Of a stretch of 64,000 nucleotides of DNA, positions 1-64,000 are shown in pieces (position 1 is the first letter of the stretch; every line of letters starts with the position of its first letter). The position numbers and the translations under genes are program-made. Source of the stretch: Irineochytrium annulatum (taxonomy: Eukaryota > Chytridiomycota > Chytridiomycetes > Chytridiales > Chytridiaceae); the NCBI GenBank assembly GCA_027600665.1, contig JADGJL010000014.1, positions 56,319 to 120,318 on the forward strand, given 5' to 3'. Under the pieces are notes generated by a model. The model saw only the letters and a program-made list of their open reading frames with translations. It did not search any database and was not told the origin of the DNA.

Positions 1-1178
1 GTGGTCTCCCCTTGATCCGAGCGGAAGGCTTTCACGACGGTCCGATGGGAGCTCGCGTGGTGAAACTGCGCGCGGAGACGGAGGATGGTGGTGGAGGCGA
101 AGTGCGCAAAATGCCCCTTTGATGTGAGCATTTGTACCCAGATATAACATGAGGCTGCGTCCACGATGAGCCCACCGCACGTGTAACCTGCCGAGGGTTC
201 GTCGCGGGGACCAAAGAATACGTCCCCGTGAAGCAGTTCTAGGACGCTGCGCGTGTGGCGGAGGGCGCTGCGCTTATGCTTGATTGGAAGTGCCTTTGCT
301 TGGGAGCAGGCTGTGCACGGAGGCGGAGCATGAACGCGGAGGATGTCGCGGGCGACGCGCGCCGGGATTCCGTGTTGGTCATGTCGCCGGAGGACATGCT
401 GCAGGCGTCGATGTGAGGGGTGCCCAAAGGATTGGTGGATGGTGAGGTATTGCAGATGTGCCTCATGTTGGTCTACCGCGAGCGCGGCTACGGGCGGTGC
501 GGGGATCCCATTAGTGTATGATGGTACCAATCGAATAACGGGGAACTTAGTCTCATTGTACTCGCAGCTAGCTACCGGGGTGCCGCCACGGTCCATGAAC
601 GTGCACGAGCCTGGCGCCACTCGAAGGGTCCAGTGGAGGGATTGAGCCAGCAGGCCGGGCGACATTAGGTTGGCCCGCAGGGTCGGGCACAAGAGGACTG
701 GTGCGAGCTCAATCGGGACGTTCCGGTCCGTTACCCCTTTAAAGCGTCCGATTGCGGTGTACGGCATTCCCGCAGTCATTTTCCCAGAACTCTCCGCGAG
801 GGCCACGCTGCCCGAGGCTGGGCGGACGTCGATAAGGTGGTCGACGAAGCTCATGATGTGCTGGTAGGCGCAAGTGTCGACGAGCCACGTGATAGCTGGG
901 TCGAGCCCGTTCTCGGTCTTCAATTTGCTCGCGTATGAGGCGGCTGTGGCGGTGATGTGAATGGTGCGGTCGTACTGGTCGAGGTGCGGTTGAAACGGGT
1001 TCTTTGGTGTCATCCCTCCTGTAGTCGGCAATGCGGCGCGTGTCGGAGCATTGCATGGCAGTGATGGGGGAAGCTTCACGACGCGTGTCGTCGCTGTGAC
1101 GTCGCTTGTGACAGGCGTCACGGTGGTAACCGTGGGGGTGACGGTGGCATTGTCTATTGAGGAGAAATGACTTAGCAT
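1..1178 (-). CDS. Copia Pol, N-terminal part (protease and integrase), partial
   Basis: Uninterrupted reading frame from an ATG at 1178 to the window edge. A retropepsin-like site WLVDTCAYQH lies near 890-860; the usual D-[ST]-G-A reads D-T-C-A here. A GAG-pre-integrase HHCC motif follows (H and H in HQSFGHPSH, then CTAC) at about 430-320. The integrase core shows its first Asp in HGDVFFGP and second Asp in FRSDQGE at the very edge. The frame is the same as Gag upstream, but a TAA and a TGA separate the two ORFs. The stretch before the protease is Thr/Pro-rich and probably linker. Translation start is uncertain, since Pol of such elements is often made by readthrough or frameshift. Confidence 0.8.
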   Translation of the reverse strand, partial: MLSHFSSIDNATVTPTVTTVTPVTSDVTATTRVVKLPPSLPCNAPTRAALPTTGGMTPKNPFQPHLDQYDRTIHITATAASYASKLKTENGLDPAITWLVDTCAYQHIMSFVDHLIDVRPASGSVALAESSGKMTAGMPYTAIGRFKGVTDRNVPIELAPVLLCPTLRANLMSPGLLAQSLHWTLRVAPGSCTFMDRGGTPVASCEYNETKFPVIRLVPSYTNGIPAPPVAALAVDQHEAHLQYLTIHQSFGHPSHRRLQHVLRRHDQHGIPARVARDILRVHAPPPCTACSQAKALPIKHKRSALRHTRSVLELLHGDVFFGPRDEPSAGYTCGGLIVDAASCYIWVQMLTSKGHFAHFASTTILRLRAQFHHASSHRTVVKAFRSDQGET

Positions 1179-1295
1179 CGCATTTATTCAATAACAAACT
1201 GTTGATAGGGTGAAATGGGGTTGTCTTGCACAAGGTTTTGAATGAGGGGCTATAAGGTGGTAGAAGGGGTAACGAGACACGTAAGTGGAATTTGG

Positions 1296-2519
1296 TTAAC
1301 CATTTGCCCGCCCGTCAGTCCGCTTCCCATCCACAGTCTCGCGTTCTCCTGAGGCGTCTACGTCGCCGACGGTGTGGCGAGCAGTGGGTCGATGGCGGGT
1401 GGCTGATCTGGATCGCTCGTCGCGTGACGCACTGCGTCCACGTCCGCGGTAAGGGGTGTTTGTTTTCGACCGCGCGTAATAACCGCGCGGACCCATGTCC
1501 CTGTCCCTGTCCCTCCCCCGATCATTGCGATCCATTCGGTCGTGCCAGTCACGGTCATCTTGGCGTCCATCATCGCGCCCGTGTCCATCATCGCGGCGCC
1601 CAAACCCTCCCCGACGGCCACGGGAACCAAACTTAGCTCGAGTGTTGGCGCATTGGTCCGCGTAATGGCCCCATCCATCACATTCAAAGCAGCGGATGTG
1701 GCGCGTGGTGGATCCGTGGTCGTCTCGATGGGGGCCGCGGGCGCCGTAGTCGTCGGTGGCCGGGGTCGTGAAGGCGACGGAGGCGGAAGGTGCGCGGCTG
1801 GACGCGACTGTGACTGAGGCGATGGTGCTGTCGACGCCGTCTGAGCTGAGGTAGTCGTGAAGAGCGGTCGTTAGTTTGGAGAGGAGGGCGACTGGGTTGC
1901 CGAGGTTGGCTGCTTTGAGTTGGCGGAGGTTGTCGATCCGAGACTGCCAACGTCCGATGTCGCCGTTGCTTGTGGCCCAGGCGGCGAGATCGTAAAGGAA
2001 GTATTGTGCCGGCGTTTGGATGCTGACGGTGGAGCCAACTCTGATGAGGTTCCGATAACGAGTTGCCTGGAGCTTAAGGAATTGCAGTGGAGTGGTCGTC
2101 TTCCAAATAGCCGCTGTGTAGCGGGCCAAATTGAATTCCATCTCGCGTTGACCAATCACCTGTGGGTTGCCGAGCCCGCCGTACTCGCGGTCCAGGTAAG
2201 CGAGCAACTCGTACGCGGTAGGTCTGTCCGGGTGGCGGAAGATTTCTGCCGAGGAGGTGATAACTTCGAGGCTGACGTCCTCATCCAGCGTCTCGTGGAC
2301 TAGTCCGTAGGCTTGGCGATTCGTGTCCTGGCGTTTGGTGAAGGCGCTGGGGTTCTCGCCGACGCGTTGGACGTGCGGATCGGCCGTCAGGTCGTCGCCG
2401 ACCTTCTTGGTCGTTGCGCGCGCTAGAGCGTGAGTTTTCCAGGACAGGAAAGTCGTGAAGTCGGCCTTAGCCTTTCTTCCGTTCAGAAGCCTGATCTTGC
2501 TGTGGCCCGTGTCGTCCAT
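1296..2519 (-). CDS. Copia Gag with CCHC zinc knuckle
   Basis: A 407-residue ORF. The first 230 residues are a helical UBN2/retrotran-gag-like region (SWKTHALAR; YLDREYGGLGN). A nucleocapsid knuckle CFECDGWGHYADQC follows (C-x2-C-x4-H-x4-C) near residue 285. The tail is extremely Arg/Asp/Gly-rich (RDDGHGRDD-type repeats), as expected of an RNA-binding nucleocapsid end. It starts 300 bp inside the LTR boundary. Contrast the Gag of element B at 51-52 kb, which lacks a knuckle. Confidence 0.85.
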   Translation of the reverse strand: MDDTGHSKIRLLNGRKAKADFTTFLSWKTHALARATTKKVGDDLTADPHVQRVGENPSAFTKRQDTNRQAYGLVHETLDEDVSLEVITSSAEIFRHPDRPTAYELLAYLDREYGGLGNPQVIGQREMEFNLARYTAAIWKTTTPLQFLKLQATRYRNLIRVGSTVSIQTPAQYFLYDLAAWATSNGDIGRWQSRIDNLRQLKAANLGNPVALLSKLTTALHDYLSSDGVDSTIASVTVASSRAPSASVAFTTPATDDYGARGPHRDDHGSTTRHIRCFECDGWGHYADQCANTRAKFGSRGRRGGFGRRDDGHGRDDGRQDDRDWHDRMDRNDRGRDRDRDMGPRGYYARSKTNTPYRGRGRSASRDERSRSATRHRPTARHTVGDVDASGERETVDGKRTDGRANG

Positions 2520-2819
2520 CGCTGTCTCTTGTGCGGGGGCAGCGCCTGACGTCTTGATGCTGTTGCGTGAAGGCTCAATGTGAAATTGTGAAGGGAAAGG
2601 AGGATTTGCGTGAAGGGGGGATTTCCGCCGCCCTATAAGTCGGCATCGTCGTGCCTGCGGCTGCTAGAGCGAGGGACCAGGGCTGGTTGTGAAGGGCCCT
2701 TTGCGTAGCATGTTGGGGTGTTCTCCTGCTGGTCGTTGTCGGCTGGTCAGGGCGGGCCGCTGGCGTTGGAGCTGCTGGGTATTCATCTTGGGCCGGGCTC
2801 GCTGTCTTGACTGCGAATC

Positions 2820-2983
2820 TGTTAGAACACCCAGCTTCCAAGGTATCCGTTGGGGCCGTCATCGAGCCATCATGGTGATGCAGCAGGTGGTCGCACCGTT
2901 TATTAATAGAATACTTATACTCTAAACTGTCATAGCCCGCATACCCCCGTACTCTCCATCACGAGGCTTACTGCTCTAATACA
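2820..2983 (-). repeat. LTR of Copia element A
   Basis: On the + strand it runs from TGTTAGAACACCC to ...CTCTAATACA, so it has TG...CA ends. It aligns with the solo LTR at 56180-56325: shared TGTTRGAACAYCCAGC, a GTTTATTAATAGA-like block, a TAGCCCRCAT block and CACGAGGCTTACTGC. It sits directly upstream of Gag in minus orientation, so it is the 5' LTR of element A. The ends were set by comparison with the TSD-flanked solo copy. The expected outer duplication would begin AGTCG at 2984; its partner is outside the window. Confidence 0.75.
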
Positions 2984-3041
2984 AGTCGTGATGGTCGTGT
3001 GTTGATCTTACCTCCTATACTGGCAGTGGCAATCGTCAAAA

Positions 3042-3805
3042 ATGAGCAGCACTCAACTCGCTTCCACCTCCACAGCTCTGTCGTCTCTAAAGCCATTCGA
3101 AGGGAAGACCGACGACCTCCGTCGTCTGTCAGAAACGCTCTTATCGAAGCTATCCAGTCGGTGCGCTTGTCGGTGGAAGACCCGTCCGAACGTTTGTCCG
3201 CCATTGATGATGGTATCCTCCTTCCGCTGATAGAGATCAAACGGTACCTTCCTTTTTCTGTATTTTATTTGTAAACTGTATAGAACGATGGATCCAATGG
3301 AGCCCCGTGATATCATTCCTCCATCCGCTTACGATGTTTTGCTGACGGATGTTACTCACAATCTACTCGTGGGCCCAATTGCTGAGTTGCTTGAAGTGGA
3401 ATATCTGTCAGAAGCAACGGAGTCGGCAGAAGAATTTAAGGACCCTATCACGGGTATCCTATATGGCACCAACTCTCGACCGATGATCAACCTCGTGACG
3501 TCGTCTAAACGACACAGGACACCCGTAAACATCGTATTTATGATCGATCTGGTTCACCGTGCTTGTACATATGCGACAAAGCCATGGCGGCCCTTGGATT
3601 CAAAGACTACGCCCCTGAGGTATTCCATGTGTTGTGGCGAGGAAATCCATACGAGGCAGTCATGAGCCCGTTAAAGATGGCGGATGGTTGCGACGGCCAT
3701 TATAAGGATGTTAATCTGCTTGGGGCGTCATTTTTGAAGGCTATTAAGGCTAAGGTCGTGTTGGATTACAATGATTTATCTGTTAGTCTGTCTGTGAAAG
3801 GATAA
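3042..3805 (+). pseudogene. Broken orphan gene of unknown function
   Basis: Reading-frame pieces join into one protein only if shifts are allowed. It begins MSSTQLASTS at 3042; the frame moves by one base near 3120-3135 (RNALIEAIQSVRLSVED). A plausible intron GTACCT...TATAG spans 3243-3286. The frame then continues as RTMDPMEPRDIIPP to IVFMIDLVHR, moves again near 3555 (LYICDKAMAALGFK) and closes at 3805 (SLSVKG stop). The pieces are ordinary-looking soluble sequence without a motif I recognise. Position right next to LTR A suggests decay after retroelement insertion. Sequencing indels are the alternative. It could also be part of a larger lost gene. Confidence 0.4.
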
Positions 3806-4205
3806 ATGGGGAAGGGTTTTGGAGCATGGTTGGGAACTGCACGTTGGCTGAACAATCTCCAACATTTTAGGCATGTCTACACCATGCTTCGTGGACTACG
3901 TATTCATAAATAGGCCGTAACCGTATTCCCATGATTTTTAATATGTGCTCTATCCACTATGCATTATTCACAGTGTTGCTATCTCCTCCGGAGGTAGCGC
4001 GATATCTAATCGGGTGATACTCATGTGTAATATGGTTACGCCGCTCGGCCGAGCAATCGCCAGGGATGCTTCCATTCCTCGTCACTCAGCGGCATTCCCC
4101 CACCTCATCACGAGGATAAAATGGTCCAACCGCATCCTACAAAGTACATCGACTTGCTTACTTCCGTGTAGTTTATTAGTTGTTGCGCTGTTTACTGTAT
4201 ACAAA
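3806..4205. other. Spacer, nothing recognised
   Basis: Between the broken gene and the 3' end of CIA30. No conserved ORF, repeat or RNA gene was recognised; it probably holds the 3' UTRs of the two convergent genes. Confidence 0.5.
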
Positions 4206-5230
4206 TCACTCCCCATCGTTCTTCTTCTTGTCCTTATCGCCATGATCCCAAATGAACCACGGTTCCGGCTTCACGTCGCGCAGCTCCGCCGAATCCCTAA
4301 TGTCCGTCTCGCCCACCGTATCGGGCGTGTTAACGGCTTTGATCCAGTCAAGCTCAAGGCTGAAGTCTCCCGTCTGCCGGACGATCGAGAAGCCCACGGA
4401 CTTAATCTTCGCCCGGTCCATCATCAGCTGCCGCGCTTGCACGTAGCCGTGGCTCGTCAGGACAAAATCCCGAAAGGGTATCTAGTTCGTGGTGCGATCA
4501 GCGTTTGCAGCGGTAAGATAGGCAACAGCGGAAGCTCACCATCACAATCTCCCATTCCCCAGGTCTCTGAAAGTATATCCGATGTTGCCAGACGAGCGTC
4601 GGGTATATCGAATCGCACTGCAGGTTCACCATCCACTGCCGATTGTCTCCTTTCGCCCGTATCGCGAGGTATCTAAACTGGCTCGTGTCGAATCGTGGCC
4701 GATGCAGCAGGGTGAGAGGTCTTTCCTGCAGGTATTGTTAAGGCACCATCAATCGAGGGGTGTTTGCTGAAGGAAAACACACATTTGATCGTAATCCCGC
4801 GTAGCCGCTCCGCTCTATCTTGGAATTTGGTGGCAAGACTTCGGACAGCTTTCCCCAGAACAACCCTGATGAACATTGCGCATCAGCCCATGCGGAAGCT
4901 CAGCAACAAGCCAGCAAACCCAACTGACTCACCCGTCTTCTCCGGCGTCAATCCCCAATACGCCTCCGAATAACCTGAAAGTGAGCGATTGATGAGTTCT
5001 ATTAGCCAAACGCATGCATGCCCGCAGCCATTCGCAAAAGCCCCCTCACCTCCAATGTCCGCGTCCGACCCCACGCTAAAGGCCTCCAGGTGCTCGACGG
5101 TCCTAAACTGGAACATGGGCAGGTCACTCTTCCAGCCAATGTCGGCGCGCACTGCCTGCACGGCATGGTCTTTTATGTAGTTGAAGGAGCGCTGGACGTA
5201 GGCCTTGTAGGCGGCCGAGTAGATGCCCAT
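4206..5230 (-). CDS. NDUFAF1: Complex I intermediate-associated protein 30 (CIA30/NDUFAF1 family)
   Basis: Mitochondrial assembly factor that binds the membrane-arm intermediate of NADH:ubiquinone oxidoreductase. Five exons (5230-5050, 4974-4933, 4865-4783, 4725-4540, 4481-4206) close to 255 residues. Family signatures: GWKSDLPMFQF, GSDADIGGYSEA, FWGKLS, SGYAGLRS, FRYLAIRAKGDNRQW, QHRIYFQRPGEWE and a C-terminal IKSVGFSIVRQTGDFSLEL. These match the CIA30 beta-jelly-roll fold over nearly its whole length. Start: the ATG at 5230 precedes MGIYSAAYKAYVQRS; an open stretch with no ATG continues a short way upstream to a stop codon, so the mitochondrial targeting segment is short or part of it is missed. 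Divergent from the WD40 gene at 5404. Confidence 0.9.
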
Positions 5231-5403
5231 AACATTCGGCTGCACCGCGAAGAGCTCCCACTGGCAAAAGAGCAGATCGGATGGATGTCAATTGTGGGCG
5301 CGGCCATTTCCTGAAGGCTTGATCACCACCGTCTTAGGAGGTATTGCGATGTCTCTCATCATTCCTCATCTTTAACTTCACTTCCGCAGGGTCACATCGC
5401 CAA
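5231..5403. promoter_or_regulatory. Short divergent promoter between CIA30 and WD40 gene
   Basis: Only 173 bp separate the two start codons on opposite strands, so both promoters and 5' UTRs must share this stretch. No clear TATA box was seen. Role inferred from position only. Confidence 0.45.
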
Positions 5404-6741
5404 ATGTCCGAAATCAACGGCCTCGCGATTGCAATCGTGGTCGGCGGCCTCCTCGCCGCCGCGCTCTTCCTCCTCGCGTACCAACGCACCGCCAAGCTGG
5501 CCGTCGCGTCCGCCCCCGCCATTCCCGCGGAATCAATCCCCGCGACATCCCTTAAGCCGCCAGCCAGCGCGTCCAAGAAGGGCAAGAACAACCCTCACCA
5601 CGCCGCGCAGCCGAACTCCTCCCCGGCCTCCAAGCACGCCCCGAAGCCGACGCACGCGCTCTTCCTCTGCCAGCTCCGAGGTCACCAGCAGAAAGTCCTC
5701 GACCTGAGATGGCATGATTCCGGCGTCATCACCTGCAGCTCGGATGGGACCGTGCGGCTGTGGGACGGATCGTCGTTCAGGCGGCAGGCGGCGGGGTTTA
5801 CGCCCGTGTGTAAAGTCGTGAGCTTGGAGAGGGGGGACTATGGGACGAGGGTGGATGTTGAGAGGGATGCGAAGCGGTTCGTGATCGCGGGGAACAGGAA
5901 CTTGTCGATGATCTTGTTCCAGAGAACTGGGGGTGGCGGGTATGAGGTGTGCTGGGAGTCGGAGGAGCAGCAGAATGCGGAGATCCTGTCGGTTGGGTTG
6001 GGGAAGGGCTTTTGCATGAGCTGCGACAACGGCACGTCGCTGCATCTCGTGCAGCTTGGCGACGGGAGGCTGCTTGACAAAGTCCGGACGAATTGTAAGA
6101 ATGTCACTCCCTTTTCTCACGCGTCTGATAATGTCCAATGACAGCCGTGAACAACAACTGCGCCCGCACCTCCCCAGACGGTCGCTTCGTGGCCCTCGGC
6201 GGCTTTCTCTCCGAGGTCCGGCTGTGGGAGGTCAAATCGGACCGAAGCGGGCTCGCCACTGGCGTCAATTCGGCCATGAGCTTGAACGGCCACAAGAAGG
6301 GGATCGTAAGCCTCGCGTTCAACGGGGACGCGTCCAAGATCCTAACGCTCTCGAGGGACGGTACCGTTAAGCTCTGGAACATCGCCGTCCGCTACGAGGT
6401 CAAGGTGCGGGTTTTGTGCTTGTTGCGCGGTTAAAGTGAGCGTTTTGTTGATGGCTGCGAAACAGGAGGATCCCAAGGTGCTTACTACGTGGGAGGTGAC
6501 GGACCTCCCTCTGCCCGACATGACCCTCCTAACGATGTCCGCGGATGCCACGACGGCCGCGTTCGTCTCGGGCGGCTCGTTCGCCCTTTACTCGCTAAAA
6601 AAGTCCAGGACGTTAGCTGTGGTCGAGGATGCGCACCCGGGGTCCGCATTGCGGGGCGTCGAGTTCTCGCTGGACGGGACCAAGGTCGCCACAATATCGG
6701 ACGACAAGGTTGTGAATGTGTGGGACGTGGGGGAGGCGTGA
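5404..6741 (+). CDS. TBL2-like WD40 repeat protein, membrane-anchored
   Basis: Three exons (5404-6094, 6145-6404, 6466-6741) give 408 residues. An N-terminal transmembrane helix (about residues 6-26, LAIAIVVGGLLAAALFLLAY) is followed by a Pro/Ala/Lys-rich linker. WD40 blades then include GVITCSSDGTVRLWD, CARTSPDGRFVALGG, ILTLSRDGTVKLWN and VATISDDKVVNVWD. The TM-linker-propeller layout matches transducin beta-like 2 (TBL2), an ER-membrane protein linked in animals to PERK signalling. Family assignment beyond WD40 is inference. The in-frame ATG at 5344 would add 20 residues ahead of the helix and is less likely. Confidence 0.8.
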
Positions 6742-6994
6742 TGCCGCTTTGGCGCGATATCTAGGATGAATAATAATATCGATTAGAACTGTGTGCTGTC
6801 CAATGGTGATGGAAGCCACAGTGGTTTGTATTCAGGGCCGGGGTAACATTTGAATCTCCGCCGCGCTGCTGCTTGACACGCCCCACCGCGTGATGTGGCA
6901 TGGCCTCACCAGCAAGCAGCGCCTCGACTCGCCCCCCGCCCTTTTCGCGTCCTCCTCTCTGAAATTGAATCGCTCCGCCCACGTCCGGCGCCTT

Positions 6995-7000
6995 TATAAA
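6995..7000 (+). promoter_or_regulatory. TATA box of the small secreted protein gene
   Basis: TATAAA within CCTTTATAAATCCCG, 122 bp before the start codon at 7122 and preceded by GC-rich sequence. Spacing allows a transcription start about 30 bp downstream and a 90-base leader. Confidence 0.5.
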
Positions 7001-7121
7001 TCCCGCGACTGCTGCCTATCGTCCGGCCTGCATTACTATTATTCGACCTCAACTTGACGCATCCACTTCTCTCCACATCGCTGACACCGCCACCGTCTCG
7101 CGCCCACTCTATCTCATCGCA

Positions 7122-7916
7122 ATGCGCCCTGCGTCCCTCACCCTGCCGCGGACGATCGTCGGCCTCCTGGCCGTCGTCGCGCTCCTTGCATGCGGCGCCA
7201 CTGCCGTCCCCGTCTCGAGCGGATCCAGCGGGAAGATCGTCACCATTGAAGGTATACATGTGCCTTCAACCTTTCTACGCGCAGGACGGATACTAACCCA
7301 TGTTTTCCTTGTATTCCCTGTCCGCACACAGGCCCCCGCAGCTTCTGCCTCCTCCTCCCCGCCGTCAAGGGCCAGACCGTCGGCGACAGCGAGGGATCAG
7401 CCAAGGCAAAATGCTTTGGCTCGGCCAGCACGCCCGGCTCCAGCAAGCTCCCTGATGGCGCCATTAAATCGGCTCACTACGTCAAGACTGCGCAATACCA
7501 TCAGGTGACGGGCATGATCGACGAGGACCTGCTCGGGATCAGCCAGTCCGACGGCGGTGGCCAATGTGAGCACTCTTTTTTCCATTTTACACTGTCCAGG
7601 TGGATTTACCTACAATTCTAATACTTATCCCAAAAGATGACAACGCGCCGCACGGGTCCGAACCGTCGAGCGGGGCCGTGCCGAGCCCGTTCAACTATTA
7701 CGTCGAAATCGTCGAGAGCGGCCGATACTGCATGCGTACCTGCACGACTTCCGGCCAGGACGAGAGCTCCCCTTGGTTGGTATCCTGCTTTTCATGCGAT
7801 CGATATCCCCCCGGCTGGCCAGCTAAAACTTAACACCGTCTTACAGCAACATGCACCGGGACACGGCCGGTTGCAACGCCGTCATTGGCGGCAACTACGG
7901 GCCGGGCTTTGACTAG
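7122..7916 (+). CDS. Small secreted cysteine-containing protein, unknown function
   Basis: Four exons (7122-7251, 7332-7565, 7637-7775, 7847-7916) close to 190 residues. A clear signal peptide (TIVGLLAVVALLACGATA, cut after about residue 28) is followed by SFCLLLPAVKG, QYHQVTGMIDEDLLGIS, YDNAPHGSEPSSG, YYVEIVESGRYCMRTC and a final CNMHRDTAGCNAVIGG. Several cysteines (SFC, AKC, YCMRTC, PCN, AGC) suggest disulfides. The pattern resembles small secreted proteins predicted in many fungi, but I do not know a biochemical role. The final intron uses donor GTTGGT; this choice is supported by frame closure and the continuous CNMHRDTAGC motif. Confidence 0.75.
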
Positions 7917-8781
7917 ATGCCATCTGCAATGGATTGCCAGATATGTACAGATATTGCTGGCTGTGCTTCAATGTTCTACTTTCCTCCCTCATGCCTCATT
8001 CCCCTTGTATGAAAACATTTTGACAATGCGAAAAAAATATTCCCCCTGTTTAATTCCCCAATTTCATCCACGACTTTTCTCCCTATTTTGCTTTTTTTGA
8101 TACCTAACACGATAAAAACAAATCGTTTGCCGCCATCATTCTTTTTGTTTATTTATTTAATTTTTTTTATTTATACCGGCATCGTTGTGACCTAGATGCT
8201 TGTTTCCTTGATTTCAAATGGATCGCGCCAGCTCTCTATTGCTCTGCTTCACTCAGAAATCTCCTAAAAATGTCCGGATCTTGAGCTATGTCTTGTTCCA
8301 GTGTCCAGATACTTCAATAAACCCGTGACGTGTCTATATAACTTCTCGTCGCCCATCAGTTGGTGAGAAGACGGGATTTGGGGTTAATAAAGGTTTTAAT
8401 GTCCTGTATGTAGAAAACTGTTGGCCGCGAGCAAAAGCCTACGAAAGCAAAAACTTCATCGAAGACTGTCATGTTTGAGTGACGCTTTGTTAAAATTGTG
8501 ATAAATAGATCGTAGAGGTGAGATAAAGGTGGGCAGAACCAAAACGGAAAAACTCGGGGGAAAAGTTTAAAGACCCTCGGGTAAAAAGAGATCGTTAAAA
8601 CTTTGAGTGTTCAAAGAAGCTCATAAGAAACACACGTAAGCCAAAAATTACTTAAAATTAACACGCATGGTCGAAAAAAAGAAGGTGAAGCGCGGTGATA
8701 GAAATACGATGTTGTTAGAAAAGTCATACGAGGTACAAACTGCAGAAATACGATGAGAACAATAGCCGACCAAATGCAGAC
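7917..8781. other. AT-rich spacer between convergent genes
   Basis: 865 bp with many T and A runs and no credible ORF. Two 3' ends converge here, so UTRs and polyadenylation signals (several AATAAA-like words) are expected. No repeat or RNA gene recognised. Confidence 0.5.
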
Positions 8782-11700
8782 TCAAGCAAGGCTAAAACGG
8801 GCAACAAACGCCACAGGGATCCAACCGACCTCCCCCTTCATCTCCGCGGGCGCTGGGGTTGCTGTCGACGCAGCAGGTGATGACGACGATGACGAAGACG
8901 AGGCCGACCCGGCGCCAGCAGCGGCCTCCTTCGCGTTACCCGACGGCTGTCTCTTAAGCCTGCCCACGAGTGAACCAATCTTCCCCTTCGACGCGGAAGG
9001 CCCCGCACCGCCGGCAGCCGCCGTCTCCCCGACCTGCGGGGCGGGAGGCTCTGAGGGAGAAGGCGGGTCGTCCTTCGACCTCCGCTTGGCCTTGGTCCCG
9101 TAAATCCATGTCCCTTGTCGTTTGTGCACAACCACAACGTCACCCTGTTGCCGATAATAAGCATCATGCTTTTAACGAGTTGGAAAAAAAGAACACAAAC
9201 CTTTGCGAGCGACATCTCCTTCTGACTCCTCGCCGCGAACGCGTGCAGCGCGATAACCATCTCCGCATCCGGCGGCACACCCACAAGCGGGCCTTCCCCT
9301 ACCCCCGCAGCGACAACGCCCGGTATCGCGTAATCTGCTCCCGTGACAGCCCCAGCGGTCGCCGCGGCCCCCTCAACGACAGTTCCAATCTCGCTCGCCA
9401 CGTCGGCCTGGGGCGGAAAGTAGACCGACGGTACCGTCGGCCTCGCGTTCGATGGCATCCTGCTCGCGGCCACAACGGTCTGGACCTCAACGTTCGAGAT
9501 CAGCGGGCTCTCGGTCGTGAAGAGGGTTGGGTACAAAGTCGAGAGCGTCCGCTGCGGAATCGGTGCGGGCCCGCCACCGATGCCTAGGTCGTCCCCCGCG
9601 TTCACGTCAGAGTCCTGGTATTCAACGCCGTCCGGCTGACCCTCGATCTCCGTTGTAGCCTCCGATCCGTCCTCGGTGTCATATTCCAGGTCGTCGCTAT
9701 ATCCAGGGCTGACGATGGATCCGTCCTCGCTGCTGTCACCTGGGTGGCGGCCGTTACTACCGGGTACGCCGTCGCGCGTCAGGATGCGGCGGATGTTAAC
9801 TGGCGCGCCGTCCGAGGGGAAGCTAGCAAACTCAACCATAGGCTTGTCCGGGTCGGTGAAGTGGACGCGCCGACGGGGTGGCTCGGTCGCCGCATCGGGG
9901 AGGGGTAGGTCCGTAACGGGCTTGATCGTCTTCATCGATGAGGGGAGGGCCGGCAGGGGCAGCTCCGGCATCGGCTTGAAAAGGGAATCCGCGGCTTTCC
10001 CCTCCTCCGCCGCTGGGGCCGCGCCGGAAACCACTTCCATTACACCGCTCGTTACCTTCCGCTCTTCAACCGGTTTCTCCGTCACAATTGCAAGCTTGAC
10101 CTGTGCGTCGGTGGCATCCGTGTCCGCCTTGGCTGTGGCCCCTGGCTTCCCTGTCGGCTTCGTCGACAATGGTGGGTTAGGAGGCGGCGATGCGCCAGAC
10201 CGGTTCGGCGGGTTAACCTTCGGCGATCCCGTCCGGTTTGGTGACGACCTGCCGTCACCACTGGGCAAAAAGTTCCGCGGCGGCGGAACGGGTAGCGCCC
10301 CGTTCGACCCATCCTTCCCGTCCGACTCCGAGATAGCCCTCGTCGATGCGACTGTCCCAAAACTGGCGAGGTCCAGCCCGAGCGTGGATCCCAAGGGCGG
10401 CTCAGGTGAGATGGACGCGAGCCTGCTCCCGCCCATTCTCGGCAGGCTCTGCGACCTGCTCTCGTCCAACCGCTCCGGCGCAGGCCCGTCCTTCTTCGCC
10501 ACCCCTTCGTCCAACCCACCCTTGGTGGCCGCCTCCGCTCCACCCCCTTTCACGACCATGCTGCCTCTCATGCTGGCCGTCTTGAGCGCCTCCTTCACGG
10601 CCCCCCTCGTCAGCGGTGCGCTCACGGTCCCCGCCGCGATGACGCCCGCCTGCGCGGCCGGGTCGTCCGCCGCTAGCGACGAGGACCGGACCGTGATTTG
10701 GGGTGGGAAGGCCGGGAACGTGTCGAGGAAGCCCGTGCTCGAGGTCCGGTCCAGGCTGAGGTGGCGTCCCGTCTCGAAAAGATCGAACGACATCGGCACG
10801 CCGTTGGGACCACCTCCGGCTGCGCTACCCCCGTTCGAGCGCACGTCGCTGGCAAGGCTGTCAAGGGACCCGCGTCGGCGGGCCACGGGTGGCGGCGCGC
10901 CGAGGGACGGGGTGGGCCTGGTTGCCGATTTGTCGACAGCGCGGGGCTTCACGCCGCTTCCACGGTCGGCGGTGTTATTGAAAAGCGGCCCGCCGAGGGA
11001 GAGCCGAAGAAAACGGGAAGCGTTCCCCTCATCCTTCAGTGTGATGGGCTGGCGAGGCTGAGGGGCGACGAGTTTTGGCTCTTCAACGACCGGCCTCGTG
11101 TCTACTGCTGGTCTAGTATCCACCGGCCGTATCCTCCCCAGCGATCGCGAATCCACCGCCTCCGCGGCCCGACCCGCAGACGGCTCTGCTACTTCCGGCT
11201 TTATCGGGAGTGACTTCTCGACGCCGATTTCGACGATGGCGGCAAAGCAGTCGCTCGCGACCTGCCCCGCCTTCGAGAGCGTGGCTTCCTGGGCCGTGAT
11301 GAGAGATGCGCAGATGCCTTTAATCTCCTTCGCTCTCTTGAACTCATCCGCCGACAACGCGTTCGTGTGGTTCGTCCGGAGCCGTTCGAGTTCGACGGTG
11401 TGGACCTGGAGGCTTTGGAGTGCCTGCTGCATGAGATCCGGGTCCCGGGATTTCAGCCGGCGCGCCTCCGCCTCGGCCCTCCTAATGCGCTCGTGGATCT
11501 CTTTGTTCTGCTTTAGTGTCGACTTCTCATTTGCCTGATAATATTTAATCCACTGCAACTCGGCTTAAGACTCCTCACCTGTATAAAAGTCGAGTGGCTC
11601 TCAATGTTCTTGCCAAAACCCTCCTCCAGGCCCGCCGCCAAGTTATCCGACTAAGAAGGGACCAGTAGTTAGATCGCCAGACTTAAGGAATGCGTTCCAC

Positions 11701-12193
11701 TTACGATCTCCCTCAAAGCCCGCGCGATGGCCAGATGCACGATCTTGCACTGCTTCAACCCGTCTGCAAGTACAGTATCAGCATGCGCTTTATCAGCCCA
11801 ATCCCAAGCGTCCCACAACGCTTACTTGACGTGCTCCCACCTCCCGAGTCCTCGCCAGGGCTCCACCGCTTGTCGTCGTAAGCCTTTGACCGCTCCAGCT
11901 GCTCAAGGGCATCCGAGACGTCCGACATGGCCACTGTTGATCAATTTCAGGATCAGCTACGAGCATGTAGAACCACAACCAAGAGCCGGCTCCCTCGCGA
12001 GCGAAGCGCAAGCGAACACAACGGGTCACGATCCCTCACCTGCAGACGCGACAAGGGCGGACCTCGCCTTCGCGGCAGCCCTTATAATGTTCGCCGTACG
12101 CTCCCGATAGTCCCGAAAGTCTCTCGCCGTCATGTGCGGCGCCGCCGTCGAGCGTATCCCCACCGACTGCTGCTGCTGCTGCAACGCCATCAT
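8782..12193 (-). CDS. BAR/IMD-like coiled-coil protein with C-terminal SH3 domain
   Basis: Six exons (12193-12040, 11933-11826, 11763-11705, 11650-11579, 11534-9201, 9144-8782) close to 1029 residues. The N-terminal 220 residues are helical with heptad-like pattern (DFRDYRERTANIIRAAAKA; NKEIHERIRRAEAEARRLK) and look like a membrane-bending BAR-superfamily module, perhaps IMD-type. A long disordered Ser/Pro/Gly-rich middle carries RRRVHFTDPDKP, which contains a possible RVxF phosphatase-1 docking site. An SH3 domain follows, split by the last intron: VIALHAFAARSQKEMSLAKG then DVVVVHKRQGTWIYG. A cytoskeleton-membrane adaptor is the likely role (inference). The large opposite-strand ORF at 9676-11061 is a compositional shadow. 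Confidence 0.75.
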
Positions 12194-12675
12194 CGCAAGC
12201 ACTCGCCGATGACGTGTGCCGGCCTTGGAGGTCTCGAAGCTGTGTGGGAGAGCTGTGGGGGGTGCGAGGTGATGGCAAACGTGTCCGTTTCAAGTCAAAT
12301 GCGTCGGAGGCGATCGCGACGGCCGACTTGGACCCCGTTGGTGCCGACGATACTTGCCGGTCCCCTCTGGGGATGAGACCCTCCACACTAGAGCCCGGAC
12401 ACCGCCAGGATCCGAGATGGGCTTGTCCACGGTGTGGACACGTCGACCTCAGTAGACATCGCGCAAGGACCGCTTCCTGCCTGACCGGGAGGGTTTGGCA
12501 TGGGCATGGTTATCCGTTGAAATACGAAAAGCTGATGGGTGCTTGTGGTATTTACTTTGCCGGCCGGGCAGTAGGTGGATGTCGGGATTGTTGACACTGC
12601 AGGCTTCATCCCACGACAGCAATATACACAGGCACAAGCATGAAGAACAGCAATTATTTGAATTCTTTACAGCCT

Positions 12676-14226
12676 CTATGCAAAGTAGTAGCTTAACGGT
12701 TGAAATTGACTTATCCCAGTGATCTGCAAATGCTGAAGTCGAGATGCAATAGCCCGGTCCGCAATCAACTGTGTAAATTCCGCCTCACAATCGAGACCGT
12801 CCAAATTGACGAGTCGAGGGAGACGGTCACTGTGAACAATCAAATACTCCAGGTTATGTGCGCCGACAGATGATAGCATTGCCATATCCACGACCACCCT
12901 GACATTCACCACTTTAAGGTACTTCAACGTGGTCCGCAACGTGATGGCGCCTTCCCCAGCAGCGTTAAGAGTGTTAATCAAACAGAGACTCCGCAGAGAC
13001 GGCACTTCATTGAGAGCGTAGAAGTTGATAACATCTCGACTTGAGACGTTGATGCAGAGAGTTTCCAACGCATGCAGCTGCATAAGGCCGGCAAACAGAT
13101 CCTGACGCCTAGGCGGACATCCCATAGCAAAGCTGAGATGACGTAGCGATGCCATTCTTGGTAAAGCAGCAATGAACGGCTCAATGCTGCGAAGCTTTCC
13201 GAGGTTCAGGAATTCAAGCTTTCGAAGCTCCGGCAAGATTCCATCAGGTACGAAGGTCATTCGACTACGGAGGTTAAGGTACCGTAAAGTCTCCTTGTGG
13301 GCCAAGATATTTGTCTCGTTAGGAAGCACTGTCCGGCGAACTTCAAGCGCAACCACAGGAACACCTGGAATTGAGTGTCTCATTTGCACTATCATCAGAT
13401 CGACGCCGAGCAGTGTGGCCCTGTATTTCTCAGCGTATGCGGCCAATTCTCCCGGGATTTCACAGGGATACTGTTTGCCAGCACTCTTCGGCATCTCAAC
13501 CCCAGAGCCAATTTGAATCCGGTCAAGGCCATGCTTGATCGACTGCACGAGCTGTCGGAGGTAGTCGCCGCTATCTTCTTCCGTCGCCACCACCCAGAGA
13601 TTGCGGACGGCCCGCTGATTCGCGAGATTTTGGGCCAACCTCAATGGGACTTCATCGAGCTTGAGTGAGTTGGGTGCGTTCCCGGTTGACCACCGGTTGA
13701 TTAGCCATGCCTCCCAGCCGTCCTCCCAACCGACGCCGTCCTGCACGCCGTGTGTAGATTCGACTACAATTATGTCAAGCTTACCCAGTAAAGGTCCCAA
13801 CAAAGACGCCGCCAGTGTCGACGAGCTCGGCGAGAGCGTGACGACGAGCTTCCTCACAGATTTCAGGTAAACCCGCCATCGCCACGAGGCGCCGTCATCT
13901 CCGCCTCCATCGTCGGGCGCCCGGGCTGCCGCGAGACATTCGCGATCGATTTTAATGGGTTGGGACTTATCAACGAACATCCATGGATAATGACGGATGG
14001 ATCCGTCGACGTTGCGCGATACGTCAGCCCGCATGCTGGCGTCCCTTCGGCAAACAATCCCGTCTGCATTCAGCTCGGCCGCGGACCACAGGACTGCGCT
14101 GGCATGCATAAAAAGCCCTCGGGAGGTTCGGAGGCAGGCCAGGAGCGTGCGGCGATCGAGGACGTCATCCGGTTTGAGGCATTCCACAATGAGGCGCTGG
14201 ATGTCCTCGGGGCAGGAAGGCGGCAT
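12676..14226 (-). CDS. F-box-like/leucine-rich repeat protein
   Basis: Single-exon ORF of 516 residues. The start (PPSCPEDIQRLIVECLKPDD...LLACLRTSRGLFMHASAVLW) has the hydrophobic spacing of an F-box followed by the usual helix ending in LW. The second half shows irregular leucine-rich repeats (LRYLNLRSRM; LRKLEFLNLGKL; MASLRHLSFAMG; LRSLCLINTLN). It would act as substrate receptor of an SCF ubiquitin ligase if the F-box is functional. Related in layout to the gene at 36.5 kb and to the pseudogene at 38-39 kb, a small local family. LRRs are divergent and individual repeats hard to delimit. Confidence 0.65.
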   Translation of the reverse strand: MPPSCPEDIQRLIVECLKPDDVLDRRTLLACLRTSRGLFMHASAVLWSAAELNADGIVCRRDASMRADVSRNVDGSIRHYPWMFVDKSQPIKIDRECLAAARAPDDGGGDDGASWRWRVYLKSVRKLVVTLSPSSSTLAASLLGPLLGKLDIIVVESTHGVQDGVGWEDGWEAWLINRWSTGNAPNSLKLDEVPLRLAQNLANQRAVRNLWVVATEEDSGDYLRQLVQSIKHGLDRIQIGSGVEMPKSAGKQYPCEIPGELAAYAEKYRATLLGVDLMIVQMRHSIPGVPVVALEVRRTVLPNETNILAHKETLRYLNLRSRMTFVPDGILPELRKLEFLNLGKLRSIEPFIAALPRMASLRHLSFAMGCPPRRQDLFAGLMQLHALETLCINVSSRDVINFYALNEVPSLRSLCLINTLNAAGEGAITLRTTLKYLKVVNVRVVVDMAMLSSVGAHNLEYLIVHSDRLPRLVNLDGLDCEAEFTQLIADRAIASRLQHLQITGISQFQPLSYYFA

Positions 14227-14408
14227 GGCAGATCCGCTGGCAAGCTCGCTTGCACAAAAGTGTTGCGGTCTGGGTGACGAACATTATTGATTAATGGGTG
14301 AGCATTGACCAACCAGTGCCGCCCACGCAGACGCGCAACTCGCGGTCCTGCTTCATCTTAAAGTTGAGGCGATGGTTAACTGCGCATGCAGTGATGTAAA
14401 ACTAACAT

Positions 14409-15389
14409 TTACTCCCAGCCTAAAAGCCCATAAAGTTCGGCCAGGATCCAAGCAGACATATTTCTGGCAATCACACCGATGAACGAGTTCGCAATGAGGT
14501 TGCCAATAAAGACGACCGTCAAGATCTTCTGCCGTCATAACCGTCGTCGGTGAGGTCCGTCTGGTATTTGTCCAGCCGTCGCCTTTTCCATGCGCGCCTG
14601 AGTAGGTACAAAGGCCCCACAACACACGGGAAGTCACACAAAGATGAACAGCACAACAAAAAAAGTAGCTCCCAAGTGTTCCCAATCCTCATACGAGTTC
14701 GTCCCGGGCGCGGTGCCGTAAAGGTACGCCCCCAACACCTTTAAAGATAAATATATGAGAACTAAGACACCACGATATCGACGACGTTCTTCTTCAGCGT
14801 GTTCAGCAGCGTGTCACGACCACTGCAGACTTCTAGTGAAAAAGATGCCGCGAAATGTCCGTAACGATCTCACACCTGTAGGAGAGACCTGTCAGCTTGA
14901 TTCTCCATGAAAAAACGGAACAAAAACTCCCCAAGGAAACGTACCCCTTATCACGCTGAAGAGGCTGTTGTTGTTGACATAGATGTTGCTGAGGGCCCTC
15001 TGAACGATGCACAACGCGATGATGATGCAGTCGAACCTGTCGTAACCGATCCGCCAGTAACCACGGGCTCCAAGCACACTTGAGCAGGAACTCAACCAGG
15101 TGGACGGCCAGACGACGAGGCCGACCTCCTGCAGAATGCTGGGCACAAACAAGTTCGCGCTGTGGGCCGCCAACTCGATCTCGTCCGCGATCGTGACAAC
15201 GTTGGCGAACACGGCGAGGACCACCGTGACCCGGAACACGACGGACTAGAAGGTGTTCTATCAAAGGAAGTTAGCAACGGTGGCCAATGCGTTGGGCACC
15301 CCGACCTGATGACGGCCCTGGCGACTAGACCTTGGAAACGACCGGCCTTTGGAGCGCTCCCACCTCTCCAGCTCATCCAACCACCCCAT
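14409..15389 (-). pseudogene. Voltage-gated cation channel-like gene (6-TM), probably decayed
   Basis: Reading pieces on the minus strand recover all parts of one ion-transport domain. S1 is FRVTVVLAVFANVVTIADEI (15235-15175) and S2 includes LVEFLLK. S3 is GYWRIGYDRFDCIIIALCIVQ. S4 has spaced arginines, VIRGVRSLRTFRGIFF, split by an intron at about 14950-14883. The S4-S5 linker and S5 are TLLNTLKKNVVDIVV and VLIYLSLKVLGAYLYG, with a pore-side stretch NSYEDWEHLGATFF. S6 is VVFIGNLIANSFIGVIARN, ending AELYGLLGWE stop at 14409. A likely start is MGWLDELERWERSKGR at 15389. Frame breaks occur at S2/S3 and S4-S5/S5 and the pore loop is unresolved, so it is a pseudogene, has missed introns, or contains indel errors. 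One domain fits CatSper-like or bacterial-type channels better than four-domain Cch1. Confidence 0.45.
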
Positions 15390-15525
15390 CCCAGGCGCCT
15401 CTGACAGCTGATAAAGCTTAGGAGGTGGTCAATTTCGCAAAAAGATCTACAAGCCTCCCCACAATACAGCTGACAATTCGAGAGCAAAAGCACTTTATTA
15501 ATATAATAAAGGGAATAAACAATGC

Positions 15526-16398
<873 letters not shown>

Positions 16399-17962
16399 GA
16401 TTGAGCTGACAAGGACGAGAGCGAGTCAGCACCTTGGCCAAGAACCAAACAGTCACGTCGAGCAATCCCCAGCACCCAAACGCCGTCCCCGCCATTCAAC
16501 AATCCATCGCGCGACCATTCCATCCCACCCGTACACATCCCGCAAAAGCTTCCAGCCGTCTCCCCGCGACAACGCCCCAGCGGTCAAGATTCCCTGTCGT
16601 CCCCACGTCCATGACGGCATCCAGTGCTCCTGGCCCGTCTCGCGAGCCTGATGACGGTCGCGACACTCACTTCGAGTCAAAAAAATACAGGGGGAGCGAC
16701 CTGCAAAGTGAGTTGTCAATTGCGATACTCGAAAGGGGGTGTGGCGCGGGCATTGAGGATCGCCCCCATCGGCCGCGGGATCCCATGCGAGCAAGATGGC
16801 CTCAGACGATAACGGCAGGGTTGGGTTGGAGGGAGCTGTTGCGGCTTGATCACGGGACCGAGAGTAGGCGGCGGGCTCATCCTTCTTCTTCTGCGGCTTT
16901 GCGAAGGAATACCTCAAAGGTCAGGATGCCGGGACGGCGCAACAACGTCCGAGGCCATAGGCAATCCTTCCCGGTTCACGTTTCCGAAGGAGTATTGAGC
17001 AAGAAGCGGGTGCCATCTTCCCAGCAGGATGTTGGAGGGACAGTGAAAACGCTGCATAACAGTTATACCGGACCGGATTCACCATGCTTCCGAGAAAGCA
17101 ACACTGCACGGATCGTGAGGTCTCCTTGCTCAAGTATGGCAGGCTGTATGAGCTTTCTCTGTTAGCGCACGTCGGCAGCCATGCCTGGTCAATACATTTG
17201 CGTAGTAGTGAAACGAACGAACGTTGTGAGGTTTTGGTTTGATGAATGACTGAGTTCGACGTTTCGGCGCTAGCGCTCGCCGTCAATACGCTCGCGGTGA
17301 TATCGATTGTTGGTCGCTCATGGTTATTTTTGTCGCGCGGACATCTTATCGCAGGAACTGGTGCGCGTTTGTGTGCGATTTGCAGTGCTCCCGAAGGATT
17401 GATCAAGGTTTATGTCGAGGCTTTCAACACGGCCTTTCTTTTCATTCTCTGCATAAATCTTTATACTTTCCTATTGGTACTGTGGCCTCAACACCTTTAA
17501 TACATAAGCGGTGTGTGGCGTCGCATACCACCTTTCGCAGTGAAATGATAGATTCCGCGATCTTTTGAGGAAGCATATTAGAGTTCTCGTCACGTTTGTT
17601 TCTTTTTGAGGCTACAAAGCAGGAAGTTACGAATAACGGAATAACGGCGGCCGCTCCGATAAGTACGCTGGCGACTTGTGCACGGGAAGATTCGAGTGAT
17701 ATTATGTACGTAAAAAACGTCGTTGAGGACAAATCCAACTGTTAAACAATAAAGCATCATATTATTGAAGTGTTCATAGCCAGTCATCGACTAAAACAGG
17801 GGGTAAGGGCATTGCAGCAGAGAAAAACGCATGCAAGAGAGAACTCGTTGGAACGCAACCAAGTATGTACATAGCAAATCATCCAAGTGGAAACACCAAG
17901 AAAAATAATTCCTAAATTATCTTCGACCACGCGAAATCTAGCGTCGCCACGGCCGACGAGCT
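16399..17962. other. 1.5 kb region without an assignable gene
   Basis: Upstream of RPS5 and downstream of the epimerase stop. Short ORFs exist on both strands; some encode hydrophobic stretches (ASVLIGAAAVIPLFVTSCFV at about 17.6 kb minus; FNTAFLFILCINLYTFLLVL at about 17.44 kb plus), but no frame has a recognisable family, and none could be spliced into a convincing gene. Part must be the RPS5 promoter. Confidence 0.35.
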
Positions 17963-20144
<2,182 letters not shown>

Positions 20145-22176
20145 ATGTGGTTCCCAACACGGCCATCCATCCTCGCAGCCGCCCTGGCCCTTGTGGCCGC
20201 CGTGCAGGGCGCCGCCGCGGGCACGACTTCCGGGGACAGCGGCCCGAAGACGGTCCAGCAGTACCTGGATGAGGCCAAGGACCACATGACGAACGTGAGA
20301 TATAACGATGCGATGAACGCTTTCGATGCCGCAATCGGTAAGTCCAGTCGATGGGCGTTGGCGAGGAGCCAGCCAAGCGTGGGAGTTTTAAGAGGAGTCG
20401 TTGGAGGAAACGAGTGCTGTGTAGAGGCGCGACGACGTAGCAGGAGCGAGTGTTGAGAGCCTTGGAAGCGTTTCAAGACTTAGAGAGTCGGAAGTTGACG
20501 CAAAAATTATTCGCTAGCCCTCGACGCATCCAACTACCTCACCTACTACCGCCGCGCCGTCGCCTACCTCACCATGGGCCGCAGCTCCAACGCCCTCCGG
20601 GATCTCACGCACGCCCTGGACCTTAACCCGAAGTTCACCGCTGCCATGCTCCAGCGCGGAAAGCAGCTCTTGAAGGAGTGTCGGCTGAAGGAAGGGATTG
20701 AGGATCTGGAGAAGTTTTCGGCCGCAACGCCTTCGGACCAATCCGTTCCGGAGATCGTTACGGAGGCGAGGCAGGCGCAGATGGACTTTGTGGCGTACCC
20801 GCCATTGTTGGAGAGGAAGGATTACGAGCCGGCGATTGAGACGCTGACAAGGCTGATTTCGGTGTGCCCGTTGCTGTCAGAGTTGAGGCTGAAGAGAGCG
20901 GAGTGCTATTTGCAGTTGGGAGACAAGGAGATGGCTATTGGGGATATGAGGTAAATATTCGGCAAGCAAGGGAGCAGGGGGATGGGGGCAAGTGCGCGGA
21001 TAATTAAGGCGCGGACGTGGCTGGGGTATTGATTGGATGGTGAAGCTTTGGGAGGAAAGTGGTATTAGGACTCAGTTGGGGTTCCCGGTTGACGGAGTTG
21101 GGAATCTGCTTTTACCTTGCATTTCACTAAGCGGTCCCTTTATGTTAAAAGCCGAGCAGCAAAGATCCAACCAGACAGCACGGACGTCCTTTACCGCCTT
21201 GGCACGCTCCGGCTTTCGATCGGCGAGCCCGCCGAAGCCATAGGCTCCATCAAAGAATGCCTTAAATATGACCCCGAAAACAAACCCTGCAAGCAGCTTT
21301 TTCGCGACCTTAAACGTCTCGACAAGCAGCTTAAGAAGATCGAGGGCCATATCAACGTCGGGTTGTGGAAGAAGGCGCTCGATGAGCTCATCAAGCCCGA
21401 AGCGGGCTACGCGGCCGAGGTCGAGAAGATTGGGGCGCGGTCGTTAATGCATAAGGCGTACGCGATGGCGTGTCGGGCGTACGCGGAAATGAAGGATAAC
21501 GACAACACGATGAAGTGGTGCGGGAAGGCGTTGGAGCTGGATGAGAATGATATCGACTCGCTTTGTAATCGGGCGGATGCCCGTTTGGCGATGGAGGAGT
21601 ATGCGGACGCCATTAAGGACTATGAGAAGGCGCATGGGATCAATAACCAGAACCGGAGGGTGCGTCGACTATTTGCTTGCTGCCCCGCCAACGTTGGCTA
21701 AAAGTGATTGACAGGTGCACGAGGGTTACCAAAAGGCTCAGCGGCTCCAGAAGGCCGCGGGTCGGAAAGACTACTACAAGATCCTTGGGGTGTCTCGCCA
21801 GGCGTCGAAGAAGGAGATTCGGAAGGGTTATCGGAAGCTCGCGCAGGAGTGGCACCCGGACAAATACAAAGGCGACCTGCCTAAGGAGCAGGTCCTAAAG
21901 AAGATGAGCGACATTAACGAGGCATACGAGACGTTGATTGATGAGGAGAAGAGGGCCAAGGTCGACAATGGGGAGGACCCGAATGTGAGTTAACCTTTTT
22001 CTTTTCTTTTCCGTTTTATTGTCCCGCAAGAGGTCGTGACGCTAACCTTCTTCGGCAAATCTTAGGAGCAACAACAGCAATTCCAGCACCCCTTCTTCCA
22101 GCAGGGCGGCGGCTTCCCCTTCGGCGGCAACCCGTTCGGCGGCGGTCACGGTCACACCTTCCGCTTCAACTTCTGA
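20145..22176 (+). CDS. DNAJC3: ER TPR/J-domain co-chaperone (DNAJC3/p58IPK type)
   Basis: ER-lumenal co-chaperone that binds unfolded clients through TPRs and stimulates BiP via its J domain. Five exons (20145-20337, 20518-20950, 21152-21659, 21715-21984, 22066-22176) close to 504 residues, the length of animal DNAJC3. It has a signal peptide (ILAAALALVAAVQGAAA), then TPR motifs across about residues 35-390 (YLTYYRRAVAYLTMGR; VLYRLGTLRLSIGEPAEA; AYAMACRAYAEMKDN). A J domain follows: KDYYKILGVSRQASKKEI with HPD in EWHPDKYKG. The tail is Gln/Gly/Phe-rich (FFQQGGGFPFGG). No KDEL-type end is present; it stops at RFNF. Confidence 0.92.
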
Positions 22177-22745
22177 GCCTGCCTTTGAGTTGCTTCCGTC
22201 TTTTTACCTTCTTTCATTCACCTTTATACTTATTATCAATCAATCGCCTTTTTAATGGCCTTAGGCTTTACGGACTTTCTTGGGATGAGTTTGTGTATAG
22301 GGAGAAGTGGGCAGGGAACTCCCGGTTAGGTGAAAAGAAAGTACTTCAAATACAATATGCATATGTTTCTCTTCCTTTGAGACCTCTTCGTTTTTTTTTT
22401 TTTCTTTCTTAGATGGGATGTTGATACCGCATACAGGCCTGATAACTCGTTTGGACAATAAAGTAAAATTGTGTTGGATTTGGGAAGCCGCAAACATCTT
22501 CGCATCGTTGGATATATTTTTTGTTTTAAAACTCGGAAACAGGGGACAGCACAGGAATTGAAGCAAGGAAGAGAGGCCATTAGATAACTAAAACAGCCAA
22601 GACGTGATATAAGAAGAATTCAGCGCCAGCAAGAATAAAAAGCATAAGAGAAACACATCCTAAAAGACAGGTGCGAAGACCAAAACAAAAATCGTGCATA
22701 GACACCGTCAGCACCGTCCACAACCGCTGGCACCATCCCTTCCAC
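22177..22745. other. AT-rich spacer between convergent 3' ends
   Basis: Contains T-runs and several short ORFs without family resemblance; probably only the 3' UTRs of DNAJC3 and TMLHE. Confidence 0.5.
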
Positions 22746-24473
22746 CTAAATATCCACCCTGCCCAACCTCCCGTAACAAAGCTCCCTTACCCGACTCCGG
22801 TAGTCATCCCAATTATGGTACGACCCCGTCAGTCGCCGGTGGCCCGTGAACGCGCTCCTCCCGTGCAAAACCCTCCAGTTGTCCATCACGACCGCGGTAC
22901 CAGGCGTCATCTGACTCCAGCACTCATTCTTCGGATCTTTCACGAGCCTCGTCCATTCCCTCAGCGCGGCGTAGAAGAGCTCCACGTCCTCCGGTGCAAG
23001 GCCGGAGAGCGTGGACCGGTCGTCGTTGTTGAAGCGGATCTGGTAGAGCGTGCCCGTCGATGGGTCAATGTTCAGGATCGGGTACGAACGGGGCGTCGGC
23101 GTGATGGTCACGTTGCCGTCCCCCGCCGAGTGGGCGGGCACGAGGATGCGCGCCAACGCGTCGTAAGCCCACGGCTGTGTCTCCTTCAGCTGCCTTGCGA
23201 GGTTGAACGCATCGACGTGCAAGGACTCCCCACCCTTGCCCTTGAACTCCAGCAAGTGGAACAGCTGCAGCCCGATGGGGTCCGTGAAGTACGTCGTATC
23301 GGTGTGCGCGGGGAGACCGAGGGTGGTGTAGGCAGTGTCGCCGTGGGCGAGGTTGGGCGTGAAGTCCCAGAAGCGGCCGTAGTGCGTCTCACGGATGAAG
23401 CAGATACGCTCGCCGAGGGCCTGGGTGTCCTCGGGCGTGGCGGGAACGCCGGAGGCGTAGGCAATACCGTAGGAGTCCAGGATGCGGAGCCAAGCCCCGA
23501 GGCCTTCGTCGCTGTTCATAATCTGGTTGGGCATATAAGGTTAACGTCATGACATGCCAAAGGAAGGTAACACTTACGTCTTTGAAGGGCACAGTGATGT
23601 CCTTCGCGTTCGCCATCAACTCCGCACCCCAGTACTTCAGATCCCTCCTAAATTTCACCGACTCTTCAGCGATCTTCGGGTGGTATGAGTGCGTCCGCAG
23701 CCAATCGAGGTCAAAGGTGGTCCGGTGGTTGGGATCCTCACCAACCCAGGTCAGAGTGACTGATTGCATGCCGGGGTCCAGGGTCGCGGACGCGATCTTA
23801 ATGTCAAGGGGAATCTGGTGGAGTGGTGAGGATCATGTGACAAGCATGGGAAGGTCGACAAGACTTACGTCAACCGTGCTGAGGAGCCTCTGCTTCGTGC
23901 CGGCGTGGTAGCATTTGTCGCACTTGCAGTGATCACGGAGCCATATGGGGTGGCTGAGAGGTCAACGGGGTTAAGAGCCCACGCTAAGGTCGAGAAAGCA
24001 AGAAAAGCAGCCAGAATACTCACTATGCAGACTTCCCATGTCCCAGAAACGTCACATGCAGCAGTCCATCGGCCCCGACGACAGCCGCCGACGTCGCCTG
24101 TCAAAAGGAGAACGGGTTAGCTGTCATGCTTGCATGGCGATCTCGTTGACAAAGCCGTGATCACGCCTCGTCCCATCGAATGCGAACCAATACCGACCTT
24201 AGCAGTTGCTGGCTGCACGCCCTCCATCTGGGTAGGCTGCCTGGTTCTCCTCGAACCGGTGCCCAGGGCCCAGTCCGGCAACGCAGTCCCTCTCGGCAAC
24301 CCCGTCCTCCCCACCCCCCCAGCGGGCGCGCCGCCCAGCGGCGCCGGCTGCTGCGTCGTGATCCCGGTTGGGTGATGCAGAAGCGAGGCGCTCAGTGGAG
24401 GGACCTCCGAAGCCGCCGGCACCGGGCTCGACAGATGCGATGATCGCCGTAGGTGCTGAACGAGCCGTCTCAT
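22746..24473 (-). CDS. TMLHE: Epsilon-N-trimethyllysine dioxygenase, carnitine biosynthesis
   Basis: Fe(II)/2-oxoglutarate oxygenase catalysing the first step of carnitine synthesis in mitochondria. Five exons (24473-24198, 24097-24024, 23953-23869, 23814-23578, 23522-22746) close to 482 residues. The N-terminus is Arg/Ser-rich like a mitochondrial presequence. The N-terminal zinc-binding domain reads HPIWLRDHCKCDKCYHAGT. The catalytic 2-His-1-carboxylate set is H and D in LPAHTDTTYF plus the distal His in DNWRVLHGRSAFTGHRR. The DNWRVLHGR block favours trimethyllysine dioxygenase over its paralogue gamma-butyrobetaine hydroxylase, though the final NWDDYRSR is less typical. The first intron uses donor GTCGGT, chosen by frame. 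Confidence 0.85.
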
Positions 24474-26077
24474 GGTGGTGATATGAAGCGATGCCCGAGG
24501 TGAGGACGGGGATTGCGGGATATGGGCGCGAACGTTAAGTGTGTTGATGGGAGATGTACTGGTTGAAACGCCACGGACGTCATAGTGGGCGCCTCCGATC
24601 CGATGAGTTGAGCCGATTCGCCGTGGCAGCCAAAGGATCAGCCATGTCAGCTGCCCACATCACACCTCAACCACGTCGCCAGTGCCGTGACGTGCTGCGA
24701 TGGCGATCATTTCGGCCGACGGCGTTCTCCACCTCGGCCTCGGCAGCTTTAGAAAAGTGCGATTGCCACCTTGCCGGCCATCGCACGCCGTGCACCGAAC
24801 GCCTTTTGTTTCCTCAGTCTCTGTTTTCCTTTGTTTAATGAGTCTCGACGCTACCAAGTCGCAAAGAAACAAAAAGAATGAACACGTTGCCCGCATGCTT
24901 CCACTGCCCTGATCTTCTTTTGAGCCCCTAGCGTCCGGCTCGCCAGGCGCGCCTCCTGTAGATCTAGATGCAGTCGACAGCAGATCCACCTTCTTTTTTC
25001 GTACTCTTTTACTTGTTGATCATTTGGTGATACGTACAACGCGTCACATTATAAGCCCGCAGCTACCGTTCTCGTGGCAAATAGCTCACCTATGCACATG
25101 TTATCACTTTGTTGAATACCGTATCCTTCAGAAGGTAAATTTTGTTTAAGGCGAACGTGACTAATATTTTTTTTCAATAGTTGGAACGCGTATGAACACT
25201 GCAACCGCTGAGGACAGCCGTTCGGACCAAGTGGCGCCGATTTCTTTGTGATGGAGCTTCGTTCGTGGTGGCCGAACGCATTTAATATTCCACACTTAAA
25301 GCAAACATTCACTCGTTTTACATTCAACGCGACTGCTTGCCATGGTGTCCTGCCACTTATTAGTAAGACCATAGCAAAGATATTCAAACCAACTCTACTG
25401 TCCAGCCAACCCAACTACCCCTCATCGTACTCTCTTGGGAGACCCCAACTACCCCTCATCGTACTCTCTTGGGAGTTGCATATTATTGTTTGGGGGATGA
25501 CGACCATACTACTTACAAAAAAAAAAAGCACCTTTCCCATCGCCGCTTGGTGCGCCTGATTGAAAGCACGGGCCACCACCCGCCAGAGCGACGCCGATTA
25601 TGACTTCGCCCACCTCGGCCGAACTATGGCTATTGTTCACGTATGCTTATATGCTCATGAGCAGGACGGGGTTGCTGTGCGGTGCAGATGTGATGCGGTG
25701 CAGCCTAACCCTTCAAACTCCGCCCGCTCATATGAATTGGGGCGCATTTCCATATTTCCCTGCAATCGTCGGACCCTCATCTGATGCCGCATGCTTTGCG
25801 CCCCTGCCCGCATCTGCCATGCAGTGAGTGATCGTCATTATACCTTGTCTGGGAGCTTTTCGTCTTTTGTTTCAAAACGCGAATTTTCTTATCGAAACGT
25901 CATTAAGTGGAAGCCCTGCCTGACACGGAAGCCGGCTTCATCGAATCCATCATTCCGTGCTTCAGGAGCTCTTCGAAGGCGACGGTGCTGACGAGGTAGC
26001 CTTCTTCGCACCCGTCTCCGGAATCCTACACGCGTTCATCGCGCTTGACAGCCTGGTCGACAAACCGTCATCCGATC
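24474..26077. other. 1.6 kb spacer, mostly featureless, with a possible zinc-finger relic
   Basis: Between divergent TMLHE and the WSC gene. A minus-strand ORF at 25414-25049 contains VCFKCGILNAFGHHE and later LGPNGCPQRLQCSYAF, reminiscent of a degenerate GATA-type finger with one cysteine of the second pair lost; this is weak. A 34-bp tandem duplication lies at 25.4 kb. No other gene or RNA recognised. Confidence 0.3.
25411..25475. repeat. Two-copy tandem repeat, 34-bp period
   Basis: The 31-base unit beginning CCAACTACCCCTCATCG at 25411 recurs without mismatch at 25445, separated by three bases. Non-coding; likely a slippage duplication. Confidence 0.9.
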
Positions 26078-29000
26078 ATGAAGCTCGACTTCCTGGCGCG
26101 GGTCGGGGTCCTGGCCGGTGTGGCCCTCTGGCCCATGGCCGCCCCCGTGGTCGCCTTAGATCCCACAGACTTCGTCACGCACCGAGGCACCAACGACCGG
26201 AGCGGATACATCCCGAACTCCAACCTCTCACCGCAGGCCGTCAGCTCTTCCCTCTTCACCAGCATGTTTACCACTAACGGCAATCCCGGCCTGCTCCTCC
26301 CAGTTCGTTCATTTCTTCCCGCACATTTAATTTTTTCTCTTATCGTGTCATTCTCACATGGTTTCATTAGTCCGTCAACGGCATCCCCGCGTCCGAGACC
26401 TACGCATCGCCCTTGACCTACACCTACCCCGGTACCACTCAACAGGTCGTCGTTCTCGCGACTCAGACAAGTAACGTCTACATCATCGATGCGTCCTCTG
26501 GCGCAATTTTGGCCTCCACTAACCTCGGGCCGCGGTTTGTTATTACCAACGAACGCACAGGAACACCTTACCCTGTCTATGTCTGCGGCGACCTGACACC
26601 CGATGTCGGGGTAACAGGCACGCCCGTGATCGACCCCACCACGTCGACCGTGTACATGTGGGCAAAGACCTACATCAATGGGGGTACCGGGCCCACGAAC
26701 ACGAGATATAGGCTGCATGCGCTGGATTTGCACACGCTGGAGGAGAGGGCGCATTTCCCGGTGGATGTGGAAGGGATCATGCCGGACAATGTGCACGACG
26801 TCGGCACCGTGCCGGACAATGCGCAGGATGCGAGCGTGACTTTCCAGGCGTACTATCAACTGCAAAGACCTGCCTTACTTTTGTTGGATGGAGTTGTGTA
26901 TGCGGGGTTCGGCGGCCATTGGTAAGCCGTTCATCTTTGTTGTTATCTGCTTCACAACTCAATACGATACAGCGACATTGGGCCGTACCAGGGTTGGATT
27001 ATCGGCGTTGATGCCGCGGCCGGAGGGGTCGTGAACTCCTGGGTCACCGAATCTGGCCCGCATCGCGTTGGCGGCGGCGGCATTTGGATGTCGGGGGCGG
27101 GCCTGGCATCAGATCAGTCCGGCCGCTTCTTTGTCGCGACGGGAAACGGCTTGTCTGTCAATCTGCAGGGCCCTCTCGCCTACAACAGCCCTCCTCAGCT
27201 CTTGGGCATGGCCTCGGTCGAGTTCAGCGTGAACTCGTCCAGGAAAATCAACCCAGTCAACTTCTTCACGCCTTACGACTTCTCAGATCTTGACAAAGGG
27301 GACGAGGATATGGGGTCCGGCGGAATATCGTTGTTCCCGTCTGTCGGTGACTTCGCCGGGAGCACCATCTCCGTCGCGGGCGGGAAGTCGAACTATGTGT
27401 ACGTGATGAACACAAATAAGCTGGGCGGACTCGCGACGGGTGGACTGGGGCTTGACAAAGTGTACATGAAGATGCCGACACCCGGGAGCATGTATTCGCA
27501 GGCAACTGCGTACCCGTACGAGGGGGGATGGATGTATATTAACCCCGTTGGCGGTCCTTTGAAGGTTTACTCGTGAGTGTATAATCTGCACCCCGATGCG
27601 TGAAGTTCTAATGATTACGTTGCAATTTAATTAGGTTCCAGCCCCACAATGGCCAGATTAACTTCGCGGAGGCCACGACTGCACCTGTGAATCCACTGTT
27701 GGGCATGTCCTCCCCGCTCGTCACCTCCCTCAACAACGCGGCCGGCACTGCAATCCTGTGGTACCTGGACTCCTCGGGCACCCTCCAAGCTTACAACGCC
27801 GTCCCATCTGCTGCGGGCACATTGACTCAGATTTTTAGCGTAAGTCACCTTTTGCAGCGTCGCAAATAATTAACGATGCACGATACCATGAAATAGTACC
27901 AAATCCCTGGCACCTACCCTGTCAATAAGTTCGTGTCCCCTTCCTTCGGCAACGGCAAAGTCTTCGTCATCGCCCGCGATACTCTCTACGCCTTTGGAGC
28001 GCCTACCAGCTTCCCGCTCAAATCTCCCGACACAAATTTCGGCTCCGTCGTCACCGGCACCTCCTCTACCCTCACCGTGGTGCTCACTGCGGCGGCTACC
28101 ATTCAAATCACCTCTATTTCAATCACGAACCCGGCTTTCACGCTCGTTAACTCTCCAGCGTTACCGCTGTCGGTGAGCGCTGGCGCGACGGTCCAGCTCC
28201 AGGTCAAGTTTGCGCCAACTGCTGTCGGGGCCGCCCAGGGCGTGCTGAACATCTTTACGTCTGGCGCTGTCCAGCCGCTCCCAAACCAGGCCTTTGCAAA
28301 CCTGATTGGGCGGGCCCTGGCACCCTCTGCGCTACTCACGTCGACTGTCTCCAGCGTCGGCTTTGGTGCCGTCATCACGGGCTCAACCGCTATATCGCAG
28401 AGCATCCTTATAGCAAACCAAGGCGCGACGGCGCTGACAATCTCTTCCGTTTCGACCATCGCGTCGCCCTTCTCGGTCTCTGGGGCTCCGACAATAGGCG
28501 CATCGCTGGCTGCTGGCGCAAATATCACCATTGAGATTACCTTCCTGACGGCCAAGGATGGAACGTATAGCCAGAATTTGATTATTTCGTCGTCAGGCGG
28601 GACCTTGGTGCGTCCCCTTGAATTACTCCTGTTTGCTGACCGGCTGTTCATTCAGAACATTCCTGTCACGGGCTCGTCAGCGGGGCCACCGGTCTTTGTT
28701 GTTCAAGTACAAGCTGTTGGCGGGGGTCTTACGACTGGCACAGGTGGGAGCTTACAATAATAGCCTTTACTCATTTCTCATTTCCGATACCAGCCATGAA
28801 CTTCGGCAGCGTCCTTCAGGGAAACGCACTCTCCCTCAATCTGGTGATCTCGAACACCGGTGCCAGTGCTTTAAAGTTCACTAAGAGCAAACCACCCGTC
28901 GTTGGTCAGATCCTTCCAAACGTGACCATCACTGAGGCTAGCACCCTCGCCGCCGGCGCCCAAATCACTATCCCGATGATCTTTACTGCCCCGGCCGCAC

Positions 29001-31618
29001 AAGTAGCGACCCAACCTCAGCCCTACCTCGCCCAATGGGTCTTCAACACGAATGACCCAGCATCCACCGGTGCGACGGTCGTTACCTTCACGGCCCAGGG
29101 TGTGCCCTACGCGCTGCCCGCCTCCGTTGCGACATGGTCCTATATCGGGTGCTACACTGACCCTGGGAACCCTAGCATTCTCCCCTTCCCCGAGCTCACC
29201 ACCCAGTCGGCCACTATGACGGTTGAGGCCTGCATGACCAAATGCGCGAGCTTAGGCGCCGGCTACGCTGGTCTTCAGAACAACGCTTGCTCTTGCGGCC
29301 GCCTTCCGCCCCCGTCCTCCCTCGTGCAGCTTGAGACTTCCTGCATGACACCGTGCACCGGAAACTCTCGCGAGTTCTGCGGCGGCCCTGCAGGTTTCAT
29401 CGCCGTCTTTTCCAACGGCGCGACGGGTGCCAACAGCTACAAGCTGCCGGCGGGTTGGGCCCCGACGGCTGGTACTGGATGTCTTCTGGACAACGTAAAC
29501 AGCGCCAGGTCCTTCCCCGTCGGCAACGACGGAACCTACACGATCGAGGCATGCCTGGCAAAGGCCGCCGCGGGCGGTTACCCGCTTGCTGGGATGGAGT
29601 TCGGTGGGGAGTGCTGGCTCGCGATAGGCTTTTCGAACGCGACGAGCCTGGAAGCGCCCGCCGGCAGCTGCAGCATGGCATGCACGCAGGCTAATGGGCA
29701 GGCCGAGCTGTGTGGAGGGCCGAACTTGCTTACGGCCTTTGCGCTCAACGGGTTCGTAGCGCCGCCGGTCACGACGACTTCGGCCATTTGGACGGCTACG
29801 GCCACTTCGACGGCGCCGCCTACCTCCACCACGGCGCCCGGAAGTTGGGCCAGCCTCGGCTGTTTCGTTGACTCGGGCGCTCCAAGGGCGTTGACGCAGC
29901 TCCTCGGGGATCCAAAGTCCGTCGAGGCCTGCAAGGCTTTAGCCATCGCCGGCGGATACACTTTCTTTGGGTTGGAATTTGGCGGGGTAAGCTGTATTAA
30001 CCGCAGCCTTCCTCTTCGTGGTCTGACAATGTTTTTCTAGGAGTGTTGGGCTGACAACGCGCTCAACAAGGCCACCAGTCCGGCGGCGCCATCCACGGAC
30101 TGCAACATGGCTTGCTCGCAAAATGCGCTCGAGACATGCGGCGGGCCGAGCAGGATTTCCGTCTACTCCCTTAATGCGACACCTGCGTCGACGACTGCAT
30201 CAACGGGGGCCGCTAGCACCACCGCCATGGCAACGACCATCGCCACTGCAACAACAAGCACCACCACGTCTGCGGTCGCTGCACCGACCCTCCCGCCGCA
30301 TTGGGCGAGCATCGGCTGTTTAATCGACTCGGGCGCGCCAAGGACGCTGTCGCAGCTTCTTGGAAACCCTGAGACGGTCGAAACCTGCCAAGCGCTGGCC
30401 GTCGCTGGCGGCTACATCATATTTGGATTAGAGTATGGAGGCGAGTGCTGGGCGGACACCGCGTTCCGGAACACAACCGCTACGTTGGCTCCATCGGCAG
30501 ACTGCAATATGCCATGCAATAAGAACACGCTTGAGACATGCGGGGCGGGGAGCCGGCTGTCTGTCTACGCCCTCACCAGTTCACCCGTGACATCATCGAC
30601 CGCGAGCGCTTCAACGGTCGTCACCTCGGTGCAGACGGTGCCAACGTCTTCTACGACCACCATTACGTCCGTCGCCGGAACGTCTTCGTCTATCGGCACC
30701 TCCACTACAGTAATCGGTTCAACTGTGGCCACAGCGTCCACGTCGTCATCGTCCACCACGACCACGATGTCATCGACCAGTCAGTCTGCTCCATCCACCA
30801 CAACGTCCACAACAGCTGCAGCCACCCAAAGCGCCGCTGCCAGCTGGGCGAGCATCGGCTGCTTCATTGACTCCGGCGCACCACGGACGCTGTCGCAACT
30901 GCTTGGGAACCCAGTGACCGTTGAGGCCTGCAAAGCCCTGGCTATTGCCGGCGGCTACACGATGTTCGGTCTGGAGTACGGAGGCGAATGCTGGGCGGAC
31001 ACAGCGTTCAGAAATACTACCGTCACAGTAGCGCCGTCGATGGATTGCAACATGCCGTGTACGCAGAACACGCTAGAGACGTGCGGTGCCGGCAGCCGGC
31101 TGTCTCTTTACGCCTTCACCAGTGCACCCGCCGCATCGACCGCGAGCACTTCAACGGTAGCCGCATCAACGCAAGCGTCACCCGCCACTTCATCGTCCAC
31201 CACTACCGCGACAACATCAGCGGTTCCGACGAGTGCCTCCACCTCCGCCTCGACCGCCACCTCGATCACGACCACGACGCTGAAGACCACGTCATCCTCG
31301 CTCGCGACCGCCACCGCTACCCCTGGATGGACGTCCCTCGGCTGCCTTTACGACGGCGTGAAAGGCAACCCTCGCACGTTTATCAAGAACATTGGCAGTA
31401 ACCTCTCCGTCGAGGGCTGCCAATCCCTCTGCCTTAAGAGCGGGTACACGCTCGCGGGGCTGGAATATGGTCGCGAGTGTTGGTGCGACGTTAAGTTCGA
31501 GCTGCCGCTTGCATCCGTCCAGGCTCCGGCGGCGGACTGCAACATGCTTTGCAACGCGAACAAAAGCGAGATATGTGGGAGCGGGAACAGGCTCTCGGCT
31601 TATCAGTACATTTCTTGA
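26078..31618 (+). CDS. Large secreted protein: PQQ-like propeller, ASH-like repeats, six WSC domains
   Basis: Eight exons (26078-26302, 26371-26921, 26973-27572, 27635-27839, 27897-28607, 28656-28743, 28794-29986, 30041-31618) close to 1716 residues. A signal peptide is followed by a beta-propeller with quinoprotein-style blades (VVVLATQTSNVYIIDASSGA; GWIIGVDAAAGGVVNSW). Three ASPM-SPD-2-Hydin/choice-of-anchor-D-like beta modules come next (NFGSVVTG; VGFGAVITGS; MNFGSVLQGN). Six WSC carbohydrate-binding domains end the protein, starting WSYIGCYTD, GTGCLLD, WASLGCFVD, WASIGCLID, WASIGCFID and WTSLGCLYD, separated by Ser/Thr-rich linkers likely O-glycosylated. Extracellular, probably binding cell-wall or other glucans; enzymatic activity of the propeller is unproven. 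WSC 4 and 5 are nearly identical (recent duplication). No GPI or TM anchor seen at the end. Confidence 0.85.
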
Positions 31619-31965
31619 ATATCCTTTTCAGAATACCTGGCCTTTTTGGATTTATTTTCTCGGATGACAACGCGTCCGCTTTTCTTTACTTTACCTTTCT
31701 CCCGTTCTCCGTCTTCCTTATTTACCTTGATGAAGCCGCGTAGACAATAATTTGCAGTTAGTTAATTGCAAGCGAGGGCACTTCATTTACATTATAATTG
31801 TTCATTCATTTACGTACACTCAAAATAATGCCATTTACAAGACATTTGATAATAGGTATCAAGTTCAACAAAAGAAATCTATGCGTCATTAATAAGGGGG
31901 CCCGTGCTGTACCAAACTAGGTAGACCCGCAACAACCCTACCCGAACCACAATACAATTTCGACT
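31619..31965. other. Spacer between convergent genes
   Basis: AT-rich, with no ORF or repeat recognised; likely 3' UTR sequence of the WSC and carrier genes. Confidence 0.5.
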
Positions 31966-33097
31966 CTAAAATGACCCCAAACCCATCACCTTCCGAATCT
32001 GCTCGTACATAGGGAATACGATGATGAAGTGCGGAGCCAGCCGCAGATAGGACGGCAGCCAACCGCGGAAGAGAATGAAAGGTCCGTCGTTCTTCACGCT
32101 CTTAACAAAGCAATCCATCATCCCGCGGTATCGATTTGGGTCTGTTTCGGATTGGCTCAGCATTCTCGTTTTCCTGTTCCAAGCGGAAGAATTAGGGAAT
32201 TGATTTTACAATACTATGCACAGATAAGCTTACAAGACGTCAGCCGGCGCCGACGCCGTCGTCGCCATGACACCTGCCACCTACAATAAAGAAATCAAAC
32301 CACTTCGTTTGGAGACGGATGCACAAGGGTTCTTACCAGCGACGCGGACACGTGCAGCGCAACCCCCTCCTCCATAATCCCTCTCTTCTTCAAAAAATAC
32401 TTCGCCTCATCGTAACTCGCCAGCTGAGCACCCGTCAGCAAGCCGGCCCTCAGAAGCGTCGCCGACACGCCCCGATACATCCCTGTGATGCCCTCCTGCT
32501 TAAACACCTTCACAAACGCGTCGAACGTCCCGTTGTAGCTCGGCTTCTGGCCCTTGAAGAGCCCCGAGACATACACGCCGTCTCGAACCCGCCCGGCCTC
32601 CGTCTGCAATCGAATCTTGATCAGGTCCGTCGGGTTCGCCGCGATGGAGCCGATGACGCCCGCGAGGATGCCGCTCAGGAATTTCAGTATGAATGGCTCG
32701 CCTCCTGACTGCACGTCCTGTCGCACGACGACCGTCTGCAGCGACCGCTTCAGAGGCGCGTAGATGGCAAACCGTAAAGAGGAGTAGAGCATCTCCCTGA
32801 TCCACGTCGCAACGAGACCGTGCTTCCACAAGCTCCAGAGCCCTTCCTCGTGAACGATGCGGCGGGCCGTGTGCGCGAGGCCGCGGTACATGATGTCGCC
32901 GGACTTCGGCTGCACTTGCATGCGGATCTTTGTAACCTAGCGACCACCAGGCGTCAGATTTATTGGGAAGTTTGGCAGATCTGGCGCCTCACGTCGAAAG
33001 GGTTGAGAATGGACGACGAGATCAGGTTGCTCAGTCCACCTGCAAGCATGCTCAGGCCGAACTCGACGGCATCGCTGCCCGGCTCGACGTTGCCCAT
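31966..33097 (-). CDS. Mitochondrial solute carrier, UCP/dicarboxylate-like
   Basis: Inner-membrane transporter of the SLC25 family. Four exons (33097-32993, 32936-32337, 32280-32234, 32173-31966) close to 319 residues. Three repeats each carry the Px[DE]xx[KR]x[RK] signature: NPFDVTKIRMQ, NPTDLIKIRLQ and APADVLKTRML. Other conserved blocks: REMLYSSLRFAIYAPLK, GAQLASYDEAKYFLKKR and LRLAPHFIIVFPMYEQIRKV. The second-repeat and final blocks resemble uncoupling-protein-like/dicarboxylate carriers (UcpB group). Substrate cannot be read from sequence by eye. Confidence 0.9.
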
Positions 33098-33726
33098 TGG
33101 GGGTCAACGTTGGTCTCACTGTCAACGTTGCGACTTGTCAATATTTGACAGCCTTCGAAAGCTGCAGTCCTATAATATCCACGATGTCGTGTTGAGATGA
33201 ATCTAAACCTGATCCTGGTAATTTATTATCGTCACAACTGATCTCATCCAATGTCACGCAGAATGAAGATTAGGAACACAAGACATACGCTTAACGACAA
33301 TGCCACCACAGGATTACGTCCATCCCTTGCAAGTTGTCGAGCTCCTCAGCATGACACAGAAAGAGAGCTTTATTGCCGCGCTATCGCGTGCATCTGGCAA
33401 CAGTTACCCGAACTTGGAACCGTCAGCCTTCAAGGGGTACCCATAAAATACTCGACTGTTGACGGGTCGCTGCCCTTCCAAAGTGGCGGAACCGATGTCG
33501 ATGTCGAGGAGACTGGCTCTCAAGTCATCTCGAGCACGTACACGCGTGGGCCGTCCCGGAGGTCACGATCTGCAATGTCGAAAAACATGACGCTTTTAAT
33601 ATTTTTACTGTCACGAGCTGATGTACAACTCCCATTGAACGCCAGAATGCCCACATATGCCAACATATGCCGAGCTATCCTTCCCTCCATGTGCCCCAAC
33701 TACTTCTCAGCCTCGTGCGACTTATC
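33098..33726. other. Spacer with short unassigned ORFs
   Basis: The carrier promoter and the 3' flank of the amidase gene. A + strand ORF starting MPPQDYVHPLQVVELLSMT near 33300 (48 residues) looks protein-like but has no family and could not be extended by splicing. Nothing else recognised. Confidence 0.35.
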
Positions 33727-34749
33727 CTACTCCGACTTCCCCGCCACATCCGGATAGACGTCGAACCTCCTCTGCGTCGTGACGGGAATCGCCTGCCTCG
33801 TGTCCTCCATGACCTTTGGGTCGATGTCTGCGTAAATGATTTCGTCCTCGTGGCCGGCTTTCTGGACGACCTCGCCCATGGGGTTGACGACGGTCGAGTG
33901 GCCCCAGGCGATGTAGCCGGCGCCGGCGTCCCGCGCAGGAGAGCACGCGGCCACATAGATCTGGTTGTCGATGGCGCGGGCGCGTTGGAGGAGTTCCCAC
34001 TGTCATAAAAAAAAACCCAGGATTTTGTAAGGTATAAGAGAGTTGATCGATCTTCAAATCCGTCTCCATCCCAGCCCGTCCCTACACAAAGCGCATTTAC
34101 TTTTGAACACAAAAACTCACATGCAAAGGCCCCGTCGTCATATTGAACGCGCCCGGGTAGATCATAGCCACACACCCCTTCCTCGCCGCGATCATGGCCA
34201 TCTCCGGGAACCTTATGTCATAACAAATGCCCACACCAATCTTCCCAAACGCCGTCTCCACCATCGTGAGCTCGTTTCCCGGGCTCAACACTTCGCTCTC
34301 CTGAAATCTCATCTTCCCAGGCACGTCGATGTCGAATAGGTGCACCTTCCGATGGATTGCCAATCGCACACCCTTCGGATCCCAGATGGTGCAGGTGTTG
34401 TAGTACTTGTTGGCGACTTTAGCATCCTTCTCCGGGAAAGAGCCGCCGATGAGGTAGACGCTCGCGTCTTTGGCCATGGAGGAGAGGGCGATGGATGTCG
34501 GACCGTCGATGGGCTCGGCGTAAGTTGGGAAGTGAGAGGTGCCGTAGGGAGAGTTGAAGCATTCTGGACAAACGTGGTCAATGGAAAGCAGGTTATGGGC
34601 AACTGCGTACCGGGAAGAACGACGACGTTCGCGCCGCCTTCTTTCGACGCTCGCAGGACCTGCTCTCTCGCATGTTGCAAATTCTTCTCCTTGGACGCCG
34701 TCACGGCCAGCTGGGCAAGCGCCAGCCTGAACTTCGGGAACAGTGGCAT
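33727..34749 (-). CDS. NIT2: Omega-amidase NIT2-type nitrilase-superfamily hydrolase
   Basis: Hydrolyses 2-oxoglutaramate/2-oxosuccinamate, repairing transamination by-products. Three exons (34749-34611, 34563-34121, 33999-33727) close to 284 residues, the usual size. The catalytic triad is visible: Glu of a conserved early segment, Lys in [11 protein letters not shown] and Cys in [14 protein letters not shown]. Also conserved are [37 protein letters not shown] and the C-terminal [12 protein letters not shown]. The first intron splits the codon before ECFNSPYG. Divergent from the Ett1-like gene only 67 bp away. Confidence 0.93.
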
Positions 34750-34816
34750 GTCTGTCGCTGTCGAGATCGCAGAGATTTGACAATCGTTTTCCTGTCAACC
34801 ATCCTTTGCCTCGACT
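34750..34816. promoter_or_regulatory. 67-bp divergent intergenic promoter (NIT2/Ett1)
   Basis: The two start codons face away from each other with 67 bp between. Both 5' UTRs and core promoters must be extremely short or overlap the neighbouring coding exons. Inferred from layout only. Confidence 0.4.
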
Positions 34817-36246
34817 ATGAAGAGGAAGGCGCCCCGCGGCCTCAAGGCCAACAAAAAAACGAAAGTCGACGATGGGGATGATATGGCGGCAACCTCTGCC
34901 GCGGCCGAGATTCCCGCCGAGGAGAAGGTCGCCACGATGACCGTCCAGCTGGCCGACGACGGGGAGGACTTGGACGAGATCGGGGAGCTCAAGCAGTTAT
35001 ACGCCTCGGCTCACGAAAAGCTTGGTAACAAAATCCCCACTCCCCATCCTTCCTCAGCCATGTCGTGCTCACGCGTTGAATCACAGCGGAGGAACATGAG
35101 GACGGCAAGCTCCTGATCCAGGGCGTCGTGCACGAGTGCGACCGCATCCTCCGCGTCTCCTCAAAGAGCGAGACGGATCGCGCAAAGGGGGGGCTGCCGT
35201 GGGACTTCTTCCTTATATACGGCCTGGCATTGTACCGCCTCGCGCTCGTGATCAGGGATGCCGAGGGCGAGGCCGAGGAGGATGGTGCGGCGTTCACGGA
35301 GGCGTGTGACTTCCTCGACGCGGCCGTGGACAGGTTTAACAACGGCGTCGAGGCTTTGGAGGCCGAGGTGGAGAAAAAAACGGAGGGCAACTGGACGTTG
35401 CACGAGGCTATCGGGCGTGTGCGGATGGAGAAGGCGAACATGCTTGTGCGGCATAAGCAGACTGAGGGGGATGGGGAAAGCGGCGTGGATGATGAGATCG
35501 AGGAGCTCCGACACGACACGGTGCGGCACTTGCAGAAGGCTATCGACGCGCTGCCGGAGGATGAGCGAGGGGAGTTGGTTGGGATAGCGGATATTGTCGT
35601 GAGGCATATGGAGCTGGCTGGGAACGGGGATCCCCAGGCGGGGAAGGCGGAGCTGGAGGCGGCCGCGAGCAAGTGGTTGAAGGGTTACGTTGCCAGTTAA
35701 GTTCTGTCCTTAGTAACTTGGTTTATGACTAACGGTCGCGAAAAAAACAGAGCACAAGGAAGATCCGGCGGGGTTGAAGAAGCTCGGAGACGTGTATATG
35801 CTCTCCGCTGGCGGGATGCTTGAGCAGATGGACACGGGCGACGAAGTGGACAAGGTCCTGCTAAAAAAGAAGCTTGAAGACGGTTCGTTTCTTTATACTA
35901 TTCCGATGTTGCTGATTATATTGTGTCAGCCCTGGAATACTTCGAGAAGGCCCATAAGCTCGCACACAAGGACGAGGACGTCAATGTGCCTCTTCTCCTA
36001 TCGGTACGATTCACAACGGGCTCGCCTGTGTTTTAAAACCCTAATTTTCGCCGACAGCTTGGAGAATGCTATATTAACCGAGCGAACCTGCTTGACGAGG
36101 AGGATCAGTCCGAGGCGGCCGACGGCAACTACCGCAAGGCGTTCGACTTGTTCAAGAAGGTCGAGGCGAACGACGCCAGCGCGCTACCGGATCAATTTGG
36201 GGAGTTTTTAAAGAGCTGGGAGAAGGATTTTCCGGAGGGGAAATGA
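34817..36246 (+). CDS. ETT1: Nuclear Ett1/Nro1-family protein (enhancer of translation termination)
   Basis: Five exons (34817-35024, 35087-35695, 35751-35882, 35930-36003, 36058-36246) close to 403 residues. The basic start (KRKAPRGLKANKKTKV) is a likely nuclear signal. The rest is helical TPR-like repeats with GGLPWDFFLIYGLALYRLAL, KWLKGYVA and LGECYINRANLLDE. This matches the fungal Ett1/Nro1 family, which binds the 2-oxoglutarate oxygenase Tpa1/Ofd1 and affects stop-codon readthrough and, in fission yeast, oxygen-dependent SREBP turnover. Whether that role holds here is inference. Confidence 0.75.
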
Positions 36247-36496
36247 GGTCTGGGGGAGAGGGAATAGATGGGGATGGTTCTGGTTTTGTGTGGGAACATA
36301 GGCAGGCTGTCGAGTGCCATGGGTCTTATAAAATTTTAATAGCGATTAAGTAGCGTCAACTTTGCTAACCGATCGTTTGCTATAACTCATAACGAAAGTG
36401 AAAATAAAATACAAACGTAGTTTTAAGTTGGCACATGTAATCGACTCTAGCTTTTTAGCACTTGACAGATCTTGTTGCTTTGTTGACGCCTCCGAA

Positions 36497-37972
36497 ATGG
36501 TGTCTCGCCTCTTCCATCCACGCGCCCGAGAACCACCGCACAATCGCCCGTGCCCGCTCCCGCTCCCTGTCGTCGACGATGTCCTCCTCGCCATCCTTTG
36601 CCTGCTCGGCCCGGCCGAGCTTGCGGCATGCGCCATTGCCTCCAGACACCTCTTTCTCCTGTCCACACCGCTTCTCTGGCCACACGGCAGCGTGAACGAT
36701 GTCATGCGCTGGATGCGCCGCGGGGAGCTGGCTGCTCGGGATCCCGTATGCGACGAAGCCCTGAGGCCTTGGTCGCCGGAATGGCGCCGGAGCCGTTACT
36801 TGCGGAACGTTGGCGCCCTCGACATTTCCCTCCTGACGCCAATGGCGACGCCGGCAGAGCTGATGCCGCGGCTCGGCCGGCTCGACGTCTTGCGGCTTCA
36901 AAGCGCCGAGAGCCGTCTTATTTCGGGAGACGCTGCCCTCCCACCCGGCCTGCAACAGTGGGTGGACGCGGTCATGGGGCGGCTACGGGAGAGTCCCGGA
37001 CCGAGCGTGATCGAGGTTGTGGGAGGGTTCAGGTGGCATGACATGCGCGAGCTGCTCGCGTTCCCGTCGGTTAGGGTGGTGAAGATCGTCATCGTTCCGG
37101 ACCCGGAGGGGGTCGAGGTCAGGCCCGAGCTGGAGCTGGTGCCGCTCCTCACTCACGCCGTCGAGGAGCTGACGGCAAGCATCAGATTCGTCAGCAGATA
37201 TCGCCACACAGCAAAACTTCGCCGGTTAGTTATCAACTCTGGCGTCGACTGGGATTCGTTGTGCTTCACTACGAAGTGGAACCTCCCGGCTTTGATGCAT
37301 CTGGAGATAATATGCGAAGACGAGCGCACGTACCTGCATTCACTTCTGGTTGCCACCAGGGATACGCTGTTAACTCTGAAGGTGCACGATGGGTCTTTCA
37401 ATGCGACGAAGAAGGTCGCGACACCAATCTTGTCAAGCACCGATTTTGATGCAATCGCGGCATGCAGCAACCTCAACACACTCGTTCTCAGGGGCACTGC
37501 AAAGTGCTTCGCTAGCCTTACACGCCGCCTTGCCCTCACATCCCTCCGTCAGCTCACGTTTCTTTCGGCGGCTCCCCAACAGAGTTTCCCTATGGTTACA
37601 CCTCCTCCAGCCGTTGGTTTGATTCTGCCTAGTATGGAGTCGCTCACGCACCTTTCAATCTCTTTTGAACACCGACAAGTGCTGCGAATGAGTTGCCGCA
37701 ATCTGATGAGCATCCAGATGAAGAATGTTCATGCCGTCGTCGACGATTACGAACAGATTAAGGCGGAGGGCTGGCCGGCGTTGAGGGAGTTGACGCTTCA
37801 ACGCTCAAAACTGTTGGCACAGGCCAACACGAAGCTCGTCGATCTTGCGAAGGAGGAAGGCTTCAAGGGGGTCTTGTCCGAGCTTAGTTCGAGACCAAAA
37901 CTGGTTGCTAAAGACAGGGCTAATTGGGGCAGACATTTGTGGCAGCGCGTGAAGACAGGAGATCGGGCGTAG
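36497..37972 (+). CDS. F-box/leucine-rich repeat-type protein
   Basis: Single-exon ORF, about 491 residues from ATG 36497 (an upstream in-frame ATG at 36398 adds a poorly conserved-looking 33 residues). An F-box-like segment, LPVVDDVLLAILCLLGPAELAACAIASRHLF...LLW, occupies about residues 20-65, followed by divergent leucine-rich repeats (LDVLRLQSAESRL; LNTLVLRGTAKCF; LRQLTFLSA; LRELTLQRSKLL). Predicted SCF substrate receptor. Related layout to the protein at 12.7-14.2 kb; targets unknown. Confidence 0.65.
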   Translation: MVSRLFHPRAREPPHNRPCPLPLPVVDDVLLAILCLLGPAELAACAIASRHLFLLSTPLLWPHGSVNDVMRWMRRGELAARDPVCDEALRPWSPEWRRSRYLRNVGALDISLLTPMATPAELMPRLGRLDVLRLQSAESRLISGDAALPPGLQQWVDAVMGRLRESPGPSVIEVVGGFRWHDMRELLAFPSVRVVKIVIVPDPEGVEVRPELELVPLLTHAVEELTASIRFVSRYRHTAKLRRLVINSGVDWDSLCFTTKWNLPALMHLEIICEDERTYLHSLLVATRDTLLTLKVHDGSFNATKKVATPILSSTDFDAIAACSNLNTLVLRGTAKCFASLTRRLALTSLRQLTFLSAAPQQSFPMVTPPPAVGLILPSMESLTHLSISFEHRQVLRMSCRNLMSIQMKNVHAVVDDYEQIKAEGWPALRELTLQRSKLLAQANTKLVDLAKEEGFKGVLSELSSRPKLVAKDRANWGRHLWQRVKTGDRA

Positions 37973-38089
37973 TTCGGACAGAAGTAGAGAGTTGAGTCGG
38001 TACAAACGGGCCTATTGGTTTCCCCTTTTTCCTGCTGTGCCTTTTCTTACATGGCGAAGTATCTTCCGCTGTGTGCTAAGGGAACCTGG

Positions 38090-39350
38090 ACGAGATGAAG
38101 GCCTTTTGAAAAATGATTCCAAGCGCCGGCTGCGTCGTGGAAGATGGGCAGGTTTTGGTCCGCCATGATGTGACGGAACAATTTCTTTCATCCCCACAGA
38201 TTGCGAATATCGAAGCATTAAATGTATGCAGAAAAGTTATCCCGTTGGATACGAAGAACGGTATGTTCACGTCCACCACCTCGACCTTTTCAAACCCACG
38301 TCTCTTCCTGGTGCCTCTACGTTGCTGAAAGAGGCCAAACAAAGATATGGAGCCAGATAAGGTCGTAGGAGCATGTCGCTGAAGTCCTCATTCCGGCGAC
38401 GCCTTCAATCGAAGAAATTTGGACACTGTTTAGCTTGATAATCTGCAGCTTCAAAAACCCTGAGAAGATGAGGTCGTCATCAACAAGGAATTGCCGGCCT
38501 CCACAGATAAGCACTCAAGCAAGGTGACGTCACTGGGTTGCAATACGATCCTTAATCCGCTGATGGCCAGCTTCCTGAGACTCAACGGCGGCATGACGTT
38601 CATATCTACGATAATATCGGTGGACCGAAAACTTTTGTCGCACTGTGGTGACCTCGTCGGCAGGCCAATAAAGAGTTCCGCCACAGCTTTTTCAAAGTCT
38701 GTGCAAAAAGTAGAAGCTTCTTTAGGCCTCCAGTTTGAGCCACGTCTGTCCGAAGGCCTTTAGGTACTTCATGATCAAACAACAGCTTCAAAGTGTCAAA
38801 AGCAAGCTGTGTTCCCAGAAGAAACAGTTCCGGTGTCGTGAGTCCCATAGGATCTTGGTAGATGACGATGGCGGTGTCCAAATACGATCGCCAAGATTTG
38901 GAAAGACTTCGCTGGTGCCCCACCCGCCCAATTGCGATTCCCTCATGTTTGCCCCACCGGCAAGCGATGTCAGGTCCGCTTCGGCAAGGTGCGCTTTCAT
39001 CCGAAGCATGGTCAGACCGCCTGACTTCGCAACTATCTCGTTCAACGGTAATATCGACATGCTCCAAGAGTGAAGCCGCTACAGGTGACCATGCCAGAGA
39101 AATCGTCCGAGAACAATTCCGGAGCGGTCAATGAACCTCAGCTCGGGGTAAGGTTTACGCTCCCGATCAAGTCGCCCTTGGACCCACTCAAGCCACGGTT
39201 CCAAAAAGTAGCGGTCCCCGGGCCTGCATCGTTAAGGATAGTTATAATGTCCTCACGACGCAGGTGGGACCCCAATAGCGGGTCTAGCGACCCCTTCAGC
39301 TCGATCACGAAGTGACGGATCGAATGCAAGGCGCGCCGGCGATCTTGGTG
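38090..39350 (-). pseudogene. Decayed F-box/LRR paralogue
   Basis: Minus-strand pieces in different frames, in consistent order: RHFVIELKGSLDPLLGSHL, EPWLEWVQGRLDRERKPY then PELRFIDRS, LTSLAGGANMRESQ, FDTLKLLFDHEVPKG, LRKLAISGLRIVLQPSD, LLECLSVEAGN, and LKLQIIKLNSVQISSIEG. Leucine spacing resembles the two intact F-box/LRR genes, and GSLDPLL...WL.W has a counterpart in their N-terminal halves. Stops and shifts occur every 60-150 bases, and the F-box itself is not found. Placed next to the intact 36.5 kb gene, so a local duplicate that degenerated is the simplest reading. Confidence 0.4.
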
Positions 39351-39585
39351 TCAACGGCAGCAGCGGACCACCTTGACATGCTTCGCATTTCAGGGCGACG
39401 TGGACCTCGGCGGGTATCGCAATCCTGAGGTGCTTTGTCGCTGTAAGTGTTGCTCGGCCGCAAACTGCGTCCCCAAGTCAGGTCCGAAGATTTTTGTAAG
39501 TCAGCGCCATGCCCATCATGCCCATAATTCTCCTCAACGACGCCTCCTCCGCTTCCCATCGCCATCCTTTACTGTTAGAGCCGCA

Positions 39586-40995
39586 ATGGTGCCCTGGAAC
39601 CCGCCGTGGATAAATAGCGACGAGCCGTTCGTCACGTCCCCGTCGACTGATCCGCCGCCGGGCAACCTCCGCGTTGTCACCTGGAACACTCTGGCGCAAT
39701 GCCTCGTCAAGCGAACCTTGTACCCATACGCCCCATCTGGTGAGGGCTGACCCTTTGTTGATCATGATCCGATCTAATCGCTGGCCCTCCGACGTTAGGC
39801 AAACAGAGCCCCTTGTCCGGCAAGGGCCGGCTTTCCCTTCTCCGCTCGACCCTCACTCAGGTGTGCACATCCACATTCTCACTCTGAATTGGTGATGAGA
39901 GTCTGAAACCGTTTTTTATTGCCTCAGATCTCCTCAGTGTATCAGCCAGACATCTTGGTCCTGCAAGAAATGGACCGCCTGCATTGGGACGAGGCCCTGT
40001 GCGAGCATGTGGCATCGATGGGGTATGAGCACGTCGTGTCGTGGCGCAAGGACGCGGGAGGGCACGGGCTCGTGGTTTTGTTCCGGCCCGAGAGGCATCG
40101 GCTAACGGGTGTGAGGATGATCACGTTCGACGGGCACCCAAAGAGTCACCCGACCAACATCGTGCCCGTCACGAACAACCAGGCGTTTGTCGTTGCGCTG
40201 GAGAAGGTGGAGGGCGGTGAGGCCGTGGCGAATATGATCGTGTCGAATTGTCATTTATATTGGAGGCCCGATACGGAGTTTACGAAGCTGAGGCAGGTCT
40301 ATATCTTGATGGAGGAGGTTAGTGTGCTCTTGTTTGCTCTCTTTGTCAGCAGTGTCTGGAACGTCTTTTAAAGAAGCTACTAGATCGAATCGTTGAAAAA
40401 GCAACTCCTTGCCGGGGCACCGGATAAGCAATATCGCGTCTTTGCATGCGGAGGTAAGCTCTTCATGATTGCGGGTTCTTCAAGCGATGACGCAAGTCCC
40501 CCAGACTTCAACATCACACCCGACAGCGCGATTTACCGCAAACTTACCTCCCGCACCTTGACGCCCGAGGACATCCGCCTCATTCATCCCAGCCCGTACG
40601 AGCTCGGCCTCGAACGCGATGCTAACGCAGAGTCGTTGGAGGGCATTGCGCCGCCCGCGTCGCCGGTCTTGCCCACGATCGAGGAGAAGCTGACGGTCGA
40701 TGGAATGCTCACCGCGCTGGGCGACATAACCCGCCTCGAGAGCGCCTACGCGCGGTATCAGGCTATGGACAGTAACCACGTGCCCGGGTGGGAGAGGAGC
40801 GTGTGGGAGGGGGAGCCGTTCTACACGAACTTCGGGGTGTACAGGGGAACGCTGGATTACATCATGCACGAGCCGGGCCCGGTTCGGTTGCGGGCCATCA
40901 CGGCGCTGATGGCGAAGGAGGAGTTGGAGCCCGGTTTGCCAAATGCACATTTCCCGTCGGATCATTTGCCGCTCATTGCAGCGTTTGATGCTTAG
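39586..40995 (+). CDS. Endonuclease/exonuclease/phosphatase-family RNase (Ngl/CCR4-like)
   Basis: Five exons (39586-39739, 39799-39860, 39928-40317, 40384-40453, 40505-40995) close to 388 residues. EEP-fold motifs: LRVVTWNTLAQCLVKRTLYP (metal-site Asn), ILVLQEMDRLHWDE (catalytic Glu), VSNCHLYWRPD, GDFNITPDSAIYRKL (Asp/Asn) and the final HFPSDHLPLIAAF (Asp-His). This is the Ngl2/Angel/CCR4-type deadenylase or rRNA-processing group; the short N-terminus lacks the LRR found in CCR4. Yeast Ngl2 trims 5.8S rRNA 3' ends, so that role is possible. The intron inside the GDFN motif is supported by frame and motif continuity. Confidence 0.85.
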
Positions 40996-41249
40996 ATGGC
41001 TGTTTTCGTTTGCGCGGGAGAGGGTGTGGAGTGAATAGATTTTTACTTCATACTCTTTTCAATGTAATAAGGTGCTATTTCTGAATGTCACAAGTGAGAA
41101 TATTTGCTCCCGCGATGACAGTAAAACATGGATGCAAAATTTAAATGAATGACTCACCAAGCAATCTACGCTTTACCAACTAATCCTGCCCATGGCAGAT
41201 CTCTCCCCTGTTAACACTCTCACCATCGGATCTCATTTCTCTCCTCCAG

Positions 41250-41989
41250 CTAAAGCGCCTTGACCTTCTCTTCCTCGCTCATCTTCGGCACCACGACCGC
41301 ACACCTGACGTGATGCACCAAGTTATCGCTCATACTCCCAACAGCGCCATCTTAAACGGCCCTTGACCCGTGCTCTCGACCACCAACACGTCCGCCCCAA
41401 GATTACCCACCTTGTAAGCGATGTCCTTCCTCGGATCTCCCCTCGGCGCCACCCCGCGCACGTTGTACTTCCCCTTGGGGAGCTTGGCCGCGTACGCGTG
41501 CAAAAGGTCGTGCGACTTGCGGCGGTGGTGCTCTTCTAAAGCCGCGTAGGAGGTCATAAGGTCTGCGTCGTAGAGGCCGCCGACCGAGGTCATGGCACCG
41601 GGGTGGGGCCTTACGTTGAGCAACAGGAGATTGTCCGTGCGGGATTGATAAGGTGCTCGAAGGCCCAGTTAAACGCTGTTGGAGAAGTTAGACGATTAGC
41701 ATGCTTGCGTAATAAGGTTGGATGCAAGAATCTGATACCATGTTCAGAGTACTTAGACGCATCCAACGCGATCGCAACGACGCGGGCACATCTTTCTCCT
41801 GGCGTGGTCCGCGTGCGGCTCGGAGTGTCGAAAGGGTAAAGTTTTTCGCGAGACGTTCGCTTGTTCAGTTGCCTTTTCCGCGAAAAAGCGTCGTCGTCGT
41901 TGGAGAGTACTTTGAGCTCCGACGCAGGCGTGAAGGATCAGCTTCTCGATATTTGTTTGCGGAGTAGTAGACGATGCAGCGGAGGACAT
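41250..41989 (-). pseudogene. Universal stress protein (UspA-type), disrupted by frame breaks
   Basis: Family signatures are plain: RVVAIALDASKYSEH, AFNWAFEHLIN, DNLLLLNVRPHPGA, GDPRKDIAYKVGNLGADVLVVES and SMSDNLVHHVRCAVVVPK, with the nucleotide-binding G-x2-G-x9-G[ST]-like end. The ORF starts at 41989 and has one intron (GTATCAG...CAACAG, about 41681-41744). Three single-base frame breaks interrupt it: one in the N-terminal 40 codons, one at a CCC run near 41641, one at a GGGA run near 41336. All fall in or beside short homopolymers except the first. Either a recent pseudogene or an assembly artefact. Head-to-head with the PP2C gene. Confidence 0.65.
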
Positions 41990-42054
41990 GGTCGTTGAAC
42001 GGAGTGTCCACGGAATGCATTTTGCATGAAATTGACGATCAGCCCGTTCTTGAC
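41990..42054. promoter_or_regulatory. 65-bp divergent intergenic region (USP/PP2C)
   Basis: Start codons on opposite strands lie 65 bp apart; both promoters must be compact or embedded in neighbouring exons. Inferred from layout. Confidence 0.35.
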
Positions 42055-43617
42055 ATGCTGCGTCGATGCCTCTTCTCGACAGCCATCAGATCTACATTAC
42101 GCGACGTCGGCGGCCTCGGGCTCGGGCGGAAGGAGACGGACAAGCGGCTGCGGGCGAGGGAGGCCACGTTCCTCCTGCCGAAGTCGCCCACAGTCCTTCG
42201 CATTGATACTAACACGGTAAAAATACATCACCGAAGGGTTCATTTTCAAAGCCCACATGCCTCACCAGGTCGCCTCCAATTATCCATGCGAGGATCGACA
42301 CACCCAAGCCTCTCACGAGGGGTCCGTCATTGCCGCCGTCCTCGACGGTCACAACGGCCAGGTCAGCTAAAGCGCGTTGTAATATATTCCGCTGGTCATG
42401 CTAATTGGCGATGTAGGACTGTGCCCAGGCCCTCTCCGAGCTCCTCCCAGCCTACGTCGCCAACTCCATTTCCATAATCCCGCCCGCGCCCTCCGCGGAC
42501 CGCCCGCGTCAGGTCGCGCGCGCGCTTCGGTCTGCGTTCGAGCGTCTCGATGCCGACATTATCAACGGCGGAATCGATGCCGCAGCGCTTAACATCATCC
42601 CGTCCGACCGTAAGCCCGGAACGCAGACGCGGACGCCCGAGGGAGTCATTAGAGCGAAGCTGGCTCCCGCGCTAGCGGGGTCGTGCGCGCTGGTGGCGTA
42701 TGTGGAGGAGGAGGATATGTATCTCGCCTGCGTTGGTGATTGCAGGGCGGTGCTTGGCAGGAAGGTGGCGGGGGAAGTTAGGGCGATGGAGTTGACGGTT
42801 GACCAGACCGTGCGGAACCCGAGGGAGGCGTTAAGGCTCTTAGAGGAACACCCGTCCGAGGCGGACACGGTTGTCGCGAACGGGAGGGTGTTGGGATGTG
42901 TGGAGCCGACGAGGGCGTTTGGTACGTTTTCGTGGCTGGACTTGTGCGCGGCTGATCGATTTGGCGCTTAAAGGGGACTCGACGTTCAAATGGCGCCAAT
43001 CGCTTCATGAGCGGCTCCTACGGGAGCAGCCGCCACCCAACTATCGTACTCCTCCGTATCTGACAGCCGACCCTGTCGTGACGCATCACCCGCTCGACCG
43101 CCGTGACCTCTTCGTCGTCCTAGCGACCGACGGCCTCTACAGCGAGCTCTCGTCCGCTGAGGTCGTCTGCTCCGTTTCCGGCTTTATGGTGGCCCGAGGT
43201 ATCCTCGCACCGGAGTCTCTTCGCCGATACGACGACCGCTTCATCCATGACGACGACAACGCGGCGACAGATCTGATCCGGAATGCGCTGGGTTTTGTCC
43301 GGAGCAGGACGGGGCTAGGCAGTGCGAGTTACAGCGAAGAACGGTTGGACAAAATGCTCTCCATCCCACATCCGATTGCTAGGAGGTTTAGGGACGACGT
43401 TACTGTCGGCGTGATGTTCTTCGCGCACCCTGGGCAGGAGGCCGTTGATGTCGACAAGCTTTTGAAGCCGCTGAGGTCGCCCGTCACCGTCGGTGTGGGG
43501 GAGGTAGACTTAGCGCGGGCTGGCATAAAACGACATCGGTTGGAGCAATGGGTGAACTCGTTGCAACAGACGAAGATTCCTAAGGACGATCCCAGGGTTT
43601 CTAAGCAGATGATATGA
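42055..43617 (+). CDS. Mitochondrial PP2C phosphatase, pyruvate dehydrogenase phosphatase-like
   Basis: Four exons (42055-42216, 42269-42361, 42417-42921, 42974-43617) close to 467 residues. The N-terminus LRRCLFSTAIRSTLR looks like a mitochondrial presequence. PP2C metal-site motifs: NYPCEDRHTQA (ED), VIAAVLDGHNG (DGH), GSCALVAYVEEEDMYLACVGDCRAVLG, LFVVLATDGLYSELSSAEVV (DG) and RRFRDDVTVGVMFF (DD). The NYPCEDRH start and CRAFGDSTFKW-like segment (TRAFGDSTFKW across the third intron) fit the Pdp1/Ptc5-type branch that reactivates pyruvate dehydrogenase. Substrate is inferred from the family. Confidence 0.85.
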
Positions 43618-43753
43618 ACGCTGACACGTTATTTATCTTCCACATACCGCACATGCATTCGAAATGATATCATTTATATTAAAGCAGGATAGAAGCACGT
43701 AGAATAAAGCTTTTACTAAACGTGATAATCATGCAGTGCTGGTGTGATGTCGT

Positions 43754-44192
43754 TCATGCCTGTGATGCAATGTATATCTGAAGGCAACGAAAGGTTTGAG
43801 CACCGAAGTTCCATCACAAGCGCAACGTTCTTACTTGGTAAATAACTATGATTGCCCATAAAGCGATCGTGCAAAATATGACCGCCTTAGCCTGCGGAAT
43901 GAGATATGTCTCGTTATTTTTGACCTTACTCTGTCCATACCATGAAGCATGGGTCCAAGTAAGCGTACGGGTAGTCCCGTCTGAACAGCTCCGCCTCATC
44001 ATCCACCAGTCTATACGCGCCGCCGTGAGAGTCCTGCCTATTCAGTCCCCACCACCCCTGCCAGCTCTTCTGATAGTTCCGCACCCGTGTGTTCCAGCGG
44101 ACCGTAAAGGGTTCCGGTTGAGTTGGCTGACCAAAGGAGGAGACGCTGAATCTGGGGATTCTACAAGTCGAATCAGCGGGAAATGGATGCAC
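43754..44192 (-). CDS. Small single-pass membrane protein, unknown
   Basis: Three exons (44192-43941, 43891-43835, 43777-43754) close to 110 residues. A hydrophilic Trp/Tyr-rich half (RWNTRVRNYQKSWQGWWGL; LFRRDYPYAYLDPCFM) is followed by one transmembrane helix AKAVIFCTIALWAIIVIYQI and a five-residue tail. Size, aromatic N-terminal part and single TM resemble accessory subunits of mitochondrial respiratory complexes, but I recognise no family. The start is uncertain: an upstream exon could replace the first ten residues. All splice sites are canonical GT-AG. Confidence 0.5.
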
Positions 44193-44462
44193 TGAACGGA
44201 CGTTACTATGGTGGACATCGCTCCATCATCAGGGGCTTGAGAAATCGGCGGCTTGAAGTCGAGTTTGCTTTAACAGAATTTACAACCACCATTAGTACGT
44301 CAACGCCTTACATCGTACGACAAACAAGCTGCAAGCTCGGTATCCGCTTAAGCTTTTCGTATTTATTCAATTCCCGATCTTAATTATCAAAATTGGAGTG
44401 ATCGGACGGCGTGGTCCGACACTAGAAGAGTACTGTACTTCATCTTCCTCGCTTCCTCATCG

Positions 44463-45569
44463 ATGCTGGGCGAACCTGCCGAGAAGAGGCCCAAACGGGC
44501 CGCCGCCAACGCCGCCACCTCTAAGCTGACGCGCCCGGAGGCCGCCAAGGCGCAGAGCGCACCCCCGAAAGCCGGAAACCGCAGAGCCCCTCCGCCGCAG
44601 CCCCGCAGCCGGAGGCAGTCGAAGGCGTCCGAGCCCGCCGTCAAGACTCAGCGGCAATCGCAGCAGCAGAAGAAGAAGAAGAAGACGGCGCCGAGGTCGA
44701 AGAAGCAGCGGGTGGACGACGACGAGCAGCAGGAGGAGGCGCCGGTGCTCGAGCGCGAAGAAGTCCAGCTAATTGAGCGGATGGAGGCCGATGCCGCGAT
44801 GGGAAGTAGGGATGCGGATGGGGAGGAGCAGGATGAGATGGAGGGTGAAGACGATGATGGTGCCGAGGCCGAAGAGGAAGCAGAGGACGATAACGAGGAG
44901 GAGGGAAACGAGGAGGACGACGGTGACGAGTTGGATCAGCTTGCGGACGAAAACGGGCCCACGGAGCAGCCGAAGGGTCAGGCGTACAACGGCAAGAGGT
45001 TCGACGACGGTGATTCCACGCAGGCACACCAGCGGCGGCGCGTCTCGGCCACCCTCCCCATCTCGGCACGCAAAGAGAACATCTTCCTGTCGTCGCCGCC
45101 TTTGAACGCCGCGCCGGGCGTCAAGTCGCCAGCCGAGCAGCAGCAACATCAACAGCGGCACCATGTGGTCGACGGGAATCAGCGACCTCCGCTGCCCGGC
45201 GCGGCTGCACGTCAGGGTTCCTTGCATCAACCGCCGCAACCTCCGGGTCAGCAACAGCAGAAGCCGCTGCCGCCGGGGTTGGGACCTCCACCGGGGACAT
45301 ATCATCCGCAGCAACAACAGGGGCAACTACAAGGGAACGGATATGGGCAAATGCCGTTGCCGGCTGGGATGGAGAGCCTAATCGGGGTCGCGGACATCAC
45401 CAAAGGCGCGGAGATCACGGCTTTGCTCTCCAACATCCATAACGCGATGCTGCAGCAGCGGGCGGATGAGGACCGCCGATACCGGCTCATTGAGACGTTT
45501 ATGAACGACATCAAGACCGTCCAGGACAAAATTCTAAGCGCGGTGGCGGAGGTGGATGAAAAATTGTAG
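44463..45569 (+). CDS. Low-complexity acidic/basic nuclear-type protein
   Basis: Uninterrupted 368-residue ORF. The basic N-terminus has bipartite-like nuclear signals (EKRPKRAAANA; QQQKKKKKTAPRSKK). A long acidic tract (EDDDGAEAEEEAEDDNEEEG) lies at about residues 118-165, followed by a Gln/Pro-rich segment (HPQQQQGQLQ). The only ordered-looking part is the C-terminal 55 residues, helical with heptads (LLSNIHNAMLQQRADEDRRYR; KTVQDKILSAVAEVDEKL). Chromatin-associated or transcription-related role possible; no domain recognised. The opposite-strand Pro/Arg ORFs are shadows. Confidence 0.6.
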   Translation: MLGEPAEKRPKRAAANAATSKLTRPEAAKAQSAPPKAGNRRAPPPQPRSRRQSKASEPAVKTQRQSQQQKKKKKTAPRSKKQRVDDDEQQEEAPVLEREEVQLIERMEADAAMGSRDADGEEQDEMEGEDDDGAEAEEEAEDDNEEEGNEEDDGDELDQLADENGPTEQPKGQAYNGKRFDDGDSTQAHQRRRVSATLPISARKENIFLSSPPLNAAPGVKSPAEQQQHQQRHHVVDGNQRPPLPGAAARQGSLHQPPQPPGQQQQKPLPPGLGPPPGTYHPQQQQGQLQGNGYGQMPLPAGMESLIGVADITKGAEITALLSNIHNAMLQQRADEDRRYRLIETFMNDIKTVQDKILSAVAEVDEKL

Positions 45570-46026
45570 GATCACTTGCAAAATGATCGTCGTTACATTC
45601 ATCCCTTTCCGACTCTTACAATTGTTTATCGCCTTTCCATGTTGTTGAATTTAAGACATTCTATCTCTCGCTTCATTGTGCTCCTTGTTGTGTTCTCGCC
45701 ATCCCTATTCCCTTTCCACTTTAGAAAGGAGACATTGGCGGCATTGGCATTGATGTTGTTATAAATCGTTCAACGACGAGACACACAACACACGTGGTGG
45801 TGAACGGCGGTGGTATCGACGGCGGGGTTCATTTGCTAGCCAAATTTAAGAAGCGCCTTGATAACTGCCGTATTTGCCGGGATGCAAGGAAGGTGCGAAG
45901 CCGTCCGGGCTCATTGTAAATGCAAATATATGTATTCGTGTGTGCATGCGGCTACGTTGGTTTGAGTGTCATCTACACCACTCCTGTATATATAAATATA
46001 TCGAATTACTGTTTAACGTCTTAAAA
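45570..46026. other. Spacer between convergent genes
   Basis: T-rich and AT-rich sequence with no ORF of note; 3' UTRs expected. Nothing recognised. Confidence 0.5.
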
Positions 46027-49000
46027 TTACGCGCTCTGATCCCTCATCTCCTCAAAAATCATCTCCCGGTAACGCGTCTCTAGTTGCTGCATGTATGATA
46101 TATAATCCGCCGAACGAAAGCTTAACAGGGCACCCGAGCTCTCACCAGCTTCGTTCAAATAGTTGATGAGACTTCCTCCTCTCGCTGCCCCAAGAATGCT
46201 CCGCTCTAAGTGCCTTAACATTGCGATGCAGAAGTAGATCTGATAGTCGACCCCGCAGACAATGACTATTGCCGAGTAGTGGACCACTTCTGAAAAGTTT
46301 AATACGTTCCAGAAACACTCTCGAATCCATCGCTGCGTTATCTTTAAATAGGTTATTGATGCATTGATTTGCTTTCGCCAAACCTGTGATGGCGTGCAAC
46401 CACATAGCGTGAATGCAGAAAAAACAGAAGTCAGCTCCTCTTCGAGGATAGCTTCGATGAGATGGCTCGAGCACGAGTAAATCAACGGGATGCCGCCGCG
46501 GTCGGGTGCCAGCCGGCCAGAGAATATCGACCGGAGATGCCACGTGAACATGGACGGCAGATAACGCGACAGCGCGTCAAGGAATGAGACTGTGGGGTTC
46601 GGAGATCCGGAGAAAATGGCAAAGATGGTTGCCAAGTACCAATCAAAGCCTTCAAAGGAGCGTTCTATGGCTGTTGAAGTCTTCGCATTTTGTCCCGTTA
46701 CTGGTTTTTGCTTCGGGTCCTCAAAGGAGCCAGAATTAAATAGTTGCCGCGTTCGCGTCAACACTTCGGTCAGGTTTTTCCGCAAGGTTCCTGCCTCGGC
46801 GCCAATCCGGCATCTGGCCAAGTATCGAACGACCATCGTTACAGCCAGATTATCCAAATCGGAATTCTACAATATCGTTAACTTATAGATCAATGTGGAA
46901 CTTTGCGTACCGATGATACAAAGTTCTTTTTGTCCTGCTTTTTCAATTCGGGCAACGTAATCCAGCATAAATCTTCAGCATCGGTGCGGGAAAGCTTTTG
47001 AACGGCGGAACCGACGCTTTTAAATATGAGCGCAACCAGTTGAAGTGGGAGCATGTACGGTTGCCCCCGCAACGCTTCAATAAAGCACGTCTAGTGCCAA
47101 TAAGATCGCGTGAAGCGAGCCGGGGCTTACCTTCAGGTTCCGGAGCCACTTCCCGGCTGCGGAATTGTCGGGTGATCTAGCAAGCTGCTCCAACCTCCCG
47201 AGAGCACTGTAATGTAGTGGGTAAATTGAATGATGAGGAGTTTGGGCTTACCTGTTTCCCGTTACTTCTCCCTCCATAAAAACGATCTCGGGGACGTAGC
47301 ATGCCGGGACGGGATATTGCGAGAACATCTTGCATTTTTCCATATCCGTATCGACAGGAGGCAGTTTTCGTTCTGACGGGCCACCCATGACATAAGTTGC
47401 GACCAAGATGTGGTTTCGCAAGATGGAATTCTCGTCAATGACAAAGACATCCTCCTGCTGGTCACGAGCTAAAACTCACGTGAGCTAGAAGACTGATGCA
47501 AAGCGACCTTACCAATGCGCCTCCTGCACTCGTCTTGAAGCCGCAATAACGACTCTTGGAACTGAAAGTGGACTTCAAGAGCAAGAAATGAGTCCAGGGA
47601 TGATGACAAAAGCCGCAAAATTCTTAGGCCAATCTTAAAAAAAATACTTGTCAGTGTTTAACTCAGGCTCGATTTATACCGCATGCGACTCTTCGAGAGT
47701 GATCAAAAAGTCATCAGATCTCGGCCGATCCAATAACACCATCTTTCGAATAGCGTGCGAAAAAGAATTGCATTCATCGGAATTAGCCTCCAACTCGAGC
47801 ACGACATTTAGACCCGGGAACGACGCTAGCGCCTTTAATATGTTTTCGACGATCTTCCGCGTGCTGAAGTCATCTGGCTCGAGGTGAGGGTTTCCGAAAG
47901 GGAAATCGGATTCCAAGAAGGTCCACATGTCCTTAATGAAAGATTTCAGCAACCCAGTCTTGTACAATGCCTGCATTCCCGGTTTTGTAGTTGAGACTTG
48001 CGATACGAGCACACCATACCCAAACTTCTCCCGAGAGCTTACTTGCATTTTCTTCTCATACCTGGGTACGATTGAGCGGAGATTATGATATTGTCTTGTC
48101 ACCTGTGGAACATATGAGCCACGCAAGTCTCCATTGATCCCGACTGCTGAAGAAGCAATACGCCTTTTGGAGTTCCAGCGAAGTTCAGCAGGTTATCAAT
48201 AAGCATGGTCCTCCACTCATCGCTGGAAATAGAAGGGGTATCTGAGCAGTCCAATGACTTCCCGTCATGCAGATTTGTCGACAACGACTTGTGGAGACGG
48301 TAGCCCTCCAGACAAAACAGTCCCTCGCAGGTCCGATATAGCTGCCTCAAAAAAAACACGTAGGCGCTGAGGACCTTCAGCGACACCAGCTTCACGTCTC
48401 CCTCGAAGCCGTATTTGGCGAAAGTGGCGATCGCCTTGAGCAATTCGCTCCGACACCCGGTGCGGGCTTTGGATGGATTGGCGTTCTCGGTCGTCTTGCC
48501 TCCTCGAAGGATAAACTTCCGACCGGAATCCGTAGCGGCGATATTTGACAATGTCTCCGCGATATTGATGAGAACTCGTTCCGTCTCTCTCTCAGACGCT
48601 TTTGCGCCCTCTAATACCGACTGAATTGGTTGTAGAAGCTCTGATAATACGCCTTCCTTTACCGCAGATATTTATTAGACTTCGATGGCTTTGCGACAGG
48701 CATACCTGGTAGATTTGCTCTTGGCACCTTAGGTCGGTAGTCATTGACTTAAGCGCCTTACAGACGAAATTCGAGAGGTTGTGCGTCTCCACATCTCTAT
48801 TGGCTGCTGGATTTTCCCCAAGAGCACGCGTGAGTCCAACATTTCCACACGCACACATTAATTTGATTAAAATCTTGATAAATGTTTCCAAAGACATCTC
48901 AATGCTATCTATAACTAGAATTAGCCTTGCGACTTCGCGATTAATAACCTACGCTCGTTCCCTTCCGTCGTTTTCTCCCTCGCGGTTATCCAACCAATTG

Positions 49001-50569
49001 CTCGCATGTGGTTTACGTGCGCAGGGAGCAAATGCGTCACGCGGACGGGGAAGCACTGCCTGCCGGCCGCAAACAGTGACAACCTCGTCAGCATAACGAG
49101 CATGTGCAAAAAGTGAATGTATTCAAGATCGGCCGGGTAGATCGTCTTCGTGGAGTCCGTCTCCTCGTCGTTCGCATCCACGTCCATGACGACCACCTCG
49201 TCGGACGGCCGCACGATCGGCGGCTGACCTTTAACCACGGGAAGTGTACAGGCATAATATAGGAACTCCCCGACGAGCGCGGAGATGAGGTTGTATTTTA
49301 GCATGGAAGGGACCGCGTGCGAGCGACCAAAGTTGCTCATCATCCACTTCTCAAACCAGAGCGCGTTCGTATCCACCATGGCCATGTAGTGAAGCGACGT
49401 TAAAGAGCCGCCGCCATGCTTGCTTGGCCGGAGCAGCCGGAACGTTGCATTCATCACTTCGTTGAGTATCTGTTCGGGGAAACGGAACCAGCATGATGGC
49501 ATTTCCATCTGGAATTGTTGTAGAAGACGGAACTGCATGTGGCGATTAACGACAGAACCGAGACCTAATCTCACCTTCCGCAGGAGGCAATCTGTTCGTG
49601 TATCCGCTACGTTTAATCCATCCTCGAGCTTACTAACATGGCCGTTTTCCAATACATTCGAGAGATGAGACGCTATAATCAGGTAAATGTCAGCAGTCAT
49701 CGGCGGCGGAGAAGCCTTGAAGGTCCTGGCACACAGACGCAGCCCAGAGTACGATATCCTTCCAACATAAGACATTCCTCAGGTACAACCCAAAACTTAC
49801 CGAACATCGGAGTCAGCAAGCGCAATTTCAATACCTCCTCGAGTATCGGTCCAAAACTCTGATGAAAGCAGATCGGCGGTTGACAACGCCTCAAACTTCT
49901 GTCTTTACTTGTTACCTTTCCAGCAATAATCTCGAAAAAGAAATCGATGACGTACTTGTGCGGCATTCAAGCGGGCTTCTAGGGGATTCCGTGGCATCAT
50001 GTTTGCCATCATCCGCTTCACCTCATCAATGGGAGGGGATATGAAGGAGGAAAGCGAGCCGGAGCTGCTGTCGATCGTCGCATTTGAATGAGTCGAAAAC
50101 GATAGCTCGTGGATATGGTTCCTGCCCGACAGGGAGTGCGGTGTGACGCCGCCGACGCGCTCGTTCCAGCGGTACTGCAGGTTGTCGCTGTCATTCTGAT
50201 CCGCCAGCAGGAGGTCTGACACGGACTTCCTAGACTCCTCCGACACTGACGACACCAGGCCGACGTACTCAGCCGAAGCCATGATCTTCTCCACGACAGT
50301 GGGGACGAGAGGCTCAATGGAGCTGCATTCCGCCTGCTCCTGGAGGGCTTTCAGGTTGGAATCCAGCATGGGGCCAAGAACGGCCTCGATCCTCCGTTGC
50401 AGATGCTTGACGAAGGCATAACGCTACGACACACGTCAGCCTGATGATCGTCGATGATTGAGCTCACATGGAAGTTCTCATCCGCTTTCTCCATGTTGAA
50501 AATGGCATCGCCGTTTGGATACGAGGGGGCTACTTGGAGACATGACTGCAGGAAGGACAGAAGCTCCAT
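46027..50569 (-). CDS. TBC1D32/broad-minded (BROMI)-like protein, multi-exon
   Basis: At least nine exons with short introns spell one large helical protein of roughly 1,300 residues. From the N-terminus: ELLSFLQSCLQVAPSYPNGD, RYAFVKHLQRRIEAVLGPML, LLADQNDSDNLQYRWNERVG, YVIDFFFEIIAGK, and RISYSGLRLCARTFKASPPP. Then LEYIHFLHMLVMLTRLSLF, EKFGYGVLVSQVSTTKPG, MQALYKTGLLKSFIKDMW, and a C-terminal TBC-like end QRWIRECFWNVLNFSEVVHY with IVIVCGVDYQIYFCIAMLRH. The KFGYG...GMQAL...W block and the degenerate TBC end resemble TBC1D32/BROMI, which in animals works with CCRK/CDK20 in cilium structure and Hedgehog signalling. The TBC catalytic Arg/Gln fingers were not found. Exon joins in the 49.8-50.0 kb part are uncertain. 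The stretch just upstream (DKLDAGVRLAADFTK, 50.6 kb) is coding-like but separated by an in-frame TAG, so the 5' end is unresolved. Confidence 0.5.
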
Positions 50570-50775
50570 GGGGGTTGGCTACAACTTGGTGAAGTCCGCC
50601 GCCAATCGGACGCCAGCGTCCAGTTTGTCTGGGAAAATATCTTTTGTGCTCTAAAATGCGCTCCCATTTCTACACTACCATTTTTCTCATCATGCTCAAG
50701 TTGGTTCCGGTCCACTTTTTTCCCCGCTCGCGCAAAGGACTTGCGACCACATCTCCCTTTCTTTTTAATATCTTT

Positions 50776-51006
50776 TGTTAACATGGAAAGGACGAACATC
50801 TTTTATTTTCTAGTAGATACTTTGGTGTCTTAGTACGACGTGGCTGGAATTATTTCAAACCCCGAGACGGCATAAAACCACGGAGGGCCCCCTGGGTTGA
50901 GGGTATCTTCTTACCCTTCAATCCCAGGTGCGCGCGGTTTATTATGCGATGCTTGGTGTATATGTATTTGAAAAACATCTTCTTACCCTTCAATCCCAGC
51001 TCCACA
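50776..51006 (+). repeat. 5' LTR of element B
   Basis: Starts TGTTAACATGGAAAGG and ends CAGCTCCACA. Contains a TATA-like CATAAAA near 50871 and a 23-bp internal direct repeat ATCTTCTTACCC...CCCAG at 50905 and 50977. Five substitutions and one single-base gap from the 3' LTR. Confidence 0.95.
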
Positions 51007-51039
51007 CGTTATCAGCACCATCAGCTCCCGAGCTCAACC

Positions 51040-52218
51040 ATGGGCGAAGGAAACGAGATCAAACCGGACTTCTCGATACTTACGGGATCCAATTACGCCG
51101 AAAGATGGATCCAATGGCGCCTGGACTGTAGAAACCATGTCGGATCAATATCACTCCCAGCCAACTATTACTAGAAAGCGATCCTCGCGACCGACAGCGA
51201 CGACGAGGGCGAAAACGACGACGACGACGAGGCCATTGCCATATCAGCATCGGGTTTCCTGGTACCGGTCACCTCTCCCCTCGAGCACATCGATCATGTG
51301 ATCGACAAACCGACCTGGGCAGACATCAACGCGACAGCAAGGAAACTATCCAAACTCTCCGAAGAAGAGTTCAAGACCTACCAAAAGCTCCTCGCTGGGT
51401 GGACGACGACGGAGAGCCTAGTGAACAAGATGATCACCAGGCACCTCGACGAATCTTTACGCATGGTATATACACAAGGGGGCACCACGGTTTTCGAACG
51501 CTGGGATGCTCTCGAGACATACGTCAACCACAAGGCCGACAAACTGATAGAAAGCTACATGAACGAGATCAGGACTATATCGCAAAATAAGAAAGAGAGC
51601 AATTTTGAATACGCGGGCCGCATCAACATGATCGTGTTCAGACTCCAACAAGCCGGGCATCCCGGCAACAAGACAAAAATACGCGAGGTTTTCGAAAAGG
51701 AGCTATTCAAGAAATTCCTCAGAGGATTCGGCAAGTCCAGGGTTGCTCTGACCCACAGCTTGAAACTTCATCAGATTACGACTTTCAAGCAGGCATACAC
51801 TCACCTGCAAGAAATCGAGAATGAGGCCGATCAATCGAGTCAACAACGCGGCGAGACTGAGACAAGATCCGAGAAATACATTCAGCGCGCGCTGAGAGCG
51901 ACTACCAAGCCCGAGTTTAGGTACGACACCGACAGCGACGATGACGACTTGAACAACGACGACGAGAGCGTCACCATATCGAAATCCAAAATCGAGAAGC
52001 TAATCGCGGCCGGCGTTCAGAAAGCTTTAGCAGCCCACCCCAAGGGGACCGACAACTACAGAACTTCAAGCAGCAGACGTGACCCCGATCCACTTGGCAT
52101 TTTCGTGAACGGCCTGCCACGAAACATCACCGAGTCCGACCTAATGAAGCATTTTGAGCCATACAGGCCAACATCGGCGAGAATATTCGACACTTACCGA
52201 GAAGGACAGCAGGAGTGA
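51040..52218 (+). pseudogene. Gag of element B with RNA-recognition motif
   Basis: Opens MGEGNEIKPDFSILTGSNYA with the Copia Gag hallmark W.xW (ERWIQWRLDCRNHV). An in-frame TAG at 51172 interrupts it, then it continues through acidic linker DSDDEGENDDDDEA and a helical UBN2/DUF4219-like Gag core (LDESLRMVYTQGGTTVFERW; RINMIVFRLQQAGHPGNK; FLRGFGKSRVALTHSLKLH). There is no CCHC knuckle. Instead an RRM begins at about 52087: RNP2-like IFVNGLP, helix ITESDLMKHF, strand SARIFDT. The frame breaks in the middle of the RRM at about 52212, and the second half (GVIKFGSAIDADKALKA, VQISIAKA) is in the next ORF. Confidence 0.8.
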
Positions 52219-53583
52219 TCAAATTTGGATCGGCCATCGACGCGGACAAGGCCCTGAAGGCCGACACAAAAATTAGTTCGGTACAAATTTCCATCGCCAA
52301 GGCGACTAATAAAGTTTCTTCTGCTTACATGGGATCATCAAGATTTGAATCGACAATGATACAAACGCATTACCCACAAAACAACCCGGAAGATGCTCCC
52401 TCCGACGCTCCCTCCGAGAACGCGAAGATCGCGGTCACCGGACTGGTAGACTCGGGATGCGGCAAGCATTTAACACCGATCCTTCCAGTACTAGACAACA
52501 CCATTAGGATGAGTCCGACAGTCTACCAAGGAATCGGGTCACAAGCCATGGGTCCGGAACTCACGGAAATCTGTCGGGAACAACGGATAAGAAGGAACGA
52601 ATTTCGTTGATGAACGTCGAACACGTACCCGGAGCTAGCGAAACACTCTTCAGCGTTTGGCAGATTCTCAAGAGCGGGAGCGACGTATGGTTCTCACACG
52701 AGATGATGTCGGGCTATATCGGTGCTTTGAAGCAGAAATGTGGGTCAATCACTGCTGAAGCCCCCGGAAGAGACGGAGTATTCAGACTAACCGTGAACAC
52801 CGACGCGGAGGCGGCCAACGCAGCGACAAACACCGCAACCGACGATGTTGAACCGGCCTTGCTCGGGGCAGGGATACCTAAAGAGAAGGATTTCCATCTA
52901 TGGCACTCACGATTAGGACATGCGGGCGCCGAAAAGATAATAAAAACAATACCGGCAGTTCACGGCCTCAACATCCGTGGCGGCCCGCCGAAAGATTTTG
53001 TCTGCGACGCATGCATCATGGCAAAGATGCATTTACGTCCATATCGCAGCGTAACACGCAAAAACTCCGATAACCTGCTTGACGAGATATCCTTTGACTT
53101 ACTATTTGCGGAACAGCACAATCCCACATTGGGGGGAGGCACCTGTTTTCTCGGAGTATCAGTTCACAACGCGGGATTTCACTTCGGCTACATACAAAAC
53201 TCCAGGGACAAAACGGCGGAAAACGTAATATACGCGATCAGATGGCTCGAGAGAATAACTGGAGAAAGCGTAATGAGTATTCGCATGGACAGGGGAGGCG
53301 AAAATAGAGCGCGGCACCTTCAAGAAACATGAGCCGAACTCGGGATAACTATCAAGTACACATCACGGAAGCACATGCGCAAAATGGGGAAATAGAAGGC
53401 TGGTTCCGCACGGCTTTCAAACGTGTCCGAGCAAACCTGATCGAAAGCGGCGCACCAAAGAATCTTTGGGGTGAAGGACTCGTAGCTCAATGCTACATCA
53501 ACAACAGATTAATACACGGAAATGAGAATAAAACACCATACGAAAAAATATACGGGAAGAAACCGTACCACGATGAGATCTGA
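52215..53583 (+). pseudogene. Element B protease and integrase
   Basis: Begins with the second half of the RRM, then the retropepsin site GLVDSGCGKHLTP (Asp-Ser-Gly) at about 52440. A frameshift near 52580 precedes GAG-pre-integrase with zinc ligands LWHSRLGHAG and CDACIMAK. The integrase core shows Asp in DEISFDLLF, Asp in RMDRGGEN and the region of the third acidic residue HAQNGEIEGWFRTAF. A TGA near 53330 and a shift near 53360 split the core. The ORF closes at a TGA at 53581 and then continues in the same frame (YTKTGPRARKRRFIGW) toward RT. Confidence 0.85.
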
Positions 53584-53754
53584 GTACTGAATTGCGTTGC
53601 GTATGGCCGCGTTCTACCTAACAGCAGTAGATACACCAAAACAGGACCGCGAGCGCGCAAAAGACGTTTTATCGGTTGGGGCGAAACTGACGGATCGCCT
53701 ATCCAGAAACTGGGATATAAGATTCTGCTCGACGACGGTGATCCTGACTCGGTC

Positions 53755-55853
53755 ATGATTACAAGGGATGCTTACTTCAACGAGAGCTGTTTTGACCCCA
53801 CTAAAGAATGGCGCCTCCCCACCGAATGCGATGGATGGGAGGAAACCGAAGGACCCGAAACCGACGATGACGAAAACAATGATAGCAATGTTGAATCGAC
53901 GCAGCAGCCAAGACGTTCCGAGAGACTGAAAACAAAACTCGGAAATATGCCTGTTGAAAACGATATCGGTTTTCAGCCACCGGAACCCAATAACGAGCAG
54001 CGACGTCGCTCACCAAGATTGATTCAAAACGAGCAGACAAGAAAGGAGCAAGTCGAAGTAGCGAATGATAACTGGCCTGACAAAGTTATTGACAAACAAG
54101 CGACCGAAAGCAATATACAAACAACTACCAGTTTTGTGCGGGCCGGGAAGGCGATTAGCATTCCGAAGACTTTTGAGTCGGCTATGGCTTGCAAAGTAGA
54201 CATATGGACCGACTCTGTCAGGATCAATGAGAGCATGTTCATTGACAATATAGCGGAGAAACACTTTGCGATGTCAACTTTACCTGGACCAACCAATATT
54301 TCTGCGGCATTGAAACTCCCAGAGTGGCGCGCAGCTATTGACAAAGAATTACAACAAATGAAAGATCTGAAGGCCTACCGATTGGCACCTATACCCGACA
54401 ATTGCAAACCTCTACGGTTCCTTTGGGTCTTGAAGATCAAAAAGAACGATGACGATGGCACTCTCACTCACAAAGCCAGATTAGTCGTTAATGGGAGTAA
54501 ACAGACCCCCGACCAATATACGCGCACTTTCGCGGCGACACCGTCGATGACTGCTAACAAAATGTTCACTTCAATGGTAAACCAGAGAAAGATGATAACG
54601 AAGAAATTCGACGTAAGCGGCGCATACTCAATGCCGATATGGATCACGAGCTGTATGGAATAGCCCCAGCAGGTTTCGTAGCACCAGCGGGAGAAGAGTC
54701 ATGGGGATGGAGAATCCTTAAGGCTATCTATGGAACGCGTCAGGGTGCTTACCTATGGGCGAAACACAGAAATGAAAAACTCGCCTTATATGGATTTACT
54801 AAATGCGCCGCGGATCCAAGTCTTTTCAAACGCAAATGTAGAAACGGTGGTATGATGTATCTGTTGATCCACACGGATGACGGAGAATTAGCAGCTGATC
54901 AGGAATGCGGAGATGAAATCGAGGACTTCCTTACCTGGCTGAACAAACAGATGAGGATCACGACGAGCGGCAAGAACGGTCATTTCATCGGTATTCGGAA
55001 AACCTACAAAAAGGACGAAGCATATTTAGATCAGATCGAGTACATTGCGAAAGTAATCGAAGAGTGTTTGGAAACGAAAGAGATGATGACCGGCGTGAAG
55101 AACACGAAACTCACTCCATGGTGCACGGGAATAGACAAACACGCTTTCGATAGCGACGATGATCCGACAGAGGATGAACTAAATTTCATGAAGAGCAAAG
55201 ATTATTATCGAACATTAGGGCTCCTCCAATATGCAGGAAATACGAGACCTGACATTAGTTACACCCTCAGCAAACTAGGTAGACATTCACACAAACCTAG
55301 GCCTATCCATTGGAAAGCAATGCAGCATTTACTGGCTTATCTGAATGGGACGAACGAGATGAGACTGACCTTTCGCCGATGCGAAAACCCTGTTGTGACT
55401 ACGTACACGGACGCCGACCACGCGGGGGATCAACATACGCGTCGCTCCACCTCTGGAATAGTAGTGATGTTCGGCGAGACGGCAGTAGCGGGCGGATCAA
55501 AACTTCAGAGAATGGTGGCTGATTCGACTGTGGCGTCAGAAACAATAGCGGCGAATCGAGCAATCAAGGAAACGATCCACGTACGAAATATAGCGGCATG
55601 GATGGGTTTCTCGGATGAGCCATCAATTATGTACACGGATAGTTCGGGTCTGATCAAGAACACGGAAGACGGAGCTATGAGACACGAGACAAAACATCTC
55701 GACATACAATACATGTTTCTGAAGGATCTGGTTGAGGCCGGCGAGGTCGTTATCAAACATATTGGGACCGATGAGATGGTGGCGGACTGCATGACGAAGG
55801 GGCTTGGTTCCAACAAGCATGGATATTTCCGGAAGAAAATGGGAGTGGCTTGA
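53755..55853 (+). pseudogene. Element B reverse transcriptase and RNase H
   Basis: A Copia RT domain begins PEWRAAIDKELQQMKDLKAY, followed by LRFLWVLKIKKNDDDG and HKARLVVNGSKQTPDQY. A one-base loss near 54625 splits the FDVSGAY / NADMDHELYGIAPAGF block. The active-site box reads LLIHTDDGEL rather than the usual YVDD. RNase H shows Asp in TDADHAGDQHTRRSTSG, Glu in SETIAANRAIKE and Asp in YTDSSGLIKN, then KHLDIQYMFLKDL. It ends KKMGVA at 55853, 64 bp before the 3' LTR. Confidence 0.9.
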
Positions 55854-55916
55854 GATTCATTATTTTTGAGATAACTCAAATAGATCCCCATAACGAGGCA
55901 TCTCTTTGGGAGGGAG

Positions 55917-56148
55917 TGTTAACATGGAAAGGACGAACATCTTTTATTTTCTAGTAGATACTTTGGTGTCTTAGTGCGACGTGGCTGGAAATATTTCAAA
56001 CCCCGAGTCGGCATAAAACCACGGAGGGCCCCCTGGGATTGAGGGTATCTTCTTACCCTTCAATCCCAGGTGCGTGCGGTTTATTATGCGATGCTTGGTG
56101 TATATGTATTTGAATAACATCTTCTTACCCTTCAATCCCAGCTCCACA
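55917..56148 (+). repeat. 3' LTR of element B
   Basis: Same ends as the 5' copy (TGTTAACATGG...CTCCACA), immediately preceded by a purine-rich tract and followed by TCTTT, the target-site copy. Confidence 0.95.
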
Positions 56149-56179
56149 TCTTTCCATGAATCAAATTAAAAACGAGTGT

Positions 56180-56325
56180 TGTTGGAACATCCAGCACCTC
56201 CGGGTGCCGTCGAGGCCATCCTGGTCGCCGTCGGGGCCATCATGGGGGGAAAGAGAGTTTAATAATAGATTACCGCTTAGCCCACATGTCTCATAAGTAC
56301 TGGCACGAGGCTTACTGCACGAACA
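56180..56325. repeat. Solo LTR of the element A family
   Basis: TGTTGGAACATCCAGC...CACGAACA, clearly homologous to the LTR at 2820-2983 but diverged and shorter. It is flanked by AGTGT on both sides (56175-56179, 56326-56330), a perfect 5-bp target duplication, so it arose by LTR-LTR recombination of a full insertion. It lies 26 bp from the end of element B's target duplication. Confidence 0.85.
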
Positions 56326-56330
56326 AGTGT

Positions 56331-56710
56331 AGCTTCACTTCAGCGTTTGGCACCGAGGGTAAAAACAAAACGCAGCGGCGGACAAAGCGGAGGCACAAAA
56401 TAAAGTGTGGGCTTGCTTCTGTGGCGATTAGTGTGGGATGATCTGGATGAGCTAAGAGTTATGAGGCGTAGTATGTTCACCATTTGGCGCCCTTCGTGGG
56501 TTGCAGTTTGTGTGGGGCGCAGAAGGAGCCGTCGGTCAAACAACTGCGGAACCGCGTCCCACGTCAGCTGAGCCAGTCTCAGGAAGAGGAAGAGCCGAAG
56601 AGTACTTAAGCTGAAGCCCGGATCGCGCTTGTTCCATCTCCTTATCGCCTTCCTCGTCATCGTCGGATTGCGCTTTACCCCTCCCTCTCATTGTCTTCAC
56701 CGTCTCCACC
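56331..56710. other. Spacer upstream of the thioesterase gene
   Basis: 380 bp after the solo LTR with no recognised ORF; holds the promoter of the gene at 56711. Confidence 0.45.
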
Positions 56711-57565
56711 ATGAGCGCTGTCCGATTCGCGACCGCCGCCATCTCCTTCACGGCCGGCGCCACCATCGCCGGGTACTTCGCCACGCAGCGGAGGCGTGAA
56801 ATCCCTCATGAGCCATCGTCCTCGATCAAAGCCCGCCTCGAGAGCCTGCCCATAATCAAATCCATTCGCGCCCAACCCCACGTCGAGGTCGTGCCCTTCC
56901 GCCCCAAGCTCGCGGACGCCGTGGGTGACGCCATCAGGGAGGACGAGTCTGGCGCCAAACTCGGGTTTAAGCGAACGCCGGGCGAGATCGTTCACGAGGA
57001 CCCGGCGGGGTACCGGAATTCGCTTCTACGGGGCACGCTGTATGGACCAGGGATGATCGAGTACGCGTTCGGTCTCTACAGCAGGGACGACCGCGCGCTC
57101 GTCAAGATCACCGAGCTGGGATCTGAGCTGTGCGGACACCCGGGCGTCGTTCATGGAGGTTGTTTTCCTTTGGTTACTTTGTCACGCATATGACACGCGT
57201 TCTGACCGTTCTCATTTACAGGTATGATCAGCGCCCTCTTTGATGACTTTATGGGAACACTCTTCCTGCTGAACGCGGAGGGGGCTTACTCGGGATTCAC
57301 GGCAAACTTGAACGTTGATTACCGAAGCCCCATGCCGGCACAATCGACGATTGCGCTCGTTATCTGGATTGACAGGGTTGAGGGCCGGAAGGTGTTCCTT
57401 AAGGGAGAGGCGAGGAGCATCGGGAACGTGGAGGGAGCGTCCGAGTCCGGGTCGATAGGGGAGAAGTGGGCAGGCGTTGGCGGCGTGAAGTACGCCGAGG
57501 CGACATCTCTTTATATCATTCCTAAGCGGCAGTACGAGGCGCTTCAGCGGAATAAGAGTGCCTGA
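56711..57565 (+). CDS. Hotdog-fold acyl-CoA thioesterase-like protein, membrane or mitochondrial
   Basis: Two exons (56711-57158, 57222-57565) close to 263 residues. An N-terminal hydrophobic helix (FATAAISFTAGATIAGYFA) is followed by basic residues. The hotdog core has the PaaI/THEM4-type signature GHPGVVHGGMISALFDDFMG, with HGG formed across the intron, then GFTANLNVDYRSPMPAQST and VFLKGEARSIGN. These match the 4HBT thioesterase superfamily as found in fungal mitochondrial proteins. Substrate chain length unknown. Confidence 0.85.
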
Positions 57566-57580
57566 TGCATTTACCTCAGC

Positions 57581-57671
57581 TGACAATGTTCATTAAACGT
57601 TCGACACCGTTTTTTATTCTTCATGCTGACATTGTTGATTAGACGTTCAACACCGTTTTTATTCTACATGG
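57581..57671. repeat. Imperfect tandem repeat, 46-bp period
   Basis: Two copies start TGACAATGTTCATTAAACG and TGACATTGTTGATTAGACG, each followed by TTCRACACCGTTTTT and ATTCT. It lies in the 3' flank of the thioesterase gene, so it may duplicate part of its 3' UTR or polyadenylation region. Confidence 0.8.
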
Positions 57672-57889
57672 CCTCATCTCAGGTCCCCTCATTTTCTAAG
57701 TATTGAATACACTGCACCACATATGCCTCCTTTTCAGTTATTATGTGAAATTTGACGGACCAACTCCGACCTCAGAAGATCTCCTGGATTGTCCAAGCCG
57801 GCCGCCTCTCCATCCCGACCTTGAACGCCGTCCGGATCTCGTCTCGGCCACCTCCAGCTCGCAGATAGAGCATCCAACACGTCGACGAC

Positions 57890-59133
57890 ATGGCGCCCAA
57901 CGTCCGGCCGCCCGCTAGCGTCGTTATCTTCGAATCGACCGCCGCGGACGAGCGGCCTACATCCCCCTCGACGCTCGCCAACGAATACGGCAAGGAGCGA
58001 GCCCGCGCCAGCATCGACGCCGCCCTGGTCGAGGCCGGCTTCACTACCCGCAAGTTCGTCCCCGTCACCATTCGCAACTACTCCGCCGCCGTCGACGCCT
58101 GCGCGTCCCGTATCAAGTCCGGCGAGGACGTCGTCGTCCTGAACCTCTGCGACGGCACGGAGGACGATGGGTACCCCGGCGCGTCGGTCGTGCGGGAGCT
58201 CGAGCGGCTGCGGCTGCCGTTCACGGGCGGGTCCGAGCGCTTCTTCGTCGGGACGACGTCCAAGCCGGAGTTGAAGCGGATGCTGATTGCGGACGGCGTG
58301 GCAACGTCTCCTTTCGTGGAGATCGTGCCGGGGAGGGAGGTCGATGGCGTCAAGGAGGCGGAGCGGCTGATTGGGTACCCAATGTTTGTGAAGCCGTCGG
58401 TCTCGTATGCTTCGTTGTCGATCTCGGACACGTCGATCGTGAGGACCGAGGCTGAGGCTGTGGCGCAAGTGGCACGCGTGCGGGAGCTGACGGACGGTGG
58501 GATTTTTATAGAGCGATATCTAAGGGGAAGGGAGTTCACCGTGCTGGTCGTCGGGGATGAGGCGAACGGGATCAAGGTGTACCCAGTCGTTGAGAGGGTG
58601 TTCAACAAGGCTTTGAAGCGGGACGAAAGGATCTTGGCGTTCGACCGGTATTGGAAAGGCTATGATTTAGAGGGCGGAAACGGTGATGGCAGCGACGCGA
58701 TGTATTGGTACGAGATTGCACCAGAGGAGTATCAGGCGCCACTGCAAGGTACGCTAGGTCTTGCACAAAAGGGTCTAACTTTGAAAGATTTATCACGCAG
58801 CGCGTATTTGGCGTGCAAAGGTGCAGGATATGGACGCGTCGACATTGTAAGTTTAACGGCCATGATTAGAATAGTGAAGTGAATGGTCTAACTCTCATTG
58901 TATCGTACTTTCCCTTTTTGCAGAGAACACCTGAGCTAGAGACATATGTCGGCGCGGAAGTGCTGGAAGTGAATGCAAACTGTGGGCTTTCTTTTGGGAA
59001 AGGATCCAGCTCGCTAGGAGAAATCCTTGAGCTCACGGGCACCAGGCCAGGAGACTTCTTAAAGAGCTTAATTTCTCATGCTAAATGCCGGTACACAATG
59101 GGAAGGGCGGAATGGAGCGTAAAAAAAATTTAA
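57890..59133 (+). CDS. D-alanine-D-alanine ligase-like ATP-grasp enzyme
   Basis: Two exons (57890-58846, 58924-59133) close to 388 residues. ATP-grasp elements in Ddl order: VVLNLCDGTEDDGYPG and LPFTGGSERFFVGTTSKPELKRML, then YPMFVKPSVSYASLSIS (nucleotide-binding Lys), FIERYLRGREFTVLVVGD, KGAGYGRVDI and the metal-binding block LEVNANCGLSFGKGSS. Bacterial Ddl makes the peptidoglycan dipeptide; fungi have no peptidoglycan, so the substrate is another amino acid or dipeptide. The usual N-x-x-PG-x-T of Ddl is changed to NANCGLSF, consistent with a different acceptor. The gene has a normal spliceosomal intron, so any transfer is not recent. Confidence 0.8.
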
Positions 59134-59338
59134 CAGTTGAACCAATTTTCAGTAAACATAACCTTTTTGCAGTACTATATATTTTTTACTCTCGCGTCAA
59201 GCAGTCTAGTTATTGTTGTTTCAGGAACGGCCTATTGCAAACGCCGACTCCTGAAATAGCGAGTGCTGCCACCCGCGGGAACTCTGTCAACCCGCCCTCC
59301 TCACCCATCCTCGTTCGTCTCTTATCTGCCACCCAACG

Positions 59339-60552
59339 ATGGCTACGGTGCTGATCACCCTCGGCGCGGTGGCCGCATACAAGATGCTCTCGAACCGGCG
59401 AAACTCGAAGTCGAACCCCAGTGCGCTCATCGACACCTCCTTTCCCAAAGAACTGCAGTCCCAGATCTTGCAGGATTATGAGGAGGTCATCCTCGCATAC
59501 ACCACGTCTAAGCTGGAACGACACCGGAAGCAGGCTGCCCTCGCCCCTGTGTCGCCCAACGCCGACAGCTCAAGCGATCACCTTCCCCCGATCTCCGAGC
59601 CCGCATGCACGCCGCCCACCGCGCCTCCGGGTGAGCTCGCAAGGCAGGAGTCCGCGGTGTCCTCCAGCGGTTCGATCGACGACGAGGACACGCTCCTGCC
59701 CGAAGGAGCACTAAAGTCCCCTATCGTGGCGCCTAAGAAGGCGGGGCGGTTCTCGTCGTTCTTTACGGGGAAGCCAGGGCTGCGATCGAGGAAGTCGTCC
59801 GCCACCCAGCCTGTTGCGGGGCCGTTCGACCAGGCCGCTGCGCGCGCGGAGGCGTGTGAGGCGTTGCTGCTGATGTGGGCCGTCGTGGAAGTCCTCCGGA
59901 GGCGCGCCGTGCAGGCCGACGTGTTACCGGCTTTGCCGTCGGAGGAGGCAGTGGACGAGGGGGGGTCTGCCATCCCGGTTGCAGTCGCCGACGGACGTGG
60001 GGACGAGATAGCGTCAGGAGGCTCGACCAAGTCCGAAGGCAGCGCTGGCGCTGCGGATGAGGACGGCACCGGGTCCAGGAGATCGTCGTCCGCGTCCACA
60101 TCTGACGACACGGCCGTGCCCGCGAACTTATCGGATGTGGATATCCTGAACGCGCTGCCGACAAACACCCTCGTTTCGCTTCTCCAGATGGTACAGGCGT
60201 GCGAGGCGATCCTGCTGGATAGGCTCGACGCGGTGGGCCCGCTGGGGGAGCGGTCCGTGCGGTCGGAGGCGGAGTACTCGCCTTACATTATGCACAAAAT
60301 CTCGCTCGGATGGTATGCTTATACATCTTTTGCACCTCCTGTGTGCTGCGAGCTAAATTTTGATTCCCCCTCCATTACAGGGGCATGGTTGGGCATTTGT
60401 TGGAAGCGCAATCCACGGAGGAGCTGAGGATTTTCTTGATAGAGAACGCGGAATTTATGTCTGGGGAGAAGGAGGGGTTTCTCGTTAACGATTTGGTGTC
60501 ACTTCTTAAGAGCCGCGACGTCCCCGACGCTCAGCTGCTAAAGGTTGTGTAG
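59339..60552 (+). CDS. Unknown protein with N-terminal membrane anchor
   Basis: Two exons (59339-60312, 60381-60552) close to 381 residues. A short N-terminal helix (TVLITLGAVAAYKML) is followed by a helical segment QSQILQDYEEVILAY. A long Ser/Pro/Asp-rich disordered part follows, then a helix-rich block (ACEALLLMWAVVEVLRRRAV; ILNALPTNTLVSLLQMVQAC) and a C-terminal block GHLLEAQSTEELRIFL with KEGFLVNDLVSLLKSRDVPD. Looks like a tail-out adaptor anchored in a membrane by its N-terminus. No family recognised. Intron sites canonical. Confidence 0.55.
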
Positions 60553-60782
60553 CCAATTTATCCACGCAGTCACATTTCTCGTTTTAGACTCCTTCGCCTT
60601 GTAGGAATGTATCTATCTCTCTTTTTACGCATTCAATATTTCACAGAACAAAACCCAGTGGTCAACAAATACAATGTCCGCCGGCGCTGAGATTGACCGC
60701 TTGAATGACAGGTCCCGCTAACTTTGACATTGGGACAAGTGTGAAAGGCCTGACAATGCACCCAACAAGCTGGTGTACACAG

Positions 60783-63700
60783 ATGTCGGCAGCCTCCAGG
60801 ATGCGCCTCCTCATTGTAGCCGCCGTTGTGCTAACCATCCTCGGTGCATCCGTCTCGGCCGATGCGGATGCGATCCAGCCTGCGGTCGCCGGTGCGTGGA
60901 GACCGTTGTTATGCTCATCAACCCAATTACTCATTGAATCCTTCCGCGTCCTCTCCAATAGGCCAACGGCTGTTTAGGAGAGTTGTGGCAGCTACAGGTC
61001 CCGCGCCGGCCGCGGCTGCATCTGGTGGTCTCGGGGTCCCGTCAACGCTCACCAATACCACCGCAGTTGAAAGCCCGACCGCCGGCTCCGCCATGGCGGT
61101 TGTGTGTGCGGGACTTGCGAAGGCAATCAGGGCGGTTCTCCATCCTGGCGGCAGCCTTGGTGTTCCCGATGGGCTGTTGCTGAAGACGACAGACCTTGAG
61201 ATCGACTTCAGCGTTGTGATTCACTCGTACTTGGTGAGTGCTTCGGGTCAAAACCGCGGGGGCATCGACGCTAATTTGGTTTTTAAAGTACGCGGGAATT
61301 CTGTTCGCCATTCTGCTCCTTCTGACCATTGCGTCAGTTCCTACGTACTTCATTTGCTGCTGTTGCTCTCTTTCAAAGAAAAGGAGGAACAGAATGAAAA
61401 GGAGCGGCTATAAGTGGATATGCTCCCTTATTGTGCTGATTATTGTTGTGCCCCTTGCCATGTATGTATATGAGCTCCCGTGTTGGCGAATTTTTTTTTA
61501 ACGTTGTACAGTCTGTCGTTCTTGACTGGTATTCAGGGAAACGTTTTGATTAAGACGGCTTTGGATGCTTTTGAGACTTCGGTTCTCTCGGCAATCAACG
61601 ACACTCAGGGAATCGTGAACGTGTTCCCGACCGTGATCAACAACTCGCTCTACAACATATCCTCTGGCCTTCTCACGGTCATCGACTACACTGTCACCGC
61701 CGTCGACCCTACCAGTCTCATCAACACTGTTGGTGGGAAGGCGTACGGTACCGGCAGCGCCTTCACCTTGAACAACGACATCACCACCATGATCACTTCT
61801 CTCAACCAGATGAGTGCGGACACAACCGCCCTGGACACGTCTGTTACCTCGTTGACAAGCGTGATCAACCAAATCTCCACCGCCATCGCAACCCTCCAGA
61901 CGCAGGTTACCCAGCTCGACCAGACCCAAACGGTCTCGGGCGCGACCTTCTCCCTAACGTCGCTCCTCCCCGTCCCGGACTCTTCTATTGTCGCGGCTAT
62001 TCAACCTATCCTGGCTGACCTCGCTCAGTTTCCGATCTCGTCCGACTACCAAAGTGTCAACAACAGTGCATCGTCCTGGCTCCAGGACGCTCAGCGAATT
62101 CTCCCGCAGCTCATCGACGTCGGTGGCAACGTGACGAGCAGTCTCGCGTCGAAGGCCGCGCTCGTCAAGGGGAAGATGAGCCCGCCGCTGAACAATTTCA
62201 CCGCGCAGATGAACCAGCAGGCAGCCGACGCGACCGGCACGTTCAACACAACCCTTGGCAGCGCGCGTGACACCATCGTGAACATGTTTTCAAATGGTGT
62301 CGGGACGTACATGGTTTACGTCTATCAGGGCTTCGCTGCGGTGTTCGTCCTTATAATGGTCGTCGTTTTCATTGTCTTCTTGTTTGCGTTGCTCAAATGT
62401 CCGGGCTTGCTGAAAGGGTACTGTTAAATTACGACGTTCCATTTGCTGACAAACGCTTAGTTTCTTGATCGTCTTGTTCATCACGTGTTTCCTGATCTGC
62501 CTCTTTGCGTCAATCTTCTTCCTTGTATCGCTTATTCTCGGTGATGGTAAGCGCGGCGTCAATGGAAGTCAGAATACTAAGTCTTTGACCTACAAAGCCT
62601 GCCAAACTCTCGAGGATGCAGCAACCACCCTTCCCAAAGATTCTCCGTTCGCAAACACCTCCTTTAGCTCATACTCCGACATGTTCCACTATCGTCAGGT
62701 GGATTGCCTCGACAAGGAGACGGGCTTGATCAACCTCGGCCATGACATGAACGTCATTCCCGGCAATCTCTCGAACATCACGGTCGCCATCGAACCGACC
62801 GTCGCCGCCTTTAATCTGAGTCAAATCGCCTTCCTTCTAACTTTGTAAGTGGGCTTGAAGTACTCCGACGCGACGTGGGCACGTCTAACCGCGTTATTTT
62901 CAGTGAGTACTTCGTCCCGAGCGCCGGTGCCATCAGCAGTGACACCCTCTCCGCCCCGCTTACTACATTCGGCCAGTCGAACTCCTTCACTGACTGGGCC
63001 AGTCTTGGTGGCCTCGACCTCACTTCCCTAAACACGGCGCTAACGTCCCTTCTGGCGTCCGTCACCACGATGCTCAACGACATTAACGCAAACTCTGCGT
63101 CCACCGCCCAGCCCACGGAATTCACCGTCACGTCCGGGAAGCTGCAGTACAACATGCTCCCAACTTCGTCCTTCTACACCACCCTCAACATGATTTCGAC
63201 CAGCATCCCGACCCTCCAAAACATGCTCATAACATACATCCCTGCGCAGGCGGCATCGGTCTCCATGGCATCTACGCTTCAAAAGACCGTGTCTTCCTCT
63301 GCGGTATGTAACTCATTGTCGATCCTTAAAATGGTGTGATTTAACCCTCCCTTATCAGGTCCTCTCCCCTAACGTCAAGTCCGAGTACAATACACTCTTC
63401 AATCAGCTGGACAACTTTTCCACGAATGTTGCGACTCCGCAGCTAAAGCAGGCCAACAACAACATGACGTACGCTATGCTGGTCAAGGTCGAAAAGACCC
63501 GCCTCTACCTTGAGGGCAGCCTGCCCTGCAAAGCCCTCGCCACCGACACTATCGCCTTTGAGGACAGTATCTGCGTCTCTTTCATGTGAGTTTCCGGAGA
63601 GCCGGCAAGGCCATTTGGTGCGCAGTCTAAACGAGAAAAAATAGGAACGCGCTGGACGTGCTCTGGCTCTCCCTTGCCGTGGCTGGACTCTGCCTTTTCG

Positions 63701-63968
63701 CCTACCTCTCGTTCTACTCGTGCTTCGTCAACAGGCTTGCGAACAAGCGTAAGGACAGAATCGACCCGGAGACCAAGAACGTTAGTTCATTGCTCCATTT
63801 TATAAACATATTCTTTATGAGATTAACATTCACTATTAACAGCACAAGGTCGATGTCGAGAAGGTCGAGAACGTCGAGAACGTCGATGGCGAGAAGGTCG
63901 TCGACGGTGAGAAGAAGACCGTTACAGTGGAAAAGACCGTGATCATTGAGAAGACAGTGGAGGTGTGA
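60783..63968 (+). CDS. Prominin-like pentaspan membrane glycoprotein
   Basis: Nine exons (60783-60891, 60962-61233, 61289-61461, 61512-62417, 62461-62844, 62904-63303, 63359-63585, 63645-63780, 63843-63968) close to 910 residues. Topology is that of prominin (CD133): signal peptide RLLIVAAVVLTILGASVSA and a short lumenal region, then TM1 YAGILFAILLLLTIASVPTY leading into a Cys cluster FICCCCSLSKKRR. TM2 (WICSLIVLIIVVPLA) is followed by an about 280-residue extracellular helical loop rich in N-glycosylation sequons. Then TM3 (FAAVFVLIMVVVF) and TM4 (FLIVLFITCFLICLFA), a second large loop, TM5 (VLWLSLAVAGLCLFAYL) and a charged cytosolic tail. In animals prominins bind cholesterol and shape membrane protrusions and cilia. 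Assignment rests on topology, spacing and Cys cluster, not on alignment. Confidence 0.7.
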
Positions 63969-64000
63969 GATGACCCGGTTCAACTTAACCACCTTTGCCC

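Follow-up and report, generated by a model that had tools for sequence, protein, structure and literature searches.

An RNA-recognition motif at the nucleocapsid position of Gag in a clade of Ty1/Copia retrotransposons

The Gag of element B, a chytrid retrotransposon, carries an RNA-recognition motif (RRM) just before the protease, and the element probably belongs to a distinct Ty1/Copia clade in which this domain holds the nucleocapsid slot, CCHC zinc knuckles are lacking, the RRM was captured once and it serves as the putative packer of the element RNA. The original prediction, an RRM swapped in for the knuckle, is supported by what we computed: the homology of the RRM and its place, divergent lineages on one branch of the reverse transcriptase (RT) tree, the lack of CCHC in the scanned sequences and purifying selection on the RRM. 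That the RRM binds and packages RNA is a proposal based on the activities of RRMs and on what this slot does in other elements. In retroviruses and LTR retrotransposons, RNA selection and compaction are typically the task of CCHC knuckles or basic tails. The present results suggest that a retrovirus-like element has changed its RNA-packing part.

Results

Element B is a decayed Ty1/Copia copy

The window, that is the whole stretch of DNA analysed, comprises 64,000 nt of contig C148 (positions 56319-120318). Element B spans 50776-56148 of the window on the plus strand, with the following features.

50771..50775, plus strand: target-site duplication TCTTT, left copy
50776..51006, plus strand: 5' LTR, 231 bp, TGTTAACA...CTCCACA
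51007..51019, plus strand: primer-binding-site candidate CGTTATCAGCACC, directly 3' of the 5' LTR
51040..51870, plus strand: Gag capsid region, broken by an in-frame stop at 51172-51174
52096..52197, plus strand: RRM first half, beta1 (RNP2 IFVNGL), alpha1 and beta2 (Pfam RRM_1 positions 1-33, PDB matches)
52209..52307, plus strand: RRM second half, beta3 (degenerate RNP1), alpha2 and beta4, in the other frame, aligned with the unbroken C940
52437..52607, plus strand: start of the aspartic protease, VDSGCGKHLTP, motif at 52446-52475
52880..53029, plus strand: GAG-pre-integrase / integrase zinc domain (PF13976, E 1.4e-9)
53590..53793, plus strand: integrase SH3-like domain, weak (PF25597, 18.6 bits, cut-off 27)
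54370..55070, plus strand: reverse transcriptase in two frames (PF07727), box HTDD instead of YVDD
55917..56148, plus strand: 3' LTR, 232 bp
56149..56153, plus strand: target-site duplication TCTTT, right copy

Element B is a Ty1/Copia LTR retrotransposon, with LTRs and a target-site duplication, an RT of RVT_2 type (box site 54858-54881) and a retroviral-type capsid in Gag, whose region is 28% identical to P0002, the protein of the C228 element of the same genome. The 5' and 3' LTRs show 6 differences in 232 aligned columns, and the purine-rich stretch GGGAGGGAG precedes the 3' LTR. The element is a fossil, decayed copy: besides the stop in the capsid region there is a frame change within the RRM, and more breaks are found in protease-integrase and in RT. 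Therefore, the conclusions rest on its relatives. Two stretches of acidic residues in Gag (51190-51227 and 51928-51965), 82% alike in DNA, flank the capsid core.

The candidate primer-binding site CGTTATCAGCACC also precedes Gag in C940, C228 and C1046. It has seven exact places in the genome, four of which are the sites of element B, C228, C940 and C1046, and further element copies may lie at C366, C490 and C690. By ARAGORN, which could miss an intron-bearing tRNA gene, none of the seven places overlapped a tRNA. The complement of CGTTATCAGCACC presumably resembles an internal tRNA piece.

The RRM is split in the window and unbroken in C940

The predicted RRM motifs were found in their expected place just before the protease. 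The first half is read in the frame of 51175 (DPLGIFVNGLPRNITESDLMKHFEPYRPTSARIFDTY, 52087-52197) and the second in the frame of 52158 (AGVIKFGSAIDADKALKADTKISSVQISIAKAT, 52209-52307). The motifs had been taken as parts of one joined translation; they are present, but a change of frame somewhere from about 52198 to 52208 interrupts the RRM, a point which had been passed over. The first half matched Pfam RRM_1 with E 7.2e-4 and 19.8 bits against a cut-off of 20.7, and the second half alone gave no significant match in Pfam (best, RRM_PARP14_3 with E 0.18). With a HMMER profile built without the window's subfamily, the Gag piece of element B ranked first among the window's 1328 ORF segments and alone passed the inclusion threshold, with a modest E of 0.0067. 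Moreover, the 43-residue first half gave 52 matches in the PDB with E of 10 or less, mostly named RNA-binding proteins; the best (E 5.4e-4) is a chain named only AT27789p and the next (E 0.0014) is an RNA-binding motif protein.

C940, whose DNA is 75% identical to element B, has the RRM and the protease start in one open frame, and its unbroken RRM exceeds the cut-off (RRM_1, E 2.4e-6, 27.8 bits; PF22936, 33.3 bits). The HMM search by which the prediction was to be checked thus came out in its favour: RRM_1 is sub-threshold in the window half, above the cut-off in C940 and at 71.8 bits in the metagenomic protein P0006. The window copy by itself, with just a sub-threshold half-domain match, would agree with a chance match or with a host RRM exon captured by this copy alone. 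The former is ruled out by the Pfam match and the profile controls, and the latter by the presence of the RRM at the same place in C940, in metagenomic elements and in further lineages of the genome and by the purifying selection on it, so that we give this explanation hardly any weight.

The capsid-RRM-protease order recurs within the genome and in metagenomic proteins

A search of the genome with Gag gave 12 matches on nine contigs: C148, C940 (three), C228, C1046 (two), C900, C352, C411, C281 and C278. The RRM lies between Gag and protease in C940, C228, C1046, C281 and C411, though a frame break splits the RRM of C411. The capsid-RRM-protease order recurs in two more divergent lineages of the genome, C228/C1046 and C281/C411, and in the metagenomic P0005 and P0006. 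C352 has Gag and RRM on a stretch that stops before any protease, and of C278 an RRM fragment alone was read; as the stretches read include no RT, both owe their placement solely to similarity in Gag or RRM. In C900 the match is a Gag fragment, and the stretch read showed no RRM. The C228 protein corresponds to HK101_004565 of Irineochytrium annulatum (100% identity over 96% of the query), which makes this chytrid (Chytridiomycota, Chytridiales) the most likely host; the C1046 protein is referred to as P0001. The genome has 46 RVT_2 matches; 20 stretches and a few loci were read. A whole-genome RRM_1 search listed no match at C228, C1046 or C411.

A protein search with residues 195-900 of the C1046 frame found at least 3 proteins, and one with the protease-integrase part of P0005, which has no RRM words, found at least 108 including P0005 itself; the searches scored 7986 to 7993 candidates sharing most words, and the counts are lower bounds. 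Among the matches listed, seven had E of 1.5e-93 or lower (P0005, P0004, P0006, P0007, P0003, P0008 and P0009), the next one having E 3e-35. A precomputed table annotates PF00076 in 4 of the 108 matches listed, all within the closest seven, and in none of the 101 others. The metagenomic polyproteins P0005 and P0006 begin with Met and have the order capsid region, RRM, protease, integrase and RT, with the RRM at residues 282-350 and 266-334 (RRM_1, 66 and 72 bits, respectively). P0009 starts inside the RRM (15.2 bits, under the cut-off), P0003 gives a weak match of DbpA type (17.7 bits, cut-off 25.6) and P0004 starts at the protease. The integrase is upstream of RT, since PF25597 is above the cut-off before PF07727 in all eight proteins scanned (P0001 and P0003-P0009). 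PF13976 is above the cut-off in P0001, P0003, P0004, P0005 and P0008, and falls short of it by a small to a clear margin in P0006, P0007 and P0009. A scan of viral contigs with P0005 gave two stretches that matched a pattern, neither of which encodes a relative.

RRM-bearing elements share one branch of the RT tree

The RT tree was built from 57 of 91 usable rows, 133 having had a match. The 12 rows labelled as RRM clade and C460 make up one side of a branch with support 100/99. Ten of these 13 rows show the RRM (P0001, P0003, P0005-P0009, C281, C411 and the window), and the sequence at hand for P0004, C25 and C460 includes no Gag. P0003 and C460 are among the long branches that the tree program flags. 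The RT box reads HxDD (HTDD, HSDD or HADD) in all 12 labelled rows, namely the window, P0001, P0003-P0009, C281, C411 and C25. Across the 91 rows, the pair preceding DD is most often YV (45 rows), HV occurs in 4 and 19 have no pattern match; the box of C900 is HVDD. C460 (C460:18200-21835) joins the RRM-clade branch by its RT, at the end of a long branch; its Gag lies past the contig end, and no RT box was found in C460.

We infer a single acquisition of the RRM, by the common ancestor of the clade. When deep lineages are compared, the RRMs of the clade resemble one another no more than they resemble the 8 host RRMs included, and so the single capture is argued from the place of the RRM and the RT tree only; phmmer scores among RRMs carry too little signal for a tree of one versus many captures. 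For P0008 and P0003, the best RRM scores are to host RRMs and not to clade members, as would be expected if several RRMs had been captured from host genes by a capsid-protease slot open to swaps. However, these host scores are weak, with 8 host RRMs compared and with RRMs being short and fast-diverging, and all RRM-bearing elements with RT share one branch and hold the RRM in one place. Several captures are therefore rather unlikely in our opinion.

No CCHC knuckle was found in the clade

A strict CCHC scan of the window found none in element B, in agreement with the original prediction, and one knuckle in another element on the minus strand (1691-1650). In nine clade proteins searched with strict and loose zinc patterns, no strict match was found and the loose matches were all in the integrase-region CxxC...H; a hidden knuckle was rejected for the sequence covered. 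Between capsid and protease, CCHC was found in 0 of the 9, where P0004, P0007 and P0009 start too late for the whole interval. The CCHC-bearing Copia elements of the same genome (C148 minus strand, C365 and C900) fall outside the RRM branch of the RT tree, and C995 has the CCHC pattern with an RT piece too short for the tree. Among the CCHC-pattern proteins scanned, only C900 is over the Pfam cut-off for zf-CCHC; C148, C365 and C995 rest on the pattern, the protein pieces of C365 and C148 giving no or weak zf-CCHC match, of which the C365 piece excluded the pattern.

A divergent RRM in the window's subclade and purifying selection on the RRM

RRM_1 is above the Pfam cut-off in 8 of 13 clade sequences scanned, including C940. 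P0001, P0002, P0003, P0009 and the window half are under it, and P0001 and P0002 have no Pfam RRM match at all; within the window's subclade, Pfam recognises C940 and C278 and not C228 or C1046. Profile comparison joins this subclade to both RRM sets (E 2.3e-7 and 1.5e-6), and profile A5 excludes the window's own letters. The RRM of P0005 matches PDB RRMs of poly(A)-binding protein, nucleolin, PUF60 and RBM39. P0005 and P0006 also match NCBIfam models of splicing factors and PABP far below the whole-protein cut-offs, as expected of a lone RRM.

Structure prediction, also proposed as a check, succeeded for the capsid and not for the RRM. P0002 was modelled with AlphaFold twice, once with seven more rows and once with the window Gag piece alone; in both models the RRM region had pLDDT under 50, with shallow alignments out of register there, and none of 218 alignment combinations bettered the register. 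The capsid was modelled in the seven-row run, and a structural search matched it to the Drosophila Copia capsid. Since the RRM is unmodelled in both runs, the structural search bears on the capsid only.

Purifying selection acts on the RRM. Between C228 and C1046 its 72 codons gave pN 0.061, pS 0.602 and dN/dS 0.05, compared with 0.16 in Gag before the RRM, 0.10 in N-terminal Gag, 0.15 in the protease, 0.09 in the integrase and a near-neutral 1.01 in the linker from RRM to protease (32 codons). These ratios are rough, because they are Nei-Gojobori estimates and pS near 0.6 is close to saturation, and the point is the contrast of RRM and linker inside one pair. Between the window and C940, dN/dS was 0.16 in the first RRM half, 0.31 in the second (with a wide interval, pN/pS 0.11-0.97), 0.44 in the linker and 0.09 in the protease. 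Between C281 and C411, the RRM halves gave 0.10 and 0.05 and the linker 0.18, namely a constrained linker and not a neutral one.

RNP2 and RNP1 are canonical in P0005, P0006, C281 and C352. C228, C1046, C940, C278 and the window have lost the RNP1 aromatics, and in the alignment their RNP1/beta3 is two residues shorter, yet selection is strong, as seen in the C228-C1046 pair. This combination would fit a domain that is an RRM by descent and, in the window's subclade, works without RNA binding as a protein module for Gag multimerisation or host-factor recruitment, another stretch of Gag packing the RNA; U2AF-homology RRMs serve as such protein-protein modules. On the other hand, C228, C1046, C940 and the window retain the RNP2 aromatic, which C278 lacks, RNP1 is canonical in the other lineages named above, and the domain occupies the RNA-packaging slot. 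We regard the protein-module explanation as improbable.

Discussion

If the RRM packs the element RNA as we propose, Gag would assemble via its capsid domain, and the RRM, C-terminal in Gag, would face the particle interior and bind the RNA, doing the packaging job of the zinc knuckle or basic tail elsewhere. The protease would then separate the Gag parts and free the RRM. Since RNP1 is without its aromatics in the window's subclade, we allow there for binding in another way, via RNP2, loops or basic residues, or for a shift of the domain to protein contact. We lean towards the broader view that an old and diverse Copia clade, found in a chytrid and in environmental organisms, gave up the zinc knuckle and packs its genome with a cellular-type RRM, perhaps in a sequence-selective manner. 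If this is true, the nucleocapsid would be an exchangeable module, packaging in an LTR retroelement would rest on one of the commonest eukaryotic RNA-binding folds, LTR elements would stand beside the RRM-bearing LINE ORF1 as a case of convergence, and a Gag would be available whose RNA choice is readable with standard RRM assays.

The nearest precedent that we found is the RRM-like domain of the PNMA-related metaviruses, Ty3/Gypsy elements of vertebrates, which have it at the N-terminus before the capsid in the order RBD-CA-NC with NC kept, and for which RNA binding was put forward, not shown (PMC11011659). The two share an RRM-like domain in a retrotransposon Gag. In our clade, however, it follows the capsid, no knuckle was found and the elements are Copia, not Metaviridae. 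The RRM-bearing ORF1 proteins of non-LTR elements (Jockey ORF1, BNR LINE) likewise have an RRM module in a retrotransposon RNA-binding protein, but these are without capsid, protease or LTRs. A literature search by title or abstract start, with most subscription papers and preprints outside its scope, gave no description of an RRM in a Copia Gag, and none was found in the portions of PMC5348765, PMC3248453, PMC3605345 and PMC11011659 within scope.

Within Ty1/Copia (Pseudoviridae, e.g. Drosophila Copia), the clade has the usual LTRs, 5-bp target-site duplication, Gag-PR-INT-RT order and capsid fold, and differs in the RRM, the lack of a CCHC knuckle and the RT box HxDD. The Copia-type Gag of yeast Ty1 is also without a CCHC knuckle, and thus the absent knuckle does not exclude Copia; Ty1 differs from our clade in using a basic C-terminal region with no RRM. 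Close to element B, the window also includes a contrasting Copia element with a CCHC pattern (that at 1691-1650; zf-CCHC, 10.4 bits), which occupies 1-2663 on the minus strand and leaves the window at its left end.
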